Shown: in pieces, positions 1 to 64,000 of the stretch
How positions within the stretch are numbered: position 1 is the first letter of the stretch
Layout: each line of letters starts with the position of its first letter
Assembly: GCF_029338355.1 (NCBI RefSeq)
Contig: NZ_CP119802.1
Location: 2,542,001 to 2,606,000 of the forward strand
Reading direction: 5' to 3'
DNA length: 64,000 nt
From: Halosegnis marinus
GTDB taxonomy: Archaea > Halobacteriota > Halobacteria > Halobacteriales > Haloarculaceae
The notes under the pieces: generated by a model
The model's input: only the letters and a program-made list of their open reading frames with translations
Databases searched by the model: none
What the model was told of the DNA's origin: nothing
Made by a program: the position numbers and the translations under genes

Positions 1-2147
1 ATCCGGTACTGCCGGTCGAGCAGGACGCCGGCGTCCGGGTGTTCCTCGATGAGCCGCTCGAACAGCGAGGTCGAGAGGTCGTTCTCCGCGCGGACGACGG
101 GCGGCAGTTGCTGGTGGTCGCCCACGAGCACGAACCGGTCCGCGAGGTTCGCGGCCGCGAGCGTCCCCGGCTCGGTCAGCTGACCGGCCTCGTCCACGAC
201 GGCGACGTCGAACTCCTGTGACCGGAGCGCCCGGCCGCCGCAGGAAGCCGTCGTCGCCGCCACCACCCGCGCGTCCGCGAGCGTCGCCGTCACCTCGGCC
301 GGCTCGCCCGCGGTTTCCAGCCGGTACTCCTGCATGTCGGCGCGCACGCCCGACTCCGTGCCGACGCGCACGACGTCGTCGAACCCCTGCTCCTCCAGCG
401 CCTCGACGGCGTTGTCCACGGCGCGGTTCGTGAACGCCGACAGGAGAACGCGTTCGCCGTCCGCCACCAGCGCGCGGACCGTCCGCGCGAGGGTGTACGT
501 CTTCCCCGTCCCCGGCGGGCCGTGGACGAGCGCGAAGTCGTCGGCCCGGACGGCGCGGTTGACGGCGGCGTTCTGCGCGTCGTTGTTGTCGATGTAGGCC
601 CGCTCCCGCCCGGAGAAACCGGGGGACCGGCGACCGAACAGCGCGTCCTTCCGGTCGGGGTCGCCCTTCAGGACGGCGTCGTGGAGCGCCGCGAGCTGGC
701 GCGAGACGTTCAGCTCCGAGGGGTACACGTCCAGCCGCCGGAGGTCGAGCGGCTCGTCGGTCGTCACCACGACCTCGTCGTCCAGGCGGCGGATGCGCGC
801 GAGCTCCGCGGTGCCCCGCGTCGGGTGCCCGTCGCTCGCGAGCGCCACGTCGCCCTCGCGGAGCTTCGAGACGGCCTCCGACGTCCGGGTCGCGCGCAGT
901 TCCCACGAGCCGTCGGGGAGTTCACGCCGGCCCGCCGGGTCGAGGCCTATCAGCGCGCGGTCGTCGTCGGCCCGTTCCTCCGCGGTCTGCTCCCAGAGCT
1001 TCCGGTACTCGGCGTGGACCTCGCGGCGCTCCTCCTCGACGGCGCGGTAGAACCGCTCGAAGTACGCGCGCTCCTCCTCGGGGACCGGCGTGCCGATCTG
1101 CCCGGCCTTCGACTCCTGGTTCAGCCGGCCGGAGACCACCATACAGGTGTCCTGCTCGAAGCAGTACTCGCAGACGGCATCGGCCTCGTAGCCGGTCGGC
1201 ACGTCGAAGTCGTGCTCCATCGCGGCGATCTCGTTGCGCTGGCGGACGACGTACTTCAGGAGGCCGACGCCCAGCGAGAAGTCCTTGGCCGGCGAGAGGT
1301 CGCCGTTCTCCTCCGTCCGGTCGAGGGCGTTGTTCTTCGTGTAGAGGAGCGTGCCGGTGTCGGGCGCGGCCTCGCCGATTGTCGTCCCGTCGGCGCGTGC
1401 GCCGCGCTCGCCCAGCATCAGGGCGTAGCAGGCCGCCTGTACCTTGTCGTGGAAGCGCGGGTCGCGCTTGAGGTTCTTCCCGGTCTTGAGTTCGACCGGC
1501 GCGCCCCGGCGCACGGCGTCCGCGCGGCCCTTCATGCCGAACGCCTCGGAGACGAGCGTCTGCTCCGAGCGCCATTCGTCGGTTTCCGTGAGCGCCCCCT
1601 GCTGGAGCCACGCCTCTATCGCGCCGGCGTTCTGTCTGACCTCCTCGGCGACGGCGTCGCGCTCCTGGCCAAGCAGGCCGATGTCGAGCGCCGCGGCCTC
1701 GACCTGCTCCTCGACGGCGTCGTCCAGCCCGCGGCCGCGGAGCAGGTCGCCGAACACGTCGTGGACGACGGTCCCGCGGACCACGGGGTAGGCGAGCGGG
1801 AGGGCGGATATCTTGTTCAGGTAGTACATCCGCGGACACTGCACCCACGACCGGATGTCCGTCACGTCCACGAGGAAGTCCGGGTCCACGACGACGAACG
1901 TCTCGCGGCCGGTGGAGTAGGTCGTCTCGCCCCGGAACTCCCGCTCCTCGGGGTCGACGACGAGCAGGTCCATCCCCGGTTCGAGGACGGCGGCCGTCTC
2001 GGTCCACTTCCCCCACAGGGTGACGGTGACGGGGTCGCCCGCGCCGCGGTCGGGGCGCATCGTGGCTTCGGCGAGTTCCGAGGTCCCGTTCGACGTCTCT
2101 ACGGTTCGTGGGTCGTCGACGGACACGACGGGACCGCGGAGGTTCAC
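1..2147 (-). CDS. dna2: Dna2-like Fe-S nuclease / SF1 helicase, 3' end outside window
   Basis: The protein combines a PD-(D/E)XK nuclease with an SF1B helicase, as in Dna2 enzymes that trim flaps and resect DNA ends. About 715 residues are visible from a GTG start at 2147. Nuclease residues are His129, Asp210, and Glu219/Lys221 in VELKTGK. Four cysteines (104, 326, 329, 335) are spaced like the Fe-S staple of Dna2, AddB and Cas4 nucleases. The helicase part shows Walker A GPPGTGKT (543-550), Walker B VVDEAGQ near 650, GDHQQLPP near 677, and a QYR motif at the very edge of the window. The C-terminal helicase motifs are cut off. An AT-rich element lies 26 nt upstream of the GTG. The family call is firm; the cellular role is inferred. 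Confidence 0.9.
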   Translation of the reverse strand, partial: MNLRGPVVSVDDPRTVETSNGTSELAEATMRPDRGAGDPVTVTLWGKWTETAAVLEPGMDLLVVDPEEREFRGETTYSTGRETFVVVDPDFLVDVTDIRSWVQCPRMYYLNKISALPLAYPVVRGTVVHDVFGDLLRGRGLDDAVEEQVEAAALDIGLLGQERDAVAEEVRQNAGAIEAWLQQGALTETDEWRSEQTLVSEAFGMKGRADAVRRGAPVELKTGKNLKRDPRFHDKVQAACYALMLGERGARADGTTIGEAAPDTGTLLYTKNNALDRTEENGDLSPAKDFSLGVGLLKYVVRQRNEIAAMEHDFDVPTGYEADAVCEYCFEQDTCMVVSGRLNQESKAGQIGTPVPEEERAYFERFYRAVEEERREVHAEYRKLWEQTAEERADDDRALIGLDPAGRRELPDGSWELRATRTSEAVSKLREGDVALASDGHPTRGTAELARIRRLDDEVVVTTDEPLDLRRLDVYPSELNVSRQLAALHDAVLKGDPDRKDALFGRRSPGFSGRERAYIDNNDAQNAAVNRAVRADDFALVHGPPGTGKTYTLARTVRALVADGERVLLSAFTNRAVDNAVEALEEQGFDDVVRVGTESGVRADMQEYRLETAGEPAEVTATLADARVVAATTASCGGRALRSQEFDVAVVDEAGQLTEPGTLAAANLADRFVLVGDHQQLPPVVRAENDLSTSLFERLIEEHPDAGVLLDRQYR

Positions 2148-2170
2148 AGCCGTGGAAGCGCCGGGGCGAG

Positions 2171-2177
2171 AAAAACG
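2171..2177 (-). promoter_or_regulatory. TATA-like element for the Dna2-like gene
   Basis: On the minus strand this reads GTTTTT, centred 26 nt before the GTG at 2147. That spacing fits a leaderless transcript. It is back to back with the promoter of the gene starting at 2223. Confidence 0.5.
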
Positions 2178-2192
2178 CTGTCGGTGGGGCGG

Positions 2193-2199
2193 TCTTATG
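2193..2199 (+). promoter_or_regulatory. TATA-like element TCTTATG
   Basis: Centred 27 nt upstream of the ATG at 2223, which supports leaderless transcription and that start codon. Confidence 0.5.
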
Positions 2200-2222
2200 C
2201 CGACCCGCGCACAGGGGCGGAT

Positions 2223-2840
2223 ATGGAGTACCTCGCCTTCGCGCTCGCGTGGCCGCGGTTCATCGACGCGCCCCTCCGGCCGGCCAAGCGGCGCGCGCTC
2301 GTCGAACACGTCGCCCCCGCGTTCGACGCCCTGCGCGACGACGGCACGCTCGCCCACTGGTCGCACACGTTCTGGGGCACCGACGACCTCGGGACGAAGG
2401 TCGTCAGGGTCGTCGCCGGCACCGAGGACGCGACCGCGGCCGCGGACGCCGTCCGCGAGGCCTTCGCCGACTTCGAGGAGGGGACCGACTACCGCGTCGA
2501 GGCGCCGTACGACCCCGAGCGGTTCAGGGGCTTCTGGGGCGGGGAGTTAGAGACGTGGCTCGCGGCGCGGGCCCACCTCTCGACGCTCGCGGTCGCCGCC
2601 GTGGAGGAGCGGCTCGGCGAGTCCTACGAGTGGCACCGCCGGCAGAACCGCCCGGGCCACGTCTGGGCGAACCAGTTGGGGCTGACGTACATGGACGAGG
2701 CCGCGGCGTACCAGCGGCTGGCGCTCGGCTACTTCGACCGGGTGCCGATGGAGGGAGCGAGCGAGGAACAGCGGGCCGCGTTCGACGCCGTCCGCGAGCA
2801 CATGGAGGCCGCGGCCGACGCGCTCCCCGACGTGAAGTAG
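2223..2840 (+). CDS. Conserved haloarchaeal protein of unknown function
   Basis: This 205-residue soluble protein belongs to no family I can name. It has no signal peptide, membrane segment or cysteine motif. It is rich in Trp and aromatic residues in short blocks (for example HWSHTFWGT near residue 40 and RFRGFWGGELETW near 100), with a helical, acidic C-terminus. The start at 2223 was chosen because a TATA-like element sits 27 nt upstream; the frame stays open further upstream, but that stretch is antisense to the Dna2-like gene. It diverges from that gene, which may suggest shared regulation but not a shared role. Confidence 0.8.
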   Translation: MEYLAFALAWPRFIDAPLRPAKRRALVEHVAPAFDALRDDGTLAHWSHTFWGTDDLGTKVVRVVAGTEDATAAADAVREAFADFEEGTDYRVEAPYDPERFRGFWGGELETWLAARAHLSTLAVAAVEERLGESYEWHRRQNRPGHVWANQLGLTYMDEAAAYQRLALGYFDRVPMEGASEEQRAAFDAVREHMEAAADALPDVK

Positions 2841-2887
2841 GTCGCCGGTGGCCGGCAGTTGATACGCCTGCGACCCCTACATCGGGT

Positions 2888-3343
2888 ATGTACACCGGGC
2901 AGACGGAGCAGCCGTGTTGTCTCTGCGACGACCCGGACACCGCGGTGCGGCTCGACCTGTTCCCGCGGGCCGTCCAGCTCCTGAAGAACAGCGGTCCCAT
3001 CGCGTGGCGCGACATCGAGGGGGAGGTGTCGCTCCACTTCTGTGAATCCGACTGGGAGACGGTGCGCGACCTCGTGCTCGACACCGGGATGAGTCCGCTC
3101 GGGCGGTGCAACGCCGCCCGGGCGTCGATGGTGTTCCGCGAGGACTTCGAGGCGCTGTTGAACGACGTGCGCGACGAACCCGATCAGACGCCGCTGGAGC
3201 GGGAGATGCGCCGGCGCGCCGAGGAGCGCGTCGAGCGCTACGGCGACGACCCGCACGTCAGCGACCGCGACCTCGTGGAGGCGCGCATCGTCCTCGACGC
3301 GCTCGACGAACTCGGACTCCCCGCCGACGCGCCGGAGACCTGA
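2888..3343 (+). CDS. Conserved haloarchaeal protein with N-terminal Cys cluster
   Basis: A 151-residue protein of unknown function. The N-terminus has a compact CCLC pair (residues 10-13), with further Cys in HFCESDW (about 56) and GRCNAA (about 77), so metal binding is possible but unproven. The second half is a charged helix rich in Arg and Glu. The ATG at 2888 follows a weak AT-rich element (TTGATACG) about 18-20 nt further from the start than usual boxes reach. It follows the previous gene by 47 nt in the same direction and may be its partner. Confidence 0.75.
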   Translation: MYTGQTEQPCCLCDDPDTAVRLDLFPRAVQLLKNSGPIAWRDIEGEVSLHFCESDWETVRDLVLDTGMSPLGRCNAARASMVFREDFEALLNDVRDEPDQTPLEREMRRRAEERVERYGDDPHVSDRDLVEARIVLDALDELGLPADAPET

Positions 3344-3372
3344 CGGTTCGCTTATTCGTGTCTGACGGAAGA

Positions 3373-3379
3373 ACTATAC
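3373..3379 (+). promoter_or_regulatory. TATA-like element ACTATAC for the response regulator
   Basis: Centred about 40 nt before the ATG at 3416, giving a predicted 5' leader of roughly 10-15 nt. A second AT-rich box, CTTATT, lies at 3351-3356. Confidence 0.4.
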
Positions 3380-3415
3380 TCCGAGACGGGCAGTTGAACG
3401 TAACTACGGGGTATC

Positions 3416-3988
3416 ATGACTGGGAACGGGCGCGCGACGGTTCTCGTCGTCGACGACGAGGCGGCGGTCGCCGAGGGACACGCCGCACAGCTCTCGGACG
3501 AGTACGAGGCCAGGGTCGCGATAGGGGGACACGAGGCGCTTTCGGCGATGAACGACGGTATCGACGTGGTCCTGCTCGACCGCCGGATGCCGGACCTCGA
3601 CGGCGAGGCGGTGCTCGAACGGCTCCGCGAAGGGGGCTACGACTGTCGGGTCGCCATGCTCACCGGGGTCGACCCCGACTTCGACATCATCGACATGGGC
3701 TTCGACGACTACCTGAAGAAGCCCGTCTCGGCCGACGCGCTCAACGAGACGGTCGGCGGACTGCTCCGCCGGTCGCGCTACGACACGCGGCTCCGACGCT
3801 ACTTCTCGCTCGCGTCGAAGGTGGCCGTCCTCGAAACCGAGCACGACCGCGCCGAACTCGCCGCGGAGCCCGACTACGTGGAGCTGTGCGAGCGGCTCGC
3901 CGAACTCCGGGCCGAACTCGACGACACGCTCGACGAGCTCTCGACGCGCGACGGCTACGCCGTGGCCGCGGGCGGCTCGTCCGACTAG
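3416..3988 (+). CDS. HalX-domain response regulator
   Basis: A 190-residue two-component response regulator. The receiver domain (about 5-115) has the acidic pair DDE at 13-15, the phospho-acceptor Asp55 in LLDRRMP and the conserved Lys in LKKP near 105. The C-terminal part (about 120-185), helical and ending in a coiled-coil-like stretch, matches the HalX domain, a haloarchaeal output domain of unknown mechanism. The gene is convergent with the histidine kinase at 3985-5388 and the two stop codons share the palindrome CTAG. This placement suggests, but does not prove, that they form a pair. Confidence 0.9.
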   Translation: MTGNGRATVLVVDDEAAVAEGHAAQLSDEYEARVAIGGHEALSAMNDGIDVVLLDRRMPDLDGEAVLERLREGGYDCRVAMLTGVDPDFDIIDMGFDDYLKKPVSADALNETVGGLLRRSRYDTRLRRYFSLASKVAVLETEHDRAELAAEPDYVELCERLAELRAELDDTLDELSTRDGYAVAAGGSSD

Positions 3989-5388
3989 ACGAACGCGAAG
4001 CGCGCGCCCCCCGACTCCGACTCGCCGACCGACACGTCCCAGCCGTGGCGCTCCGCGACGAGCGAGACGATGCCGAGCCCGGCACCCGTCCCGCCCGTCG
4101 AGTAGCCCCACTCCAGCACGCGGTCGCGGTCCTCGGGCGGGATGCCGGCGCCGTCGTCGTCCACCCGGAACCCCTCGGCAGTGACGGCGACGGTGACGGT
4201 CACGTCGGTGTCGCCGTCGGCGCCGTGCTCCACGGCGTTTCGCAGGAGGTTCTCCAGCAGGAGACGCAGCAGTTGGGGGTCCCCCTCGACGCGGCCGTCC
4301 TGCGCGACGACGAGGGTCGCGTCGCCGCTCACGACACGGTCCCACGCGTCCCGGGCGGCGTCGCCGACGGACACCGCCTCGGTGTCGAGGTCGGCGCTCG
4401 CCAGCCGCCGGGCCTCCGCGGCCACGTCGGCGATACGGTCCAGCGCGGCGCTCGCCCGGTCGACGTTCTCGTCGCCGTCCGCGAGGTCGAGATGTGTGCT
4501 CGCCACGTCGAGGTGGTTCGCGAGCTCGTGGGCGATAGTCTCGCCGAGGACGCGGATGCCGTCGTCGGTCGCCGGGGCCCCGTCCGTGGCGACGGCGTCG
4601 TTTTCGGGGGCCTGCGCCGCGTCCTCCGGGTCGGGTTCCGACCCCTCGGCGAACCGGGCGAACGCCTCGCATTCCTCGTCCGTGACCCCGTGCTCCCGGC
4701 GGCCGTAGCAGACGAGGACGAACGGCCCGCTGCCAACGCGGGCGGCGAGCGTGGCGGTGTCCCCGTCGACGGCCGTCGCGACGCCGTCGGCGAGCGCCCG
4801 GACGACCGGCTCGGCGTCGTCGGTGCCGGTGAGCGTCCGGATGTGGTCGGCGGCGACCCCGCGGGCCGCGACGGGAACCACCACGTCGGTGCTGGCCTCG
4901 TGGCGGCCGACCCACGCGCCGGTGTAGCCGTCGGCGTCGGTCAGCCGGCGGGCGAGGTCGGTCAGCGCCTCGACGTCGGGGTCGTCAGGCAGCGCCGTGC
5001 GCGCGTCGGCGAGGACGGAGCGGAGGCGGCCGCGCTCGCGGCGCGTCTCGCGGACGCGGCGGTCGGCGACGGCGTCCGAGACGCGACGCGCGACGCGCTC
5101 GGGGTCGTCGGCCGGGACGACGCCGGCGAGGTGGGTGTCGTCGGGGAGGGGGTCGCCGTCGGCGAGGACCGCGAGGGCGGGCGTGTCGTGGCCCCGGCGG
5201 CGGAGTCGCGCGGCGTCGCCAGCGGGGTCGTCGCCGCCCAGCAGGAGGCAGGCGACGGGCTCGCGGGCGAGCGTGTCGAGCGCGGCGGCGAGGTCGGCGG
5301 CGGCGCGGAGCGCGAAGCCGGCGTCGGAGAGGGCCGCGGCTACCGGTTCGGAGGGCTCGCGGCTCCCGACGTGTACCACCGTGTCCAT
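3985..5388 (-). CDS. Sensor histidine kinase with N-terminal pseudo-receiver
   Basis: A 467-residue soluble kinase. Residues 1-110 look like a receiver fold in which the phospho-acceptor position is replaced by Gly (CLLLGGDDP). A GAF-like or linker region follows (about 130-240). The H-box IAHELANHLDV carries His287, the likely phosphorylation site. The ATPase domain has the N-box LLENLLRNAVEHG, G1 DDDGAGIP and G2 GTGAGLGI. No membrane segment is present, so it should sense an intracellular signal or a partner. An upstream in-frame GTG would add 15 residues; ATG at 5388 is preferred because it begins the receiver-like fold. Confidence 0.88.
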   Translation of the reverse strand: MDTVVHVGSREPSEPVAAALSDAGFALRAAADLAAALDTLAREPVACLLLGGDDPAGDAARLRRRGHDTPALAVLADGDPLPDDTHLAGVVPADDPERVARRVSDAVADRRVRETRRERGRLRSVLADARTALPDDPDVEALTDLARRLTDADGYTGAWVGRHEASTDVVVPVAARGVAADHIRTLTGTDDAEPVVRALADGVATAVDGDTATLAARVGSGPFVLVCYGRREHGVTDEECEAFARFAEGSEPDPEDAAQAPENDAVATDGAPATDDGIRVLGETIAHELANHLDVASTHLDLADGDENVDRASAALDRIADVAAEARRLASADLDTEAVSVGDAARDAWDRVVSGDATLVVAQDGRVEGDPQLLRLLLENLLRNAVEHGADGDTDVTVTVAVTAEGFRVDDDGAGIPPEDRDRVLEWGYSTGGTGAGLGIVSLVAERHGWDVSVGESESGGARFAFV

Positions 5389-5477
5389 CTTCTCCCCGCG
5401 CTCGCGGAGTTGTGAGAGGGTCGATGGACGCACACTAAACGGTAGCGGTCGTCCTCGCGCAGTGAAAGAACCCCTCG

Positions 5478-6461
5478 TCAGTCGGCCGGCTGGGGGTCGA
5501 GGTACTTCTCGTTGAGCACCCAGTCGCCGTCCTCGCGCACGAGGTACTCGCCGTAGTACGGGACCCGCTCGGCGACCGTCTCGCGGAAGGCCTCGCGTAT
5601 CTCGGGCTTCGTCATCTCGCCCATCGGCTTCAGGTCGTCGTTGCGGTTGAGACACCCCTTCAGGTACCCCTCGTGGGTGACGCGCACCCGGTGACAGTTG
5701 GCACAGAAGTTCGCGTTTCCGACCGGGTCCACGATCTCGACCATCCCCTCGCCGCCGTCGTCGCCCGCGACGTAGTAGCGCCGCCGGTCGTGCATCTCGC
5801 GGTGTTCGACGCGGGTGGCCTGCTCCTTGAGCCAGCCGTGGACGCGGTCGATATCGACGGCCCACTCCGGCCGCCCCGCGAGCTCGGGCATGTACTCGAT
5901 GAGCTGGAGCTGGAGCCCGTCGTTGCTCGCGACGTGCTCGACCATCTCCGGGACGTAGCCCGCGGTGTGCTCGAAGACGACCATGTTGAGCTTCACCGGG
6001 GCGAGCCCCGCGTCGAGCGCCGCGTCGACGCCGGCCAGTACGTCCTCGTAGCCGTTCGACTTCGTCAGTTCGCGGAACGCCTCGGGGTCCATCGCGTCCT
6101 GGGAGACGTTCACCCGAGAGAGCCCCGCCTCCGCGAGGGCCTCGGCCCGGCCGGGGAGGTAGGTCCCGTTCGTCGTCAGCGAGGTCTCCATCCCGTCCGG
6201 AGTGCGACGGATTATCTCCTCCAGGTCGCCCCGGAGCATCGGCTCGCCGCCCGTGAACTTCACCTTCCCGACGTCGAACTCGCGGGCCACCTCCAGAAAG
6301 CGAACCACGTCGTCCGTGGACATCTCGTCCTCGGCCGGCTCCATCGGTCCCCGCGTGTCCCCCAGCCCCTCGTTGTGACAGTAGACGCAGTCGAAGTTAC
6401 ACCGGTCGGTCAGCGAGACGCGCACCCCGGACACCTCGCGACCGAACCCGTCCTCGAGCAT
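5478..6461 (-). CDS. moaA: GTP 3',8-cyclase MoaA
   Basis: This radical SAM enzyme catalyses the first step of molybdopterin synthesis, turning GTP into 3',8-cyclo-GTP before MoaC acts. The 327-residue protein has the N-terminal cluster motif CNFDCVYC (Cys21, 25, 28), the SAM-binding GGEP, and a C-terminal second [4Fe-4S] set in [12 protein letters not shown] plus GCLN. Its length is typical. ATG 6461 was chosen over an upstream start at 6485 because a TATA element (GTTAAGTG on the minus strand) lies 26 nt upstream of 6461 and would overlap the longer frame. The cofactor is needed by the formate dehydrogenase at 59-62 kb. Confidence 0.95.
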
Positions 6462-6482
6462 AGCCGGAGGTTCGCCCGGCGA

Positions 6483-6490
6483 CACTTAAC
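6483..6490 (-). promoter_or_regulatory. TATA element GTTAAGTG for moaA
   Basis: Centred 26 nt upstream of ATG 6461, implying leaderless transcription and settling the start choice. Confidence 0.6.
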
Positions 6491-6572
6491 TCCGCCGCGG
6501 AATCGCCCCGTTGCGTAACCGTTCTCGATTACTCCCCGCTCGCCGTGGGACCGACAGGGGCCACGGCGCGGG

Positions 6573-6579
6573 GCTTATT
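6573..6579 (+). promoter_or_regulatory. TATA element GCTTATT
   Basis: Centred 27 nt upstream of the ATG at 6603. It supports that start over the upstream in-frame GTG/ATG options. Confidence 0.6.
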
Positions 6580-6602
6580 CCGTCCGGGTGTCAACGAGAG
6601 GC

Positions 6603-7475
6603 ATGGACACCGAGCCCGCCGACGCGTTCGGCCTGCTCGCGACGCCGACCCGGATGGCGACGATGTCGGCGTTCGCCGAGCGCGACCCCGGGGCGACGCT
6701 CTCCTTCACCGAGCTGTTCGAGGCGACCGACGAGGAGACGACCGCCGGGTTCGCGTACCACCTCCGGCAGCTCCGGGGCCACTACGTCGAGCAGGTCGAG
6801 GCGGGGTACCGGCTCACCGACGCCGGGCGACGGGTCGTCCGGGCGCTCGCCGCCGGCGCGTACACGGAGCGCGTGGACCGCGACCCCGTTCCGGTGCCGG
6901 AGCCGTGCCCCCTGTGCGACGGCGACCTGACGGCGCGGACCACCGACAACGTCGTGACGGTCGGCTGTGCGGACTGCGAGCGCGACGTGTGCAAGCTGCC
7001 GTTCCCGCCCGGCGGCTTCGCGGACCACGAGGACGACGCCGACCTGCTCGCGGCCGTGGACCGCCTCTACCGCGGCCGGGTGCGGCTGCTCCGCGAGGGC
7101 ACCTGCCCCGACTGCGGCGGGCGAACCGAGCGCCGGGTCGAGGTCTCCGAGGGGATCGCGCTCGCGGCGCTGTCGTGTACGGCCTGCGGCGAGCGGGTCC
7201 GCTGTCCGGCGACCGTGACGCTGCTCGCACACCCGGCGGTCGTCGCGTTCGCACGGAACCACGGGGCGGACCCCCGCGACCGCCCGGTGTGGAACGTCGG
7301 CGACGCGTGGACGGAGACGGTGCTCTCTACGGACCCAGTCTGTGTGCGCGTCGGCTACTGTCTCGACGGCGAGGAACTGGCGCTGCTTGTCGGCGCGGAC
7401 GGGAGCGTCGGACACGTCGAACGAACGGAGAGAGGCGACGACGCGGCCGCCGGAGCGGGCTCGGCGGCCGCCTGA
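6603..7475 (+). CDS. ArsR-like winged-helix protein with two zinc ribbons
   Basis: A 290-residue putative transcription regulator. Residues 1-80 resemble the ArsR/MarR-type winged helix found in many haloarchaeal regulators (LLATPTRMATMSAF start, YRLTDAGRRVVRAL wing). The middle has two zinc-ribbon pairs: CPLCDG with CADC (about 98-120) and CPDC with CTAC (about 160-190). The C-terminus ends in a low-complexity Ala/Gly stretch. It is a single gene read from its own promoter, convergent with psmA. The DNA target is unknown. Similar proteins in haloarchaea carry DUF labels, so I give only the architecture. Confidence 0.82.
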   Translation: MDTEPADAFGLLATPTRMATMSAFAERDPGATLSFTELFEATDEETTAGFAYHLRQLRGHYVEQVEAGYRLTDAGRRVVRALAAGAYTERVDRDPVPVPEPCPLCDGDLTARTTDNVVTVGCADCERDVCKLPFPPGGFADHEDDADLLAAVDRLYRGRVRLLREGTCPDCGGRTERRVEVSEGIALAALSCTACGERVRCPATVTLLAHPAVVAFARNHGADPRDRPVWNVGDAWTETVLSTDPVCVRVGYCLDGEELALLVGADGSVGHVERTERGDDAAAGAGSAAA

Positions 7476-7479
7476 GGCG

Positions 7480-8235
7480 TTACTCCTCGGACTCGTCGGC
7501 GGCGAGGCCGTGGCCCTCGATGGTCTCGGCGAGCTCGTCCCCGGAGAGGTCGCGGTACCCGGACTCGTCCACGACGGCCGCGCTCATGCCGCGCGACTGG
7601 AGGCCGCCCTCCGTGGCGTCCGCGAGGGCGCGGAGCGCGAGTTCGAGCGCGCCGTCGGCGTCGGCGTCGCCCTCGTACTCGGCTTCGAGGTAGTCCTGTA
7701 TCTCGTCGGAGTTCCCGCCGATGGCGACGGCCTCCCACTCGTAGGGGGTGCCGGAGGGGTCCGTCTCGAACAGGTGCGGGGAGCCGTCGTCGTCCACGCC
7801 GCCGACGAGCAGCGCCGCGCCGAACGGGCGCGCGCCGCCCGCCTGCGTGTACTCCTGGATGTATCCCGTTATCTCCTTGGTGAGCGCCTCGATGCTGGCC
7901 GGCTCGTCGTAGCGGAGCCGCTCGACCTGCGCCTGCCGGCGCGCGACGTCCACGAGCTGGCGGGCGTCGGCGACGTGGCCCGCGCTCGCGACGCCGACGT
8001 GGTCGTCCGTCTTGTGTATCTTCTCGATGCTGTCGGCCACCTGTAGCGACGAGCGGAGCCGGCCGCCGGCGACGAAGACGACGCCCGCGTTCTCGCCGTC
8101 GTCGAACCGGACGCCGAGCGTCGGCGAGCCGCGCTTTACGGCCTCGCGCGCGTACTCCACCTGGTAGAGCCGCCCGTCGGGGCTGAAGATGTTCGTGCCG
8201 CGGTCGTACGCCTGCTGTTGTGAGTTACCCTGCAT
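7480..8235 (-). CDS. psmA: 20S proteasome subunit alpha
   Basis: A 251-residue alpha subunit forming the outer rings and gate of the 20S proteasome, which degrades proteins handed over by PAN/Cdc48-type ATPases. The N-terminal gate region YDRGTNIFSPDGRLYQVEYAREAV is the alpha signature. The pocket lysine that receives HbYX tails is in DSIEKIHK. The strand usually written ADKRVRS is here VAGGRLRS, a departure from most archaeal alphas. The C-terminus is acidic, as in halophiles. It starts 1 nt after psmB stops, so the two are almost certainly cotranscribed. Confidence 0.97.
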   Translation of the reverse strand: MQGNSQQQAYDRGTNIFSPDGRLYQVEYAREAVKRGSPTLGVRFDDGENAGVVFVAGGRLRSSLQVADSIEKIHKTDDHVGVASAGHVADARQLVDVARRQAQVERLRYDEPASIEALTKEITGYIQEYTQAGGARPFGAALLVGGVDDDGSPHLFETDPSGTPYEWEAVAIGGNSDEIQDYLEAEYEGDADADGALELALRALADATEGGLQSRGMSAAVVDESGYRDLSGDELAETIEGHGLAADESEE

Positions 8236-8236
8236 A

Positions 8237-8869
8237 TCAGATCTCCTCCTCGTCGAAGCCCTCGATGTCGATTCCCTCGGCCGTGATGCGCGCGACCATC
8301 GCTCCGTTGCCCGACGCGGTGTCGCGGGCGCTGGCCGCCTCGACCGCCCGCGTCGCCACGTCGACGGCCTCGTCCATGCTCAGCCCCTCCTCGAACTCCT
8401 GTTCGAGCAGGCCGTAGGCGAGCTGCATCCCCGAGCCGGTGGCGCCGTAGGTGTCCTCCATCAGGCCGCCCGCGGGGTCGAGCGAGAACAGTCGGGGGCC
8501 CGAGGCGTCCACGCCCCCGAGGAGGGGGACGACGCGCATCCCGCGGATGCTGTTGGCCGCCGCCTGCGCGAGCGCGTCCATCGACATGTCCTCGCCGCGG
8601 CGCGTCTCGTACAGCGACGACTGCGCGCGGACCTGCTTGGCGAACGTCTGGCCCGCGCCGACGCCGCCCGAGATGGTGATGGCCGCCGTCGGGTGGACCT
8701 CCAGGATCTTCTCCGCGTTCTTGTTGGAGACGAACCGGCCGCCCAGCGAGGCTCGGCGGTCCGTGGCGAGGACGACCCCGCCGTCGGCCACGATGCCGAC
8801 GGTCGTGGTCCCCGTCTTCAGCTCCTCGGGTGCGTCCGCCGCACCCTTACCTGAGGTGAATCCTTCCAT
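8237..8869 (-). CDS. psmB: 20S proteasome subunit beta
   Basis: A 210-residue proteolytic subunit. A 20-residue propeptide ends in KTG, and autocleavage exposes Thr21 of TTTVGI as the nucleophile. The Asp of ATDRRAS and the Lys of NKNAEKI complete the active site; the loop between them has one extra residue compared with many archaeal betas. The propeptide looks short next to the roughly 50 residues I recall for Haloferax. It is the first gene of the psmB-psmA operon and diverges from the Mrp-family gene. A perfect 7-bp palindrome lies just upstream of its TATA element. Confidence 0.97.
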   Translation of the reverse strand: MEGFTSGKGAADAPEELKTGTTTVGIVADGGVVLATDRRASLGGRFVSNKNAEKILEVHPTAAITISGGVGAGQTFAKQVRAQSSLYETRRGEDMSMDALAQAAANSIRGMRVVPLLGGVDASGPRLFSLDPAGGLMEDTYGATGSGMQLAYGLLEQEFEEGLSMDEAVDVATRAVEAASARDTASGNGAMVARITAEGIDIEGFDEEEI

Positions 8870-8893
8870 GTCCCGTCGAAGGGCGGGGGGACT

Positions 8894-8900
8894 GAAATAC
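8894..8900 (-). promoter_or_regulatory. TATA element for psmB-psmA
   Basis: Reads GTATTTC on the minus strand, centred 27 nt upstream of ATG 8869. Confidence 0.55.
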
Positions 8901-8904
8901 CCTT

Positions 8905-8922
8905 GCTAAAGACCGCTTTAGC
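8905..8922. promoter_or_regulatory. Inverted repeat GCTAAAG-ACCG-CTTTAGC upstream of psmB
   Basis: A perfect 7-bp inverted repeat with a 4-nt spacer, ending 4 nt upstream of the psmB TATA element, where archaeal activators or repressors often bind. It could equally be part of the TFB-recognition region. No known regulator is assigned. Confidence 0.4.
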
Positions 8923-8993
8923 CCGCCGGCGAAAGGGCTATACGTCGAGGCGGGGCCCGCGTCCCACGGCGACTCGTTCCGGTGTACACAACC

Positions 8994-8999
8994 CTTATT
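8994..8999 (+). promoter_or_regulatory. TATA element CTTATT for the Mrp-family gene
   Basis: Centred 27 nt upstream of ATG 9024, consistent with leaderless transcription. Confidence 0.6.
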
Positions 9000-9023
9000 C
9001 GACGCCCTCGGCTACCCCGTGCC

Positions 9024-10067
9024 ATGGACGAAGACGCGGTCCGGGACCTGCTGCGCTCCGTGGCGGACCCGGACCTCGACGACGACATCGTGTCGCTGGG
9101 GCTGGTCAACAGTATCGAGGTCGACGGCGACCGTGTCCGCGTCGACCTCGCGCTCGGCGCGCCGTACTCGCCCACGGAGACGGAGATGGCCGGCGAGGTC
9201 CGGCGGCTGCTCTCCGCGGAGGGGCTGGAGCCGGAGCTGTCGGCGAACGTGGACCGCGGGCTCGACCCCGACGAGCAGGTGCTCCCCGGGGTGAAGAACG
9301 TCATCGCGGTCTCCTCCGGCAAGGGCGGCGTCGGGAAGTCGACGGTCGCGGTCAACCTCGCGGCGGGACTCTCCGACATGGGCGCGAGCGTCGGATTGTT
9401 CGACGCCGACGTGTACGGGCCGAACGTTCCCCGGATGGTGGAGGCCGACGAGCGGCCGCAGGCGACGGCCGACGAGACCATCGTCCCGCCCGAGCGGTTC
9501 GGTATCAAGCTGATGAGCATGGCCTTCCTCGTCGGCGAGGACGACCCGGTCATCTGGCGCGGCCCGATGATTCACAAGCTCATCACCCAGCTCGTCGAGG
9601 ACGTGGAGTGGGGGACGCTCGACTACATGGTCGTGGACCTGCCGCCGGGGACCGGCGACACCCAGCTGACCCTGCTCCAGTCGGTTCCCATCTCGGGGTC
9701 GGTCATCGTCACGACGCCCCAGGAGGTGGCGCTCGACGACGCCCGCAAGGGGCTTCGGATGTTCGGGAAGCACGACACGCCCGTCCTCGGCATCGTGGAG
9801 AACATGTCCGGCTTCCGCTGTCCCGACTGCGGGAGCGTCCACGACATCTTCGGCGCGGGCGGCGGCGAGCGGTTCGCCGAGGAGAACGACCTTCCCTTCC
9901 TCGGGGAACTGCCCCTCGACCCCGACGTGCGCGAGGGCGGCGACACGGGCAAGCCCGTCGTGCTCGACGACGACAGCGACACCGGGGAGGCGTTCCGGTC
10001 GTTCGCCCGCTCGACGGCGAACATGCAGGGTATCCTCCACCGGCAGCGCACCTCGCGGGGGCGATGA
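9024..10067 (+). CDS. apbC: Mrp/NBP35 family Fe-S cluster carrier ATPase
   Basis: A 347-residue P-loop ATPase that holds and delivers [4Fe-4S] clusters to apoproteins. Residues 1-80 are a MIP18/DUF59 domain. The deviant Walker A SSGKGGVGKST is at 97-107, the GPMIHK segment and DLPPGTGD follow, and the bridging cysteines are in FRCPDC near residue 270. Length and order match the Mrp family. ATG 9024 is set by the TATA element 27 nt upstream. The stop overlaps the ATG of the next small gene, so the two are coupled. Confidence 0.95.
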   Translation: MDEDAVRDLLRSVADPDLDDDIVSLGLVNSIEVDGDRVRVDLALGAPYSPTETEMAGEVRRLLSAEGLEPELSANVDRGLDPDEQVLPGVKNVIAVSSGKGGVGKSTVAVNLAAGLSDMGASVGLFDADVYGPNVPRMVEADERPQATADETIVPPERFGIKLMSMAFLVGEDDPVIWRGPMIHKLITQLVEDVEWGTLDYMVVDLPPGTGDTQLTLLQSVPISGSVIVTTPQEVALDDARKGLRMFGKHDTPVLGIVENMSGFRCPDCGSVHDIFGAGGGERFAEENDLPFLGELPLDPDVREGGDTGKPVVLDDDSDTGEAFRSFARSTANMQGILHRQRTSRGR

Positions 10068-10276
10068 CGGGGAGGGACCCGGAGCGGACGGCCCTGCTGC
10101 GCGAGGTCGCTGAGGACGTGCGGGGCGATTCCTCGGAGTCCGAACAGCTGGCGGCGATGCTGTACCGCGTCTCCGACCTCTACGACCCCGACGAGGAGAC
10201 GACGCCCGAGGACGTCTACCGGAACGTCCGGAACATCCTCGAGATCAAGGAGCGGGGCACGCTCGCGCGCGACTGA
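10064..10276 (+). CDS. Small acidic protein coupled to the Mrp-family gene
   Basis: A 70-residue protein of unknown function whose ATG overlaps the stop of the preceding gene (ATGA). It is soluble and helical, rich in Glu and Asp, without cysteines. The pattern of an acidic helix, a turn at YDPDEETTPED and a basic end is compatible with a small adaptor, but nothing identifies it. The tight overlap suggests joint expression with the Fe-S carrier. Confidence 0.75.
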   Translation: MTGRDPERTALLREVAEDVRGDSSESEQLAAMLYRVSDLYDPDEETTPEDVYRNVRNILEIKERGTLARD

Positions 10277-10277
10277 C

Positions 10278-10478
10278 GTGACCGACGACGAGCGCAACGC
10301 CGTCGCCCGCGAGGCCGTCCGCGAGGGCGCCGTGGAGTGCCCGCTGTGCGGCCGACAGCTGGCCGAGCCCGCGGAGCGACTGGTCGGCTTCGGCGTCACG
10401 GAGCCGCTCACCGTCGAGACGGCCGACGCCGTGGAGTGTCCCCGCTGTTCGGGCGTGACCTTCCTCGCAGGCGAGTAG
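10278..10478 (+). CDS. Small CxxC zinc-finger protein
   Basis: A 66-residue protein with two CxxC knuckles, CPLC near residue 21 and CPRC near 54, enough to bind one zinc. Such small proteins are abundant in haloarchaea and several affect motility, biofilm or growth, but their targets are mostly unknown. The GTG start at 10278 lies 1 nt after the previous stop, so it completes a three-gene unit with the Mrp-family ATPase. Confidence 0.78.
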   Translation: MTDDERNAVAREAVREGAVECPLCGRQLAEPAERLVGFGVTEPLTVETADAVECPRCSGVTFLAGE

Positions 10479-10517
10479 CCGTGTCGCGGCGTCGCACGGC
10501 CCCGCTCGCTTCGTGAC

Positions 10518-10524
10518 CCTTAAG
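10518..10524 (+). promoter_or_regulatory. TATA element CCTTAAG for the tRNA-Ser/rps13 operon
   Basis: A strong TTAAG-type box whose predicted transcription start is near 10545-10550, giving a leader of about 60 nt before tRNA-Ser. That leader holds the hairpin at 10561-10574. Confidence 0.55.
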
Positions 10525-10560
10525 TAGCGGAGTCGAGTTTCTTCAACCGCACTCGATGCA

Positions 10561-10574
10561 GGGGCTCCGGCCCC
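10561..10574 (+). other. Hairpin GGGGC-TCCG-GCCCC in the tRNA-Ser leader
   Basis: A perfect 5-bp stem with a four-base loop. It lies between the promoter and the tRNA and may assist precursor folding or end the upstream transcript. There is no U tract after it, so a classical terminator is not indicated. Confidence 0.35.
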
Positions 10575-10606
10575 GAGTCCGAGAGGGCGAAGATACACAG
10601 ACGCGT

Positions 10607-10689
10607 GTTGCGGTAGCCAAGTGGCCCAAGGCGCTGGGTTGCTAACTCAGTGGCGTCATGCCCCCGGGGTTCGAATCCCCGCCGCAACG
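10607..10689 (+). tRNA. tRNA-Ser (anticodon GCT)
   Basis: The acceptor arms GTTGCGG (10607-10613) and CCGCAAC (10682-10688) pair fully, with discriminator G at 10689. The anticodon loop TTGCTAA gives GCT, reading AGC/AGU. The T arm is GGGGTTCGAATCCCC, and a long variable arm makes it class II, as expected for serine. No intron and no encoded CCA. It is 25 nt before rps13 and probably shares its transcript. Confidence 0.95.
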
Positions 10690-10714
10690 CTCACACCCCA
10701 CCCCATAGCCAAAC

Positions 10715-11233
10715 ATGAGCGCGGAAGAACCAGAGAACGAGGCCGAGGACGAGGAGGAGGACATCCGATACTTCGTCCGCATCGGCCAGACCGACCTCGA
10801 CGGCACGAAGTCCGTCGAACGGTCGTTGAGCGAGATGAACGGAATCGGCAAACGAACCGCCCGCATCATCGCGGAGAAGGCCGGCATCGACCGCCGGGCC
10901 GTCTTCGGGAAGCTCGAGGAGGACGAGATCGACGAGATCGTCGGCCTCGTCGAGGGCTTCGCCGACGAGGTCCCCGAGTGGATGGTCAACCACCAGAACG
11001 CCTACTTCACGGGCGAGTCCACCCACGAGACCGGCAACGACCTGGAGATGACCCGACGCCGGGACATCAACCGGATGAAGATGATCGACTCGTACAAGGG
11101 CACCCGCCACAAGCGCGGCCAGAAGGTCCGCGGCCAGCGGACGAAGTCCACGGGTCGCTCCGAGGGCACCATCGGCGTCAACGTCGAGGCCATCAAGGAA
11201 CAGCAGGCCGAGGAAGCGGAGGGTGACGAGTAA
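10715..11233 (+). CDS. rps13: Small ribosomal subunit protein uS13
   Basis: A 172-residue uS13 with an acidic N-terminal extension of about 15 residues, then the S13 core with its helix-hairpin-helix ([20 protein letters not shown]-like segment near 45-60) and a basic C-terminal tail ([16 protein letters not shown]). It sits in the head of the 30S subunit and contacts the P-site tRNA. The acidic extensions are a halophile trait. Its stop shares one base with the rps4 start (TAATG), so translation is coupled. Confidence 0.97.
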
Positions 11234-11763
11234 TGCCCCTCGGAAGCAACACCAAGTTCTACGAGACCCCGAACCACCCGTTCCAGGGCGAGCGCATCAG
11301 CGACGAGGCGCGGCTGCTCGAGAACTACGGTCTCAAGAACAAGGAGGAGCTGTGGCGCGCACAGTCCGAACTGCGCGGCTACCGCCGCGAGGCCCGCCGA
11401 CTGCTCGGCGAGGCGCAGGGCGACGCGGACGCCGCGGCCGAGGCCGGCGAGGAGTTCCTCGCGCGGCTCAAGCGCATCGGCGTCCTCGACGACGAGGAGA
11501 GCCTCGACGACATCCTGTCGCTCGACGTGACGGACGTCCTCGAACGGCGCCTCCAGACCGTCGTCTACCGGCAGGGGCTGGCGAACACGCCCAAGCAGGC
11601 GCGCCAGTTCATCATCCACGGGCACATCACCCTCGACGGCGCCCGCGTGGGCACCCCGTCGATGAAGCTGGACGTGTCCGAGGAGGACGGCCTCGACTAC
11701 GAGGAGCGGAGTCCGCTCGCGGACGACCTGCACCCGGAGCGTGCGGGAGGTGACCAGGAATGA
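11233..11763 (+). CDS. rps4: Small ribosomal subunit protein uS4
   Basis: A 176-residue uS4, a primary 16S rRNA binder that nucleates assembly of the 30S body. The N-terminal part has the ribosomal S4 fold ([14 protein letters not shown]) and the middle carries an S4 RNA-binding domain ([16 protein letters not shown], about 120-155). The C-terminus is acidic and short. Its end overlaps the rps11 ATG by 4 nt, and a strong Shine-Dalgarno sequence for rps11 lies inside its last codons. Confidence 0.97.
11745..11753 (+). promoter_or_regulatory. Shine-Dalgarno GGGAGGTGA for rps11
   Basis: A near-perfect anti-16S match 6 nt before ATG 11760. It is notable because many genes here lack such sites; it lies within rps4 and supports reinitiation inside the operon. 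Confidence 0.7.
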
Positions 11764-12146
11764 GCTCGAACGACGACAAGTGGGGCGTCGCGCACGTGTA
11801 CGCCTCCTTCAACAACACGATAATCACGGTAACGGACCTGACCGGCGCGGAGACAATCGTGAAGTCCTCCGGCGGCACGGTCGTGAAGCAGAACCGCGAC
11901 GAGGCGTCGCCGTACGCCGCCATGCAGATGGCGGAGGCCGTCGCCGAGGAGATCAAGGCCGCCGGCATCAGCGGCCTCCACGTCCGCGTCCGCGGCCCCG
12001 GCGGGAACCTCAACAAGTCCCCCGGGCCCGGCGCGCAGGCGACCATCCGCGCGCTGGCGCGCGCCGGACTGGAGATCGGCCGTATCGAGGACGTGACCCC
12101 CATCCCGCACGACGGCACGCGGGCGCCGAAGAACTCCGGGTTCTGA
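11760..12146 (+). CDS. rps11: Small ribosomal subunit protein uS11
   Basis: A 128-residue uS11 of normal length. It shows the family blocks [25 protein letters not shown] and the glycine-rich [27 protein letters not shown], ending in the conserved [15 protein letters not shown]-like tail. It lies on the 30S platform near the mRNA exit. A strong Shine-Dalgarno site precedes it and the rpoD gene follows after 1 nt. Confidence 0.97.
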
Positions 12147-12147
12147 G

Positions 12148-12894
12148 ATGAGCGAGGACTACGAGGTGGAGTTCATCGAACGCGGCGACCGGGACGCGAC
12201 GTTCCTGGTCCGCGGCGTCTCCCCGGCGTTCGCCAACGGCATCCGTCGCGCGATGCTCGCGGACGTCCCGACGCTCTCCATCGACGAGGTGCGTGTCGTG
12301 GAGAACTCGTCGGTGATGTTCGACGAGCAGATCGGCCTCCGACTGGGGCTGATACCGCTGACGACGCCGCCGGGCGAGTTCGAGGCGGGCGACACCGTCA
12401 CCCTCGCGCTCGACGTCGAGGGGCCGGACACGGCCTACTCGGGCGACCTCGCCTCCGCCGACGACCTCGTCTCGCCGGCCGAGGAGAACGTCCCCATCAT
12501 CGACCTGAAGGAGGGACAGCGGCTCGAGATCGAGGCCGACGCGGTGCTCGACACCGGCAAGAGCCACGCCAAGCATCAGGGCGGCGTGGCGGTCGGCTAC
12601 CGGCACCTCCAGCGGGTAGAGGTCGTCGGCGACAGCGAGGAGTTCGAGCAGGCCGAGCCGCACGTCATCCGCGGCGTCATCGAGGAGGACGGGGAGCTGA
12701 TCCCCGCCGCCGAGTTCGGCAACGACCTCACGAACCGCTACGAGGGGAAGGAGGTCGAGGTCCACGACGTGCCCAACGCCTTCGTCTTCAGCGTGGAGAC
12801 GGACGGCTCGATGTCCGTCGAGGACCTCGTACTCGCGGCGACCGAGTCCATCCACGACCGCGCGGACGACCTCGAGGACGCGGTCCAACTGTAA
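12148..12894 (+). CDS. rpoD: RNA polymerase subunit D (Rpo3)
   Basis: A 248-residue archaeal homologue of bacterial alpha and eukaryotic Rpb3. With subunit L it forms the assembly platform of RNA polymerase. The N-terminal dimerisation part has [14 protein letters not shown] and LRLGLIPL. The central insert, which in some archaea carries a [4Fe-4S] cluster, has no cysteine anywhere in this protein, so the cluster is absent. It stands between ribosomal genes in the conserved archaeal order rps13-rps4-rps11-rpoD. Confidence 0.96.
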
Positions 12895-13025
12895 CATGAA
12901 CACGCGCGCCCACACCCACGTGCCAGCCCGCGACGGGACCACCGTCGCCGCCGGCTCCGTCGGCGGCACCGCCGGGAGGCACACCGAAGGGGTTACAAGC
13001 GGGCGCGCGGTACACCGATTCGCGA

Positions 13026-13110
13026 GCAGGGATAGCCAAGTCAGGCCAACGGCGCAGCGTTCAGGGCGCTGTCGTGTAGACGTCCGCAGGTTCAAATCCT
13101 GCTCCCTGCA
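13026..13110 (+). tRNA. tRNA-Leu (anticodon CAG)
   Basis: Acceptor arms GCAGGGA (13026-13032) and TCCCTGC (13103-13109) pair, with discriminator A at 13110. The anticodon stem CAGCG/CGCTG encloses CAG. A long variable arm and the T arm GCAGGTTCAAATCCTGC fit class II leucine tRNA. No intron. Its place between rpoD and rpl18e matches the operon described for Haloarcula marismortui, in which a tRNA-Leu is cotranscribed with ribosomal proteins and enolase. Confidence 0.95.
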
Positions 13111-13148
13111 TCCATTCTCTCCCTGGACTGGAAACGAGAGTGATACCG

Positions 13149-13499
13149 ATGAGTAAGACGAACCCGAGACTCAACAGTCTCATCGCCGACCTCAAGTCCG
13201 CCGCCCGCAACGGCGGCGGCGACGTGTGGGCCGACATCGCCGAGCGGCTGGAGAAGCCCCGGACGACCCACGCGGAGGTCAACCTCGGTCGTATCGAACG
13301 GTACGCCCGCGAGGACGAGACCGTCCTCGTGCCGGGCAAGGTGCTCGGTTCCGGCGCGCTCCGCAAGGGCGTGACGGTGGCCGCCGTCGACTTCTCCGGC
13401 TCCGCCCGGACGAAGATCGAGGCAGTCGGTGAGGCAGTGAAACTGGAGGAAGCGCTGGAGAACAACCCCGAGGGGACGAACGTGCGGGTGATCCGATGA
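13149..13499 (+). CDS. rpl18e: Large ribosomal subunit protein eL18
   Basis: A 116-residue protein of the archaeal/eukaryotic L18e family, related to uL15. Typical segments are [17 protein letters not shown] at the N-terminus, [13 protein letters not shown] in the middle and the C-terminal VRVIR. ATG 13149 begins the conserved MSKTNPRL; an upstream in-frame ATA/ATG would add three residues. Its final codons overlap the rpl13 ATG by 4 nt. Confidence 0.96.
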
Positions 13500-13933
13500 A
13501 CGCCGCCGAGTTCGACGCCGACATCGTCGTCGACGCCCGCGACTGCATCGTCGGTCGCGTCGCGTCGAACGTCGCACAGCGCGCGCTCGACGGCGAGACG
13601 GTCGCCGTCGTCAACGCCGAGGGCGCCGTCATCACCGGCAACGAGGAGGCCACGATGGACGTGTACCGCAAGCGCGTCGACGTCGGCTCCGACCGCGGCC
13701 CCTACTACCCGAAGCGCCCGGACCGCCTGTTCAAGCGGGCCGTCCGCGGCATGGTTCCGTACAAGACCACGGAGGGGCGCGAGGCGTTCGAGAACGTCCG
13801 CATCTACGTGGGTAACCCGTACGAGGACGAGGGCGAGGTGCTCGACGGCACCTCCCTCGACCGGCTGTCGAACATCAAATTCACCACGCTCGGCGAGGTC
13901 TCCGAGCAGCTGGGTGCTAACGTCACATGGTAA
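13496..13933 (+). CDS. rpl13: Large ribosomal subunit protein uL13
   Basis: A 145-residue uL13 that binds 23S rRNA early in 50S assembly. Signature parts are [21 protein letters not shown] near the N-terminus, [24 protein letters not shown] in the middle, and a C-terminal [17 protein letters not shown]. The end overlaps the start of rps9 by 7 nt, so the pair is coupled. Confidence 0.96.
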
Positions 13934-14325
13934 CGAACACCTCCGGCAAGAAGAAGACGGCCGTCGCGCGCGCCACCGTGCGCGAGGGCACCGGCAAGGT
14001 CCGCATCAACAGCCAGCCCGTCGAGCTCGTCGAGCCCGAACAGGCGCAGCTGAAGATGCTCGAACCGTTCCGCATCGCCGAGGACGACCTCCGCGACGGC
14101 GTCGACGTCGACGTGACCATCAACGGCGGCGGCTACGCCGGACAGGCGGACGCCGCCCGAACGGCTATTGCGCGCGGCCTCGTCCAGCACAGCAACGATG
14201 CCGAACTGCGCGACGCCTTCATGGCGTTCGACCGCTCGCTGCTGGTCAACGACGTGCGCCAGTCCGAACCGAAGAAGTGGGGCGGCCCCGGCGCTCGGGC
14301 CCGCTACCAGAAGTCCTACCGCTGA
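13927..14325 (+). CDS. rps9: Small ribosomal subunit protein uS9
   Basis: A 132-residue uS9. It shows [20 protein letters not shown] at the start, the glycine-rich [14 protein letters not shown], and the basic C-terminal tail ending [17 protein letters not shown], whose last Arg reaches the P-site tRNA. It is followed by a Shine-Dalgarno sequence for rpoN within and just past its stop. Confidence 0.97.
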
Positions 14326-14330
14326 GGTGA
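14324..14330 (+). promoter_or_regulatory. Shine-Dalgarno GAGGTGA for rpoN
   Basis: Lies 8 nt before ATG 14338. It supports that start, although a second ATG follows at once at 14341. Confidence 0.6.
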
Positions 14331-14337
14331 TTCACGC

Positions 14338-14532
14338 ATGATGGTACCGGTCCGGTGTTTCACGTGCGGTAAGGTCGTCGGCGAGCACTGGGAGGAGTTC
14401 AAGGCTCGCACGCGCGAGGACGACGAGAACCCCAAACAGGTTCTCGACGAGCTCGGCGTCGAGCGCGCCTGCTGTCGGCGCATGCTCGTCTCCCACAAGG
14501 ACCTCGTCGACATCGTCGCCCCCTACCAATGA
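14338..14532 (+). CDS. rpoN: RNA polymerase subunit N (Rpo10)
   Basis: A 64-residue zinc-binding subunit that bridges D and L to the catalytic subunits; homologous to Rpb10. The atypical zinc site is visible as CFTCGK (Cys7, Cys10) and the adjacent pair in RACCRRML (Cys44-45). ATG at 14338 or 14341 would give nearly the same protein. It overlaps the rpoK ATG by 4 nt. Confidence 0.96.
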
Positions 14533-14705
14533 AGACGGACAACCGATACGAGAAGGCGCGCATCCTCGGGGCTCGCGCCCTGCAGGTGAGCTACGGCGCC
14601 CCCGTCCTGGTCGATACGACCCAGACGGAACCCATCCTCATCGCGGCCGAGGAGTACGACGCCGGCGTCCTTCCGTTCACCGTCCGTCGGGGTGAGGAGG
14701 CGTGA
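14529..14705 (+). CDS. rpoK: RNA polymerase subunit K (Rpo6)
   Basis: A 58-residue subunit homologous to Rpb6 and bacterial omega, which helps fold the largest polymerase subunit. The conserved core is [21 protein letters not shown] followed by [22 protein letters not shown]. The ATG overlaps the rpoN stop by 4 nt, and its TGA overlaps the GTG of eno, so three genes are translationally chained. Confidence 0.95.
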
Positions 14706-15898
14706 CGCTCGTCACCGAGGTGCGACTCCGCCGCGTGCTCGACTCGCGCGGCAACCCGACCGTCGAGGCGGAAGTCACGACGGAGTCGGGCGGCTTCGGC
14801 CGCGCCGCGGCGCCCTCCGGGGCGTCGACCGGCGAGTACGAGGCCATCGAGCTGCCCGCGGAGGAGGCTATCGCCGCGGCCCGCGAGCGCGCCGTGCCCC
14901 GGATCGAGGGGCAGGTGTACGCGGGCGACCAGCGCGGCGTCGACGCCGCGCTGCGCGGCGCGGACGGCACGCCCGACTTCTCCGCGATAGGGGCCAACTC
15001 CGCGGTCGCCGTCTCGATGGCGGCGGCGAAGGCGGGCGCCGACATGCTCGGCGCGCCGCTGTACCAGCACCTCGGTGGCGCCTTCCGCGGCGACTCGTTC
15101 CCGACCCCGCTCGGCAACGTGGTGGGCGGGGGCGAACACGCCGCGGACGCGACCGACATCCAGGAGTTCCTCGCCGCCCCCGTGGGCGCGCCGAGCGTCG
15201 CGGACGCGGTGTTCGCGAACGCGGCGGTCCACGCGGCGGTCGCGGACCTGCTGGCGGAACGCGACATCCCCGCGGCGAAGGGTGACGAGGGGGCGTGGGC
15301 CCCCGCCGTCGCCGACGAGGAGGCGTTCGCGATCGTCGCGAAGGCCATCGACCGCGTCGAGGACGAGGTCGGGTTCGACATCCGCATGGGCCTGGACGTG
15401 GCCGCCGCCGAGCTGTACGACGGCGAGCGCTACGTCTACGCCGACACGGAGCGGACGACCGACGAGCAGATCGACTACATCGCGGGGCTGGTCGAGGACT
15501 ACGACCTCGCGTACGTCGAGGACCCGCTCGACGAGGACGACTACGAGGGCTTCGCGGCGCTGACCGACCGGGTCGGCTCGCGAACCCTCGTCTGCGGCGA
15601 CGACCTGTTCGTCACGAACACGACGCGTCTGCGCGAGGGCATCGAGGTCGGGGCGGCCAACTCGATACTCGTGAAGCCGAACCAGATCGGTACCCTCTCG
15701 GACACGTTCGACGCCATCGAACTGGCGCGGGCGAACGGCTACGACCCGGTCGTCTCCCACCGCAGCGGCGAGACGGAGGACACGACCATCGCACACCTCG
15801 CCGTCGCGACCGACGCCCCGTTCATCAAGACGGGCGCGGTCGGCGGCGAGCGCACGGCAAAGCTGAACGAACTCATCCGAATCGAGGCAAACGCATGA
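14702..15898 (+). CDS. eno: Enolase
   Basis: A 398-residue enolase converting 2-phosphoglycerate to phosphoenolpyruvate. Catalytic and magnesium-binding regions are clear: [36 protein letters not shown], the catalytic Lys in [10 protein letters not shown], and [10 protein letters not shown]. The GTG start overlaps the rpoK stop and its end overlaps the rps2 ATG by 4 nt. Placement of a glycolytic enzyme in a ribosomal operon is an old, conserved archaeal arrangement, also recorded in Haloarcula. Confidence 0.97.
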
Positions 15899-16686
15899 GC
15901 GACAACGACGAAGGTCTCGAAGCGGCCGAATCCGACATCGACGAGGAGCCGACCGGCGAAGCCGGTGCGGAGCCCGCCGACGACCCGGAGCCGGTCGCCG
16001 AGACCGATGACACCGACGAAGAGACCGCCGAGGCCGCCGGGGCCGAGGCCGAAGAAGAGACCGAGGAGCCCGCGGTGCTCGACGAGGACGTCATGCCCGA
16101 CGACGAGGCGGACCTCCTCATCCCCGTGGAGGACTACCTCGCGGCCGGCGTCCACATCGGGACCCAGCAGAAGACGAAGTCCATGGAGCGGTTCATCCAC
16201 CGCGTCCGGACGGACGGGCTCTACGTGCTGGACGTCTCGCGGACGGACGACCGAATCCGCACGGCGGCGTCGTTCCTCGCGAACTACGACCCCGAGCAGA
16301 TCCTCGTGGCCAGTTCGCGCCAGTACGGCCGTTTCCCGGCCGAGAAGTTCGCCGACGCCGTCGGCGCGCGCGCCCGCACCGGGCGCTTCATCCCGGGGAC
16401 GCTGACGAACCCGGACTACGACGGCTACATCGAGCCGGACGTGGTCGTGGTGACCGACCCCATCGGCGACTCGCAGGCCGTCAAGGAGGCCATCACCGTC
16501 GGCATCCCGGTCATCGCGATGTGCGACTCCAACAACACCACGTCGAACGTGGACCTCGTGGTCCCCACGAACAACAAGGGTCGCAAGGCCCTGTCGGTCG
16601 TCTACTGGCTGCTCGCCAACGAGACGCTCGACCGCCGCGGCGCGGAGCCCGGCTACGCGCTGGAGGACTTCGAGACCGACCTCTGA
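15895..16686 (+). CDS. rps2: Small ribosomal subunit protein uS2 with long acidic N-terminus
   Basis: A 263-residue uS2. The globular part begins near residue 70 ([22 protein letters not shown]) and shows [24 protein letters not shown], and the C-terminal [18 protein letters not shown]. Before it stand about 65 residues composed mostly of Glu, Asp and Ala. This extension is longer than the S2 core needs and is probably disordered. The ATG overlaps the eno stop. It is the last ribosomal gene of the superoperon. Confidence 0.96.
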
Positions 16687-16711
16687 GCCGCGACGACTTT
16701 CTCCCTTCCGC

Positions 16712-17212
16712 TCAGCCGTCCAGCGGCAGCTCCGTCAGGTAGTCGTACAGCAGGTCGTCGGGGAGCGACGCGTGCCACGCCGCCCCGTCGTTCGGTTCCC
16801 CCTCGGCGCGCGCCGCGAAGACGACGAACGGCTGGGGGACGGGGTCGCGGTCGAAGGGGTCGGCGACGTACCGGACGTGGACGTGCGAGAGGCCGCCGAA
16901 GACGGGGTCGACCCCCGTCAGGTCGCGGACGGCGGCGCCCGCACAGTCGCGGAAGTCCGCCTCGGGCCGGCGCGCGGCGGCCGGCTCCGCCCACCCCTCG
17001 TCGCTGTCGACCAGCAGCACCCGGCCCTCGGGGTCGAGGACCCACGCGCCCGCGCCGCCGCAGCCGTCGAAGGCGGCGGCGCGGCCACGGAGGCTCTCGT
17101 ACGCGGTCGCCGAGACCTCGACGGGTTCGCGCACGACCTCGACGCGGCCGTGTTCGGCGGCGAGTTCGGAGAGCACCCGGTCGACGTGGCGGCGGGCGGC
17201 CTGGACCGACAT
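16712..17212 (-). CDS. Nudix-fold-like protein with degenerate Nudix box
   Basis: A 166-residue protein. After a helical N-terminus (1-45) the segment AGAWVLDPEGRVLLVDSDEGWAEPAA matches the first strands of haloarchaeal Nudix hydrolases. The position of the Nudix box (GX5EX7REUXEEXGU) reads EADFRDCAGAAVRDLTGVDP, in which the REUXEE catalytic acids are replaced by neutral residues. The C-terminus LPDDLLYDYLTELP also matches the family. It may bind rather than hydrolyse a nucleotide. It is a single gene convergent with rps2. Confidence 0.75.
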   Translation of the reverse strand: MSVQAARRHVDRVLSELAAEHGRVEVVREPVEVSATAYESLRGRAAAFDGCGGAGAWVLDPEGRVLLVDSDEGWAEPAAARRPEADFRDCAGAAVRDLTGVDPVFGGLSHVHVRYVADPFDRDPVPQPFVVFAARAEGEPNDGAAWHASLPDDLLYDYLTELPLDG

Positions 17213-17259
17213 ACCACCCCGTTCGGCTCCGGGGGTTTAGCCGTTGTGCGCGCGGCGAA

Positions 17260-17619
<360 letters not shown>

Positions 17620-17638
17620 ACAGTTACCGGCCGCCCGG

Positions 17639-19354
17639 CTACGGGTGCGCGAAGTAACAGACCGTCTCGCGCTCGGTGTGGTCGTCCACCCGGACGAAGC
17701 CGACCCGTTCGAACTGGAGCAGGTCGTCGGGGTCGTAGTCGGCGATGCCGGGCTCGGCGAAGCAGGGCACGTCGCCGTCGGTCGTGCGCAGGCGCACCGA
17801 GACGGAGCCCTCGACGGGGACCCAGTGGACGACCGGGACGCCCTTCTCGCGGACGACCTCGATGGACTCGTCGGTGTAGACGAGCGTGTCGCCCTCGCGG
17901 CCGAACGGGCCGAACCCCTTGAGCCAGACGCGCTCGCCCGGTTCGGGGACGTCCTCCGGTTCGAGCAGGACGGCGTCGCCGACGGGAATCTCACGCTCGC
18001 CGCGGTCCGGGTGGTCGGGGTGGAGCGGCGGGGTCGCCGCGTCCGGACCGCCCGCGATGTCGTAGCGGACGCCCTCGCGGACCGCGAAGGCGCGGTCCGT
18101 GTCGTCGTCCACGAGTTCGCGGTTGTGCGCGTACACGTTCGACATCGGGAGGTCCACGTCGGAGGTGGAGGTGCCGAGTTCGACCATCGCCGCGACGAGC
18201 GCCTCGCCGCGGATACCGCGCCGCCGGAGCGACTTGATGCTCGGCACGCGGGGGTCGTCCCAGCCGTCGTACTCGCCGGCCGCGATCTTCTCCTTCAGCG
18301 TCGAGGTGGACATCTTCACGTCGTACTCGTCCACCTGGACGTGGCCCCAGTGGACGACCTCGGGGTACTCCCACCCGAAGTAGTCGTAGACGAACCGCTG
18401 GCGCTTCGCGGAGTCCTGCAGGTCGATGCCGCGGATGATGTGGGTGACGCCCGTGAGGTGGTCGTCGATGCCGGACTGGAAGTCGAGCATCGGCCAGCAG
18501 CGGTAGTCGGCCGCTTCCTCGCGCGGGTGCGGGGTATCGACCATCCGGAACGCGACGAAGTCGCGCAGCGCCGGGTTCTTGTGGTCGATGTCGGTGCGCA
18601 CGCGGAGCACCATCTCGCCCGAGCCGTACTCGCCGTCGACCATCGCCGCGAACTCCTCGCGGACGGTCTCGGCGTCCTTGTCGCGATGGGGACACGCCTC
18701 GCCGGCGTTCTTGAGCTCGGAGAACGCCTCGCCCGAACACGAGCAGGTGTAGGCACCCCCCTCGTCGATGAGGTCGCGGGCGTGCTCGTAGTACGTCTCG
18801 ACGCGGTCGCTCGCCGTGATGACCTCGTCCGGCTCGAAGCCGAGGTACTCGATGTCGGAGAGGATGGCGTCGTAGGCGTCGAGGTCCGGACGCTTCGTCT
18901 CGGGGTCGGTGTCGTCGAACCGGACGATGAAGGCGCCGTCGTAGCGGTCGGCGTAGGTGCCGATGACGGCGGGCATCCGCGCGTGGCCGATGTGCCACGG
19001 GCCGTTCGGGTTCGGCGCGGCCCGCATCCGTATCTCGTCGTACTCGTCGGCGTTCGGGAGGTCCGGCAGGTCGCGGTCGTCGCCCTCGTCCTCCGCGTCG
19101 AGTTCCTCGACGGCCCCGGGGTCGAGTTCGGCGAGGCGTTCGCGCTTCGCGTCGGCGTCGAGCCCGTTCACGCGCTCGATGACGGGCGCGACGACGCCCG
19201 GGATCTCGTCGCCGTGGGGCCGGAAGTCGGGGTTCTCGCCCATGAGCGGCCCCATGATCGCCCCTACCTGTGCGTCGCTGTCGTGTTTGAGCCCGTTGAA
19301 CAGCGCGGCCCGCTCGGCCTCGCGTTCGACCCGCTCGCGGAGGTCGTCGTCCAT
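17639..19354 (-). CDS. gltX: Glutamyl-tRNA synthetase, archaeal non-discriminating type
   Basis: A 571-residue class I aminoacyl-tRNA synthetase. The HIGH motif is HIGHARM (121-127) and the KMSKS equivalent is VKMSTSTLKEK. The archaeal-type N-terminal region (1-100) and the C-terminal beta-barrel anticodon-binding domain are present, placing it with the archaeal GluRS/GlnRS group that also charges tRNA-Gln with Glu for correction by GatDE. A CxCx-CPH set near residue 212 (CSCSGEAFSELKNAGEACPH) looks like the zinc-binding insertion. Single gene. Confidence 0.96.
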   Translation of the reverse strand: MDDDLRERVEREAERAALFNGLKHDSDAQVGAIMGPLMGENPDFRPHGDEIPGVVAPVIERVNGLDADAKRERLAELDPGAVEELDAEDEGDDRDLPDLPNADEYDEIRMRAAPNPNGPWHIGHARMPAVIGTYADRYDGAFIVRFDDTDPETKRPDLDAYDAILSDIEYLGFEPDEVITASDRVETYYEHARDLIDEGGAYTCSCSGEAFSELKNAGEACPHRDKDAETVREEFAAMVDGEYGSGEMVLRVRTDIDHKNPALRDFVAFRMVDTPHPREEAADYRCWPMLDFQSGIDDHLTGVTHIIRGIDLQDSAKRQRFVYDYFGWEYPEVVHWGHVQVDEYDVKMSTSTLKEKIAAGEYDGWDDPRVPSIKSLRRRGIRGEALVAAMVELGTSTSDVDLPMSNVYAHNRELVDDDTDRAFAVREGVRYDIAGGPDAATPPLHPDHPDRGEREIPVGDAVLLEPEDVPEPGERVWLKGFGPFGREGDTLVYTDESIEVVREKGVPVVHWVPVEGSVSVRLRTTDGDVPCFAEPGIADYDPDDLLQFERVGFVRVDDHTERETVCYFAHP

Positions 19355-19442
19355 TACCCGGGGATGGACCGCCGGGGGCGAAAAGGGCGTGGATTCGCCG
19401 CGGTCGCGGGGCGTTTTCGTCGCCTGAGAAGCGCCGATAGGG

Positions 19443-19450
19443 AATTAAGG
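19443..19450 (+). promoter_or_regulatory. TATA element AATTAAGG for the pilin gene
   Basis: Centred 26 nt upstream of ATG 19472, supporting that start. Confidence 0.6.
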
Positions 19451-19471
19451 GGCATCGTAGAAGGGGGGTGT

Positions 19472-20602
19472 ATGGGAGGGGGACGCGACGAACGGGGGAT
19501 ATCGCCGGTCATCGGCGTCACGCTCATGCTCGTCATCGTGGTCGCGCTCGCGGCGGTGTCGGCCACGCTGTTCCTCGGCCTGTCCGACCGCCTCGTCGCG
19601 CCGGCCCCGGCCCTCGCCAGCGAGGAGTCGATACAGGTGCGCCTGGAGGGCAACGAGACGGACCACCGCCTCCAGTTCGTCCACCAGTCGGGGCAGTCGG
19701 TGCCCGCGGACACGCTTCGCGTCACCGTCCGCAGCGGCGACGCGACGGCGACGTACGACCTCGACTCGGGGAGCGCCGCGGCGCTCAACGACGGCTCGTG
19801 GTCGGCCGGCGAGAAGCTCGGCCTGACCCTCGACGAGTCGACCGTCTGTGCCGGCGGCGGGGAGAGCGCGGAGGTGTCGCTCGTCTACGACGGGGGCGAC
19901 CGGAACTCGTTCACCATCAGCGAGCGGCGCGTCCCGGTCGAGCGCGGCCAGTTCCTCATCGAGGGCGACACGGTCAGGACGACGGCGGAGTTCACGGCGA
20001 ACGTGAAGTTCCTCGGCACCGGCTGGTCGAGTCCGACGTACGACGCGCCGGTGAACGTCTCCGTCCGGGTGAACGGTTCCGAGGTCCACGCGTGGGAGAT
20101 GGTGGGCGACTCGACGACCCAGGTGGGCGCGTACGGCGTCTCCCGGCAGTCCGCGGGGACGACGCTCACCGTGGTCGCCCGCGGCAAGACCGGGCCGGGC
20201 GACTACGGCGACTGGCGCACCACGAGCGCGACGGAGAACGAGGAGTACCTCATCGTCCTCCGGGACGGCGACACGGTGCCGAACTACGAGCCGGGGAACG
20301 ACCAGCAGTCCGCCGCGGCGTACGCCGAGCCGTTCATCAACGACTCGGGGTACATCGACCTCGCGGACAACCAGGCGGTGTTCCTGTTCGACTTCAACCA
20401 CGGGACGCCGCCGGACGAGGTCGACTACCAGGACGCGGTCGTGCTCGTCTCCTTCTTCACCCAGCAGGGGCAGGGGCCGGAGGTGTACAACACCGGGGGT
20501 CGGGACGTCATCGTCTGTCCCGCCGAGACGAGCAACGCGAGCCCCAACGGCGGGAACGGGAACGGGAACGGGAACGGAAACGGCAACGGAAACGGGAACT
20601 GA
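19472..20602 (+). CDS. Type IV pilin-like surface protein
   Basis: A 376-residue secreted protein with an archaeal class III signal. The short N-terminus GRDERG is followed by ISPVIGVTLMLVIVVALAAV; PibD would cut after Gly9, leaving the hydrophobic helix as the pilin core. This ISPVIG block is typical of haloarchaeal pilins. The remainder is an Asn- and Ser-rich beta domain with potential N-glycosylation sites such as NET, NVS and NGS. The C-terminus is an Asn-Gly repeat encoded by a hexanucleotide tract. It is longer than the common 140-residue PilA proteins and could be a minor pilin or adhesin. Confidence 0.85.
   Translation: MGGGRDERGISPVIGVTLMLVIVVALAAVSATLFLGLSDRLVAPAPALASEESIQVRLEGNETDHRLQFVHQSGQSVPADTLRVTVRSGDATATYDLDSGSAAALNDGSWSAGEKLGLTLDESTVCAGGGESAEVSLVYDGGDRNSFTISERRVPVERGQFLIEGDTVRTTAEFTANVKFLGTGWSSPTYDAPVNVSVRVNGSEVHAWEMVGDSTTQVGAYGVSRQSAGTTLTVVARGKTGPGDYGDWRTTSATENEEYLIVLRDGDTVPNYEPGNDQQSAAAYAEPFINDSGYIDLADNQAVFLFDFNHGTPPDEVDYQDAVVLVSFFTQQGQGPEVYNTGGRDVIVCPAETSNASPNGGNGNGNGNGNGNGNGN
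20552..20599 (+). repeat. Hexanucleotide repeat, 8 units of GGGAAC-type
   Basis: Eight head-to-tail six-base units (five exact GGGAAC, three with one change) encode the alternating Gly-Asn tail and end directly at the pilin stop codon. Because the unit is two codons long, loss or gain of copies keeps the frame. Confidence 0.9.
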
Positions 20603-20606
20603 CCCG

Positions 20607-21644
20607 TCAGTACTCCCGCTCGATGAGGAAGTCCGCCACGTCACACAGCAGGCTGCGTGCCTCGTTCTCGGGGAGGTGTTCGAGCCGGCGCTTGCCGGAG
20701 GCGACGAGGTCCTGTGCCATCTCGCGGGCGTAGTCGATGGAGCCGCTCTCGCGGAGCTCCGCGACGGCCGCGTCGATGGCCTCCTCGGTTACCTCCTCGG
20801 GGTCGTCGACGTCCACCAGCCCGTCCACGTCGACGCCGTTGTCGCGGGCGTGGAGGCTGATGACGGTCCGCTTCCCCTCGACGAGGTCGGAGCCGCGCTG
20901 CTTGCCGAGCTTCTCGGAGGGGGTCGTCAGGTCGAGCACGTCGTCCTGTATCTGGAACGCACAGCCGATGTCGAGCCCGTAGCCGTGGAGCGCCTCGACG
21001 ACCTCGTCGTCGGCGCCGAGCAGGACCGCGGGAATCGCGGCGGCCGCGGCGTACAGCACGGCGGTCTTGAGTTCGACCATCTCCAGGTACTCGTCGGTCG
21101 TCACGTCGCCGCGCGACTCGAATCCCACGTCGAACGCCTGCCCCTCGCAGATCTCGGTGCAGGTGGTCGCGAGCTCGTCGAGCGCGCGCACCTGCCGCTC
21201 GGGCGGCGCGTCGGTTTCGAGCATGAACTCGAACGCCTTCGAGTAGAGCGTGTCGCCCGCGAGGATGGCGGTCTCCACGTCGTACTCCCGGTGGACGGAG
21301 GGAACCCCGCGCCGGAGGTCGTCGTCGTCCATGATGTCGTCGTGGATGAGCGTGAACGACTGGATGACCTCTATCGAGACGGCGGCGCTCATCACGTCCA
21401 CCGGCTCGTCCCCGAGGTCGGGGAACGCCCGGTAGGGGTGTTCGAACGGTTCCACGTCGGTGAGCGCCTCCGCGACGAGCAACAGCACGGTGGGGCGGAG
21501 CCGCTTCCCCCCGGCGTCGAGCAGGTAGCGCGACGCCTCGTACAGCTGTTCGGGCCGCTGGACCGGCAGCTGCTCGTCGATGGCCGCGTTCACCTCCTCG
21601 CGGCGGTCACGGACGGCCGCGCGGACGCGCTCCTCGGCGCTCAT
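20607..21644 (-). CDS. idsA: Isoprenyl diphosphate synthase (geranylgeranyl type)
   Basis: A 345-residue trans-prenyltransferase making GGPP/farnesylgeranyl diphosphate for archaeal lipids and quinones. The first aspartate-rich motif is [13 protein letters not shown] from Asp102, the second is [11 protein letters not shown], and GGKRLRP near 45 binds the isopentenyl diphosphate. The residues before the first Asp-rich motif set chain length, but I cannot call the exact product. Its start overlaps the RNase J stop by 4 nt, at the end of the mevalonate-pathway block. Confidence 0.95.
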
Positions 21645-22993
21645 TCGACCAGGTTGATGACGTTGCCGTTGCGCGTCACGTGGAGGTCACGCCCGAGCTG
21701 GTACCCCTTGCTCGCCGCGAGGTCGACGTACGGCGCGAAGCCCTTCATGTCCTGGTGGGCCGGGATGACGTGCTCGGGTTCGAGCGCGTCGAGCATCTCG
21801 TAGTGGCCCTCCTCGCGCAGGTGACCGGAGACGTGGATGTCGTCGTAGATGCGCGCGCCCTGCATGCCGAGGAGCTTCTCGGACTGGTAGCGCTGGCCCT
21901 CGTTCGTCGGCTCCGGGATGACCCGCGCCGAGAAGATGACCTTGTCGCCCTCGTCCAGCTCGTAGGGGGTCTCGCCGCGACCCATCCGGGTGAGCATCGC
22001 GCGCGGCTCGCCCTGGTGGCCCGTGACGATGGGGAGGTACTTCTCCTTCCCCTCGTTCATGATGCGCTTGAACGTGCGGTCCACGCTCTTGCGGTGGCCG
22101 TACATCCCCACGTCGCCGGGGAAGTCCACGAAGCCGAGCCGCTCGGCGGTCCCCGAGTACTTCTCCATCGAGCGCCCGAGCAGGACGGGCTGTCGGCCGA
22201 TGTCGCGCGCGAACTCGACGAGCGAGGAGACGCGGGCGATGTGGCTGGAGAACGTCGTGGCGACGATACCGCCGTCGTAGTCCTCCACGGAGGTCATCAC
22301 GTCCTTCAGGTGGCGGCGCGCGACGGACTCCGAGGGGGTGCGGCCCTTGCGGCCCGCGTTCGTACAGTCCTCGATGTACGCGAGGACGCCGTTGCCCTCG
22401 CGCCCGATCTCGCGGAACCGCTTCATGTCGATGGGGTCCCCGATGACCGGCGTGTGGTCCATCCGCTTGTCGAGGCCGTAGACGACCGCGCCCTCGGGCG
22501 TGTGGACGACGGGGTTGATGGCGTCGATGATGGAGTGGGTGACGTTGACGAACTCCAGTTGGACCTCGCCCGAGTCGCCGATCTCCATCGTCTCGCCGGC
22601 GTCCATCTTCTGGAGGTCGTTGTTGACGCCGAACTTCTGTTCGCCCTCGATCTGCTGTTTCACCAGCTCGATGGTGAACGGCGTCGCCACGATGGGCGCG
22701 TCGTACCGGTGTGCGAGCTTCGAAATGGCGCCGATGTGGTCGAGGTGGCCGTGCGTCGGCACGATGGCCTGCACGTCGCCCTCGATGTCGCTCATGACCC
22801 GGTCGTCCGGGATGGCCCCCATATCGATGAGGTCCAGGCTGTGCATCCGCTCGGTCTCGACGTTGTCGTGGATGAGGACCTTCGACAGGTTCAGCCCCAT
22901 GTCGAAGACCACCACGTCGTCGCCAGCGCGGACGGCAGTCATCTGCCGGCCGACTTCCTCGTAGCCGCCGATTGTCGCGATATCGATTTCCAT
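21641..22993 (-). CDS. rnj: Ribonuclease J (beta-CASP metallo-beta-lactamase RNase)
   Basis: A 450-residue archaeal RNase J, a 5'-3' exonuclease that degrades 5'-monophosphate RNA. The zinc motif HGHLDH is at 81-86, the metallo-beta-lactamase core runs to about 200, and the beta-CASP part includes [10 protein letters not shown] and [10 protein letters not shown]-like segments. C-terminal [13 protein letters not shown] and PAHQDMKG complete the metal site. ATG 22993 starts the conserved [18 protein letters not shown]; a TTG at 23194 in frame would add 67 residues with no homology. The gene is followed by idsA, an arrangement seen in other haloarchaea. Confidence 0.95.
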
Positions 22994-23205
22994 AGTTGTG
23001 TCGTCCGAGGAGAGTCGCCCCGCGTGGAGGACCGGCGAGTACCGGCGACTGGCGCCCGAGGGCGTGCCGCGGTGGCGGTCGTCGGAGTCGGGAAGGCCCC
23101 GCGGGCCCGCCCGGCCGTGTCCGACCGCCGAAGCCGGCCGCCCCCGCGTTCCCGGGGCGACCGCGTCTCGGTTAACTGCCGCTTTCTTCCCCAACCGTAA
23201 AAGTG
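22994..23205 (-). promoter_or_regulatory. Long GC-rich leader of rnj with upstream TATA element
   Basis: The nearest good TATA-like box on the minus strand (CTTTTACGG, about 23196-23205) is some 200 nt before the RNase J ATG, so the predicted leader is about 170 nt. It contains the stem CGCCCC/GGGGCG and other GC-rich repeats. No box lies at the usual 27 nt. It could hold a regulatory structure. Confidence 0.4.
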
Positions 23206-23237
23206 TCGTGGGTTGGGCGTCGCGGGCCGAAACCGCC

Positions 23238-24047
23238 TCAGAGCGCGGCGAGCAGGCCCGGAGCGAGGCCGGCGACGAGCAGCGCCGCGCCGACGAGCGC
23301 GAGGAGTGCGCCGCCGGCGAGGTACAGCGTCCCGTTCGAGCGCGCGTCCACGAGTTCGGCCTCCGAGCGGTTCGAGACGATGAACCGTTCGGCGTCGCGG
23401 TGGCCGTCGTCCGCGGCGGCGACCACCTCGAAGTCGTTGCCGCCGAACTCCTCGGCGCCGACCCGCGTCGCCGTGCCCAGCACGTACACCTCGTCGCCCG
23501 GCCGAATCAGCTTCTGGCGGTACTTCCGGTCGCCGACCTGCTGGCCCCAGTCGAGCGCCTTGATGAACGCCTCGCGCGGCCCGCCCGGCGTCGAGTCCAT
23601 CGCGAGGAACCGCTCGACCGGCTCGGGGAGCGGGTCGTCCACGCCTATCTCCCGGACCCACGCGGTGTCGGGGTCGAACTCCAGGTTCGCGCCGTCGGGC
23701 CGGACGACGACGCGGTCGGTGCCGTCGTCCAGCACGAACTCCGTCGCGTAGGTACCCGTCCCCTCCGTGCGCCACGAGGAGTGTTTGCCCGACTCCTCCC
23801 ACTCCTCTATCTCCCACCACGCGGCGAGCGCGTCCTCGTCGGTGAACGGGGCCGGGAGCGGGCCGTCGTCCGTCGGTTCCGCGCGACCGACGAGTTCCAC
23901 GGGGCCGGGCGTCACGGCCAGCGCGTCGGTCGTCTCCGTCGCCTCCATCAGCGCGGTCTCGGCGCGCATCCGTCGGCCGCGATAGACGCCGTAGCCGCCG
24001 ACCGCGAGGAACAGTACGCCGGCGAGGAGCGGGACGACACTCACCAT
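23238..24047 (-). CDS. GIDE-domain membrane protein
   Basis: A 269-residue protein with an N-terminal membrane helix (about 3-22), a soluble domain, and a C-terminal helix (about 243-265). The soluble part matches the GIDE domain, first described in mitochondrial and chloroplast E3 ubiquitin ligases: [12 protein letters not shown]...[29 protein letters not shown]. The RING finger of the eukaryotic proteins is absent. Prokaryotic GIDE proteins have no settled function. It lies between ipk and rnj in the mevalonate block, 69 nt downstream of ipk, and may be cotranscribed. Confidence 0.78.
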
Positions 24048-24116
24048 CGTATCACCGCCTCGGGGACCATACGCACGGGTGGTCGCGCGCCGGACTTCAA
24101 TCCCGCCGCTCGCCGG

Positions 24117-24854
24117 TCAGTCGATGCGGGTTCCCGGCTCCCCGCCGGCGAGGAACTCGGCGACGGCGTCGGCGTCGAACACGTAGGCCGGCGCGTCGAG
24201 CGCGAGCAGTTCCCGCACCTTCGCGGCCATGCCGCCGGTCACGTCCGTCGAGTCGCTCCCGCCGAGCGCGTCGGCCACCTCGTCGAACGCGCCGATGCGC
24301 GGGACGACCGCGCCGTCGGCGTCGAGCACGCCCGGCACCGCCGAGCAGAGACCGACCCGCTCCGCCCCGAGCGACGCCGCGAGCGCGACGACGAGTTCGT
24401 CGCCCGAGAGTATCGTCACGCCCTCGCCGGCGTGGGCGACGACGTCGCCGTGGAGGACGGGAACGAACCCCTCGTCGAGCATCGTCGCGACGCTCCCCGC
24501 CGGGAGCGAGAGGTCGCCGTCCGCGTCGCGAGCGGCGAGCGAGAACGGGTGGACCGGAACCGCGGGCGCGCCGGCGTCGGCGAGCGCCCCGACGACGGCG
24601 CGGTTGAGGTCCTCCATCGCGCCGGCGATGCCGCGGGCCGCGGCGGGGTCTCCCGACCCCTCGGTGCGCGAGACGCCGTGCGCGCTGGCGTGGTGGTGGC
24701 CGAAGGAGCCGCCGCCGTGGACGACGACCAGCGGCCCGTCGTGACCGGCGACCGCGTCGGCGAGCGCCGCCAATCGTTCGTCGTCCACCGTCTCGGGCGC
24801 GTCCTTGTCCGTGACGACGCTCCCGCCGAGTTTGAGGACCGTGGGGCTACTCAC
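24117..24854 (-). CDS. Isopentenyl phosphate kinase
   Basis: A 245-residue amino-acid-kinase-fold enzyme converting isopentenyl phosphate to isopentenyl diphosphate in the archaeal mevalonate pathway. The N-terminal VLKLGGSVVTDK binds nucleotide, GGGSFGHHHA (48-56) contains the catalytic His, and STDVTGGMAAKV closes the ATP site. Overlaps mvk by 8 nt. Together they phosphorylate pathway intermediates, and idsA downstream uses the products. Confidence 0.95.
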   Translation of the reverse strand: MSSPTVLKLGGSVVTDKDAPETVDDERLAALADAVAGHDGPLVVVHGGGSFGHHHASAHGVSRTEGSGDPAAARGIAGAMEDLNRAVVGALADAGAPAVPVHPFSLAARDADGDLSLPAGSVATMLDEGFVPVLHGDVVAHAGEGVTILSGDELVVALAASLGAERVGLCSAVPGVLDADGAVVPRIGAFDEVADALGGSDSTDVTGGMAAKVRELLALDAPAYVFDADAVAEFLAGGEPGTRID

Positions 24855-25830
24855 GCCGGACCCCCTCGGTGTCGAGTTCGGCGCGGAACGCCGACTCGCA
24901 GCCGGGCGTGTATTCGAGCGCGCGTTCCGTCGCGTCGGTGTCGTCGAGCGCGACGATACAGCCGCCGCCGCCGGCGCCCGTGAGCTTCGCCCCCGCCGCG
25001 CCGGCGTCGCGCGCGGCCCACACCATCGCCTCCAGCGAGCGCGACGAGACGCCGAGCGCCGCGAGCAGGCCGTGGTTGAAGTCCATCAGGTCGCCGAGTT
25101 CGCCCACGTCGCCGTCACGGAGGGCGCGCTCGCCCTGTCGCACGAGGTCGCCGATGGCGGCCACGGTGTCGTCGGCGAAGCCGTACGTCTCCTTCAGGTC
25201 GCGGACGCCCGCGACGAGTTCGCCCGTGTTGCCCGCGCCGCCGTCGTAGCCGACGACGAAGGGGAGTTCCGGCGCGTCCCCGATGCGGTCACAGTCGTCG
25301 CCCTCGACCCGGACCGCGCCGCCCATCGCCGAGCAGAAGGTGTCGGCCCGCGAGGCCTGCCCCTCCTGCACCTCGTGTTCGACGCGGTAGGCGCGGTCGG
25401 CCAGCTCCTCCGCGGAGAGGTCGACGCCGAGTTCCCGTGTCGCGGCGTCGATACCGGCGACGACGACGGCGGCCGAGGAGCCGAGTCCCGCGCCGAGGGG
25501 GATGTCCGACTCGATGGTCACGTCGAAGCCGACGCCCTCCACGCCGGCCGCGTCGCGCGCCTGCGCCACCGCGCCGTCCACGTAGCCCGTCGCCGCGGCC
25601 ACGAGGTCGCCCGGCACGTCCACGTCCGCGTCGCCGGGGTCGTCGCCGTAGGTGACGGTGAAGCCGTCGAGCGAGAGGTCCGCGGCGTCCACGCGGATGC
25701 GGTCGTCGTCGCGGCGCTCGACGGTGACGCGCGCGCGCCGCGAGACGGCACACGGCACCGCCGGCTCGCCGTAGACGACGGCGTGCTCCCCGAACAGGTA
25801 CACCTTGCCGGGGGCGCTCGAAGTGGTCAT
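24847..25830 (-). CDS. mvk: Mevalonate kinase
   Basis: A 327-residue GHMP kinase that phosphorylates mevalonate. The ATP loop is PLGAGLGSSAAVVVAG, the second substrate motif includes ASRADTFCSAMGGAV, and the C-terminal glycine-rich motif is GAKLTGAGGGGCIVAL. Its length is normal. It is first in the mvk-ipk-GIDE-rnj-idsA block and has a clear TATA box (GCTTAAACGC) 26 nt before the ATG. Confidence 0.96.
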   Translation of the reverse strand: MTTSSAPGKVYLFGEHAVVYGEPAVPCAVSRRARVTVERRDDDRIRVDAADLSLDGFTVTYGDDPGDADVDVPGDLVAAATGYVDGAVAQARDAAGVEGVGFDVTIESDIPLGAGLGSSAAVVVAGIDAATRELGVDLSAEELADRAYRVEHEVQEGQASRADTFCSAMGGAVRVEGDDCDRIGDAPELPFVVGYDGGAGNTGELVAGVRDLKETYGFADDTVAAIGDLVRQGERALRDGDVGELGDLMDFNHGLLAALGVSSRSLEAMVWAARDAGAAGAKLTGAGGGGCIVALDDTDATERALEYTPGCESAFRAELDTEGVRRE

Positions 25831-25852
25831 GTGCCGTCGTGTCGCGCTCGGC

Positions 25853-25859
25853 GTTTAAG
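25853..25859 (-). promoter_or_regulatory. TATA element for the mvk operon
   Basis: CTTAAAC on the minus strand, centred 26 nt upstream of ATG 25830. Confidence 0.6.
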
Positions 25860-25930
25860 CCTATCCGAACCGCCCGAGGCGGCCGCAGGCGCCCCACCGT
25901 CGGCGACGGGTCTTTTCCGCCGCACGGACT

Positions 25931-26130
25931 CGGCGACGTATGGACCCGCTCACGCGCCGGAGCGGCCGGCGCTCGTCTCGCCCATCCTGGTGTTCGACGG
26001 CCGGCACGACTCGGGCGAGCCGCGGCCGCGTGAGGGGGAGATAGCCGAGGTGCGGTGGTTCACGGAGCGGCCCGAGCCGGTGTTGTACGACGACCTCCGG
26101 ACGTTCCCGATGTCCGACGAGCGGGTGTGA
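25931..26130 (+). pseudogene. Remnant of a Nudix hydrolase C-terminus
   Basis: In the 353-nt gap between mvk and the sensor kinase, frame +1 reads ERPALVSPILVFDGRH followed by EGEIAEVRWFTERP and EPVLYDDLRTFPMSD, then TGA at 26128-26130. This is the typical C-terminal third of haloarchaeal Nudix hydrolases. No Nudix box or N-terminal strand precedes it. The only ATG (25940) is in another frame. I read it as a 5'-truncated relic. The rest of the gap holds only the mvk and kinase promoters. Confidence 0.55.
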
Positions 26131-26153
26131 AGCGGCCGACACGACGGGGTACA

Positions 26154-26159
26154 CATATC
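26154..26159 (+). promoter_or_regulatory. TATA element CATATC for the sensor kinase
   Basis: Centred 27 nt upstream of ATG 26183. Confidence 0.5.
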
Positions 26160-26182
26160 CGTCGCGGGGGAGAGGGGCGAGT

Positions 26183-28609
26183 ATGACCGAGGCCCTCCGC
26201 GTCCTCCACGTCGAAGACGACCCCGACTTCGCCGAGCTCTCGGCGACGTATCTGGGCCGGGGTGACGACGGCTTCGAGGTCGTCACCGAGACGGACCCCG
26301 AGGCGGCCCTCGCGCGACTCGGCCGAGAGCGGGTCGACTGTGTCGTCTCGGACTACGAGATGCCCGGCACGGACGGGCTGGCGCTGCTGCGCGAGGTGCG
26401 GGAGCGACACGGCGACCTCCCCTTCGTGCTGTTCACGGGCAAGGGGTCGGAGGAGATAGCCAGCGAGGCCATTTCGGCGGGCGTCACCGACTACCTCCAG
26501 AAGGAGACGGGGACGGAGCAGTTCACCGTCCTCGCGAACCGCGTGCGCAACGCGGTGTCGAAGCGCCGGGCCGAATCGACGCTGCGGACCCGGGTCGACC
26601 AGCAACACGCGCTCGCGACGCTCGGCGAACTGGCGCTGACGAACCCCCCGGCCCCGGAGCTGTACGACCGCGCGGTCGGGTTGGTCGCGGAGGCGCTCGA
26701 CGCGCCGTTCGTCAGCCTGCTCGAACTCGACGACGGGGGCGAGCGGCTGGTGCCGCGCGCGAACGTCGGCTGGTCGGCCGTCGAACAGCCCGCGGCCGAC
26801 GACGACGACGGCGTCCCGGCGACGGAGGAGACGATGGCGGGCTACATCCGGTCGCGCGGCGAGGCGGTGTTCCTGCGCGACCTCTCCGACGAGGGGCGCT
26901 TCGCCGGCCACGAGACGCTCCGGGACGTGGGCATCGTCAGCGGCGCGGGGGTGCCGGTCGGCCGCGGCACGAAGCCGTGGGGCGTCCTGCTGGTCCACAC
27001 GCGCGAGTTGCGCTCGTTCTCGCCGGAGGACGCGACGTTCCTCCGCAACATCGCGAACGTGCTGGCGACCGCGCTCGACATCGGGGAGCCGACCGACGTG
27101 TCGGCCCGTTCGGCCCCCCGGGGGCTCGACGAGGTATTCGAACTGTCCCCGGTCGGGACGTTCGTCCTCGACGCCGACGGCCGTGTCGCCTGGGCGAACC
27201 GCGCCGTGGCCGACTACTTCGGGCTGGAGCGCGACGCGCTCGTCGGCCGCGAGCAAGCCGACGTCGTGCGGGGGTCGCTCGCGCCCGCTATCGAGGACGG
27301 CGAGGGGATGGCCGCGCGACTGCTCGGCGAGGAGGGCATCGAGAAGTTCGAGTGTCACGTGCTCGCCGGCGAGGGTCGCGAGGAACGGTGGCTCCAGTAC
27401 TGGAGCCAGCCGGTGACCGACGGGGAGTACGCCGGCGGGCGCATCGAGCACTACTACGACATCACCGACCGGCGGACGCTGGAGGCGGAACTCGAACGCG
27501 ACCTCGACGCGCTGGGCGAACTGTACGAGGTGTCCGCGAGCGGGCTGCCGTTCCGCGAGAAGGTCGAGCGGCTGCTGGAGTACGGCCGGAACCACCTCGG
27601 CGTCCAGGTGGGGGCGCTGAACCACATCCACGACGGGCGACAGGACACGCTCGTCGCGGCGGGCGACACGGGGGGGCTGCCCCGGTCGATACCGCTCTCG
27701 GATGCCTACTGCCGGCGCACCATCGAGAGCACCGACCTCGTGGAGATAGAGAACGCCCCCGCGGAGGGGTACGGCGACGACCCGGCCTACGGGACGACGG
27801 GCTGGGCCTGCTACATCGGCGGGAAGGTCATCGTGGACGGGTCGCCGTACGGGACGGTCTGTTTCGGCGATAGCGAGGCGAAGGAGCCGACGTTCTCCGA
27901 CTTCGACCGCACCTTCGTCCGCCTCCTCTCCCGGTGGGTCGGCTACGAACTCGACCGGGAACGGAGCCAGCGGGAGCGCGCCCGCGAGAACGAGCGGCTC
28001 GACCGCTTCGCCAGCGTCGTGAGCCACGACCTCCGGAACCCCCTCTCCGTGGCGACCGGCTACCTCGACGTTGCCCGCGAGGACGGGAGCGAGGACGCGT
28101 TCGACCGGGTGGACGCCGCGCTCGACCGGATGGACGAGATAATCGACGACGCGCTCGCCACCGCCCGGCTCGGGGGTCGGGTCACCGACCCCGCGACCCT
28201 CTCGCTCGCCGACCTCGCCGCGGAGGCGTGGGCGACGACCGACGCCCCGGACGCCACCCTCGACGTGCGAGACGACGCGACGCTCTCGGGCGGCGAGGCC
28301 CGCGTGAAGCGCCTGCTGGAGAACCTCTTCCGCAACAGCATCGACCACGGGAGCGCGGACGTGACGGTCGCGGTCGGCGCGCTCGACGACGGGGGCTTCT
28401 ACGTCGCCGACGACGGGCCCGGTATCCCCGAGGACGAGCGCGACGAGGTGTTCGCCGGCGGCTACACGACGAGCGAGGACGGAACCGGGTTCGGCCTCGC
28501 CATCGTGAAGGCCGCCGCCGAGGCCCACGGCTGGGAGGTGTCGGTGACGGGGAGCGAGTCGGGGGGCGCACGCTTCGAGTTCCGGCCCGGCACCATCGGG
28601 ATGGACTAG
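26183..28609 (+). CDS. REC-GAF-PAS-GAF sensor histidine kinase
   Basis: An 808-residue soluble kinase. Order: receiver (1-120; VLHVEDDPDFAEL start, acceptor Asp in CVVSDYEMPG, Lys in LQKE), GAF-like (about 150-300), PAS (about 315-430, ending YYDITDRR), second GAF (about 450-590), dimerisation domain with His615 in VSHDLRNPLS, and ATPase domain with LENLFRNSIDHG, ADDGPGIP and GTGFGLAIVKA. Bat-type and other haloarchaeal kinases share this layout. The signal is unknown. No response regulator is adjacent. Its stop shares the palindrome CTAG with the convergent DUF456 gene. Confidence 0.92.
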   Translation: MTEALRVLHVEDDPDFAELSATYLGRGDDGFEVVTETDPEAALARLGRERVDCVVSDYEMPGTDGLALLREVRERHGDLPFVLFTGKGSEEIASEAISAGVTDYLQKETGTEQFTVLANRVRNAVSKRRAESTLRTRVDQQHALATLGELALTNPPAPELYDRAVGLVAEALDAPFVSLLELDDGGERLVPRANVGWSAVEQPAADDDDGVPATEETMAGYIRSRGEAVFLRDLSDEGRFAGHETLRDVGIVSGAGVPVGRGTKPWGVLLVHTRELRSFSPEDATFLRNIANVLATALDIGEPTDVSARSAPRGLDEVFELSPVGTFVLDADGRVAWANRAVADYFGLERDALVGREQADVVRGSLAPAIEDGEGMAARLLGEEGIEKFECHVLAGEGREERWLQYWSQPVTDGEYAGGRIEHYYDITDRRTLEAELERDLDALGELYEVSASGLPFREKVERLLEYGRNHLGVQVGALNHIHDGRQDTLVAAGDTGGLPRSIPLSDAYCRRTIESTDLVEIENAPAEGYGDDPAYGTTGWACYIGGKVIVDGSPYGTVCFGDSEAKEPTFSDFDRTFVRLLSRWVGYELDRERSQRERARENERLDRFASVVSHDLRNPLSVATGYLDVAREDGSEDAFDRVDAALDRMDEIIDDALATARLGGRVTDPATLSLADLAAEAWATTDAPDATLDVRDDATLSGGEARVKRLLENLFRNSIDHGSADVTVAVGALDDGGFYVADDGPGIPEDERDEVFAGGYTTSEDGTGFGLAIVKAAAEAHGWEVSVTGSESGGARFEFRPGTIGMD

Positions 28610-29097
28610 AGGAGCACGAGGACGAGCAGGCTCCCGAGGACGGCGAGCGTCGCGAGCAGCTGGACGACGATGGAGCCGAGCGCGCCGACCGTCGTCGCGA
28701 CGGCCGCGCGCAACGCCCGGTCGGGGTCGCCGTGACGGCGGTACTCGACGGCGAACACCGTTCCGGCGATGCCCGCGACGACGCCGAGCGGCCCGGCGAC
28801 GAACAACAGGGCGAAGCCGACGACCCCGGCGAGCACGCTGGTGCGGGCCTCCGCGCCGCCGAGCCTCGCCGCGAGCGGCCCGGCGAGCACGTCCGCGGCG
28901 AGCGCGACCAGACAGGTGAGGAGCAACACGGCGAACACGAGCGTGCCCGGGTCGGCGTAGCCGGTCGCGTACCAGTAGAACCCGAGTCCCGCGAGCGACC
29001 CGAGCGCGCCCGGCACGCCGGGGACGACGCTGCCGACGACGCCGACGGCGGCCAGCAGGAGGGCGGCGGCGACGAGGAGGTCGATGCCGGGAATCAC
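28606..29097 (-). CDS. DUF456 family membrane protein
   Basis: A 163-residue integral membrane protein with about five hydrophobic segments. The Gly/Pro-rich VPGVPGALGSLAGLGFYW near the N-terminus and GVVAGIAGTVFAVEYRRHGD after the middle are typical of DUF456, whose function is unknown. The ATG overlaps the tmcA stop by 4 nt, so it is translated with the tRNA acetyltransferase. The connection is probably operon convenience. Confidence 0.85.
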   Translation of the reverse strand: MIPGIDLLVAAALLLAAVGVVGSVVPGVPGALGSLAGLGFYWYATGYADPGTLVFAVLLLTCLVALAADVLAGPLAARLGGAEARTSVLAGVVGFALLFVAGPLGVVAGIAGTVFAVEYRRHGDPDRALRAAVATTVGALGSIVVQLLATLAVLGSLLVLVLL

Positions 29098-31394
29098 CGG
29101 TAGCGGGCCGCCTCCTCGCGGGCCGCCTCACCCCCGTAGGCCTCGACGAGCGGGTCGAGCGCCGCGACGAACCCCTTCACGCAGGCGCGCTCGGAGACGT
29201 AGCCGAACTCGTCGGCGAGCGCGGCGAACGGCCGGGCCTGCAGCGCGCGGGCGACGAGTAGCTGGGCCGTCCCCCCGTCGACCACGCCGTCGGCGACGCC
29301 GCGCGCGACGAGCCGGCGGAAGGGGCGCGGCGCCGAGCCGAAGTAGCCGCTCCCGTAGGCGGCCGCCGCGACGGCGCGCCACTCCCGGTCGTCGAGGTCG
29401 AGCGCGAACTCGCCCTCCGTCGCGCGGAGCGCCCCGACGACCACGCCGGGGTCGCAGTCGCGCAGCGCGTCCGAGAGCAGCGCCGGTATCTGCCGGCGGA
29501 ACCACGCGCCGTTGCGCGCCAGCAGCGCCTCCCCGGCGTCGGTGAACGGGCGGACCATGAGCGCCGAGTGCTCGCCGGAGGCGTCGTTGCGCGTCGTGGA
29601 GAGGTGGACCGTCCGGTAGCCCGCGCGCCGCCAGAACCGGAGCAGGCGCGGGGTCGCGCCGAAGCCGACGCCGAGGTAGTCGAACGGCTCGCCCGTGGCC
29701 TCGTGGCGCGCGGTCAGCGGGTCCGGGGTCTCTCCGTCCCGCCACGGGGCGGGCTCCCCGTCGGGCCCGAACTCCGCGGCGACGGCGTCGAGCAGGGCGG
29801 AGCCGAGCCCGCGCGACCGGACGGCGTCGTGGACGGCGATGCGGACCACCCGGAGCCCCCGGGGAGCGCCGGCCTCGCGGTCGCGCAGTTGGGCCGTCAG
29901 CACGTCCGGGAGCATGTTGCCGCGGACGGTTTCGCCGTCGTACATCGCCTCGCGGACGGACTCGGGCAGGCCGCCCTCCCACGCGAGCAGGGCGACGGCG
30001 ACGACGCGCCCGTCGTGGGTGAGCGCGCGGACGGTGATGTTCGGCGCGTCGAGCAGGCGCGCGAGGTCGTCCGGCTCCGTGCGGTAGTGCGCGGCGACGA
30101 GCAGGCCGAACGCTCCCCGGAGGAGGTGCGGGTCGGCGACGAGGGCGTCGGGGCCGAACGCCTCGTACCGGACCGTGTCGGGCGTCGCGTCGGCGACGAG
30201 TTCGGGCACGGGCGGCGAGGCGTCCAACAGCAGGGCGCGGAACGCCCACACCTCGACGGGGTCGCCCGCGGCGTACCGGATGGGCTCGGCGAGCGAGGCC
30301 TCCGTGACGGTTCGGTCGCCCTCGGCGAGGCGGTCGCGGAAGCGCACGTCGAAGCCCCGGCCGGCGCCCTCGTAGCCGTGGACGGTCGTGGCGAACGCGA
30401 CCGGCGTCCCGCCGTCGGCGAGGCGTTCCAGGACGCGAACGGGGACCGCGGCGGCCTCGTCCACGACGACGGCGTCCGCCGCCTCCGTGACCGCAGCGGG
30501 CGGGGTCGCGTAGCGGACGCGCCCCCCCTCGGTCGCGCGCACGGGATGGGTGTCGTCGGGCCGCGAGTCGAGGGCGTCGAGGTCACGGAGCAGGGCGGCG
30601 GCCCGGTCGAACACCTCGGCGGCGTTGCGGTAGCGCGGCGCCGTCACGAGCACGTCGCGGCCCTCGGCGGCGAGCGCGCCCGCCGCGAGGCCGGCGGCGG
30701 CGGACTTCCCGCGCCCCCGGTCGGCCTCCACGACGACGGCGGCCCCGGGGTCGCGGAGCCGTTCGAGCGCGCACACCGCGTCGAGCTGGTCGCCGGTCAG
30801 GCAGGCTTCGTAGGCGGCACGGGGGAAGGCCCGGTCCTCGGGGTCGGGGAGCGCGGGCGCCCCGGCCGCGAGCCGCGGCGCGGGGTCCGTGAGCCCGTCG
30901 TCCTCCCAGGTCTCGGCGTCCGCGTCGTATATCGCCACGCCGCGGTGCTCGCGCAGCGTACGGACGAGGCGCCGGCGGAACCGCCCGGTCACGCCGTCGC
31001 GGTCGAACGGCGGGACGGCGAGCCGGTCGTCGAAGTCGTCGCGGCGGTCGGGCCACGCGTCCAGCGGCGGCGCGAGGACGACGAGGAGGCCGCCGCCGTC
31101 CACCGCGCCCACGGCCCGTCCGAGGGCGTTGGGCCGCGTCTCGTCGTGGGAGTCCACGACGACGGCCTCGCGGGTGCGCCCGAGCAGGTCGCCCGAGGCC
31201 CGCGGCGGGAGGTGTTCGGCGGGGCCGATGTCGCCCGTCGTGACGCAGGTGGTCTCCGTTCCCTCGATACCGGCGGCTTCGAGGGCGCGCCGGGCGGCCG
31301 CGTAGCACCGCTCGCGCGCCCCGTGGACGACGAGCGCCCGGCGCTCGTTCGTCGCGCGGGCCTCGGCGACGAGAGCGGCGACGGCCTCGTTCAT
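29094..31394 (-). CDS. tmcA: tRNA(Met) cytidine acetyltransferase TmcA
   Basis: A 766-residue RNA helicase-like acetyltransferase that forms N4-acetylcytidine, at the wobble position of elongator tRNA-Met in bacteria and at many RNA sites in some archaea. Domains: DUF1726 (about 1-170), helicase core with P-loop EADRGRGKSAAAG and Walker B VVDEAAAVP, GNAT domain with VRIAVHDAVRSRGLGSALLD and a C-terminal tRNA-binding region. The ATG at 31394 was chosen because upstream sequence is not conserved in character. It heads the tmcA-DUF456 unit. Confidence 0.95.
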   Translation of the reverse strand: MNEAVAALVAEARATNERRALVVHGARERCYAAARRALEAAGIEGTETTCVTTGDIGPAEHLPPRASGDLLGRTREAVVVDSHDETRPNALGRAVGAVDGGGLLVVLAPPLDAWPDRRDDFDDRLAVPPFDRDGVTGRFRRRLVRTLREHRGVAIYDADAETWEDDGLTDPAPRLAAGAPALPDPEDRAFPRAAYEACLTGDQLDAVCALERLRDPGAAVVVEADRGRGKSAAAGLAAGALAAEGRDVLVTAPRYRNAAEVFDRAAALLRDLDALDSRPDDTHPVRATEGGRVRYATPPAAVTEAADAVVVDEAAAVPVRVLERLADGGTPVAFATTVHGYEGAGRGFDVRFRDRLAEGDRTVTEASLAEPIRYAAGDPVEVWAFRALLLDASPPVPELVADATPDTVRYEAFGPDALVADPHLLRGAFGLLVAAHYRTEPDDLARLLDAPNITVRALTHDGRVVAVALLAWEGGLPESVREAMYDGETVRGNMLPDVLTAQLRDREAGAPRGLRVVRIAVHDAVRSRGLGSALLDAVAAEFGPDGEPAPWRDGETPDPLTARHEATGEPFDYLGVGFGATPRLLRFWRRAGYRTVHLSTTRNDASGEHSALMVRPFTDAGEALLARNGAWFRRQIPALLSDALRDCDPGVVVGALRATEGEFALDLDDREWRAVAAAAYGSGYFGSAPRPFRRLVARGVADGVVDGGTAQLLVARALQARPFAALADEFGYVSERACVKGFVAALDPLVEAYGGEAAREEAARYR

Positions 31395-31492
31395 GCCACT
31401 GGGGCGGCGGCGAGCCGTATTCCGCTTTCGGTCCCGTAGGTCCGAGCTGTCGCGGGGGCAACACCGAAGACGGGCGGGGCTGTGTGACGGGC

Positions 31493-32515
31493 ATGGAGAC
31501 ACGACAGTGGGTCCTCGACTCGCGACCCGTCGGCGAACCGAGCGCGGAGAACTTCCGGCTGGAGACGGCCGAGCTGGACGACCCCGGCCCTCGCGAGGTC
31601 GTGGTGCGGACGCTGTACCAGTCCGTGGACCCGTACATGCGCGGGCGGATGCGCGACGCGGAGAGCTACGCCGAGCCGTGGGACGTGGGCGACCCGATGC
31701 GCGCGGCCGTCGTCGGCGAGGTCGTCGAGTCGCGCCACCCGCGCTTCGAGCGGGGCGACGTGGTGCAGGGCGAGGGGCTCTACTGGGCGGAACACGCCGT
31801 GGCCGACGGCGACGACCTCCGGCGGGTAGACCCGTCGCTCGCGCCCGTCTCGACGGCGCTCGGAATCCTCGGGATGCCGGGCGTCACGGGCTACTACGGC
31901 CTGCTCGACGTGGGCGAGCCGCGGCCCGGCGACACCGTCGTCGTGAGCGCCGCCGCGGGCGCGGTCGGCAGCGTCGTCGGCCAGCTCGCCCGGCTCAACG
32001 GCTGTCGCGTGGTCGGCATCGCCGGCGCGGACGAGAAGCTGGAGTGGCTCACCGACGACCTGGGATTCGACGCGGCGATCAACTACAAGACGGAGGACGT
32101 ACACGCCAGGCTCCGCGAGGAGACCGACGGCATCGACGTGTACTACGACAACGTCGGCGGCGACGTGACCGACGCCGTCTGGGACCTCCTCGCCCTCCGG
32201 TGTCGCGTCGTCGTCTGCGGGCAGATAGCCCAGTACAACGCGACCGAGGTGCCGACCGGCCCGCGGAAGCTGGCGAAGCTCATCGAGACCCGGGGCCGCG
32301 TCGAGGGCGTCCTCGTGCGCGACTACGACGCCGAGCAGTGGCGCGAGGCCATCACGCGGCTCGCGGGCTGGATCGGCGAGGACGAGGTCCGCTACCGCGA
32401 GAACGTCGTCGAGGGGTTCGAGAACGCCCCCGACGCCTTCCTCGGGCTGTTCGAGGGCGTCAACCTCGGCAAGCAGGTGGTGAAGGTGGCCGACGCCGAG
32501 TACGCCGACCTGTAA
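31493..32515 (+). CDS. NADP-dependent oxidoreductase, zinc-less MDR family
   Basis: A 340-residue medium-chain dehydrogenase/reductase of the group containing leukotriene B4 dehydrogenase and CurA, which reduce alpha,beta-enones with NADPH. The N-terminal [12 protein letters not shown] and central [15 protein letters not shown] are typical, and the coenzyme loop is [14 protein letters not shown]. Zinc ligands of alcohol dehydrogenases are absent, as expected for this branch. Single gene, divergent from tmcA; the physiological substrate is unknown. Confidence 0.92.
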
Positions 32516-32525
32516 GGCCACGAGG

Positions 32526-32532
32526 CTTTTAC
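32526..32532 (+). promoter_or_regulatory. TATA element CTTTTAC
   Basis: Centred 28 nt before ATG 32557; lies just after the oxidoreductase stop. Confidence 0.55.
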
Positions 32533-32556
32533 CCGGACAACGATTCCCTCCGAACG

Positions 32557-32937
32557 ATGCCACGGGGTCCGAACAGGACGCACTCGTCGTACTCGTCGCT
32601 GTCCGCCGGCGGGAAGAGCCCGCCGCTCGGAATCTGGCTGCTCGCGGGGTTGAACGTCATCGGCGTCCTGTTCGCCCTCCCGCTCGTCGGCCGGCTGTTG
32701 GGCGCGAACGACCCCGCCGTCGTCGCGCTCGCCGCCGGGCTGTCGCTGCTGCTCGTCGCCGGCCTGGTGTTCACCTACGGGCTGGTGACGATAGCCTACT
32801 GGGGCTGGGTCGGGACGCTCGTGGTCAACGTACTCGGGGCGCTGTTGGATCTCCTCACGTTCGACGTGCTCGGCCTGCTCGTGAGCGCGCTCGTCGTCGC
32901 GTACCTCTTCGCGGTCCACGACCGCTACGACGCCTGA
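32557..32937 (+). CDS. Small membrane protein, unknown function
   Basis: A 126-residue protein with a polar N-terminus of about 23 residues and four hydrophobic helices separated by short loops (approximately 24-45, 52-72, 73-92, 96-118). It ends HDRYDA. It resembles many unclassified haloarchaeal four-helix membrane proteins, and no family can be assigned. It has its own TATA element and stands alone before the L7Ae operon. Confidence 0.78.
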
Positions 32938-32982
32938 GCGACCCGTGGTGGGGTGTCGCACGGGCGGACGCGTTCAAACACG

Positions 32983-32989
32983 CTTTTAC
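32983..32989 (+). promoter_or_regulatory. TATA element CTTTTAC of the rpl7ae operon
   Basis: The predicted transcription start is near 33012, which leaves a leader of about 125 nt before rpl7ae. Confidence 0.5.
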
Positions 32990-33011
32990 GTGGGGACTCG
33001 GTATGACGGGG

Positions 33012-33137
33012 TACAGCCGACACGGGGTTGTGATGCCCCTAGCCCAGGATTCACGCGGTACGGGGAACTGTGCCGCGAGACCCGCTCGGGTCGAAGGCGG
33101 GGGGGCGCGAGCCCACGTGTCGGAGGTGACCACACAT
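33012..33137 (+). promoter_or_regulatory. Structured 5' leader of rpl7ae
   Basis: The region contains three hairpin candidates: GGGG/CCCC around TTGTGATG (33023-33038), GCGGTAC/GTGCCGC (about 33055-33076, one wobble pair) and GACCC-GCTC-GGGTC (about 33080-33093). It ends in a strong Shine-Dalgarno site at 33122-33129. L7Ae is a kink-turn binder, so feedback on its own leader is possible. Confidence 0.4.
33122..33129 (+). promoter_or_regulatory. Shine-Dalgarno GGAGGTGA for rpl7ae
   Basis: Lies 8 nt upstream of ATG 33138. It decides that start against an in-frame ATG at 33003, which would add 45 non-conserved residues and precede the predicted transcription start. Confidence 0.7.
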
Positions 33138-33500
33138 ATGCCCGTATACGTAGACTACGATGTGCCCGCAGACCTCGAAGACGACGCGCTCGCCGCGCTC
33201 GAGGTCGCCCGGGACACCGGCACGGTGAAGAAGGGAACGAACGAGACGACCAAAGCCGTCGAGCGAGGCAACGCCCTGCTCGTCTTCGTCGCCGAGGACG
33301 TGTCGCCCGAGGAGGTCGTGATGCACCTCCCCGAGCTGGCCGGCGAGAAGGAGGTCCCGTACGTCTTCGTCGAGACGCAGGACGACATCGGCCACGCGGC
33401 CGGCCTCTCGGTCGGCTCCGCCGCCGCGGCCATCACGGACGCCGGCGAGGCCGTCACGGACGTCGAGGACATCGCCTCGAAGATCGAGGAGCTCCAGTAG
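33138..33500 (+). CDS. rpl7ae: Ribosomal protein L7Ae (eL8), kink-turn RNA binder
   Basis: A 120-residue L7Ae. Besides its place in the 50S subunit it is the core protein of box C/D and H/ACA RNPs and of archaeal RNase P. The RNA-contact region [16 protein letters not shown] (about 30-45) and [18 protein letters not shown] are diagnostic, as is the loop from PYVFV to GHAAG. First gene of rpl7ae-rps28e-rpl24e-ndk, with 4-nt gaps or overlaps. The leader before it is unusually long for this genome. Confidence 0.97.
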
Positions 33501-33504
33501 ACCC

Positions 33505-33729
33505 ATGTCGGCAGAAGAGGAAGCGAACGACGCCACGCCCGCCGAGGTCATCGAGGTCGTCGGCAAGACCGGGATGCACGGCGAGGCGATGCAGGTGAAG
33601 TGCCGCATCCAGGAGGGCGAGAACCAGGGCCGCATCATCACGCGGAACTGTCTCGGCCCCGTCCGGGTCGGCGACGTCATCCAGCTGCGCGAAACCGCCC
33701 GCGAGGCGGACTCCATCGGTGGTCAGTGA
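33505..33729 (+). CDS. rps28e: Small ribosomal subunit protein eS28
   Basis: A 74-residue OB-fold protein near the mRNA exit of the 30S subunit. The conserved blocks are [38 protein letters not shown] and the C-terminal [11 protein letters not shown]. Order after L7Ae is typical for archaea. Its TGA overlaps the rpl24e ATG. Confidence 0.96.
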
Positions 33730-34133
33730 TGCCCCGAACACGCGAATGTGACTTCTGTGGCGCGGACATCGAGCCCGGGACGGGCACGATGCTCGTGCTG
33801 AACGACGGCACCACACACCACTTCTGCTCCGCGAAGTGCGAGAAGAACTCCGAGCTGGGCCGCGAGGCCCGCGACCTCGAGTGGACCGAGGCCGGCGGCA
33901 ACCGCGGCGGCCCGGCCGCCGAGGTCGAGGCGGACGAGGAGCCCGAGGAGGAGCCGGCCGAAGCGACGGACGACGAGGACGACGAGTCCGAGGAGACCGA
34001 CGCCGAGGAAGCCACGGAGCCCGAGGAGGACGACGCCGAGGAGGCCGAGGCCGACGAGGGTGAGGAGTCCGAGGACGACGAGGCCGACGCGGAGAACGAG
34101 TCCGAGGACGACACGGAGGACGACGAGGAATGA
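33729..34133 (+). CDS. rpl24e: Ribosomal protein eL24 with long acidic C-terminal tail
   Basis: A 134-residue protein. Residues 1-60 are a complete L24e zinc-binding domain: [14 protein letters not shown], then [13 protein letters not shown] with four cysteines. About 65 further residues are almost wholly Glu, Asp and Ala with a few Ser and Thr. Archaeal L24e is usually 60-70 residues, so the tail doubles the protein. The frame is uninterrupted and the stop overlaps the ndk ATG, so the extension belongs to the gene. Its role is unknown. Confidence 0.93.
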
Positions 34134-34609
34134 GCCACCACGACGAGCGGACGTTCGTGATGGTGAAGCCCGACGGCGTCCAGCGCGGCCTCATCGGCGA
34201 GATCGTCTCCCGGTTCGAGGACCGCGGCCTGAAGCTCGTCGCCGGGAAGTTCATGCGCATCGACGAGGAGCTGGCGCACGAACACTACGGCGAGCACGAG
34301 GGGAAGCCGTTCTTCGACGGCCTCGTCGAGTTCATCACCTCCGGGCCCGTCTTCGCGATGGTCTGGGAGGGCGCCGACGCGACCCGGCAGGTCCGCCGTA
34401 TGATGGGCGAGACCGACCCCGCCGAGTCCGCACCCGGCACGATCCGGGGCGACTTCGGCCTCGACCTCGGCCACAACGTCATCCACGGCTCGGACCACGA
34501 GGACGAGGGCGCGAACGAGCGCGAGATCGAGCTGTTCTTCGACGAGGACGAGCTCGTGGACTACGACCTCGACGCGTCCGCGTGGACGTACGAGGACGAG
34601 GACCACTAG
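34130..34609 (+). CDS. ndk: Nucleoside diphosphate kinase
   Basis: A 159-residue kinase that balances nucleoside triphosphate pools by a phospho-histidine intermediate. The start [18 protein letters not shown] and the active-site [22 protein letters not shown]-like region with the catalytic His are intact. The C-terminus is acidic. Last gene of the L7Ae operon, overlapping rpl24e by 4 nt. The conserved association of ndk with L24e is known in archaea. Confidence 0.97.
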
Positions 34610-34664
34610 CCCGCCCCCGTTTTTCGACGCCGGCCGCCGAGCGGCGGCTACGCGATTTGACGTA

Positions 34665-34672
34665 TTTTTAAG
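34665..34672 (+). promoter_or_regulatory. TATA element TTTTTAAG
   Basis: Strong box centred about 30 nt upstream of ATG 34699, the start of a four-gene membrane operon. Confidence 0.65.
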
Positions 34673-34698
34673 TACCCCCCGTCGCTTGGCTTCGGTGT

Positions 34699-35325
34699 AT
34701 GTTAGATATCCTGTTCAGCCCCGACCGGTTCTTCCGCGAGCGCGCGGGCGACCCCGGTCTGGGCGGTCCCGTCGCCGTCGTCGCCGTCGTCGCCCTCCTC
34801 GGCGCGGTCGCCGCGTACCCCGCGGCGGAGGCCGTCGCCGCGGCGCTCCCCGCGGAGGCACAGGGATTCAGCGGCATCACCATCGCGACGACCCTCATCG
34901 GCGCGTTCGTCGGCCCGTTCGTCGTCTGGATACTGTTCGCCGCCGTCTTCCACGGCCTGTCCGCGTTCCTCTACGACGCGGAGGGCGACTTCCGCGACAC
35001 GCTCGCGTTCACCGGCTGGGGGTTCGTGCCCGCCATCGTCACCGCGGTGGTCGGGATCGTCGTCGGCTTCCTCGTGTGGGGGTCGGTGCAGTTCCCCGAC
35101 GCGACCGACCCGCAGGCCGTCCAGCAGTTCACCCGCGAGATACGCCAGCGCCCCGAGTTCATCGTCTCCGGCGTCGTTGGGCTCGTGGTACTGCTGTGGC
35201 GCGGGATGCTGTGGACCTTCGCGATGCAGCACTGCCGGAACATCGAGTTCCGCGAGGCGCTCGTGACCGTCGGCGTCCCGGTCGGCCTGCTGTTCCTCTA
35301 CCGGCTCTCGGGGCTGGTACTGTGA
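34699..35325 (+). CDS. Yip1-family membrane protein
   Basis: A 208-residue protein with five hydrophobic segments (approximately 22-48, 60-85, 98-130, 153-172 and 188-205). The opening MLDILFSPDRFF and the FAFTGWGFVPAI-like middle are typical of prokaryotic Yip1-domain proteins, whose exact role is unclear. It is the first gene of an operon with a surface protein and a MacB-type ABC transporter. The stop overlaps the GTG of the next gene. Confidence 0.82.
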   Translation: MLDILFSPDRFFRERAGDPGLGGPVAVVAVVALLGAVAAYPAAEAVAAALPAEAQGFSGITIATTLIGAFVGPFVVWILFAAVFHGLSAFLYDAEGDFRDTLAFTGWGFVPAIVTAVVGIVVGFLVWGSVQFPDATDPQAVQQFTREIRQRPEFIVSGVVGLVVLLWRGMLWTFAMQHCRNIEFREALVTVGVPVGLLFLYRLSGLVL

Positions 35326-36791
35326 GGCGGCTCCTCGTCGTCGCGCTGGTCGCGGCGCTCGTCGTCCCCGCCGGCATCGGCCTGGGAACCTCCTCGGCCC
35401 CGAAGCCCTCGGTCGTCTCCGTCGAGGTGTCGCCCGAACCCGCGGTCGTCGGCGAGACGGTGACCGTCGCGCCGACGATACGCAACGACGCCACCGCGTC
35501 CGAGGACTTCAACGTCAGCTACGTCTCCCTGCGGACGACCGAGGGCGACCAGTTGCGCCGATACACCAACATCACCGACCTCGGCACGCTGTCGCCGGGG
35601 ACGAGCGTCCGGGTTCCGTTCGACGTGACCTTCGACGCCGCCGGCCAGAAGCGGCTCCGCGTCGTCGTCGTCGGGCAGAACGCCACGGGCAACGAGACCC
35701 GGGTGGAGTACCCGGTCTCCTTCTCCGTGCGGAGCGACCACCCGGCCGTCCGGCTGGACGTGGAGGAGACGCTCACCGCGGGCGTCGCGGAGCCGGTGAA
35801 CGTGACCGTCTCGAACGGCTTCGAGCGGGAACTCCGGAGCGTCTCGGTCGAGGTGACGGGCGACGGCGTGCGGACCGACCCGGCGACCGTCGGGGCCGCA
35901 CGGCTCGGCGCGGGCGAGGAGCGGGCGTTCGGCCTCGACCTCCGTGCCGCCTCGCCGGGGTCGGTCCCGGTCGAGGTGACCGTCGAGTACCGGACGACCA
36001 CGGGGCTCGAACGGGAGACGACCGTGACGCGCACGCTCGACTTCGAGACGCTGTCCGAGGACGTGACCGTGAACGCGGGCTCGCCGGAGCGCGGGAACAC
36101 GACGGTCCCCGTGACGGTCGGCAACTTCGGCAACGCCCCGCTGGAGAACGTCGTCGTCCGCGCGACGGCCTCGAACGGCAGCGTCGCCCCCGTCGCGGTC
36201 GGGTCGCTCGACGCCGGCACGACCCGGACGGTCGCGCTCGACGTGACCGACGTGGAGAGCCGTGCCGACGTCGACGTGACCGTGAGTTACCGGCTGGCCG
36301 GCGAGACGCGGAGCGTCTCCGATTCGACCCGGGTCGTCGCGGACCGGGACGTGCCCGGCGACGTGGAGCTGACCGGCCTCGACACCGAGCGCGAGGGCGA
36401 CCGGGTCCACGTCCTCGGGAGCGCGGCGAACGTCGGGCTCCGGGGCGTGGACAGCGTCATCGTGCGCGTGCTGCCCGCCGACGGCGTCGAGCCGGCGGCG
36501 CCGAACCGCGAGTACTTCGTCGGCACCGTCCCCGCGTCGGACTTCGTCTCCTTCGACGTGTACGCGACCGTCGAGGGGAACGTCTCGGAGATACCGCTCG
36601 AAGTGAGCTACCTCGCGGACGGGGAGCGTCGGACCTACACGACGAGCGTGCCGTACGAGGCGCCCGCGGAACCGAGCGGGAACACGAACGACGGCGGCGG
36701 GAACGGCCTGCTCGTCGTCGGCGCGGGCGTCGTCCTCGCGCTGCTCGTCGTCGGCCTGCTCGTCGTGGGGTGGCGGAGCCGTGGGGAGTGA
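35322..36791 (+). CDS. Secreted CARDB-repeat membrane-anchored protein
   Basis: A 489-residue protein read from GTG. It has a Sec-type signal peptide (VRRLLVVALVAALVVPAGIGLG), about four beta-sandwich repeats of CARDB/COG1361 type, each with a pattern like VTVSNGFERELRSVSVEV or VTVGNFGNAPLENVVV, and a C-terminal membrane helix (NGLLVVGAGVVLALLVVGLLVVGW) with a short basic tail. It should lie outside the cell, anchored by that helix. Many Asn-X-Ser/Thr sites suggest glycosylation. It overlaps the ABC ATPase gene by 11 nt and is probably the exported or scaffolding partner of that transporter. Confidence 0.85.
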   Translation: MRRLLVVALVAALVVPAGIGLGTSSAPKPSVVSVEVSPEPAVVGETVTVAPTIRNDATASEDFNVSYVSLRTTEGDQLRRYTNITDLGTLSPGTSVRVPFDVTFDAAGQKRLRVVVVGQNATGNETRVEYPVSFSVRSDHPAVRLDVEETLTAGVAEPVNVTVSNGFERELRSVSVEVTGDGVRTDPATVGAARLGAGEERAFGLDLRAASPGSVPVEVTVEYRTTTGLERETTVTRTLDFETLSEDVTVNAGSPERGNTTVPVTVGNFGNAPLENVVVRATASNGSVAPVAVGSLDAGTTRTVALDVTDVESRADVDVTVSYRLAGETRSVSDSTRVVADRDVPGDVELTGLDTEREGDRVHVLGSAANVGLRGVDSVIVRVLPADGVEPAAPNREYFVGTVPASDFVSFDVYATVEGNVSEIPLEVSYLADGERRTYTTSVPYEAPAEPSGNTNDGGGNGLLVVGAGVVLALLVVGLLVVGWRSRGE

Positions 36792-37458
36792 CGACGGCCC
36801 GGTCATCGACGCGCGCGGCCTCGTCAAGCGGTACGAGAGCGGCGACGGCTACCTGGAGGCGCTGAAGGGCGTCGATATCGCCATCGAGCCGGGGGAGTTC
36901 GTCGCCATCATGGGGCCGTCCGGCAGCGGCAAGTCCACCCTGCTCAACATGCTCGGCCTGCTCGACGACCCGACCGAGGGCTCCGTCTACATCGACGGCG
37001 ACGACACCGCCGAGTTCACAGACGCCGAGCGGACGACCGCCCGCAAGCGGACCATCGGCTTCGTGTTCCAGAACTTCTACCTCATCCCGACGCTCACCGC
37101 GCTGGAGAACGTCGAGGTGCCGGCGCTGCTCGACCGCGACCCCGCGACGCGCGACCGGGCCGCGGACCTGCTCTCCCGGGTGGGGCTCGCCGAGCGGACC
37201 GACCACCTGCCGGGCGAGCTGTCGGGCGGGCAGAAACAGCGCGTCGCCATCGCCCGCTCGCTCGTCAACGGCCCGCGGCTGCTGTTGGCCGACGAGCCGA
37301 CGGGCAACCTCGACCGCGAGACGGGCCGGAAGGTCCTCGACGAGTTCACGCGCATCACGGAGTCGGGCGTCGCCGTCGTCGCCGTGACCCACGACCCGCA
37401 GTTACCCGACTACACCGACCGGACCATCGAGATGGTGGACGGGGAGTTGAGCCGGTGA
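36781..37458 (+). CDS. MacB/LolD-type ABC transporter ATPase
   Basis: A 225-residue ATP-binding protein. Walker A is GPSGSGKST, the Q-loop FVFQNFYLIPTLTA, the signature LSGGQKQR and Walker B LLLADEPTGNLD. These match the family whose members drive mechanical work on extracytoplasmic substrates together with MacB/FtsX-type permeases. It starts at a GTG inside the preceding gene and overlaps the permease start by 4 nt. Confidence 0.94.
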   Translation: MGSDDGPVIDARGLVKRYESGDGYLEALKGVDIAIEPGEFVAIMGPSGSGKSTLLNMLGLLDDPTEGSVYIDGDDTAEFTDAERTTARKRTIGFVFQNFYLIPTLTALENVEVPALLDRDPATRDRAADLLSRVGLAERTDHLPGELSGGQKQRVAIARSLVNGPRLLLADEPTGNLDRETGRKVLDEFTRITESGVAVVAVTHDPQLPDYTDRTIEMVDGELSR

Positions 37459-38600
37459 GCCGCGTCGCGGACCTCTACCGGCGGTTCCCGACGCTGCTCA
37501 TCGCGCGCCGGAACCTCACCCGGACGACGGCGCGGACGACGCTCGCCGTCCTCGGCATCGTCATCGGCGTCGTCGCCATCGCCTCGCTGGGCGTGTTCGG
37601 CTCCGTCCTCCAGACCGCGGCGCTGGGGAGCCTCGGCGACATCGGCAATCAGCTCGTCGTCACGCCGAACGCCGAGGAGGGAGTCACGAGCCTCACCGAC
37701 CGGGACGTGCGCGCCATCGAGCGCGCCGCGGCCGACGCCGCGGTCGTCCCGCTCAAGCAGACCCGCGCGAGCGTGAGCTACGGGGGTGCGACGGTCGCGA
37801 CCACGGTGTACGGCATCTCGAACCCGGCGGACGCCTTCGAGGCCGGGTCGGGCAGGATACCCGACCCCTTGCGCGGCGGCGCGCTCGTCGGGAGCGGGCT
37901 CGCCGGCGACCTCGACGTGCGGGCGGGCGACTCCATCACCGTGGCGAACCGGACCTACCGGGTGCGCGCCGTCCTCGCCGAACAGGGCGGCTTCTCGCCG
38001 CTCAACGTCGGCGCGGGCGTCGTCGTCCCCGTCGAACAGGTGAACGTGACCGGCTACCAGCAGGTCGTCGTCCAGACCGAGACGGGGGAGGCGGCGAACG
38101 CCACGGCGCGGGCGGTTCGCGAGTCAGTCAACGACCGCCAGGAGCGCGTCTCCATCATCGAGTTCTCGCAGATAACGGACCAGATCGGCTCCTTTTTCGA
38201 CACGCTGTCGCTGTTCCTCATCGGCATCGGCTCCATCTCGCTCGTCGTCGCCGGCGTCTCCATCCTGAACGTGATGTTGATGTCCACCATCGAGCGGCGC
38301 GAGGAGATCGGCGTCCTCCGGGCCGTCGGCTACCAGCGGCGCGACGTCATCAAGATACTGCTGGCCGAGGCGACCCTGCTGGGCGTCATCGGCGGGCTGG
38401 CCGGCGTCGTCCTCAGCGTCGGCGCGGGCGCCGTCATCGCGCAGTTCGCGCTCTCGGACCCCGCCATGGCGCTTCGGCCGGACGCGGCGGTGTACTACCT
38501 CGCCGGCTTCTTCTTCGGCGTCGTCACGAGCGCCGTCTCGGGGCTCTACCCCGCGTGGAAGGCCGCCCGCGAGCGCCCCGTGGACGCGCTCAGGTCGTAG
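37455..38600 (+). CDS. MacB/FtsX-type ABC transporter permease
   Basis: A 381-residue permease with one N-terminal membrane helix (about 33-55), a large extracellular MacB periplasmic-core-like domain (about 60-255) and three C-terminal helices forming the FtsX domain, including SIVERREEIGVLRAVGYQRRDV-like coupling sequence. It works with the preceding ATPase. Substrate is unknown, but the adjacent CARDB protein is the natural candidate for an interacting exported subunit. It ends 3 nt before the convergent peptidase gene. Confidence 0.93.
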   Translation: MSRVADLYRRFPTLLIARRNLTRTTARTTLAVLGIVIGVVAIASLGVFGSVLQTAALGSLGDIGNQLVVTPNAEEGVTSLTDRDVRAIERAAADAAVVPLKQTRASVSYGGATVATTVYGISNPADAFEAGSGRIPDPLRGGALVGSGLAGDLDVRAGDSITVANRTYRVRAVLAEQGGFSPLNVGAGVVVPVEQVNVTGYQQVVVQTETGEAANATARAVRESVNDRQERVSIIEFSQITDQIGSFFDTLSLFLIGIGSISLVVAGVSILNVMLMSTIERREEIGVLRAVGYQRRDVIKILLAEATLLGVIGGLAGVVLSVGAGAVIAQFALSDPAMALRPDAAVYYLAGFFFGVVTSAVSGLYPAWKAARERPVDALRS

Positions 38601-38603
38601 CCG

Positions 38604-40652
38604 TCACTCCCCGGTTCCGTCCTCCTCGTCCTCGCCGTCCTCGACCGTCGGGTCGTGCGTCTCGAACCAGTCGAGGAGGGTTTCGAGCCGGTGGATGGCC
38701 CGCTCGGGGTCCCCGACGTTGTGGTGCTCGCTCTGATATACGACGAGCTTCGCGGGCACGCCCTGCTTCTTCACGCTCAGGTAGAGCTGTTCGGCCTGCG
38801 TCGGCGGACAGCGCCAGTCCTCCTCCCCGGCGGTGATGAGCATCGGCGTCTCGACCTCGTCCACGTCGGTGAGCGAGGAGATGTCGCGGTAGGTGTCGAG
38901 GTTCTCCCACGGGAGGCCGAACTCGTCCTCGTGCCAGAGGTGGTTGTCGTCGGTGCCGAAGTTGGAGTAGAAGTCGTAGATGCCGTGCTCGGGCGCGATG
39001 GCCGCGAACGGCTCCTCGCGCACGGCGATGTGCGCGCTCGTGATGCCGCCGTACGAGAAGCCCGTACAGAACAGCCGGTCCGGGTCGGCCCACCCCTCGG
39101 ACACGAGGTGTTCGACGCCCGAGATCACGTCGTCGCTCTCCAGGTCGCCGCGGCTCCCCCGGAGGCTCTCGGAGAAGTCGCCGCCGTAGGAGGTGCTCCC
39201 CCGGTAGTTCACGCAGATGACGACGTAGCCGGCGTTCGCGAACACCGCGTTCGTGAGGTCGAAGCCGGGCGTGTCGTAGGACATCGGCCCGCCGTGGATG
39301 CGCGCGATAGTCGGGTGCAGCTCGGGGTCGGTCGGGTCGAAGCCCTCGGGGTAGAACGCGACGGCCTCGATTTCCTCGCCGTCGCCGTTCTCGAAGGTGA
39401 CGCGCTCGTGGCCCGGCAGGTCGTACGCCTCGACCATTCCCGCGTTGAGGTCGGTGAGCCGGCGGGTTTCGGAGAGCGACTCGACGGCGTGGAGGTCCGT
39501 CGGCGCGTCCGAGGTCGAGAGGCCGGCCACGACGCCGCCCGGCGTCGCGTCGAAGGCGTCGAGGTTCTCGCCGTCGCCCTGGGCATCGAAGACGCGCTCG
39601 GCGGGCGAGCCGTCCGCGTGACAGCGGAGCAGCCGGGTCCGGGCCTCGTCGCCGATGGGCGCGAGGACGGTGTCGTCGTCGGTCCACGCCGGCGCGCCCG
39701 CGAGCGCGACGGTCCGGTCGATGTTCCCCGAGACGGAGGCGAACCCGTCGTCGTCCGCGACGTACACCTCCGCCGGCCGGTACCAGTTCATCGGCGGGTG
39801 CCGCGCGACGAACGCGAGCCGGTCGCCCGAGGGGCTCCACGCCGGGCCCGAACAGAAGTGCTCGCCGTCGGTGACGCGCTCGCGGTTCGACCCGTCCGGG
39901 TCGATGGTGTACACGTCGTAGGCGGCCGAGTCCTCGGGGTCGTCCCCGTAGTTGGCGACGAACGCGATGCGGCCGTCGGGGCCCCACGCGGGCTGGAGGC
40001 CCGACAGCGCGGCCATCCCGCCCGACTCGTAGGCGTCGTCCAGCCGCGTCGCCTCCCGCGTGTCGAGGTCCGCGACGAACAGGTGAGAGGGCACGTCGTC
40101 GAGCCAGCCGACGCCGTTCGCCTTGTGGTTCAGCCGTTCTATCTCGATGGGGCCGTCGTCGCGTCGCTCCGCGAGCTTCTCGGCCTGCTCGTCCGAGGGG
40201 TCGCGGGCGTCGAAGACGATACGCTCGCCCTCGGGGCCGAAGTCGAACGCGCGGACGCCCTCGTCGCGGTCGGTCGCCTGCCGGGCGTCGCCGCCGCGCG
40301 CGAGGTCGAACACCCACACCTGCGGCTTCGGGCCGTCGTCGCCGTTCTCCTCCTCCTCGTCGTCCTCCTCGTTCGGCCCGACCGTCATCGCGAGGTCCGT
40401 CTCGCGGGCCGCGAGGAAGCCGAGCTTCTCGCCGTCGGGGCCCCACACGGGCGAGGAGGCGTCCGACGCGCGGGTGAGTCGGTACGGGTCGCGCGAGCCG
40501 TCGGTCGGGACGACGAACACGGAGTTGCGTCGCCGGTCCTCGTCGGGGTCGAATTCGGTCGCCACGAACGCGGCGCGGTCGCCCGAGGGCGAGAGCGCGG
40601 CGTCGAGGACGCCGGTGTACTCGTAGATGTCGTCGGGTTCCAGGGTCGTCAC
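38604..40652 (-). CDS. S9 family (acylaminoacyl/prolyl oligopeptidase) serine peptidase
   Basis: A 682-residue cytosolic peptidase. Residues 1-400 form WD-like beta-propeller repeats (for example SPSGDRAAFV, PVWGPDGEKLGFLA, PAWSPSGDRLAFVA), and the C-terminal 260 residues are an alpha/beta hydrolase. The nucleophile is Ser533 in GFSYGG, the acid lies in ITAGEEDWRCP and the His in YQSEHHN. No signal peptide. Such enzymes cut short peptides, probably finishing proteasome products. A TATA-like box (GACATTAGT) lies 27 nt upstream. Confidence 0.94.
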   Translation of the reverse strand: MTTLEPDDIYEYTGVLDAALSPSGDRAAFVATEFDPDEDRRRNSVFVVPTDGSRDPYRLTRASDASSPVWGPDGEKLGFLAARETDLAMTVGPNEEDDEEEENGDDGPKPQVWVFDLARGGDARQATDRDEGVRAFDFGPEGERIVFDARDPSDEQAEKLAERRDDGPIEIERLNHKANGVGWLDDVPSHLFVADLDTREATRLDDAYESGGMAALSGLQPAWGPDGRIAFVANYGDDPEDSAAYDVYTIDPDGSNRERVTDGEHFCSGPAWSPSGDRLAFVARHPPMNWYRPAEVYVADDDGFASVSGNIDRTVALAGAPAWTDDDTVLAPIGDEARTRLLRCHADGSPAERVFDAQGDGENLDAFDATPGGVVAGLSTSDAPTDLHAVESLSETRRLTDLNAGMVEAYDLPGHERVTFENGDGEEIEAVAFYPEGFDPTDPELHPTIARIHGGPMSYDTPGFDLTNAVFANAGYVVICVNYRGSTSYGGDFSESLRGSRGDLESDDVISGVEHLVSEGWADPDRLFCTGFSYGGITSAHIAVREEPFAAIAPEHGIYDFYSNFGTDDNHLWHEDEFGLPWENLDTYRDISSLTDVDEVETPMLITAGEEDWRCPPTQAEQLYLSVKKQGVPAKLVVYQSEHHNVGDPERAIHRLETLLDWFETHDPTVEDGEDEEDGTGE

Positions 40653-40674
40653 ACCGGCGCGTAGGACGGTCCCG

Positions 40675-40683
40675 ACTAATGTC
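40675..40683 (-). promoter_or_regulatory. TATA-like element for the S9 peptidase
   Basis: GACATTAGT on the minus strand, centred 27 nt before ATG 40652. Confidence 0.5.
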
Positions 40684-40761
40684 TACCCCTCGCGCGACAC
40701 GACTCGCGCGACGGCCCGGGCCCGGCGTAACGGTCTTTGCGCGCCGCGGCGACCCCGGGAC

Positions 40762-41487
40762 ATGGAACTCCCCGACGCCCTCGCCGCCGAGGGCATCGTC
40801 TGTGCGGTCGGCGCGGGCGGCAAGAAGACCGCGATGGCCGCGCTCGCCGACGCCTGCGACCGCGCGACCGTCACGGCCACGGTCCGCATCCCGAAGGCGT
40901 TCGCCGACAACGTCGCGCGCATCGCGGTCACGGACGACCCCGCGAGCGTCGTCCGCGACAACGACGAGTGGCCCCTCGAAGTGGTACCCGGCGCGGCCGA
41001 CGACTCCCGGCACGGCGGCTACGAGAACGCGACGGTCGCGGCCCTGCGCGACGTGGCTCCCGGGCCGGTGCTCGTGAAGGCCGACGGCGCGCGGATGCGG
41101 CGGTTCAAGGCCCCCGGCGACCGCGAGCCGCAGCTCCCCAAGAACACGGACACGGTGCTCGCCATCGCCAGCGTCCACGCCGTCGGCGAACCGCTGGACG
41201 AAGGGATGGTCCACCGGCCCGAGCGCGTGTCGAACCTCACCGGTCGGCCGGAGGGCGAGACCGTCACGACTGGCGACGTGGCGACCGTCCTCGGCCACGA
41301 GCGCGGCGGGATGAAGGACGTGCCCGCGGGCGCGACGACCGTCGCGGTCGTGAACATGGTGGACGACGACGCCCTCGAAGCGACGGCCCGCGAGGTAGCG
41401 GCCGAGACGCTCGCGCGCTCCGAGCGCGTCGACCGCGTCGCGCTGACGAAACTCGACGAGGCGCGCGTCGTCGACGTTATCGACTGA
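40762..41487 (+). CDS. yqeC: YqeC-like putative molybdenum hydroxylase accessory protein
   Basis: A 241-residue protein related to YqeC, a P-loop protein found with selenium-dependent molybdenum hydroxylase genes in bacteria. The P-loop is AVGAGGKKTAM, TATVRIPK follows, and ADGARMRRFKAPGDREP with the later VRHRPERV-like motif are family hallmarks. It converges on mobA, another molybdenum cofactor gene, with an 11-nt tail overlap. The precise role is unknown; cofactor insertion or maturation is the likely field. Confidence 0.85.
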   Translation: MELPDALAAEGIVCAVGAGGKKTAMAALADACDRATVTATVRIPKAFADNVARIAVTDDPASVVRDNDEWPLEVVPGAADDSRHGGYENATVAALRDVAPGPVLVKADGARMRRFKAPGDREPQLPKNTDTVLAIASVHAVGEPLDEGMVHRPERVSNLTGRPEGETVTTGDVATVLGHERGGMKDVPAGATTVAVVNMVDDDALEATAREVAAETLARSERVDRVALTKLDEARVVDVID

Positions 41488-42097
41488 GCCGTTCGGCGGC
41501 CCGGTCGAACGCCTCGCGGGTATCGACGCTCTCGAAGGAGTCGAGCGAGCCGCGCGCTTCGAGGGCCGCCCGCTCGACGACGGTCCAGTCGAGGTCGTCG
41601 AGGGGGGCGAGTATCTTCCGGTCGCCGCGGGCGAGCGCCCGGTCGCAGGCGTCGGCCATCGCCCCCGCGCGGTAGGCAGCGTGGGTGGTCGCGTACCACT
41701 CGTCGGGGCGCGGAACCGCCGCGTCGCGGCCGGCCGCGCGTTCGAGACACAGGTCCGCGAGCGCGGGGTCGAGGAAGGGCATGTCGCAGGCCGCGACGAA
41801 GGCGTACTCGGCGTCCAGCCGCGCGGCGCCGCGACACGCCGTCCTGATACCCGCCATCGGTCCCTCGTCCGTCTCGGGGTCCTCCGCGACCGTCACGGGG
41901 TTCGGGTAGCCGTCCATGGCGGCCTCCACCTCGGCGCGCTGGTCGGGCCGGCAGTTCACGACGAGCGCGTCCGTCACCCCCACGAGGCGGTCCGCGACCC
42001 GGCGTATCATGGGGGTGCCGGCGAGGACGGCCGTGGCCTTGTCGGCGTCGCCGAACCGCGTCGAGCGGCCCCCGGCGACGATGGCTCCCGCGCGCAT
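41477..42097 (-). CDS. mobA: Molybdenum cofactor guanylyltransferase
   Basis: A 206-residue nucleotidyltransferase that attaches GMP to molybdopterin, forming the bis-MGD cofactor of enzymes such as formate dehydrogenase. The nucleotide loop is IVAGGRSTRFGDADKA, the PMIRR and ACDMPFLDP motifs are in place. Its length is normal. In this window the expected client is the formate dehydrogenase at 59-62 kb. Convergent with yqeC. Confidence 0.93.
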   Translation of the reverse strand: MRAGAIVAGGRSTRFGDADKATAVLAGTPMIRRVADRLVGVTDALVVNCRPDQRAEVEAAMDGYPNPVTVAEDPETDEGPMAGIRTACRGAARLDAEYAFVAACDMPFLDPALADLCLERAAGRDAAVPRPDEWYATTHAAYRAGAMADACDRALARGDRKILAPLDDLDWTVVERAALEARGSLDSFESVDTREAFDRAAERLSR

Positions 42098-42168
42098 ACC
42101 CGGCCTCGACCGCGGGCGGGCAAAGGCGTGTCGTCCCGGCGACGGCGAGAACGCCCGGGGTCGGACGG

Positions 42169-42175
42169 TTATTTG
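42169..42175 (+). promoter_or_regulatory. TATA element TTATTTG of the thiolase locus
   Basis: Centred 27 nt upstream of the ATG at 42199, which opens a six-codon ORF rather than the thiolase itself. Confidence 0.6.
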
Positions 42176-42198
42176 CCCCTGGGCGCGGTGGCTCCGGT

Positions 42199-42219
42199 AT
42201 GGACGAGGTGACGCCGTGA
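42199..42219 (+). other. Six-codon leader ORF (MDEVTP) coupled to thiolase
   Basis: The leaderless ATG predicted from the TATA box opens this tiny frame. Its TGA (42217-42219) overlaps the thiolase GTG (42216-42218) as GTGA, so ribosomes that end here could restart on the thiolase. Confidence 0.35.
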
Positions 42220-43391
42220 CCGACGCCTACGTCGTCGGCGCGGGCCAGTCGGACTACGGGGCCTTCCCCGACGAGTCGTACCGCTCGCTGTTCGCCACCG
42301 CTTACGAGGACGCCCTCGACTCGGTGCCGGACGGGATGGACCCCGACCGCATCGACGAGGCCGTCGTCGGCACGCTCGGCGTCGGCGGCCGCCAACTGGG
42401 CCTCCCCGGCCCGGCCGTGACCGAACACGTCGGCCTCCACGGCGTGCCGACGACGCGCGTCGAGAACGCCTGTGCCGCGTCGGGCTACGCGGTCCGACAG
42501 GCCGTGCAGGCCGTGAAGTCCGGGATGGCCGACGTGGTCCTCGCGGGCGGCGTCGAGGTGATGAACGACGCCTCCGGCGACGCGGTGCGATACTGGCTCG
42601 GCGTCTCCGGCGAGACGGAGTGGGAGCGGCTCTCGGGGACGACCTTCTCGGGGGTGTACGCGCAGATGGCCTCCGCGCACATGCGCGAGTACGGCACGAC
42701 GGTCGAACAGCTCTCGCACGCCGCGGTCAAGAGCCACGAGAACGGCGCGAAGAACCCCCACGCGCAGCTCGGCTTCGAGTGTACGCTGGAGGACGCCGTG
42801 AACGCGCCGACGGTCGCGGACCCGCTCACGCTGTACCACTGCTGTCCCACGAGCGACGGCGCGGCCGCCGTCCTCGTCGTGAGCGAGGACGTGGTCGAGG
42901 AGTTCACCGACGACCCCATCCGCGTCGCCGGGGTCGGGGCTTCCTCCGACCGCGTCGGCCTGTTCCAGCGCGAGACGTACACGAACGTCCCGGCCTCGCG
43001 GCGTGCGGGCGAGGGGGCCTACGAGATGGCCGGCATGAGCGCCGACGACGTGGACTTCGCGGAGGTCCACGACTGCTTCTCCATCGCCGAACTCGCCGCC
43101 TACGAGGACCTCGGCTTCTGCGAGCAGGGGAAGGCGGGCGAGTTCGTCGAGTCGGGCGCGACCCGCCTCGACGGCGACCTCCCGGTCAACACCTCCGGCG
43201 GGCTGAAGTCGAAGGGCCACCCCATCGGCGCGACCGGTGCCGGCCAGGTGGTCGAGGTGTTCGAACAGCTCTCGGGCCACGCGGGCGAGCGCCAGCTCAA
43301 CGACCCGCGCGTCGGGCTGACACACAACGTCGGCGGCTCGGGCGGCGCCGCGGTCGTCCACCTGTTCGAGCGGGAGGAGGTGGCGCGATGA
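42216..43391 (+). CDS. Thiolase family protein (SCP-x/DitF-like)
   Basis: A 391-residue thiolase-fold enzyme of the acyl-CoA acetyltransferase group common in archaea. The acylated cysteine is Cys86 in VENACAASG, EVHDCFSIAELAAYEDLG lies near 285, and the GHP motif is GGLKSKGHPIGATG. The second catalytic cysteine of biosynthetic thiolases is not obvious at the C-terminus (LTHNVGGSGG). GTG start is set by coupling to a leader ORF. It is followed by an HMG-CoA-synthase-like/DUF35 fusion, as in archaeal thiolase-HMGS complexes held together by a DUF35 protein. Confidence 0.88.
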   Translation: MTDAYVVGAGQSDYGAFPDESYRSLFATAYEDALDSVPDGMDPDRIDEAVVGTLGVGGRQLGLPGPAVTEHVGLHGVPTTRVENACAASGYAVRQAVQAVKSGMADVVLAGGVEVMNDASGDAVRYWLGVSGETEWERLSGTTFSGVYAQMASAHMREYGTTVEQLSHAAVKSHENGAKNPHAQLGFECTLEDAVNAPTVADPLTLYHCCPTSDGAAAVLVVSEDVVEEFTDDPIRVAGVGASSDRVGLFQRETYTNVPASRRAGEGAYEMAGMSADDVDFAEVHDCFSIAELAAYEDLGFCEQGKAGEFVESGATRLDGDLPVNTSGGLKSKGHPIGATGAGQVVEVFEQLSGHAGERQLNDPRVGLTHNVGGSGGAAVVHLFEREEVAR

Positions 43392-43450
43392 GCGCCACCG
43401 AACCCGCGAGCGGGAGGAACGACACGGGAGCGGAGGTGGCGCGATGAGCG
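43376..43450 (+). repeat. 19-bp direct repeat flanking a 19-codon micro-ORF
   Basis: GGAGGTGGCGCGATGAGCG occurs at 43376-43394 and again at 43432-43450, 56 nt apart. Each copy carries a ribosome-binding site and an ATGA stop/start overlap. A further GAGCGGGAGGA match precedes each. The unit looks like a duplicated gene junction. Confidence 0.8.
43388..43447 (+). other. 19-residue micro-ORF between thiolase and HMGS-like gene
   Basis: It starts in the thiolase stop (ATGA) and ends in the start of the next gene (ATGA). It reads MSATEPASGRNDTGAEVAR and its last four residues copy the end of the thiolase. It is probably a by-product of the junction duplication. Confidence 0.35.
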
Positions 43451-44844
43451 TCGGAATCCGCGCCGTCGGCGCGTACGCGCCCCGGTTCCGCGTGACCGCC
43501 GAGGCGTTCGAGGAGGCGTGGGGCTCGTTCGACGCGCCGGGCGTCGAGACGAAGGCCGTCCCCGACGCCGACGAGGACGCGCTGACGATGGGGTACGAGG
43601 CGGCGACGCGCGCGCTCGACGCGGCCGAGGTCGCCCCGGAGGAAGTGGACTTCCTCGCGTTCGCCTCCACCACCCCGCCGCTCGCGGAGGAGGACCTCAC
43701 CGTCCGGCTCGGCTCCCTGCTCGGGGTCGAGAGCGACGCGACCCGCCACGTCTTCACCGGGAGCACGCGGGCCGGGACGCGCGCGCTCGCGGCGGCGCTC
43801 GACGCCGGCCCCGAACGGGGACTGGTCGTCGTGGCCGACTGCCCGCGCGGCGAGCCGCACGACGCGCGCGAACACGCGGCCGGGGCGGGGGCGGCGGCGT
43901 TCGTCGTCGGTCCCGAGGCGCCGCTCCGGGTCACGGAGCGGGTCGAACACGCCGACGCCTATCCGGGGACGCGGTTCCGCCGGACGGGCGAGGAGCGCGT
44001 CGGGAGCATCGACGCGGGCGTGTACGACCGGAACGCGTTCGTCCGCCCGCTCGCGGCCGCCGTCGAGGACATCGAGGTCGGTGACCTCGACGCCGCGGCG
44101 ATACAGATGCCCGACGGCAAACTCCCCTACCGCGCCGCGGGCGCGATGGGCCTCGACAACGGGACGGTCCACGCGGGCGGCACCGTCTCGACGCTCGGGG
44201 ACACGGGCGCGGCCTCGGTGCCGCTCGGACTCGCGTCGGCACTCTCGGAGGGCGCGGAACGGCTGCTCGCCGTGTCGTGGGGCTCCGGTGCGGGGGCCGA
44301 CGCGTTCCTGCTCGCCGCCGAGGGCGAGGTGCCGGTTTCGCTCGCACTCGACGGGGACGAGGAGGTCAGCTACGCCGAGTACCTCCGCCTGCGCGGAGAG
44401 ATAACGGCCGAGGAGCCGGACGGCGGCGGGGCGTACGTCTCCGTGCCGACGTGGCACCGCTCGCTCCCGCAGCGCCACCGGCTCGTCGCCGGGCGCTGTC
44501 CGGAGTGCGGGACGTACACCTTCCCGCCGGAGGGTGCCTGTCGCGGCTGCGACACGCTGGTCGAGTTCGAGGAGGTCGCGCTGTCCGGCGACGGTACCGT
44601 CGAGGCACAGACGGAGATAGGAAAGGGCGGCGCGCCCCCGGAGTTCGCGGAACTGCAGTCGCGCTCGGGGGCGTTCGGCGTCGCCATCGTCGCGTTCGAC
44701 GCGCCCGACGGCGGCGAGGCGACCGCGCCGGCGATGGTCGTCGGGGACGCCGCCGTCGGCGACCGCGTGGAGGCGACACAGCGGCGCATCTACACGCAGG
44801 AGGGCGTCACCCGGTACGGGTTCAAGGTGCGGCGCGCCGAGTAG
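43444..44844 (+). CDS. HMG-CoA-synthase-like protein fused to DUF35 domain
   Basis: A 466-residue fusion. Residues 1-330 follow the hydroxymethylglutaryl-CoA synthase fold (GIRAVGAYAPRFRV start). Where the catalytic Cys should be, FACKAGT-like in real enzymes, it has GSTRAGT with Thr108; the catalytic Glu position reads ASTTP. Residues 340-466 are a DUF35 rubredoxin-like zinc ribbon (CPEC, CRGC) plus OB fold, the part that in archaea bridges thiolase and HMG-CoA synthase. It is therefore likely non-condensing, perhaps a scaffold or CoA-intermediate carrier for the upstream thiolase. Confidence 0.85.
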   Translation: MSVGIRAVGAYAPRFRVTAEAFEEAWGSFDAPGVETKAVPDADEDALTMGYEAATRALDAAEVAPEEVDFLAFASTTPPLAEEDLTVRLGSLLGVESDATRHVFTGSTRAGTRALAAALDAGPERGLVVVADCPRGEPHDAREHAAGAGAAAFVVGPEAPLRVTERVEHADAYPGTRFRRTGEERVGSIDAGVYDRNAFVRPLAAAVEDIEVGDLDAAAIQMPDGKLPYRAAGAMGLDNGTVHAGGTVSTLGDTGAASVPLGLASALSEGAERLLAVSWGSGAGADAFLLAAEGEVPVSLALDGDEEVSYAEYLRLRGEITAEEPDGGGAYVSVPTWHRSLPQRHRLVAGRCPECGTYTFPPEGACRGCDTLVEFEEVALSGDGTVEAQTEIGKGGAPPEFAELQSRSGAFGVAIVAFDAPDGGEATAPAMVVGDAAVGDRVEATQRRIYTQEGVTRYGFKVRRAE

Positions 44845-44852
44845 CACGAAAC

Positions 44853-44858
44853 CTTACG
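44853..44858 (+). promoter_or_regulatory. TATA element CTTACG
   Basis: Centred 27 nt upstream of ATG 44882, the start of a 12-residue ORF just before the DUF2391 gene. Confidence 0.5.
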
Positions 44859-44881
44859 TCGGGGGCGGCCGCCGGGGGAGT

Positions 44882-44920
44882 ATGAGCCGATTCCCGACCG
44901 GCCGCGCGGGGGTGCGGTGA
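44882..44920 (+). other. 12-residue leader ORF before DUF2391 gene
   Basis: ATG 44882 has the spacing of a leaderless start. The ORF (MSRFPTGRAGVR) stops 1 nt before the GTG at 44922, so coupling is possible. Confidence 0.35.
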
Positions 44921-44921
44921 C

Positions 44922-45488
44922 GTGTCGACCGACGACTACGTCTCCACGGAGGAGGCGAGGCCGGAGGACATCGTCGACGACCTCGCGGACCTGCGGGCGC
45001 AGGTCGCGGACCCCGAGGCCCGAGCGCAGGTGAACGACCTGATGGAACAGGTGGCGGACCTCCAGCCGCGGGGCCTCGGCAACGTCATCGTCGGGTTCGA
45101 CCGCACGGACCTCGCGGAGGCGGCGCTCGGCGCGCTGCTGTTCGGCATCCCGATGTTCGTCGAGGGCGGCACCAACGAGGTCGGCGCGTTCGTCGCCGAC
45201 CGGCCGCTGGCGTTCGTCGGTACGCTCGTCGCCGCGGTGCTTCTCGTCTACGGCATCGTCTACGTCGCGGACTTCCAGGACGTGCGCGTCCACGAGCCGC
45301 TGTTCGGGCTCGTCCCGCGGCGGCTGGCCGGCGTCGTCGGCGCGTCCTTCCTGGTCGCGGCGCTCGGGATGACGCTGTGGGGCCGGGTCGACTGGACCTC
45401 GCCGTGGCTCGCCGTCTGCACGGTGAGCGTCGCGTTCGTCCCGATGTCCATCGGCGCGGCGCTGGGTGACATCATCCCCGGGAGCTAG
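44922..45488 (+). CDS. DUF2391 family membrane protein
   Basis: A 188-residue protein with a hydrophilic N-terminal helix pair (about 1-60) and four membrane helices (about 66-85, 93-115, 133-152, 160-180). The arrangement ALGALLFGIPMFVEGG and GAALGDIIPGS fits DUF2391, a family of unknown function found in archaea and cyanobacteria. GTG start chosen because homology in character begins here. Its stop shares CTAG with the convergent CHAT gene. Confidence 0.78.
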   Translation: MSTDDYVSTEEARPEDIVDDLADLRAQVADPEARAQVNDLMEQVADLQPRGLGNVIVGFDRTDLAEAALGALLFGIPMFVEGGTNEVGAFVADRPLAFVGTLVAAVLLVYGIVYVADFQDVRVHEPLFGLVPRRLAGVVGASFLVAALGMTLWGRVDWTSPWLAVCTVSVAFVPMSIGAALGDIIPGS

Positions 45489-47521
45489 GGCAGGTCCGCG
45501 CGCTCGATGTCGGCGGACCACCGGAGGTCGCCGTCGACGAACACGGGGACGTCCTCCAGGGCGAAGAAGTCGAGGAGGGCGTCCGCTTCGAGCGTGATTT
45601 CCGTGTTCCGCGCGCCGAGGAGACAGGGCGTATCGGTCACGTTCCGAAGTCTCCCGACGGTCCCGATGTGCTCCGACCCACCGGGTGGGGCGTCGGCCGA
45701 GAGGACGTACCGGCCGTCCTCGGCCACCGCGAGCGAGCAGACCGTCGGGACGCCCTGCCGGTCCGCGACGGCGATGGTCGTCCCGTCGCCGACGGTGAGG
45801 TACTGTCCCCCGTTCCCGCCGCGTCGCCGGAGGAGCGCCCCGACTAGCCCGAGCGGGAAGTGGTTGCCGAGCAGCCGCGCGACGTCGATTCCGACCCCGG
45901 TCGCGTCGTGGGTGTTGATGTCCCCGAGCGTGACGACGCCGCCGCGCGCGCCGCTCTCGACGAGGCCGATACCGGCCCGGTACGAGTGGCAGGCGTTCAG
46001 GAGGAACACCGTCACCCCGACCGAGTCGAGGGTCGTGGGGTCGAGGCGGCCGTCCGGACACTCGAGTCCGTCGGCGGTCGCGTGTCCGATGAAGTGGAAG
46101 AAGGACGCTTCCTCGCGAAGCCGTGCGGCGAGTTGTGTCGTCGTCTGCTCGCCGTACACGTCGACGTCGTACTCGAGGCCAGCGCGCTCGCGGTATCGTC
46201 GCCGCACCTCCTCGACCTCCTCGGTCATCGACGGGTCGTTGCAGACGACGACCACGCGCTGGTCGAGCCGGGCGGTCCTGCCGCCCTCCGACGGTTGGAG
46301 CGACTTCGCCGCCCCCAACGGAACCCCGTCGCCGACCCACAGCGTCTCGGTGGCGTCGGCGGTCGGAACGTCGACGAACCGCTCTCCGTCGTCGACAGCC
46401 GTCGCGACGCTCCGGGTCGGTCCGGGCGGGTCGGCGAACCGCCGCAGTGCGACGGCGGCGGCCTCGGTCCCCTCGTACGACGGCGGCCGCGCGGGCCGGA
46501 CGAGCGAGAGGCGGGACACGAGGTCGGGCAACCGTTCGGCGTACTCGGCGTCGGGTTGGACGTACGCGACGGGTGACCACCGCGGACAGTGTGGTATCGT
46601 CCGCTCGGGATCCACCCCGAGGTACGCGGCCAACCGTTCCGGCTCCGGAGCCGCCGCGAGCCGCTCGAAGTCGAGCAGGGGATCGACGGCCGCTGCCTCG
46701 GCAGCGCCGGCCGCGTTGGGACCGTACTGTCGCGCCGCCACGTCACACATGAACACGTGCTTCAGCAGCCGCTCCGGGCTCTCGGTTGGGTTCGAGAGGG
46801 GGAACACGGCGTCGCGCACCTCGACGCGGGGGTCGGAACCCGTCACGAGCGGCGCGCCGAGGTAGTACGCGAGCGGCGCGGCCGTCATGACAGCCTCCGT
46901 CGTCGGTTCGACCGCGACGGTCGTCTCCGAGCGAGCCCGCGGCGCGGTCCCTCGAACGGACCGTTCGTTCCCGATCCGTAGGCGTGGCGGGTGCCCCCTG
47001 AGCGTCGGGTACGACCGGTCCGGCGAGTCCGTCTTGATCGCGCCGCCGAACCGGGAGACCGCCCACGCCAGTCCCTCGGGGTCGGGGGTCGTCGTCACCG
47101 TCCCGGTCGGAGTCTCGTGGTAGGAACGCACGCCGAGGCGGACTCGCGACGGCGCGTCGAAAACGATACTGGCGTCGTCGACCTCCGTCCGTATCTCGAA
47201 GGGTCCCGCTATCCGGACGTACACCTTCATCGAGCCGGAGAGCTCCACGAACCGGCGTCCGGGACCGAACCGTTCGCCGTCCGACTCCGTCAACCGGCAC
47301 ACGATCTCGCCGTCGTCGTCGCGGACGACCACGCCGGCGCTCGCGGTCCCCAACCCCCCCGTCGTGAACTCCCACGCGTTGTCGACCGGGAACGGGAACC
47401 CCTCGGGGGGAACCGGCGTCGGCTCCGTTCCGACCGGACCGAGCGACATCCGCGCGTTCATCGCCGGGTCGACGAGCGTCAGCCCGTCGGCCCCCGACCG
47501 CAGGTCGACGTACTCTCCCAT
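45485..47521 (-). CDS. CHAT-domain cysteine protease with large N-terminal region
   Basis: A 678-residue protein. The last 260 residues form a CHAT domain of the caspase-like clan: His480 in FHFIGHATADG and Cys511 in LLNACHSYRAG are the catalytic dyad. The strand VVVVCNDPSM (about 420) begins the domain, and VVTLGDINTHDATGVG follows the dyad. The first 410 residues contain no TPR or other named repeat; they are rich in beta strands and contain a short Cys-bearing FMCDVAARQYG segment. CHAT proteases elsewhere act in abortive-infection or gasdermin systems; no such partner is adjacent here. Its own TATA box (TTTATAC) gives a leaderless start. Confidence 0.85.
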   Translation of the reverse strand: MGEYVDLRSGADGLTLVDPAMNARMSLGPVGTEPTPVPPEGFPFPVDNAWEFTTGGLGTASAGVVVRDDDGEIVCRLTESDGERFGPGRRFVELSGSMKVYVRIAGPFEIRTEVDDASIVFDAPSRVRLGVRSYHETPTGTVTTTPDPEGLAWAVSRFGGAIKTDSPDRSYPTLRGHPPRLRIGNERSVRGTAPRARSETTVAVEPTTEAVMTAAPLAYYLGAPLVTGSDPRVEVRDAVFPLSNPTESPERLLKHVFMCDVAARQYGPNAAGAAEAAAVDPLLDFERLAAAPEPERLAAYLGVDPERTIPHCPRWSPVAYVQPDAEYAERLPDLVSRLSLVRPARPPSYEGTEAAAVALRRFADPPGPTRSVATAVDDGERFVDVPTADATETLWVGDGVPLGAAKSLQPSEGGRTARLDQRVVVVCNDPSMTEEVEEVRRRYRERAGLEYDVDVYGEQTTTQLAARLREEASFFHFIGHATADGLECPDGRLDPTTLDSVGVTVFLLNACHSYRAGIGLVESGARGGVVTLGDINTHDATGVGIDVARLLGNHFPLGLVGALLRRRGGNGGQYLTVGDGTTIAVADRQGVPTVCSLAVAEDGRYVLSADAPPGGSEHIGTVGRLRNVTDTPCLLGARNTEITLEADALLDFFALEDVPVFVDGDLRWSADIERADLP

Positions 47522-47544
47522 TCAAACGGAGTTCGTATCAGCGC

Positions 47545-47551
47545 GTATAAA
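47545..47551 (-). promoter_or_regulatory. TATA element TTTATAC for the CHAT gene
   Basis: Near-consensus box centred 27 nt upstream of ATG 47521. Confidence 0.7.
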
Positions 47552-47590
47552 TGTATGCTCCCGGAGCCGGTCCCGGTCCGGCCCGAAAGG

Positions 47591-47598
47591 GTCAAAAC
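47591..47598 (+). promoter_or_regulatory. TATA-like element GTCAAAAC for the TbsP-like gene
   Basis: Centred 26 nt before GTG 47621 and supports that start. Confidence 0.5.
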
Positions 47599-47620
47599 GG
47601 TTCCTCGAGTACTCTCGGAC

Positions 47621-48448
47621 GTGTCAGAGGAAGTATCCGCCGGGCAGCTCTCCACCGTGCTCCGTGACGCGCTCGCGGGCGGCGGAGCGGCGACGGTAAC
47701 GTGTACGGACGCGACGGTGTTGTTCGCCGCGGTCCGGGCGCTCGACGCGCTCGACGGGAGCGACAGGCCCGACGAGACGCGGCTTCTCGCGACCGACGGG
47801 GCGGCGAAGGCCGCCTCGCGCGACTTCGTGACGGCGACGGCGTTCGCCGACCTGCGGGCCGACGACGCCGCGGCGCTTCGGACGGTCGACCCCGCCGCCC
47901 TCCCCGAGCCGATGGTCGTGACCGACGAGAGCGTCGTCCCGGTGTTGCGGGGGGTTCCCTGCAAGAGCGTGACGGTGCGGGTGGCGGACACGACGCTCCG
48001 GAGCGAGTACACCGACGCGCTCTCGACACGGTGGGACGACGCCGAGGGGTACGACCTCGACTCGTACCCGCGCTCGGACTTCCTCGCGTCGTTGAGCGAC
48101 AAGTTCGGCGACGCGTTCCGCGCCGACTTCGAGCGGGCGCTCGCCGCGCCGGACACCCGCGGCCCGGGCGACGGGGTCGACCCCGTGGACCTGCTCGTTC
48201 TCGTCGCGGCGAAACACGGCGAGCAGTCGTACGAACTCAACCGCTGGGGCGAGTCGTTCGGCGTCGCGAGCGTCGGGAAGTTCTCGCAGTCGAAGCGCCG
48301 GCTGGAGGAGATCGGTCTCGTGGAGACGGAGAAGGTCCAGACCGGCTCCGTGGGACGGCCGCGCCAGCGGCTCCGCATCGGGCTGGACGACCTCGCGGGC
48401 GCGGACGCGGAGGAACTCGTGGGGGCGATGCGGTCCGTCCTCGGCTAG
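47621..48448 (+). CDS. DUF5821/TbsP-like transcription regulator
   Basis: A 275-residue protein with the layout of the haloarchaeal DUF5821 family, which includes TbsP, a regulator working with TrmB in sugar metabolism and cell shape of Haloferax. The N-terminal half is a Rossmann-like module (TVTCTDATVLFAAVRALDAL, LVVTDESVVPVLRGV), and the C-terminal half a winged helix (YELNRWGESFGVASVGKFSQSKRRLEEIGLVETEKV, then VGRPRQRLRIG). It is divergent from the CHAT gene across a 99-nt gap. The target genes are not known; autoregulation or control of CHAT is possible. Confidence 0.72.
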   Translation: MSEEVSAGQLSTVLRDALAGGGAATVTCTDATVLFAAVRALDALDGSDRPDETRLLATDGAAKAASRDFVTATAFADLRADDAAALRTVDPAALPEPMVVTDESVVPVLRGVPCKSVTVRVADTTLRSEYTDALSTRWDDAEGYDLDSYPRSDFLASLSDKFGDAFRADFERALAAPDTRGPGDGVDPVDLLVLVAAKHGEQSYELNRWGESFGVASVGKFSQSKRRLEEIGLVETEKVQTGSVGRPRQRLRIGLDDLAGADAEELVGAMRSVLG

Positions 48449-48464
48449 CGGCCCTTTTGAAAAG

Positions 48465-48472
48465 CGTTAAAC
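48465..48472 (+). promoter_or_regulatory. TATA element CGTTAAAC
   Basis: Centred 27 nt upstream of ATG 48495. Confidence 0.6.
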
Positions 48473-48494
48473 CCGACCGTCACGCAACGCGGGT

Positions 48495-48674
48495 ATGAGC
48501 GAATCCGAGCAGAAGCGCGCACGCAAGTGCGTCTCCTGCGGAATCAACATCTCCGGGACGGCCGCCGCCCGGTTCAAGTGTCCCGACTGCGGGCACGAGA
48601 TATTCCGCTGCGCGAAGTGCCGCAAGCAGAGCAACCTCTACGAGTGCCCGGACTGCGGGTTCACGGGGCCGTAA
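48495..48674 (+). CDS. Small zinc-ribbon protein linked to translation (COG2888-like)
   Basis: A 59-residue protein with four CxxC pairs: CVSC, CPDC, CAKC and CPDC. It should bind two zinc ions. The Haloferax homologue of this family is a small zinc-finger protein next to aEF1-beta, and COG2888 is described as a zinc-ribbon RNA-binding protein in translation. The gene for aEF1-beta follows after 2 nt here too. Confidence 0.9.
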
Positions 48675-48676
48675 CG

Positions 48677-48943
48677 ATGGGGAAGGTCGCCGTCAAGCTC
48701 AAGGTCATGCCGCAGAACCCCGAGGTCGACCTCGACGATCTCCAGGACCGCCTGGAGGCCTCCCTCCCGGAGGGCGCGAAGGTCCGCGGTTTCGACCGCG
48801 ACGACGTCGCGTTCGGGCTCGTGGCGCTGCTCCCGACCGTCATCGTCCCGGACGACGCCGGCGGCAGCGAGGCCGTCGAGGAGGCGTTCTCCGGCGTGGA
48901 GGGCGTCGAGTCCGTCGCCGTCGAATCGCAGGGTCGCCTGTAA
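48677..48943 (+). CDS. ef1b: Translation elongation factor aEF1-beta
   Basis: An 88-residue guanine-nucleotide exchange factor for archaeal EF1-alpha. The ferredoxin-like fold is recognisable as [35 protein letters not shown], and [15 protein letters not shown] at the C-terminus. Length is normal. Cotranscribed with the zinc-ribbon gene. Confidence 0.95.
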
Positions 48944-48994
48944 CGCCGTCTCCGTCTTTTTCCGCGACGCTCCGTCCGCGAGCCGCCGGTATAG

Positions 48995-50158
48995 TCAGTA
49001 GAGCCCCGCCGCCTCGAACGCCCGCCGTAGGTCGGCTTCGAGGTCGTCCGCGTGTTCGACGCCCACCGAGGCGCGGATGAGTCCGTCCGTGAGGCCGATG
49101 GCCTCCCGCTCCTCCGGCGGGATGGCCGCGTGGGTCATCGCCGCGGGCTGTTCGATGAGGCTCTCGACGCCGCCGAGCGACTCCGCGAGCGTGAACACCT
49201 CGGTCTCGGAGACGACCGTGCCCGCCTCGTCGAGGGTGGCGTCGAGTTCGAACGAGAGCATCCCGCCGAAGTCGTCCATCTGTCGGGCCGCGAGGTCGTG
49301 TTGCGGGTGCGACTCCAGCCCGGGGTAGTAGACGCGGTCGACGCACGACTGGCCCTGGAGCCACGCCGCGAGGCGGCGGGCGTTCTCACAGTGGCGGTCC
49401 ATGCGCACGGGGAGCGTCTTGGTGCCCCGGAGGACGAGGAAGCAGTCGAACGGGCCGGGCGTCGCGCCGACGGCGTTCTGGTAGAAGCCGATACGCTCGT
49501 CGAGGTCGGCGTCGTCCGTCACGAGCGCGCCGCCGACGGTGTCGGAGTGGCCCCCGAGGTACTTCGTCAGCGAGTGGGAGACGATGTCCGCGCCGTGTTC
49601 GAGCGGGCGCTGGAGGTACGGCGTGGCGAACGTGTTGTCCACCGCACACAGCGCGCCGGCGGCGTGAGCGACCTCCGCGAGCGCGCCGATGTCGGCGATG
49701 CGCATGAGGGGGTTCGTCGGCGTCTCGACCCAGACGAGTTCCGTCTCGGGGCGGACGGCGTCGGCGACGGCCTCGGGGTCCGTGGTGTCCACGAACGAGA
49801 AGGAGAGGTCGTACTCCTCGTACACCTGCGTGAAGATGCGGTGGGTGCCGCCGTACACGTCGTCGCTCGTGACGACGTGGTCGCCCGCCGACAGCAGATT
49901 GAGGACGGTGTTGATGGCGCCCATCCCCGAGGAGAAGGCGCGGCCGTGGGCGCCCCCCTCCAGCGCGGCGAGGTTGGCTTCGAGGTCCGTCCGCGTGGGG
50001 TTGCCCGTCCGGGAGTACTCGTAGCCCCGGTGGGCGCCGGGGGCGTCCTGTTCGTAGGTGGAGTTCGCGTGGATGGGCGTCATCAGCGCGCCCGTCTCGG
50101 GGTCCGGCTCCTGGCCGGCGTGGATGGCCCGCGTCTCGATACGGGAGTCGTCGTCCAT
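48995..50158 (-). CDS. Cystathionine gamma-synthase/lyase family PLP enzyme
   Basis: A 387-residue trans-sulfuration enzyme of the Cys/Met metabolism PLP family. The cofactor lysine is Lys199 in SHSLTKYLGGH; YEYSRTGNPTR near 46 and FSSGMGAINTVLN near 75 hold substrate and phosphate. Sequence alone cannot separate synthase from lyase activity. The protein has normal length and a clean TATA element. It is not linked to the metE pair 5 kb away, but both serve methionine and cysteine metabolism. Confidence 0.92.
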   Translation of the reverse strand: MDDDSRIETRAIHAGQEPDPETGALMTPIHANSTYEQDAPGAHRGYEYSRTGNPTRTDLEANLAALEGGAHGRAFSSGMGAINTVLNLLSAGDHVVTSDDVYGGTHRIFTQVYEEYDLSFSFVDTTDPEAVADAVRPETELVWVETPTNPLMRIADIGALAEVAHAAGALCAVDNTFATPYLQRPLEHGADIVSHSLTKYLGGHSDTVGGALVTDDADLDERIGFYQNAVGATPGPFDCFLVLRGTKTLPVRMDRHCENARRLAAWLQGQSCVDRVYYPGLESHPQHDLAARQMDDFGGMLSFELDATLDEAGTVVSETEVFTLAESLGGVESLIEQPAAMTHAAIPPEEREAIGLTDGLIRASVGVEHADDLEADLRRAFEAAGLY

Positions 50159-50180
50159 GCCCGGGCTGTGTCGCCCCGGC

Positions 50181-50187
50181 GTATATC
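50181..50187 (-). promoter_or_regulatory. TATA element GATATAC for the PLP enzyme
   Basis: Centred 26 nt upstream of ATG 50158. Confidence 0.6.
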
Positions 50188-50233
50188 ACTGTCCGTCCGC
50201 CGGGGTCGCGCGCGCCCGGCCCCGTAACGCACG

Positions 50234-50241
50234 TTTTATAA
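50234..50241 (+). promoter_or_regulatory. TATA element TTTTATAA for rpl21e operon
   Basis: Near-consensus box, centred 34 nt upstream of ATG 50271, so a very short leader of about 8 nt is expected. Confidence 0.65.
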
Positions 50242-50270
50242 CGCTGACCGGGTAACGGGGGAACACGACT

Positions 50271-50567
50271 ATGCCGAGTTCCAACGGTCCGCTCCACGGC
50301 ACGCGAAACAAGCTGAAGAACAAACCCCGCGAGCGCGGCACCTCGCCGCCGCAGCGCTCGGTCGAGGAGTACGAGCCGGGCGAGAAGGTCCACCTGAAGA
50401 TCGACCCGTCGGTCCCGAAGGGACGCTTCCACCCGCGCTTCTCCGGCCACACGGGCACCGTCGAGGCCAAGCAGGGCCGCGCGTACAAGGTCCGCATCAC
50501 GGACGGCGGGAAGGAGAAGTCGCTCATCGCGAACCCCGCACACCTCCGGCGTCAGGTCAACGAGTAG
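50271..50567 (+). CDS. rpl21e: Large ribosomal subunit protein eL21
   Basis: A 98-residue L21e with the family blocks [54 protein letters not shown] and the C-terminal IANPAHLRR. First gene of the conserved archaeal group rpl21e-rpoF-DUF655-rsmA. It abuts the rpoF ATG without a gap. Confidence 0.97.
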
Positions 50568-50924
50568 ATGACGATCTTCAAGGAGATCGTCGGCGAGGAG
50601 TACCTCACCGTCTCCGAGGTGAAGGAGGACCTCGCCGTCATCGAGGAGGAGCGCGCGCTCGACGAGGAGCGCGAGATGCCCTACGAACTGGCGCGTGCAA
50701 TCGAGCACGCGAACCGGTTCGCCGAGTTCGACGCCGAGGACGCCGTCGCACTCGTCGAGGAGCTTCAGGAACTGGAGAAGGTCGACGAGGCGACCGCCTA
50801 CAAGATAACCAACCTGCTGCCGGCGGACCGCGACGAACTCCGGGCCATCTACGCGCAGGAGCGCTACTCGCTGTCGGGCGACGAACTCGACGACGTGCTC
50901 GACGTCGTCGCGAAGTACGCCTGA
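50568..50924 (+). CDS. rpoF: RNA polymerase subunit F (Rpo4)
   Basis: A 118-residue homologue of Rpb4, which with subunit E forms the RNA polymerase stalk. Features are IFKEIVGEEYLTVSEVKEDL at the start and an HRDC-like helical end, KITNLLPADRDELRAIYAQERYSL. It starts directly after the rpl21e stop. No start ambiguity. Confidence 0.95.
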   Translation: MTIFKEIVGEEYLTVSEVKEDLAVIEEERALDEEREMPYELARAIEHANRFAEFDAEDAVALVEELQELEKVDEATAYKITNLLPADRDELRAIYAQERYSLSGDELDDVLDVVAKYA

Positions 50925-50936
50925 GTCCACGACGCA

Positions 50937-50946
50937 TTTTAAATAC
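50937..50946 (+). promoter_or_regulatory. TATA element TTTTAAATAC for DUF655 gene
   Basis: Strong AT-rich box centred 27 nt before ATG 50968, so this gene has its own promoter inside the conserved gene group. Confidence 0.65.
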
Positions 50947-50967
50947 GCGCTCGTACTATCCGGTGAC

Positions 50968-51540
50968 ATGACCGACTCCGGGAGCGACGAGCGCGTCGAG
51001 GCCGTCGTACTGGACTCGTTACCCAACGGGCGGCCCGACGACACGCGGCCGCAGTACCAGAAGGACCCGCTCGCGTACGCGCTCGGCGTCGAGGACTTCC
51101 GCCTGTACGAGCTCACGCTCACCGAGGAGGCACACGTCCTCGTCGGCGACCGCCTGCTCGTGGAGCCGCGCGGCGAGCGCGACGAGGTGGCCTCGGCCCG
51201 GCGTATCGGCTTCGACGACCTGCCGGGCGCGGCCCGCTCCGAACTGGAGTACGCCGTCGAGGAGCTCATCGACGCCGACGAGGAGCGGTTCGTCGGCTTC
51301 TACAACGACGCCCAGCCCATCACGCTGCGGCTCCACCAGCTGAACCTCCTGCCGGGCATCGGGAAGAAGCTGCGCAACGACATCCTCGACGAGCGCAAGC
51401 GGAAGCCGTTCGAGTCGTTCGAGGAGCTGACGGAGCGCGTCTCCGGCCTCCACAAGCCGCGGGAGGTCCTCGCCGAACGCATCGCCGAGGAACTCCGCGA
51501 GGACGACCTGAAGTACCGCATCTTCGTCCGGGGCGAGTAG
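50968..51540 (+). CDS. DUF655 RNA-binding protein
   Basis: A 190-residue protein of the DUF655 family, always found between rpoF and rsmA in archaea. The N-terminal half is an OB-like domain (EAVVLDSLPNG...VGDRLLVEP), and the C-terminal half has a helix-hairpin-helix: LLPGIGKKLRNDILDERK and FESFEELTERVSGL. Structure of homologues and context suggest binding to rRNA or tRNA in ribosome assembly; the precise role is unknown. Confidence 0.92.
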   Translation: MTDSGSDERVEAVVLDSLPNGRPDDTRPQYQKDPLAYALGVEDFRLYELTLTEEAHVLVGDRLLVEPRGERDEVASARRIGFDDLPGAARSELEYAVEELIDADEERFVGFYNDAQPITLRLHQLNLLPGIGKKLRNDILDERKRKPFESFEELTERVSGLHKPREVLAERIAEELREDDLKYRIFVRGE

Positions 51541-51559
51541 CCGTCCCGGGTCGTGAAGG

Positions 51560-51567
51560 CTTTTCAT
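51560..51567 (+). promoter_or_regulatory. TATA-like element CTTTTCAT for rsmA
   Basis: Centred 27 nt upstream of GTG 51590, so it supports the GTG start. Confidence 0.5.
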
Positions 51568-51589
51568 CGGGCGTGCCGAACGGCGGGTA

Positions 51590-52423
51590 GTGACTGCCTC
51601 GCGCGACCCCGACGCGCTCATCCGCCGCGCCAAGCGGGGGGACCCCGACTTCGACCAGCACTTCCTCGTGGACGACCGGGTGCTCGACCGTATCCCGTCG
51701 TACCTCCCCGAGGACGCCGACCGCGGCCACTTGCTGGAGATCGGCGGCGGCACCGGGGCGCTGACCGACCGCCTGCTCGCCGCCGGCGACGAGGTGACCG
51801 TCGTGGAGCGCGACCCCGAACTGGCCGCCTTCCTCCGCGAGGAGTTCGCCGCCGAGGTCGATGCCGGCCGGCTCACGGTCGTCGAGGGCGACGCGCTCGA
51901 CGTGGACCTGCCCGACTTTACCGCCTGCGTCTCGAACCTCCCGTACGGCGTCTCCTCGGAGATAGCGTTCCGCCTGCTCCCCGAGAAGCGCCCGCTCGTG
52001 TTGATGTTTCAAAAGGAGTTCGCCGACCGGATGGCCGCCGACCCCGGCACCGACGAGTACGGCCGCCTCTCCGTCACGGCGGGCCACTACGCCGCGGTCG
52101 AGGTCGTCGAGGACGTGCCGGCCGCGGCGTTCGACCCGCGGCCCCGCGTCGAGAGCGCCGTCGTCCGGTGTACGCCGCGGGACCCCGACTACACCGTGCC
52201 GGACGAGGCGTTCTTCCTCGACTTCGTGACGGCGTGTTTCACCCAGCGGCGCAAGACGATGCGTAACGCCGTCCGCAACACGGCCCACATCTCGGGGCTG
52301 GGCGACCCGGACGCCGTGGTCGATGCCGCGGACGAGGACCTCATGTCGAAGCGCGCGGGCACCGTCACGCCGGCCGAGTTCGCCGAACTCGCCGCGCTGG
52401 CGTGGGAGGTGGGCGAGCCGTGA
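51590..52423 (+). CDS. rsmA: 16S rRNA dimethyladenosine transferase RsmA/KsgA
   Basis: A 277-residue methyltransferase that dimethylates two adjacent adenines at the 3' end of 16S rRNA, a late 30S check. The SAM loop is EIGGGTGALTD, the catalytic motif is SNLPYGVSSEI, and the C-terminal helical domain has the family pattern CFTQRRKTMRNAVR. GTG at 51590 was chosen from the TATA element. Its TGA overlaps the GTG of the mscS gene. Confidence 0.95.
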   Translation: MTASRDPDALIRRAKRGDPDFDQHFLVDDRVLDRIPSYLPEDADRGHLLEIGGGTGALTDRLLAAGDEVTVVERDPELAAFLREEFAAEVDAGRLTVVEGDALDVDLPDFTACVSNLPYGVSSEIAFRLLPEKRPLVLMFQKEFADRMAADPGTDEYGRLSVTAGHYAAVEVVEDVPAAAFDPRPRVESAVVRCTPRDPDYTVPDEAFFLDFVTACFTQRRKTMRNAVRNTAHISGLGDPDAVVDAADEDLMSKRAGTVTPAEFAELAALAWEVGEP

Positions 52424-53631
52424 CGCTCGCACAGATCGGCGTCCGCGGCCTGCTCGACAGTCCTGGCGAGCAGTTCGCCGCCTCCGCGGTCGTCGTGGTG
52501 GCCTTCCTCGCCGCCGCGGGTATCGTGTACGCCTGCGGCGGCCTCCTGAAGGGTCGCCTCTCCGACGAGGCGGCCGAGGCCGTCCAGTCGGCGGTCGGGA
52601 TGGCGCTCGGCATCGCCGCCGGCGCGGTTCTCGTCGACATCTGGAACCAGTGGGGACCCGTCGCGACGGCGTGGGGCGAGGTCCGACCCGGGCCAACGAC
52701 CGGGGTGCGCGCGCTCATCGCGCTGCTGGCGCTCGGGGTGACCTACACCGTCACGCGCATCACGAAGCGGTTCGTCCGCGTCGGCGAGCGTCGGGACGCC
52801 ATCTCGACCCACCAGCGCGAGATACTCCACCACGTCGTCCAGATAGCCCTGTTCGTGCCCGCGATACTGTTCACGTTCCTGCTGTTCGACGCAGGCGTCG
52901 GGAACGTGCTGCTGTCGGCCAGCGTCCTCGGTGTCGTGCTCGGTCTCGCGGCGCGCCAAACCCTCGGCGCCGTCCTCGCCGGCTTCGTCCTCCTCTTCTC
53001 CCGGCCGTTCAAGCTCGGCGACTGGGTCGAGATCGGCGACCACGAGGGCATCATCACGGACGTCTCCATCGTGAACACGGAGATACGGACGTTCGACGAC
53101 GAGGTGGTGATGATACCGAACGACGAGATAACCAGCAGGGCGGTGCTCAATCGGTCGAAGAACGATCGCCTGCGCGTCACGGTCGACGTGGGCGTCGATT
53201 ACGACACCGACGTGGCCCGGGCGATGGAGACGGCCGCCGACGCGATGGGGGGGCTCGACGACCTGAAGGAGTCGCCCGCGCCGGACGTGGTCGTCGAGTC
53301 GTTCGGCGACAGCGCCGTCGTGCTCACGCTCCGCTTCTACATCGACAACCCCACCATACAGCGGAAGTGGGCGGCCCAGAACGCCGTCATGGAGTCCGTG
53401 AAGACGGCCTTCGAGCGCGAGGGCATCGCCATCCCGTTCCCGCAGCGCGTCCTCTCCGGGCGCGAGCAGGACGGCGGACTCCGCGTCGCTGACGAGCGAG
53501 CGGTCGCGGCTGACGGGAACGAACCGAACGGCGAGGAGCGGTCGGACGGGGAGCCCGAGGCGGCCGTCGAACCCGCGACCGACGGCGGCGACACCGGGAG
53601 CGGGGACGACGACGGGGGCGCCGATGGGTAG
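52420..53631 (+). CDS. MscS-family mechanosensitive channel
   Basis: A 403-residue channel. Four or five membrane helices (about 15-40, 60-80, 105-125, 140-160, 165-185) precede the MscS beta domain. The pore helix is ASVLGVVLGLAARQTLGAVLAGFVLLFSRPFKLGDWVEI, with Gly and Ala spacing typical of MscS. The C-terminal 60 residues form an acidic, Gly-rich tail. Start GTG 52420 overlaps the rsmA stop (GTGA). It releases solutes upon osmotic downshift, useful in halophiles. Confidence 0.93.
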   Translation: MTLAQIGVRGLLDSPGEQFAASAVVVVAFLAAAGIVYACGGLLKGRLSDEAAEAVQSAVGMALGIAAGAVLVDIWNQWGPVATAWGEVRPGPTTGVRALIALLALGVTYTVTRITKRFVRVGERRDAISTHQREILHHVVQIALFVPAILFTFLLFDAGVGNVLLSASVLGVVLGLAARQTLGAVLAGFVLLFSRPFKLGDWVEIGDHEGIITDVSIVNTEIRTFDDEVVMIPNDEITSRAVLNRSKNDRLRVTVDVGVDYDTDVARAMETAADAMGGLDDLKESPAPDVVVESFGDSAVVLTLRFYIDNPTIQRKWAAQNAVMESVKTAFEREGIAIPFPQRVLSGREQDGGLRVADERAVAADGNEPNGEERSDGEPEAAVEPATDGGDTGSGDDDGGADG

Positions 53632-54229
53632 CGACGACCTCGCCGCCCGCCGGGGGATGGAGACGGAGGTGTACGGGGCCGCCGAGGACTCGAAACTCCT
53701 CGCCGACACGGCCGTCGAGCGCGTCAAGCGCGACGAGCGCGTTCTGGAGGTCGGCACGGGCTCCGGCTACGTCGCCGCCCGCGTCGCGACCGAGACGGGC
53801 GCGGCCGTGACCGCGAGCGACGTGAACCCCCACGCCTGCCGGCGGGCCCGCGAGAACGCCCGCGAGGAGGGAGCCGACCTCCCCGTCGTCCGGGCGGACC
53901 TCGTCGCCCCCTTCCGGGCGGGCGCGTTCGACCGCGTGCTGTTCAATCCCCCGTACCTGCCGCGCGACGAGGCCGCAGAGCGCGACGACTGGATGGAGCG
54001 CGCGCTCACGGGCGGGGAAACCGGCCGCGAGGTCATCGAGGCGTTCCTCGACGGCGTGGCCCGGGTGCTCGCGCCCGACGGGAGCGTCCTGCTCCTGGTC
54101 TCGACGCTCACGGACATCGGGGCCGTCGCGTCGTACGCCGACGCGCGTGGTCTCGCCGCCGAGACGGCGGCGGAGGAGTCGTTCCCGTTCGAGCGGCTCG
54201 CGGTGCTTGAGATTACCACCAAGCATTAG
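53624..54229 (+). CDS. HemK2/Mtq2-like protein methyltransferase
   Basis: A 201-residue SAM-dependent methyltransferase. The SAM loop is LEVGTGSGYVAA and the catalytic FNPPYLP motif marks enzymes that methylate amide nitrogen. The archaeal/eukaryotic branch Mtq2 methylates the GGQ glutamine of release factor aRF1. It overlaps the mscS stop by 8 nt and ends the rpl21e group. Confidence 0.92.
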   Translation: MGSDDLAARRGMETEVYGAAEDSKLLADTAVERVKRDERVLEVGTGSGYVAARVATETGAAVTASDVNPHACRRARENAREEGADLPVVRADLVAPFRAGAFDRVLFNPPYLPRDEAAERDDWMERALTGGETGREVIEAFLDGVARVLAPDGSVLLLVSTLTDIGAVASYADARGLAAETAAEESFPFERLAVLEITTKH

Positions 54230-54240
54230 ATTGCTTCGGA

Positions 54241-54249
54241 AATATTAAG
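54241..54249 (+). promoter_or_regulatory. TATA element AATATTAAG for the metE pair
   Basis: Centred about 29 nt upstream of ATG 54275. An upstream ATG at 54257 lies too close to the box to be the usual leaderless start. Confidence 0.65.
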
Positions 54250-54274
54250 CGACGGCATGACGAACGGGGGAGTA

Positions 54275-55264
54275 ATGACGGAGCTAGTCGCGACGACACC
54301 GGGGCTGTACCCCCTTCCCGACGACGCGAAGGTCGAGCTATCGGACCTGAAGGGCCACCAGAAGTCCGACCTCGTCTCGGGCGACGAGACGGGCGAACTC
54401 GCCGACGCGTACGACCGCGTCCGTGCCGAGCTCGTGGAGACGCAGGTCGAGGCGGGACTCGACCTGATAACCGAGGGACAGGGCCGCTGGGACGACATGC
54501 TCGCGCACCCGCTCGCCGTCCACGAGGGCGTGGAGACGCGCGGCATCGTCCGCTACTACGACAACAACAACTTCTACCGCGAGCCGGTCGTCACCGAGGA
54601 CCTGACGCCGAGCGGCGACGTCGCCGCGGAGCTTGCGGCCGCGAGCGAACTCACCGACTCGCTGCAGGCCGTTCTCCCCGGCCCGTACACCCTCGCGGAC
54701 CTCGCCACGGACGAGCACTACGGCGACGACCTGCTGGAGGCGGTCGGCGAGTTCCTCGCCGGCGAGGTCGCCGAGTTCCCCGACCACGAGACGCTGTTCC
54801 TGCTCGAACCCTCGCTGGTCGAGAACGCACCGGACGACGGCACGGACGAGCGCGCGAGCGAGGCCCTCGACGCGGTGGCCGCGGCGACCGACGCTGAGGT
54901 CGTCGTCCATCCGTTCTACGGCGCGCTGGAGGAGAAGACCTACGCGCACCTGATGGACGCCGACGTGGACGCTATCGGCTTCGACCTCGTGAGCGACCAC
55001 GAGCAGAACGTCTACAACGTCCAGGAGTACGGCACGAAGGGGTCGGTGGCGCTCGGCGTCGTCGACGGGCAGAACACGCTCGTCGAGGAGCCGGCGACCG
55101 TCCGCGAGCGGTTCGACTGGTTCACGGAGCAGGTGCCCGCCCAGTCGTTCGAGCGGGCCTACCTCACCTCGAACACGGAGCTGTTCTACCTGCCCGTCAA
55201 CAAGGCGGAGGCGAAGGCCGAGACGCTCGCGACCGCCGCCGACCTCGAGGAGGTGGAAGCATGA
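54275..55264 (+). CDS. MetE-like protein lacking the zinc ligands
   Basis: A 329-residue protein of the cobalamin-independent methionine synthase fold (VATTPGLYPLPDD start, TEGQGRWDDM, LPGPYTLADLA). Where active MetE has His-x-Cys and a later Cys, it reads VVVHPFYGAL and YLTSNTELFYL, so zinc cannot be bound in the usual way. It overlaps the following intact metE gene by 4 nt. Likely it forms a complex with that enzyme, as a substrate-binding or structural half, or has a different methyl donor. Start from the TATA element. Confidence 0.88.
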   Translation: MTELVATTPGLYPLPDDAKVELSDLKGHQKSDLVSGDETGELADAYDRVRAELVETQVEAGLDLITEGQGRWDDMLAHPLAVHEGVETRGIVRYYDNNNFYREPVVTEDLTPSGDVAAELAAASELTDSLQAVLPGPYTLADLATDEHYGDDLLEAVGEFLAGEVAEFPDHETLFLLEPSLVENAPDDGTDERASEALDAVAAATDAEVVVHPFYGALEEKTYAHLMDADVDAIGFDLVSDHEQNVYNVQEYGTKGSVALGVVDGQNTLVEEPATVRERFDWFTEQVPAQSFERAYLTSNTELFYLPVNKAEAKAETLATAADLEEVEA

Positions 55265-56334
55265 GCGACAACCGCGAGCAGTTCCGGCCCGCGGACCACC
55301 CGACCGACAGCTTCCTGCTGACGACCGTCGTCGGCTCGTACCCCAAGCCGAAGTGGCTCAACCGCGCCGAGGACGTCCACGAGGGCGACGAGTACGACTT
55401 CCCGGCGGAACACCTCCACGAGGCGCACGACGACGCGTGTCGCGTCATCACGAACGAACACGAGCGCGCGGGGCTGGACGCCGTCGTGGACGGCGAGATG
55501 CGCCGCAACGAGATGGTGGAGTTCTTCGCCCACCGAATCGACGGCTACGAGTTCAACGGCCCCGTGAAGGTGTGGGGCCACAACTACTTCGACAAGCCCT
55601 CGGTCACGGAGGAAGTCGCCTACGACGAGCCGTGGCTCGTCGACGAGTTCGAGTTCACGACCGGCGTCGCCGACCGCTCGGTGAAGGTGCCCATCACGGG
55701 GCCGTACACGCTGGCGAACTGGTCGTTCAACGAGGCGTACGACGACGAGGAGGAGCTCGCGTACGACCTCGCGGACCTCGTGAACGAGGAGGTCGAGAAG
55801 CTCGTCGAGGCCGGTGCGCGCTACATCCAGATCGACGAGCCGGCGCTCGCCACGACGCCGGACGACCACGCCATCGTCGGCGAGTGTCTCGAACACATCG
55901 TCGCCGGCATCCCCGACGACGTGCGTATCGGCCTCCACGTCTGCTACGGCGACTACTCGCGCGTCTACCCGGAGATAAACGAGTTCCCCATCGACGAGTT
56001 CGACGTGGAACTGTGTAACGGCGACTACGAGCAGATCGAGGTGTTCGCCGACGGCGACTTCGAGCCGGACCTCGCGCTCGGCGTGACGGACGCCCACGTC
56101 GCGGAGGTCGAGTCCGTCGAGGAGATCAAGGAGAACATCCGGAAGGGGTTCGAGGTCGTCCCGCCGGAGCGGCTCACCGTCAGCCCCGACTGCGGGCTGA
56201 AGCTCCTCCCCCGGGAGGTCGCCTACGGGAAGATGGAGAACATGGTACAGGCGGCCCGTGAAGTCGAGGCCGAACTCGACGCGGGCGAGATAGAGGTCGG
56301 TTACGCGGGCGCAGGCGCGCCCGCCGACGACTGA
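55261..56334 (+). CDS. metE: Methionine synthase, core MetE type
   Basis: A 357-residue cobalamin-independent methionine synthase of the short archaeal (core) form. Zinc ligands are present: His226 and Cys228 in LHVCYGDYS and Cys311 in SPDCGLKLL. The N-terminus FLLTTVVGSYPKPKWL and IDEPALATTP are diagnostic. The methyl donor in core MetE enzymes varies (methyl-folate or a methylated protein) and cannot be read here. It is coupled to the zinc-less paralogue upstream. Methylates homocysteine to methionine. Confidence 0.94.
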   Translation: MSDNREQFRPADHPTDSFLLTTVVGSYPKPKWLNRAEDVHEGDEYDFPAEHLHEAHDDACRVITNEHERAGLDAVVDGEMRRNEMVEFFAHRIDGYEFNGPVKVWGHNYFDKPSVTEEVAYDEPWLVDEFEFTTGVADRSVKVPITGPYTLANWSFNEAYDDEEELAYDLADLVNEEVEKLVEAGARYIQIDEPALATTPDDHAIVGECLEHIVAGIPDDVRIGLHVCYGDYSRVYPEINEFPIDEFDVELCNGDYEQIEVFADGDFEPDLALGVTDAHVAEVESVEEIKENIRKGFEVVPPERLTVSPDCGLKLLPREVAYGKMENMVQAAREVEAELDAGEIEVGYAGAGAPADD

Positions 56335-56335
56335 C

Positions 56336-56578
56336 TTACTCCGGTTCGTCCTCCTCGGGCGGTTCCTCGCCACGCCGCTCCGCGAGCAGACCGACGACGC
56401 CGGCCAGCGCCAGCACCGCGCCCTCCGCGCGCACGGCGTTGACGTACCATTCGGACGGTTCCAGTTCCTCGGCGTTCTCGTAGCCGACGAGGACCAGCCG
56501 CTCCGCGAGACGGATGACGCGCCGCGGGACGGCGACCGCTACGGCTCCGTACACGACTGCGAGTGCGCTCGTGAACAC
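56336..56578 (-). CDS. Small membrane protein, unknown function
   Basis: An 80-residue protein with an N-terminal membrane helix (FTSALAVVYGAVAVAVP) and a second hydrophobic stretch (AEGAVLALAGVVGLLA), ending in an acidic tail. GTG at 56578 has an AT-rich element (CTCTTTTGG) about 26 nt upstream; a TTG at 56605 would give an 89-residue form. The frame ends 1 nt after the metE stop, tail to tail. No family assigned. Confidence 0.65.
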   Translation of the reverse strand: MFTSALAVVYGAVAVAVPRRVIRLAERLVLVGYENAEELEPSEWYVNAVRAEGAVLALAGVVGLLAERRGEEPPEEDEPE

Positions 56579-56621
56579 GCGGTACGCTACGCGGCCGCGG
56601 GCCAAAAGAGCGGGGGCGCGG

Positions 56622-56801
56622 TCAGACGACGCTCCAGACCATCACCGCGAGGAACAGCGCGGTCGCGACGACGAGACTCGCGTTCGAGAGCGTCGTCTCC
56701 GTGCCGGTGCGGTCGGTCGTGCCGAAGAACACGTACGCGGTCCCGGCCACCGCGAGTCCGAGCATCGCCACGCTATACACGATATCGAGTGCTCCAGCCA
56801 T
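56622..56801 (-). CDS. Two-helix membrane protein of unknown function
   Basis: A 59-residue protein: helix about 5-26 (IVYSVAMLGLAVAGTAYVFFG), a short polar link, and helix about 40-58. It has the look of a small haloarchaeal membrane peptide. A box GTTTAGTAG lies 25 nt before the ATG at 56801. It is in line with the preceding small gene and may be cotranscribed with it. Confidence 0.6.
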   Translation of the reverse strand: MAGALDIVYSVAMLGLAVAGTAYVFFGTTDRTGTETTLSNASLVVATALFLAVMVWSVV

Positions 56802-56820
56802 ACCCGATGCTCTCCGTGCG

Positions 56821-56830
56821 ACTACTAAAC
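56821..56830 (-). promoter_or_regulatory. TATA element for the two-helix protein
   Basis: GTTTAGTAGT on the minus strand, centred 25 nt upstream of ATG 56801. Confidence 0.5.
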
Positions 56831-56872
56831 AGTACCCCACAAGTCAAGTCGGTCGGTAGGTAACACCGGGTA

Positions 56873-57274
56873 ATGCGAATCGAACTCCGGGTGTGCCAGC
56901 ACTGTTACGACGGCGAGCACGGCAATCCGCAGAAGACCGAGATAACGAAGGACATGGTTCGGTGTGCGAAGCAGGTCCGCGAGTACAAGGACCTCATCGG
57001 CCTCGAATCGCTGTACATCGACATGGTCGAGGAGGGCGACCCCGGCGGCGCGGAAGCGCTGCCGGCCATCGTCGCGCGCATCGAGAACGACCAGGTCGCG
57101 CTCACGGACACCCAGCTCGTCATGGAGGACGACAACGGGAACATGCTCGTGTACCCGGAGCCGCGCGACATCCTCGAGGTGCTGACGCGCAACATCGACC
57201 AGATACAACAGCAGACCCGACAGGACGTGACGGTCGAACTCTCCACCGAGGGCGCGGAGCTGCTGTCGGCCTAG
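56873..57274 (+). CDS. Conserved haloarchaeal protein, unknown function
   Basis: A 133-residue acidic protein. The N-terminus has VCQHCYDGEHG with a CxxC knuckle at 8-11 and a third Cys at about 31 in VRCAKQVREY, so one metal site is possible. The rest alternates helix and strand, ending VTVELSTEGAELLSA. It stands alone between the small membrane genes and the formate dehydrogenase operon, convergent with that operon. No function can be assigned. Confidence 0.75.
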   Translation: MRIELRVCQHCYDGEHGNPQKTEITKDMVRCAKQVREYKDLIGLESLYIDMVEEGDPGGAEALPAIVARIENDQVALTDTQLVMEDDNGNMLVYPEPRDILEVLTRNIDQIQQQTRQDVTVELSTEGAELLSA

Positions 57275-57308
57275 AGGCGAGGAAAACCGAAGGAGGAAGA
57301 ACCGGAAG

Positions 57309-58312
57309 TCAGTCGTCGCTCGGCTCGCCGCCGTCCGCGGCGACGGTTTCGCCCTCCTCCTGGCGCTGTGCGAGCTCCTTCTCCCAGCGGACGCGGAGCA
57401 CGTTCCCGTACATCGACAGCACGATGCCGACGAACAGCACGAAGACGCCGATGTTGATGCCGATGGTCATCAGCAGCGAGGTCGGTCCCCCGCCGATGAC
57501 GAGTTCGCGCGGCACCGGATACCCTCGTCGAAGATACTCCCGACGAGGAACGACACGATGCCGATGACGGTCAACACCCCCATCACGGTCGTGACCCAGT
57601 GCCACGACGGCGACAGTTCGAGCTTCTCGATGCCCCACTCGCCGTTGCCGGAGTGGTCCTCCGGAATCATGCTCCGGGGGATGAACGCCTTCGGCTCCAG
57701 CGGGTAGAACGCGGGGTGGAAGCCGTGCTCGAAGATGTGGAACATTATCCCCATCACCATGATGACGCCGAGCAGGCCGTGGAAGACGACGAACGCCATC
57801 GCGGCCGTCCGGGTGGCGTACACCTCCATCACGCCGGTCTTCGACCAGATGAGCAGCCCCGAGATGGACAGGAGCGTCAGCTCGACGCTGAAGATGTAGA
57901 CGACGCCCTTCCCGATGTAGGTGAGCAGCGGGACCTCGTCGGCCTTCCCGCCCGCGAACTGCAGGGCGTTCGGGTGGCGCTCGTCGGCGCGCCCCAGCAT
58001 GAACTTCACGTCCTGTATCATCGCCTCGATGTCCTCCCGGGTGAGGAGTATCTCCCGGAAGTTCGAGCGGCCGGTCGGGGTGATGACCATGAGCACGATC
58101 CAGAAGACGATGAGCGCGATGAGGCCCGCGCCGGCCACGCGGTGGACGGCGGCGACGCCCGCGGTGCCGCCCATCAGCTCGGCGAGCCACCACAGCTCGT
58201 CGTTGAACATGATGCCGTAGCCGGTGAAGAAGAGGATGAACACGTCCAGCCCCAGCAGGGCGTGGAACGTCGTCGTCATCCGGGTGAACTTCCCGTGGTC
58301 GAGGCTCGTCAT
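57309..58312 (-). pseudogene. Formate dehydrogenase cytochrome b subunit, frameshifted
   Basis: The FdnI-like membrane subunit that takes electrons from the Fe-S subunit through haem b to quinone. From ATG 58312 the frame shows four membrane helices with His residues in [27 protein letters not shown] and FHIFEHGFHP. At about 57520-57524 the frame changes: one frame ends FLVGSIFDEG then runs into unrelated residues, while the next frame continues YPVPRELVIGGGPTSLLMTIG, a further helix and an acidic tail. One missing base in a GGG run repairs it to about 334 residues. The ATG overlaps the preceding gene by 4 nt. Confidence 0.82.
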
Positions 58313-58698
58313 CGGTCCTCACCTCCCTCGACCTCGCCGCCGTCGGCGACCACGTCGCCGGCGTCGGCCTGCTCGCCGGGCTGGCGCATCCGCGCCGCGA
58401 TGCGGCGGAACGCCGACCAGTGGAGGAACACCATGAACAGGATGAACACGCCCATCAGGACGTCGGCCGCGTGAATGAGCGCGATGAGGAAGTCCAGTTC
58501 GGCGATGGTGTTGCCCTCGACCCAGTCCGTGCCGACGCCGCCGCCCGCGACGGTCGGGCCGACCCGGAACAGCGTCTCGTAGAACGGCCCGAAGCCGCTC
58601 GCCCACCAGATGCTCCCCAGCGCCGCGGCGACGCCGACGACGGCGGAGACGAGGATGGACAGGCCGCCGTAGCTACGGGTCTCGGGGAGTTCGCTCAC
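58309..58698 (-). CDS. Small membrane subunit in the formate dehydrogenase operon
   Basis: A 129-residue protein with two membrane helices (about 13-33 and 72-95). The second contains IHAADVLMGVFILFMVFLHW with two His residues on one face, a possible haem ligand pair. The C-terminus is acidic. It starts and ends in 4-nt overlaps with its neighbours, so it should be made with the complex. It resembles no named Fdh subunit; it may be an anchor or a second haem protein. Confidence 0.75.
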   Translation of the reverse strand: MSELPETRSYGGLSILVSAVVGVAAALGSIWWASGFGPFYETLFRVGPTVAGGGVGTDWVEGNTIAELDFLIALIHAADVLMGVFILFMVFLHWSAFRRIAARMRQPGEQADAGDVVADGGEVEGGEDR

Positions 58699-59366
58699 GA
58701 GAACTCACCGGCCTCCTCGCCGAAGATTATCTCCATCGCCTGGTCGTTGAAGAACGGCGCGGAGCCGCGCTTCTCCATCTCGTCGGCGATCTCGGCCGCG
58801 TCGCCGACGAGGATAGCGTCGGTCGCGCACTCCTCGGCGCAGGCCGGCCCCTTGCCGACGTGCTGGCGCTCCTCGCACATCGTACACTTGTCCATCGTGC
58901 CGCCGGTGCCGAACACCTGTGCCGAGCCGTCGTTCGAGTCGGGGAACTGCGGCGCCCCGAACGGACACGCGGAGAGGCAGTACTGACAGCCGATACAGAG
59001 GTCGTCGCGGACCTCGACGAAGCCGTTCTCCTTCTTGATCAGCGAGTCCACCGGACACACCGAGACGCACGGCGCGTTCTCGCAGTGGTAACACTGCATC
59101 GGAATGGACGTCTCGCCCGGGCTCGCACCCTCCGCGAGCGCCTGTGAGCTCCGGTGGTTGAACCCCTCGTCCGCCTCCTGTCCCTCCAGCATCGTCGAGA
59201 TGCTGATGCGCTGTTCCTGCGGGCCGACGTCCCACGTCCGCTTGCACGCCACGACACAGCCGCCGCAGTCGATGCACGCTTCCACGTCGGGGAAGATACG
59301 CGCTCCCTCCCCGACGTTCATGACGCCCTGGCCCAGGACCTCTCTGTTTTGTTCGTTTGTAGACAT
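58695..59366 (-). CDS. Formate dehydrogenase iron-sulfur subunit
   Basis: A 223-residue ferredoxin-type subunit like FdnH/FdhB. Four cluster motifs are visible: CIDCGGCVVAC, CYHCENAPCVSVCP, CIGCQYCLSACPFG and CTMC with CAEEC. They form a wire from the molybdenum subunit to the cytochrome. No signal peptide or C-terminal anchor helix is present, so the protein probably rides out with the Tat-exported catalytic subunit. Its ATG overlaps the fdhA stop by one base. Confidence 0.92.
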   Translation of the reverse strand: MSTNEQNREVLGQGVMNVGEGARIFPDVEACIDCGGCVVACKRTWDVGPQEQRISISTMLEGQEADEGFNHRSSQALAEGASPGETSIPMQCYHCENAPCVSVCPVDSLIKKENGFVEVRDDLCIGCQYCLSACPFGAPQFPDSNDGSAQVFGTGGTMDKCTMCEERQHVGKGPACAEECATDAILVGDAAEIADEMEKRGSAPFFNDQAMEIIFGEEAGEFS

Positions 59367-62300
59367 TATTGCACCGTCTCGGAGTCACGGACATCGAAGT
59401 CCTTCTGGAGACCGATGCCGTCCCGGTCCTGCGGGAAGTCGATGACCTCCATGTTCAGTTCCTCCATGCGCTGTTCCGTGGCCGGCTCCAGCCGGACCAT
59501 CGATACCTTCGTCTCCTGCATCTGCGTCTCCACGTCGTAGCCGCGCGACGTGATGGCGTTCACGGAGTCGCCGATGGCGTACGGGACCGTCCCCTCGGGG
59601 TAGCGGTCCTCCAGGCTCTGTCCCTTGAAGACGCCGCCCCAGTGGAAGGGGAGGAACGTCTCGCTGTCGTTCGGGCGGTCCGTCACCCGCGCCTTCACGA
59701 GGATGGACCCGCGGTCCGTCGACGACACGATGAGCATGTCGCCGCCGTCCACGTCGAGGTCCTCGGCCGTCGCCGGCGTTATCTCCGCGTACATGTGCGG
59801 CTGGAGGTCGGCGGTCATCTCGTTCGACCGCGTCTCCGAGCCGCCGCCCTGGTGTTCCACCTGCCGGCCGGTGGTCATGATGGTGTTGAGCCCCTGGTCG
59901 GCCACCTTCTGCATCGCGTCCTCCTGGGTGACCGAGTTGTTCTGGTCGAACCGGTAGAAGTTCTTCTGCTGGCCGTTCGCGGGCCACTGCTCCACCAGGT
60001 CCGGCCGCGGGCTCTCGATGGGTTCGCGGTGGACGGGGACGGTGTCGATGAAGTTCCACACCGTCGCCCGCGCCCGGCCGCGCCCCGTCGGCGCGTCGGG
60101 CTGTTTGTAGTCGTACTGTTCCCACCACTCCAGCGACTCCTCGACGTTCATGCCGGGCTGGACCACGTGCTCCTCCATCCCCCGGCTGACGAGTTCCTGC
60201 GCCAGCGTGTACACGGACTCGTTCGGGTCGAGCGCGTACTGGTAGGGGAGCGAGAGCGCGTCCGGGTTGGTGAGGTCCTCGGGGAGGACCGTCTTCCAGC
60301 CGGGGTACTCCGGGACGCCGTTGATGACGCCCTGGTAGTCGCTCTCCCAGTTCTCCGGGACGAGTTCGTCGCGCAGGAGGTTCGTCCCCTCCTCGACGCC
60401 CTTCGCGTCGACGGTGTCCTGCATCGGGTACGGCTTGTCCGTGTTCATGCCGTCCCAGTCGTCCGGGGTCGGGGCCTGCGTGCCCCAGCGTGCGCGGAAG
60501 TCCTGCCCGCCGTTGCGCGGGTCCATGTCGTCGTTCCAGATGATGGGCGTGCCGGGATGGCCCTCGCCCCAGCAGGGCCACGGCAGCCCCCAGAACTCGT
60601 CGGACACCGGCAAGCCCTGTTCCTCGGCCTTCAGCGTCTCCGTCGAGAACGCGTAGTCGTAGTCGAGGTGCTGTTGGAGCCGTTCGGGGCTCTGGATGTA
60701 GCCGATGGTCCGCAGGCCGATGTTTATCTCGCGGATGACCTCCTCGTAGGTGGACTTCCCGTTGTGGATGTTCGGGCCGGAGCCCCAGTCGAAGTGGGCG
60801 CCGAGGCCGTCCCAGTAGTCATACTCGCCGAGTTTCGCGGCGAGTTCCTGGATGATCCGCAGGTCGGGCCGGGAGTTGTGCGACGGCGGCCGCACCGGCT
60901 CCGACCACTGGATGGAGCGGTGCGAGTTCGTCAGCGAGCGGTAGTGCTCGTACTGGCTCGACGCCGGCAGGATGATGACGCCGTCGTCGCGGTCCGGCAG
61001 CACGGACGCGACGGACGGGAACACGTCCACGACGACCAGCAGGTCGAGGTTCTGCATCGCCTGCTGCATCTTCCCCATCTCGGAGATGGAGTTCGCGGAG
61101 TGGCCCCAGAAGAACGCCGCACGGAGGTCGTTCTCCTGGTACAGCGGCGTCTCGTTGAGCCGCTCGGACTGCGGGAGCGCTCCCTCGAACCAGCGGGCGA
61201 CCGTGAGCCCGTTCTGGAACATGAGCGAGCGGTCCATCGCGCTCGCGTCGGCGGCCCCGCCCTGTTCCGTCCAGACGTCCTGGGGCATCGTCGAGAAGCG
61301 GTCGTACAGCGTGTCGAAGTCCGTCGACCCGCTCGTGAACGGGCTCTGGTTCCACACGTCGGCCCAGTACTCCCACGAGCCGCGCGAGCCGACGCCGTAG
61401 TAGCCGGGCAGGATGTGGCTCGCGACCGCGAGGTCGGTCGCCCCCTGGACGTTGGCGTGGCCGCGCATGACCTGCAGGCCGCCGCCCGAGCGCGCCGCGG
61501 AGCCGCTACCGAGCGACAGCGCCGCGTACGAGCGGATGTTCTGCGTCCCGTTGTTGTGCTGGGTGCCGCCCATCGCCCACTCGATCTGGACGCTGGGCTT
61601 GGCCTCGATTATCATGTCCCCGAGCTGCTGGATCTCCTCGACGCTCATCCAGGTGATGTCGGCGACGGTATCGAGGTCGTAGCGGTCCAGCTCGGAGGCG
61701 AGGTCCTCCCACGCGAAGACGCGCTCGTCGAGCATCTCGCGGTCGAGCTCGTCCTGCTCGCGCAGGTAGCGGATGAGCCCCATCATGAGGGCCACGTCCG
61801 TCCCCGGGCGCATGCGGAAGAACTCGTCCGCGTGGGCCGCGGTCTTGGTGAACCGCGGGTCCACGCAGGCGATCTTCCCGCCGCGCTTCTGGCCCTCCAG
61901 GATGTGCTGCATCGCGATGGGGTGGGCTTCGGCCGGGTTCTGCCCGATGATGACGTTGAGGTCGAAGTTCCGGTAGTCGTTGATGGTGTTCGTCATCGCG
62001 CCGTAACCCCACGTGTTGGCGAGGCCGGCGACCGTCGTGGAGTGGCAGATACGCGCCTGGTGGTCCACGTTGTTGGTGCCGAACATCGAGGCGAACTTCC
62101 GGAACGCGTACGCCTCCTCGTTGGAGTGGTGGGCGCTGCCGAGCCACATCGTCGCGTCGGGGCCGTCCTCCTCGACGATGGTGTTCAGCTCCGAGGCGAT
62201 GTGGTCGTACGCCTCGTTCCACGAGATCTTCCGCCACTCCCCGTCCACCTTCTGGAGCGGGTGCTTCAGCCGGCGTTCGGAGTGTTCGGACGAGAAGATG

Positions 62301-62590
62301 CCCGCCCCCTTCGAGCAGAGCGAGCCGTTGTTTATCGGGTTCTCGTGCCACGGCTCCTGGCCGACGAACGCGTTGCCCTCGCGTTCGCCGCGGAAGCCGC
62401 AGCCGACCGCACAGTAGTTACAGACTGTCTTCGTCAGTTCCCCTTCGTCGTCGGTGCCGTCGGTCTCGCCGTCGCTCTGGGCCAGCGCGTGGCCTGCCGT
62501 CCCCCCGCCGAGGGCCAGCCCGCCCGCCAGTGCGCTCGCCTTCATGAACGAACGTCGGTCGAGATCGAGTGAGACCGGTTCCGCGCTCAT
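59366..62590 (-). CDS. Formate dehydrogenase catalytic subunit, Tat-exported, Cys type
   Basis: A 1074-residue molybdenum or tungsten bis-MGD oxidoreductase close to E. coli FdnG. The Tat signal DRRSFMKASALAGG (11-24) is followed by the [4Fe-4S] set Cys57, Cys60, Cys64 and Cys92. The metal ligand position is Cys182 in ARICHSTTV, where FdnG has selenocysteine. The segments GYGAMTNTINDY, DPRFTKTA and GGTQHNNGTQNIRS also match FdnG. It should oxidise formate outside the membrane. The start ATG 62590 overlaps the stop of a five-codon frame. Confidence 0.92.
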   Translation of the reverse strand: MSAEPVSLDLDRRSFMKASALAGGLALGGGTAGHALAQSDGETDGTDDEGELTKTVCNYCAVGCGFRGEREGNAFVGQEPWHENPINNGSLCSKGAGIFSSEHSERRLKHPLQKVDGEWRKISWNEAYDHIASELNTIVEEDGPDATMWLGSAHHSNEEAYAFRKFASMFGTNNVDHQARICHSTTVAGLANTWGYGAMTNTINDYRNFDLNVIIGQNPAEAHPIAMQHILEGQKRGGKIACVDPRFTKTAAHADEFFRMRPGTDVALMMGLIRYLREQDELDREMLDERVFAWEDLASELDRYDLDTVADITWMSVEEIQQLGDMIIEAKPSVQIEWAMGGTQHNNGTQNIRSYAALSLGSGSAARSGGGLQVMRGHANVQGATDLAVASHILPGYYGVGSRGSWEYWADVWNQSPFTSGSTDFDTLYDRFSTMPQDVWTEQGGAADASAMDRSLMFQNGLTVARWFEGALPQSERLNETPLYQENDLRAAFFWGHSANSISEMGKMQQAMQNLDLLVVVDVFPSVASVLPDRDDGVIILPASSQYEHYRSLTNSHRSIQWSEPVRPPSHNSRPDLRIIQELAAKLGEYDYWDGLGAHFDWGSGPNIHNGKSTYEEVIREINIGLRTIGYIQSPERLQQHLDYDYAFSTETLKAEEQGLPVSDEFWGLPWPCWGEGHPGTPIIWNDDMDPRNGGQDFRARWGTQAPTPDDWDGMNTDKPYPMQDTVDAKGVEEGTNLLRDELVPENWESDYQGVINGVPEYPGWKTVLPEDLTNPDALSLPYQYALDPNESVYTLAQELVSRGMEEHVVQPGMNVEESLEWWEQYDYKQPDAPTGRGRARATVWNFIDTVPVHREPIESPRPDLVEQWPANGQQKNFYRFDQNNSVTQEDAMQKVADQGLNTIMTTGRQVEHQGGGSETRSNEMTADLQPHMYAEITPATAEDLDVDGGDMLIVSSTDRGSILVKARVTDRPNDSETFLPFHWGGVFKGQSLEDRYPEGTVPYAIGDSVNAITSRGYDVETQMQETKVSMVRLEPATEQRMEELNMEVIDFPQDRDGIGLQKDFDVRDSETVQ

Positions 62591-62601
62591 TGTGTTTCCA
62601 T
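62587..62601 (-). other. Four-residue leader frame (METQ) overlapping the fdh start
   Basis: On the minus strand ATG at 62601 opens a frame whose TGA overlaps the formate dehydrogenase ATG (ATGA). It could be chance; listed because similar coupled micro-frames occur at 42199 and 44882. Confidence 0.2.
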
Positions 62602-62641
62602 GGTTTCCCTGACCGTTCTTCGTAGACGGTTCTAGTTTTGG

Positions 62642-62658
62642 TGTGATACCAACTCACA
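62642..62658. promoter_or_regulatory. Palindrome TGTGA-N7-TCACA in the fdh promoter region
   Basis: Perfect 5-bp arms with a 7-nt spacer, 52-68 nt upstream of the fdh ATG. A partly overlapping repeat CAACT/AGTTG lies at 62650-62666. Its form resembles half-sites of CRP/FNR-fold regulators, but the factor is unknown. Confidence 0.45.
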
Positions 62659-62705
62659 AAAAGTTGTACCCCATCTTAAAGAATAATTACATAAATACAT
62701 TTAAC
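62650..62705. promoter_or_regulatory. AT-rich island holding the fdh promoter
   Basis: A stretch rich in A and T (for example ATAATTACATAAATACATTTAA at 62683-62704) in an otherwise GC-rich region. Several TATA-like boxes on the minus strand could serve the fdh operon, with a leader of about 50-75 nt. Confidence 0.5.
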
Positions 62706-62748
62706 CAGACCTGTTCGGGAGGACGCGATGGGCCGGTGGCCCCGAAAC

Positions 62749-62755
62749 CGATATG
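62749..62755 (+). promoter_or_regulatory. TATA element CGATATG for the HdrA-like gene
   Basis: Centred 27 nt upstream of ATG 62779, implying a leaderless transcript divergent from fdh. Confidence 0.55.
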
Positions 62756-62778
62756 GGGGGCCCGCCGATTCGACGGGT

Positions 62779-64000
62779 ATGAACATCGGCGCGTTTGCGT
62801 GCTCCTGTGGCGGGTCGTGCGACATCGACCTCGAACGGGCGCGGGACGGGGTGCGCGACGTGGACGTCGTCGCCAGTTCGAGCCTCCTGTGTCAGGACGG
62901 CCTCGACGCGATGGAACACGTCATCGACCAGTACGACCTCGACCAGGTGGTCGCGACCGCCACGGACGACGGCTGTAAGAGCCGTATCCGCGAGCGGGCG
63001 ACCGAGGCGGGGCTCCACCCGGACGCCACCGCGTTCGTCGACCACCGGGAGGGGAGCGCGTGGGTCCACGACCGCGACGAGGCGACGGACAAGACGGCCC
63101 GTGTCATCAACGCGACGGCCGCGGGCGTCCGTGAGGCGAGCGGGGAGCGGCGCGTCTCCCGGGAGGCCGGCGACCGCGTCGCCGTCGTCGGCGACCCCGA
63201 GACGGCCGCCGCGCTCGCGGACACCGCCGACGTGACGCTCGTCGCGAACGGCCGGGAGTTCGCCGGCGCGGACCTCGACCTCGACGACGTGACGCTCCGC
63301 CGGGGCGGCGTCGCCTCCGTCGAGGGCGAGTACGGCGAGTTCACGCTCTCGCTCCGGTCGCGCGTCACCGCCGACTGCATCTCGTGTATGGAGTGCGTCG
63401 AGCGCGGCCCCGACGACATGGTCACCGCCCGCCCGGTGGACATCCACCCCGAGGCCCCGCGCGGCGAATGGACCGACTGCTGTCCCACCGACGCCATCGA
63501 CATGGACGGCGAGACGACGACGCTCGACGCCGACCAGGTCGTGTGGCCCGGCGCGGACCGTCGCGAACGCGGCGGCCGGATTGGCTTCTACACCACCTCG
63601 GACGCCGGAACCGTCGCGGCCGTCGAGTCGCTGCTCGGCGGCGTCGAGAAGCCGCGGTTCATCGACCTGGAGATGGACGTGTGCGCGTCGGGCGCGTCGA
63701 GCCAGCAGGGGTGTACGGAGTGTTCGGACGCGTGCCCGCACGGCGCGGTCGCGCGGCCGGCCGTGGACGAGGTGGAGATAGACCCCGTGGCGTGTCAGAA
63801 CTGCGGCGCGTGTACGAGCGCCTGCCCGACCGGCGCGGTGTCGCTCCGCGAGCCCTCGAACCGACGGCTCGCCCGCGAGGTCGAGGCGCTCGTGGACGAG
63901 GACACCGACGACGGCGGTTCGTGGTTCGGCCGCGGCGACGACGGCATCGAGACCCCCGTGGTCGCCTTCACCTGCTCCGAGCGGGCGCGCGACCGCCTCC
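62779..64000 (+). CDS. HdrA/MvhD-like iron-sulfur protein, partial (3' end outside window)
   Basis: About 407 residues are visible. The start NIGAFACSCGGSCD and SSSLLCQDG match the N-terminal domain of heterodisulfide reductase HdrA, as does FVDHREGSAWVHDRDEATDKTARVI. The FAD-binding glycine motif of HdrA is missing: the region reads RVAVVGDPETAAAL and runs quickly into the Fe-S part. Clusters follow in CISCMECVE, CTECSDACPHGAV and CQNCGACTSACPTGAV. The last visible stretch, VVAFTCSERARDRL, begins like the MvhD hydrogenase iron-sulfur domain. It diverges from the formate dehydrogenase operon and may accept its electrons or those of another donor. Confidence 0.8.
   Translation, partial: MNIGAFACSCGGSCDIDLERARDGVRDVDVVASSSLLCQDGLDAMEHVIDQYDLDQVVATATDDGCKSRIRERATEAGLHPDATAFVDHREGSAWVHDRDEATDKTARVINATAAGVREASGERRVSREAGDRVAVVGDPETAAALADTADVTLVANGREFAGADLDLDDVTLRRGGVASVEGEYGEFTLSLRSRVTADCISCMECVERGPDDMVTARPVDIHPEAPRGEWTDCCPTDAIDMDGETTTLDADQVVWPGADRRERGGRIGFYTTSDAGTVAAVESLLGGVEKPRFIDLEMDVCASGASSQQGCTECSDACPHGAVARPAVDEVEIDPVACQNCGACTSACPTGAVSLREPSNRRLAREVEALVDEDTDDGGSWFGRGDDGIETPVVAFTCSERARDRL

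Follow-up and report, generated by a model that had tools for sequence, protein, structure and literature searches.

A predicted CHAT-family cysteine protease encoded beside TbsP-type transcription regulators in haloarchaea

Introduction

Proteins that carry the CHAT domain (PF12770) share a caspase-hemoglobinase fold, HxxGH and NAC motifs, and a catalytic dyad of histidine and cysteine. In bacteria such proteins act in defence, as part of gasdermin systems, of Craspase, and of SAVED-CHAT. The CHAT protease of Craspase, Csx29, cleaves Csx30, an inhibitor of a sigma factor (PMC10028731), which provides a precedent for the control of transcription by a CHAT protease. The clan also includes separase and gingipain R, both of which carry an extra domain ahead of the protease, and cut sites vary among its members: separase cleaves after Arg, whereas the site in Csx30 follows a Leu (PMC9729208).

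In haloarchaea, extracts of Haloferax volcanii display a dominant caspase-4-like activity whose gene is not known and for which a housekeeping role has been suggested, and archaeal genomes have been said to harbor no clear caspase homologues (PMC3615174). Two further haloarchaeal proteins are relevant here: TbsP, which regulates central metabolism (PMC12366361) and was discovered through suppressors of trmB lethality (PMC11834397), and DdfA, a cell-shape factor of H. volcanii that carries a HalOD1 domain (PMC10869688). A literature search yielded no paper joining CHAT domains and haloarchaea, which is not proof that none exists. A CHAT-family gene of Halosegnis marinus and its relatives are the subject of this analysis; the gene lies in a stretch of 64,000 nucleotides (contig NZ_CP119802.1, positions 2,542,001 to 2,606,000), hereafter the window, and its features are collected in Table 1.

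Table 1. Features of the CHAT gene and its divergent neighbour, in window coordinates, with mean pairwise identity by protein region
Feature	Position	Strand	Identity	Basis or remark
CHAT-family cysteine protease gene, 678 aa, ATG start	45485..47521	-		ORF, family alignments, AF2 model, PDB fold matches
N-terminal beta-rich domain, residues 1-127	47141..47521	-	27%	DSSP on model; poorly conserved
Residues 128-222, best-conserved segment	46856..47140	-	52%	Motif GARS.HE.PA.TVTTT.DP.D ... SPERSYPTLRGHPP
Alpha/beta region, residues 223-421	46259..46855	-	36%	Together with 141-222: confident model, no PDB match
Predicted CHAT (caspase-fold) catalytic domain, residues ~422-600	45722..46258	-	46%	PF12770 matches in relatives, AF2 model, fold matches
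Codon of catalytic His480 (HFIGH motif)	46082..46084	-		Sequence, family alignments
Codon of catalytic Cys511 (LNACHS motif)	45989..45991	-		Sequence, family alignments
C-terminal beta-rich tail, residues 601-678	45488..45721	-	25%	Model, regional identity
Divergent CHAT/TbsP-like intergenic region, 99 bp	47522..47620	.		Sequence
TATA-like box for CHAT, TTTATA	47546..47551	-		25-30 bases upstream of ATG
TbsP-type transcription regulator, 275 aa, GTG start	47621..48448	+		PF23336 2.8e-34, PF19138 1.8e-15

A caspase-fold domain with an intact dyad

On its own, the window protein finds no family match in Pfam or NCBIfam and does not reach the PF12770 threshold; 12 of its 41 relatives match this family at E<0.1, the best at 3.7e-5. 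The AlphaFold2 model, built from a 65-row alignment, is confident (pLDDT 88, pTM 0.90), and a Foldseek search of the PDB with the full model returns SAVED-CHAT (PDB 8tl0) at E 2e-6, separase at 6e-6, gingipain R at 4e-5, and Csx29/TPR-CHAT at 5e-4. These fold matches, taken together with the sequence matches of the relatives, bear out the initial annotation, which had placed a caspase-clan CHAT domain in the C-terminal part of the protein, and by sequence and model CHAT is the appropriate name for this predicted domain. No match to Peptidase_C14, the family of metacaspases and orthocaspases, was obtained for the 41 family members, and a viral fold library gave a single match (E 1e-4), to an unnamed protein.

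The dyad, previously read as intact, is invariant in both family alignments, of 41 and 65 rows, and His and Cys are kept in 107 of 108 members overall. An invariant dyad within a caspase-clan fold argues for an active protease, and in the explanation favored below the protein is predicted, at about even confidence, to be a CHAT-group cysteine endopeptidase that works inside the cell. The CHAT domain could instead serve as a non-proteolytic binding scaffold, in keeping with the appearance of the transmembrane anti-sigma factor DdvA among the fold matches of the full model and with the existence of a distant relative devoid of both catalytic residues; the near-complete conservation of the dyad speaks against this idea, which we consider very improbable. 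The relative in question (L215, 6653-8677; 25% identity), located on a plasmid of Natrononativus amylolyticus just downstream of a gene for an ATP-binding protein, carries D and P in place of the catalytic H and C.

An N-terminal region common to the family

The N-terminal region is common to the whole family, as judged from its alignments, and residues 128-222 are better conserved than the catalytic domain itself. Searches of Pfam and NCBIfam with the window protein and its relatives revealed neither TPR, nor gasdermin, nor any other known domain within the N-terminal 420 residues. When modeled alone, residues 141-421 also give a confident structure (pLDDT 85, pTM 0.85), whose best PDB match (E 0.24) does not qualify as a fold match. 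The description of this region as lacking any described domain thus holds, and the structure prediction that had been proposed as a check delivers a confident model, with no known housekeeping fold at residues 141-421.

Three candidate relationships were considered and set aside. A pseudo-caspase domain, of the kind that precedes the proteases of Csx29 and separase, is unsupported at residues 141-421 by the same PDB search; homology of the middle region to TbsP or DUF7504 received hhalign probabilities below 1%, as did homology between TbsP and DUF7504.

These features set the window family apart from the systems introduced above. Compared with CHAT proteins at large, with which it shares fold, motifs and dyad, the family has no TPR and possesses its own haloarchaeal N-terminal region, and the window member falls below Pfam detection. 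As in Craspase (Csx29/TPR-CHAT, with Csx30 and CASP-sigma), a CHAT protease adjoins a transcription-control system; the window protein, however, is without TPR in Pfam and NCBIfam, its N-terminal model is beta-rich and then alpha/beta, there is no Cas7-11 or CRISPR type III-E context among its flanking genes, and the partner is an archaeal regulator of the TbsP type. SAVED-CHAT is the best PDB match of the full model, but the window protein has no SAVED match in Pfam, and residues 141-421 alone resemble nothing solved. Separase and gingipain R match the catalytic domain and share the presence of a preceding domain, which in the window protein is not detectably pseudo-caspase, and the window gene has no cohesin or secretion context. 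Unlike in bacterial gasdermin systems, no gasdermin is found among the identified genes that flank it.

A widespread and largely haloarchaeal family

The initial annotation had presented the gene as a single-gene archaeal form. Far from being an oddity, it belongs to a family present in 79 of the 97 related genomes searched, in one to eight copies each, and this genome holds three (contig C1, at 251456, 2519820 and 2587488). A scan of genome contigs with the window protein as single query found no relatives, an alignment query being needed; with such a query 561 relatives were found in GTDB genomes, of which the best 80 are all haloarchaeal. In a phylum-wide sample, the genomes with a match number 36 within the same order and four in one other family, presumably Methanocella, whose distant, non-haloarchaeal members retain IGH and NSC motifs. 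The CHAT family is therefore largely confined to Halobacteria, where it forms a large, multi-copy family that is present in most haloarchaea and is essentially undescribed. In plasmid records most copies are named hypothetical protein; the name CHAT domain-containing protein is used once, and so is caspase family protein.

Two of the non-haloarchaeal relatives (L226, 3809-5647; L227, 3734-5380) are single-copy genes in an ordinary context, adjoining dnaG, a GNAT acetyltransferase gene, and a UPF0146-like gene. Several copies of the family align as two or three neighbouring fragments (G334:C142 21798-23995; G278:C1 3333870-3336032; G250:C1 1277178-1279373), a pattern that suggests decayed or frameshifted paralogues.

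Recurrent pairing with TbsP-type regulators

The window gene had been taken for a stand-alone one, a reading that overlooked the divergent TbsP-type gene adjoining it. The open frame of this neighbour begins at 46991, overlapping the CHAT gene on paper and masking the real start. Both TbsP domains are present in its product, TbsP_N and HTH_TbsP_C scoring 57.7 and 118.3 bits against a cut-off of 27.1, but the protein reaches 171 bits on the NCBIfam TbsP model (NF047393), whose equivalog cut-off is 300, and is thus by sequence a paralogue of TbsP rather than its orthologue. The suggestion that the CHAT gene has a promoter of its own appears plausible, since TTTATA is positioned as expected for a leaderless transcript in haloarchaea, and a TATA motif lies at about the same place in the nearest relative. 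No convincing operator palindrome is conserved among the divergent regions compared.

In the tree of CHAT proteins, the window gene falls into a clade with support 0.98 together with a Halorarius copy (L033), a copy on a Halobaculum plasmid (L214), and copies in two further genomes (G004/L080 and G038/L044). All five members adjoin a TbsP-type gene, divergently in four cases and co-directionally in one. In a second clade the genes always come in the order glyA, CHAT, tbsP, ycaO, chromosomally syntenic across many genera, and Halococcus displays a third arrangement, with neither glyA nor ycaO nearby. True tbsP itself adjoins a CHAT gene in many genomes. The CHAT tree thus shows the pairing at three separate points or more. 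Across 94 genomes, a CHAT gene is found no more than 3 kb away from at least 40 of the 119 TbsP_C genes, where about 0.65 would be expected, although these pairs are not independent: in 36 of them tbsP is located downstream and in the same orientation, mostly in the syntenic arrangement. In this genome, both TbsP-type genes are neighbours of CHAT genes.

TbsP is found without CHAT in at most 18 of the genomes searched, and CHAT is therefore not needed for TbsP to act. The adjacency could also mean simply that TbsP controls transcription of the CHAT gene. As a separate observation, Halococcus thailandensis (G334, L136) shows an unusual expansion of TbsP-type genes, which number about nine (11 matches, with some genes split).

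Genomic surroundings and the question of defence

The initial annotation had proposed a death, defence, or processing protease. As an effector in regulated cell death or in anti-phage defence, the protein would be activated by infection or stress and would cleave essential proteins. The defence roles of bacterial CHAT proteins and the closeness of the model to SAVED-CHAT are consistent with such a function, as is the nature of the family, which is rich in paralogues, patchy by subfamily, and found on plasmids. The CHAT gene, moreover, evolves faster than the TbsP and GlyA genes syntenic with it (mean identity 45%, compared with 62% and 78%, respectively), as a defence gene would, and the broken copies keep the idea alive at lower weight.

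The surroundings of the gene, however, point elsewhere. Its flanking genes encode the TbsP-like regulator, DUF2391, a cystathionine synthase, an HMG-CoA-synthase-like protein, and a thiolase; further housekeeping genes of the window encode ribosomal proteins L21e, L7Ae and L24e, NDK, and an rRNA dimethylase. As had been noted at the outset, the identified flanking genes include no gasdermin or Csx29-type partner. PADLOC gives no match for the window protein and, among 41 relatives, a single weak CARF match; across the family, the neighbours are regulators rather than nucleases, pores, or infection sensors, and in one subfamily the chromosomal gene order is kept across many genera. We regard a death or defence effector as unlikely.

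A defence island was also considered and rejected: the families that PADLOC matches in the window (mad2, mad3, mad8, CARF-LolE and others) look generic for the most part, and the gene is not set within any recognisable system. The HMG-CoA-synthase-like protein (43444-44844) has a C-terminal zinc ribbon (zf-ChsH2) and falls well short of the cut-offs for HMG-CoA synthase; its gene adjoins that of the thiolase (41916-43391).

A proposed signal-controlled regulatory protease

The recurrent and variously arranged pairing with a regulator, the synteny of one clade, the housekeeping surroundings, and the lack of a PADLOC match lead us to favor, with confidence about evenly balanced, a signal-controlled regulatory protease that would work with, or under, the neighbouring transcription regulator. 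A ubiquitous, syntenic distribution combined with an N-terminal fold of known housekeeping role had been named as evidence against the initial proposal; the family is indeed near-ubiquitous and its glyA-CHAT-tbsP-ycaO subfamily syntenic, but no housekeeping role is known for the fold of the N-terminal region.

In the favored scheme, the TbsP-like protein would respond to a metabolic cue by way of its N-terminal domain and would control the 99-bp promoter region that the two divergent genes share. Its neighbour, the CHAT protease, may be kept inactive by its own conserved N-terminal region (residues 128-421), by a partner, or by both, until a metabolic or stress cue switches it on. The active enzyme would then make a limited cut in a regulatory protein, either the TbsP-like neighbour or another, resetting gene expression.

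Other subfamilies and the orphan caspase-like activity

Members of the family mostly adjoin a regulator of transcription or signalling. Clades other than those paired with TbsP are found next to genes for DUF7504, HalOD1-DUF7504, HalX, or response regulator-PAS proteins, and some copies have no recognised regulator adjoining them. The HalOD1-DUF7504 neighbours score 66 bits, slightly under the NCBIfam DdfA cut-off of 70; DdfA-like proteins of the DUF7504/HalOD1 kind accompany other CHAT subfamilies, that of Haloferax included, but none lies next to the window copy. In Haloferax, the CHAT gene starts about 50 bases after a DUF7504 gene, and the genes next to them, on the other strand, encode a HalX response regulator and a regulator of the TrmB type.

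The recurrence of TbsP, linked to central carbon metabolism, and of DUF7504/HalOD1/HalX signalling proteins beside CHAT genes suggests a testable role in regulated proteolysis. A tentative extension, possible though doubtful, is that haloarchaeal CHAT proteases, each with its own regulator (TbsP, DUF7504/HalOD1, HalX), form a general switch for regulated proteolysis, that the N-terminal region constitutes a novel control fold, and that the family accounts for the orphan caspase-like activity. If this were true, caspase-clan proteases would belong to ordinary archaeal signal transduction, beyond death or defence.

The relevance to that activity, raised in the initial annotation, has gained substance insofar as the family supplies concrete candidate genes for what has been measured for years in H. 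volcanii. The link is a lead only, since clan members cut after Arg or Leu, and it can be tested by a single deletion, as each of the eight Haloferax genomes tested contains exactly one family copy. The same two facts, an activity in H. volcanii with a suggested housekeeping role and one family member per Haloferax genome, would also suit a housekeeping caspase-like peptidase that adds to the high basal caspase-like activity of Haloferax and other haloarchaea and that has no special regulatory partner. This alternative appears rather unlikely, for the activity has been reported as widespread among diverse Archaea whereas the family is largely haloarchaeal, and specificity for Asp is not a given of the clan; the regulatory protease described above remains the preferred explanation.

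Two further arrangements were also observed. At L037 (4998-5921) and L070 (5369-6595), HalOD1-DUF7504 fusions lie directly upstream of CHAT genes, with gaps of 22 and -4 bases. At L031 and about 11 other loci, which represent another CHAT subfamily and include a second copy in this genome, the CHAT gene lies between two other families: upstream of it a conserved one of about 225 aa, which looks MBL-like by eye but finds no match in Pfam, and downstream of it one of about 137 aa.

Follow-up and report, generated by a model that had tools for sequence, protein, structure and literature searches.

Introduction

FdhD is essential for formate dehydrogenase (FDH) in Escherichia coli. NapF, a cytoplasmic multi-cluster protein found beside an exported molybdoenzyme, has neither HdrA nor MvhD parts, and the cytoplasmic formate hydrogenlyase contains HycF (subunit 6) as one of its small subunits. 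HdrA is equipped with a flavin loop, a second FAD/NAD half, an inserted ferredoxin with two clusters and a stretch with a CCMxxxK segment, which we take to provide a cluster ligand and a flavin contact. This segment includes K409 according to the available part of PMC12054007, which also sets out the HdrA types including the type Ia HdrA-MvhD fusions. For molybdoenzymes, the accessible sections of a maturation review describe that the cytoplasmic four-cluster protein NapF is required for the in vitro Fe-S reconstitution of NapA of Rhodobacter sphaeroides, that FdhE is an accessory protein of exported FDH, and that some organisms possess an FDH but no fdhD; the supply of Fe-S clusters and sulfurated cofactor to a bis-PGD FDH without FdhD is a gap left by these sections (PMC10609526).

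Here, we describe a flavin-less HdrA-MvhD-like Fe-S protein, which we name HdrL, encoded next to an FDH gene cluster of the haloarchaeon Halosegnis marinus (order Halobacteriales). In the mostly open literature we found no passage naming haloarchaeal HdrL or its function and no mutant or biochemical data for any family member. An HdrL-type protein is not discussed in the available part of a study of tungsten FDH maturation in Methylorubrum (PMC13197769), and the accessible passages on Halodesulfurarchaeum (PMC5437934) and on natronoarchaea (PMC6176080) describe membrane FDH operons with no HdrA-like partner.

Results and Discussion

Extent of the Gene and Quality of the Assembly

The window, i.e., the whole analyzed stretch of 64,000 nucleotides, corresponds to C1:2542001-2606000 of a 2.65-Mb contig. 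The HdrL reading frame (MNIGAF..., alternative in-frame ATG at 62728) has no stop before the window edge, and extending it in the source contig, a check proposed in a preliminary description of this DNA, revealed the stop codon 893 bases further on (window-equivalent 64893). The full protein thus consists of 704 amino acids. The features in the window are summarized in Table 1.

Table 1. Features of the HdrL gene and the adjacent fdh cluster in window coordinates.
Feature	Position	Strand	Basis
HdrL, flavin-less HdrA-MvhD-like Fe-S protein, residues 1-407 of 704	62779..64000	+	ORF, Pfam, profile alignment
HdrA N-terminal domain (residues 1-120), C8, C10, C38	62779..63138	+	phmmer to 5odc/9sfi, hhalign, Cys conservation
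Vestigial first Rossmann unit (residues 130-199), GGGIAG flavin loop deleted	63166..63375	+	Profile alignment, motif count
Reduced inserted ferredoxin (residues 200-240), one set of four Cys, C200/C203/C206/C235	63376..63498	+	Cys conservation, hhalign
Short linker (residues 255-301) replacing the second FAD/NAD half of HdrA	63541..63681	+	hhalign
HdrA C-terminal-type 2x[4Fe-4S] ferredoxin, C302/312/315/319/339/342/345/349	63682..63840	+	Pfam, phmmer, Cys conservation
Start of MvhD/FlpD domain (residues 394-509; C399/432/457/461)	63958..64000	+	PF02662, Cys conservation, Foldseek 5odc_D
Divergent intergenic region fdhA/HdrL, 188 bp	62591..62778	.	ORF list; layout kept in 40/60 loci
FdhA, Tat-signal molybdopterin FDH catalytic subunit, 1074 aa, ARICH motif	59366..62590	-	ORF, Pfam/NCBIfam
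FdhB, 223-aa Fe-S subunit; closest NCBIfam model FDH3 beta (score below cut-off)	58695..59366	-	Pfam/NCBIfam
129-aa protein, hydrophobic by eye, cluster-conserved, without family match	58309..58698	-	Pfam/NCBIfam, locus comparison
Cytochrome b561-type FDH gamma-like subunit	57308..58312	-	ORF, Pfam/NCBIfam
133-aa CxxC protein	56873..57274	+	In 40/60 loci

The ends of the contig turned out to be an uncollapsed circular overlap (L010:6689-19000 versus L009:1-12315). The two copies differ in about ten single bases, and fdhA, HdrL and torD are each broken in one or the other. Accordingly, a match at C1:11464, frameshifted by a 1-bp deletion, was rejected as a paralogue of HdrL, as it is the same locus seen twice. 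The cytochrome b gene is interrupted by an indel in the window, whereas its copy in the overlap (L010:5996-7000) is intact and encodes 334 aa. Such single-base indels call for care with claims of gene loss near contig ends, and they might suggest that HdrL itself is an assembly artefact or a decaying pseudogene. The chance of this is negligible in view of its conservation: the frame is open over 704 amino acids here, 113 of the 392 genomes searched from the order encode HdrL (E<=1e-20), and in most of these the frames are open and the identity is 60-70%, which is more than expected by chance.

HdrL Follows the Domain Order of HdrA but Has Lost the Flavin Site

A comparison of a profile of 55 HdrL family members with a profile of 20 methanogen-type HdrA proteins revealed that both are collinear over 497 columns (hhalign, probability 99.9%, E 7e-37). 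The likeness to HdrA, including type Ia HdrA-MvhD fusions and HdrA2, extends over the N-terminal domain, a Rossmann remnant, both ferredoxins and the MvhD domain. Nevertheless, HdrL stays far below the cut-offs of the curated NCBIfam models for HdrA, with 69 bits against 1400 for NF041778 and 95.9 bits against 1100 for HdrA2.

Four statements of the preliminary description concern this architecture, and three of them hold for the complete protein. The N-terminal HdrA domain is confirmed by hhalign and by a phmmer match of residues 3-138 to residues 6-150 of HdrA in PDB 5odc (domain i-E 4e-5); C8, C10 and C38 are present in 54 of 55 proteins of the main haloarchaeal group and C14 in 48 of 55. 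The MvhD-like segment suspected at the window edge is a FlpD domain (PF02662) scoring 45.6 bits, above the Pfam gathering cut-off of 22.3. Its four cysteines, presumably the ligands of the MvhD [2Fe-2S] site, are found in 55/55 main haloarchaeal proteins, but in 0/7 distant haloarchaeal and 0/3 bacterial ones. The third statement, loss of the FAD-binding motif, is borne out by the closer alignment, in which VVGD----PETAAALADT of HdrL is paired with VIGGGIAGITAAINLANN of HdrA and the GGGIAG loop falls in the four-residue gap. Furthermore, most of HdrA residues 330-566 have no clear counterpart in HdrL, although the alignment within the linker is unreliable, and the stretch with the CCMxxxK segment is absent. 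A GGG[IVP]AG-like motif occupies the flavin-loop place in 20/20 HdrA proteins, whereas even the relaxed pattern GxGxx[GAS] occurs there in only 2 of 65 HdrL family proteins, both bacterial. Taken together, the flavin site is lost and a Rossmann stub remains; an intact flavin domain is ruled out by profile alignment and motif count. The fourth statement, that the Fe-S clusters are intact, applies to part of the protein. All eight cysteines of the C-terminal-type ferredoxin are kept in the 55 main, seven distant and three bacterial homologues, and residues 309-364 match the C-terminal ferredoxin of HdrA in 9sfi (phmmer), so that both clusters are retained there, but the inserted ferredoxin keeps one of the two clusters of HdrA.

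Compared to HdrA, HdrL is extended by a second ferredoxin (residues 570-625) and a CxxC...CxxC domain (residues 652-694). In total, 19 cysteines are universal in all 55 main, seven distant and three bacterial proteins, namely those at positions 302, 312, 315, 319, 339, 342, 345, 349, 576, 582, 586, 606, 609, 612, 616, 652, 655, 691 and 694. Counting the Cys sets, about 5-7 [4Fe-4S] clusters, one [2Fe-2S] cluster and one Zn/Fe site would be predicted for HdrL. The C-terminal ferredoxin and CxxC domain match HycF (7z0s_F; phmmer E 2e-4, Foldseek E 2e-6); in the loci inspected, no hydrogenase genes were apparent next to HdrL. NapF (TIGR00402) matches the ferredoxin region with E 1.6e-11, which is below the cut-off and reflects generic ferredoxin similarity only. 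FdhE has CxxC pairs as HdrL does (available part of PMC10609526), but no sequence relation was found between the two, and the FdhE model TIGR01562 is not among the best 25 of 80 NCBIfam matches of HdrL. An AlphaFold model based on 16 sequences (representative L136) reached a mean pLDDT of 63.7. It is poor at residues 118-390 and therefore says nothing on the vestigial Rossmann unit; a Foldseek search with it returned HdrA, HycF and MvhD (5odc_D), sensible matches that come from the good domains only. HdrL has no export signal and no strong transmembrane segment, and an RRx[FLIMV] motif is located within the first 45 residues in 1 of 64 HdrL proteins.

HdrL Accompanies an Exported Formate Dehydrogenase

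The conserved link to fdh that had been postulated from the window is clearly visible in the order. A close FdhA is encoded in 106 of 392 genomes (E<=1e-200), and 105 of these also carry HdrL; one genome has FdhA only and eight have HdrL only (Fisher p 1e-84 over the 392 genomes, with relatedness ignored). FdhA contains the ARICH motif, which we take to be the active-site motif. Its Tat motif RRx[FLIMV] is present at all 51 loci with a readable N-terminus, three further loci being excluded from the count as their N-terminus was not aligned. The Tat signal indicates that the neighboring FDH, which has Fe-S and cytochrome b subunits of its own, is exported.

These data bear on the idea, also put forward in the preliminary description, that HdrL is a redox connector, i.e., a cytoplasmic flavin-free subunit that links FDH or its cytochrome b to a ferredoxin or another acceptor by electron transfer. 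The retained HdrA-type clusters, the four MvhD cysteines in 55/55 proteins, the resemblance of the second ferredoxin to HycF and the co-occurrence with FdhA would all suit such a role. On the other hand, FdhA is a Tat substrate and HdrL is not, so that the mature proteins should be separated by the membrane; Fe-S and cytochrome b subunits are already part of the FDH; the MvhD cysteines are lost in all ten distant haloarchaeal and bacterial homologues; and the constant partners of HdrL are maturation genes, TorD and in one group Mrp/ApbC and MobA, with the bacterial homologues holding the same place in FDH3 clusters (see below). We therefore consider the connector role unlikely.

For a comparison of gene neighborhoods, 60 loci from 57 genomes were inspected, picked for diversity and including all distant forms. 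In 40 of them HdrL is divergent from fdhA (at least 55% identity) and torD lies directly downstream of HdrL, with fdhA being followed by fdhB, the gene of the 129-aa protein and cytochrome b. Nine further loci contain another fdhA (43-48%) and torD, L066 has another fdhA only and six have a distant molybdoenzyme. No fdhA was seen at L055, L069, L077 and L084, of which L055 and L084 are near contig ends. Altogether, torD adjoins HdrL in 53 of 60 loci once the seven distant forms are counted and a further TorD query is applied: directly downstream in the 40 loci and L055, and directly upstream in the seven distant haloarchaeal forms and five alternative-enzyme loci. L077 has a partial TorD match only. 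MobA is encoded within 19 of the 60 loci. Among the organisms with the cluster are Haloarcula species (L132, L134, L141) and Haladaptatus (L101).

The divergent promoter layout of the 40 loci, together with the many clusters and the vestigial flavin domain, could also be expected of a sensor of redox state or oxygen that acts via TorD to gate the synthesis or export of FDH. Such a function is very improbable, since there is no DNA-binding or output domain among the Pfam and NCBIfam matches listed for HdrL and the protein is conserved across very different operon layouts.

Among the alternative-enzyme loci, five (L072, L073, L074, L078, L080) share the gene order Tat-type PhsA/ArrA-like enzyme, Fe-S subunit, TorD and HdrL. 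L077 belongs with them to this other HdrL lineage, and the enzyme is absent from the stretch examined there, which means that five of six loci encode the PhsA/ArrA-like Tat protein and not an FDH. A Mrp/ApbC Fe-S carrier follows within 250 bp after HdrL in 6/6 and MobA comes next in 4/6; the family names were read on L078 and the other loci matched to it. These loci argue that HdrL is tied to exported molybdoenzymes with TorD and not to formate chemistry. Conversely, genome G010 encodes TorD and an FDH of 46% identity whose anchor is NrfD-like by eye, but HdrL was detected neither near this FDH nor in the genome at E<=1e-20. Hence, not every haloarchaeal FDH needs HdrL, and G010 lends itself to comparison.

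The 133-aa CxxC protein contains the motif stretch VCQHCYDGEHG and has no Pfam or NCBIfam match. It is a perfect phylogenetic partner of the main HdrL group: all 101 genomes encoding it at an identity of at least 64% also encode HdrL, and the 12 HdrL genomes without it at this level are those with distant or alternative-enzyme HdrL. Including paralogues of lower identity (about 50-58%) in additional genomes, 160 of 392 have a match at E<=1e-10. At loci L046, L066 and L068-L071 its gene is located directly upstream of HdrL and torD is not adjacent.

FdhD and FdhE Are Not Detected in the Order

Many haloarchaea carry a molybdopterin FDH, although FdhD was not detected in any of 146 genomes of the order (E<=1e-10). 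The same is true for FdhE at E<=1e-3, and the controls, including E. coli, were positive in both searches. That FdhD was hidden by the strict threshold was rejected, as a lenient Pfam search at E<=1 in 17 genomes yielded one chance-level match. This raises the question whether HdrL replaces FdhD in haloarchaea by supplying electrons for sulfuration or reduction of Mo/W-bisPGD instead of delivering Fe-S clusters. The presence of MobA within 19 of the 60 loci and the absence of fdhD from FDH-bearing organisms elsewhere (available part of PMC10609526) would be in line with this, but no sulfurtransferase-like family is among the Pfam and NCBIfam matches listed for HdrL, and bacterial clusters can carry FdhD and an HdrL homologue together. 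Hence, we regard this explanation as improbable.

Homologues in Bacterial FDH3 Clusters

A tblastn search with HdrL against plasmids matched 84 records, of which eight were opened; two of these are without annotation. Matches include those from Methylobacterium (E 3e-26, 87% of the query) and Bradyrhizobium (E 4e-23, 92%). The record of the haloarchaeon Haladaptatus salinisoli contains the same cluster, with HdrL annotated as “hydrogenase iron-sulfur subunit” beside a “molecular chaperone TorD family protein”. All five annotated bacterial plasmid loci, from Bradyrhizobium, Microvirga, Diaphorobacter, Sulfitobacter and Sinorhizobium, represent FDH clusters that also encode TorD and DUF3306; fdh3B is on the examined stretch in four of them, and several contain ApbC, MobA, FdhD or Mo-cofactor genes.

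The bacterial protein, annotated as “4Fe-4S binding protein” of FDH3 clusters, is homologous to HdrL over up to 92% of its length with 24-27% identity, and the 19 universal cysteines as well as the torD and fdh neighbors are common to both. Unlike the main haloarchaeal HdrL, the bacterial forms lack the MvhD cysteines and some also the cysteines of the inserted ferredoxin, and they are accompanied by DUF3305/3306 and often by FdhD. The location of FdhD beside some of these homologues implies that HdrL is not simply an FdhD replacement.

In Shewanella, SO_4506 is presumably an HdrL-type protein, judged by its name and position. In the accessible tables it is an “Iron-sulfur cluster-binding protein” next to SO_4507, “Formate dehydrogenase chaperone FdhT” (PMC5826389; also PMC2535785), and SO_4509 FdhA is part of the same SO_4506-SO_4509 listing (PMC5826389). 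A “fer4” gene is drawn in a 2015 map of NarJ-family operons, including fdhGHI operons, in the available part of PMC4464133.

A search of genome contigs beyond haloarchaea returned mostly generic ferredoxin or true HdrA matches, and none of its results entered the counts; the match at L147 is located next to FDH3-type genes. Nine shorter betaproteobacterial relatives (L153, L154, L156, L158, L162, L166, L191, L195, L205), about 363 aa in the cleanest cases and without the HdrA N-terminal domain, sit about 5 kb downstream of another molybdoenzyme.

A Possible Role of HdrL in Enzyme Maturation

The TorD, Mrp/ApbC and MobA partners, the homologues in FDH3 clusters, the export on the FdhA side only and the lack of detectable FdhD and FdhE in the order lead us to lean towards HdrL being a cytoplasmic Fe-S maturation protein that loads cofactors into the Tat-exported FDH, in analogy to the function of NapF. 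With the same reserve, we assume that its ancestor was an electron-transfer protein of the HdrA-MvhD type whose flavin site was lost. Overall, the data suggest that maturation fits HdrL better than respiration and leave room for electron transfer. A location next to TorD is no proof of a function in maturation, and several observations speak against it: the six loci in which torD is not adjacent, the FDH and TorD of G010 without HdrL, FdhD beside some bacterial homologues, and the MvhD cysteines kept throughout the main group, which also suit a redox relay.

If HdrL is a maturation protein, its HdrA-type and C-terminal ferredoxins and the CxxC/CxxC domain could bind apo-FdhA/FdhB together with TorD, and the MvhD-type site could accept electrons from a cellular donor. 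HdrL might then act as a donor of [4Fe-4S] clusters or install them reductively, and possibly also reduce Mo/W-bisPGD or assist in its loading, all ahead of the release of the Tat signal by TorD. The step itself may thus be the donation of clusters, their reductive assembly or the reduction of the cofactor. More tentatively, it is conceivable that a bifurcating HdrA-MvhD scaffold stripped of its flavin became a dedicated cofactor loader for exported molybdo- and tungsto-enzymes, and that haloarchaeal HdrL, TorD and the 133-aa protein form an FDH maturation system free of FdhD and FdhE.

HdrL is the most consistent companion of the haloarchaeal FDH in an order in which FdhD and FdhE are undetectable, and a function as maturase would provide a testable answer to the question of FDH maturation without FdhD. 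It would also explain a family that has no other annotation than “4Fe-4S binding protein” or “hydrogenase iron-sulfur subunit”, and it would represent the reuse of an energy-converting scaffold as a biogenesis factor.

Further Genes Near the Cluster

Downstream of torD, a DUF7405-family protein with a weak Dyp-type peroxidase match is encoded at L010:14798-16111, and an ORF that by eye resembles aldehyde ferredoxin oxidoreductase (AOR) is located nearby. At the Haladaptatus locus L101, an AOR gene and a gene for a protein with a Dyp-type peroxidase domain are likewise found in the vicinity.
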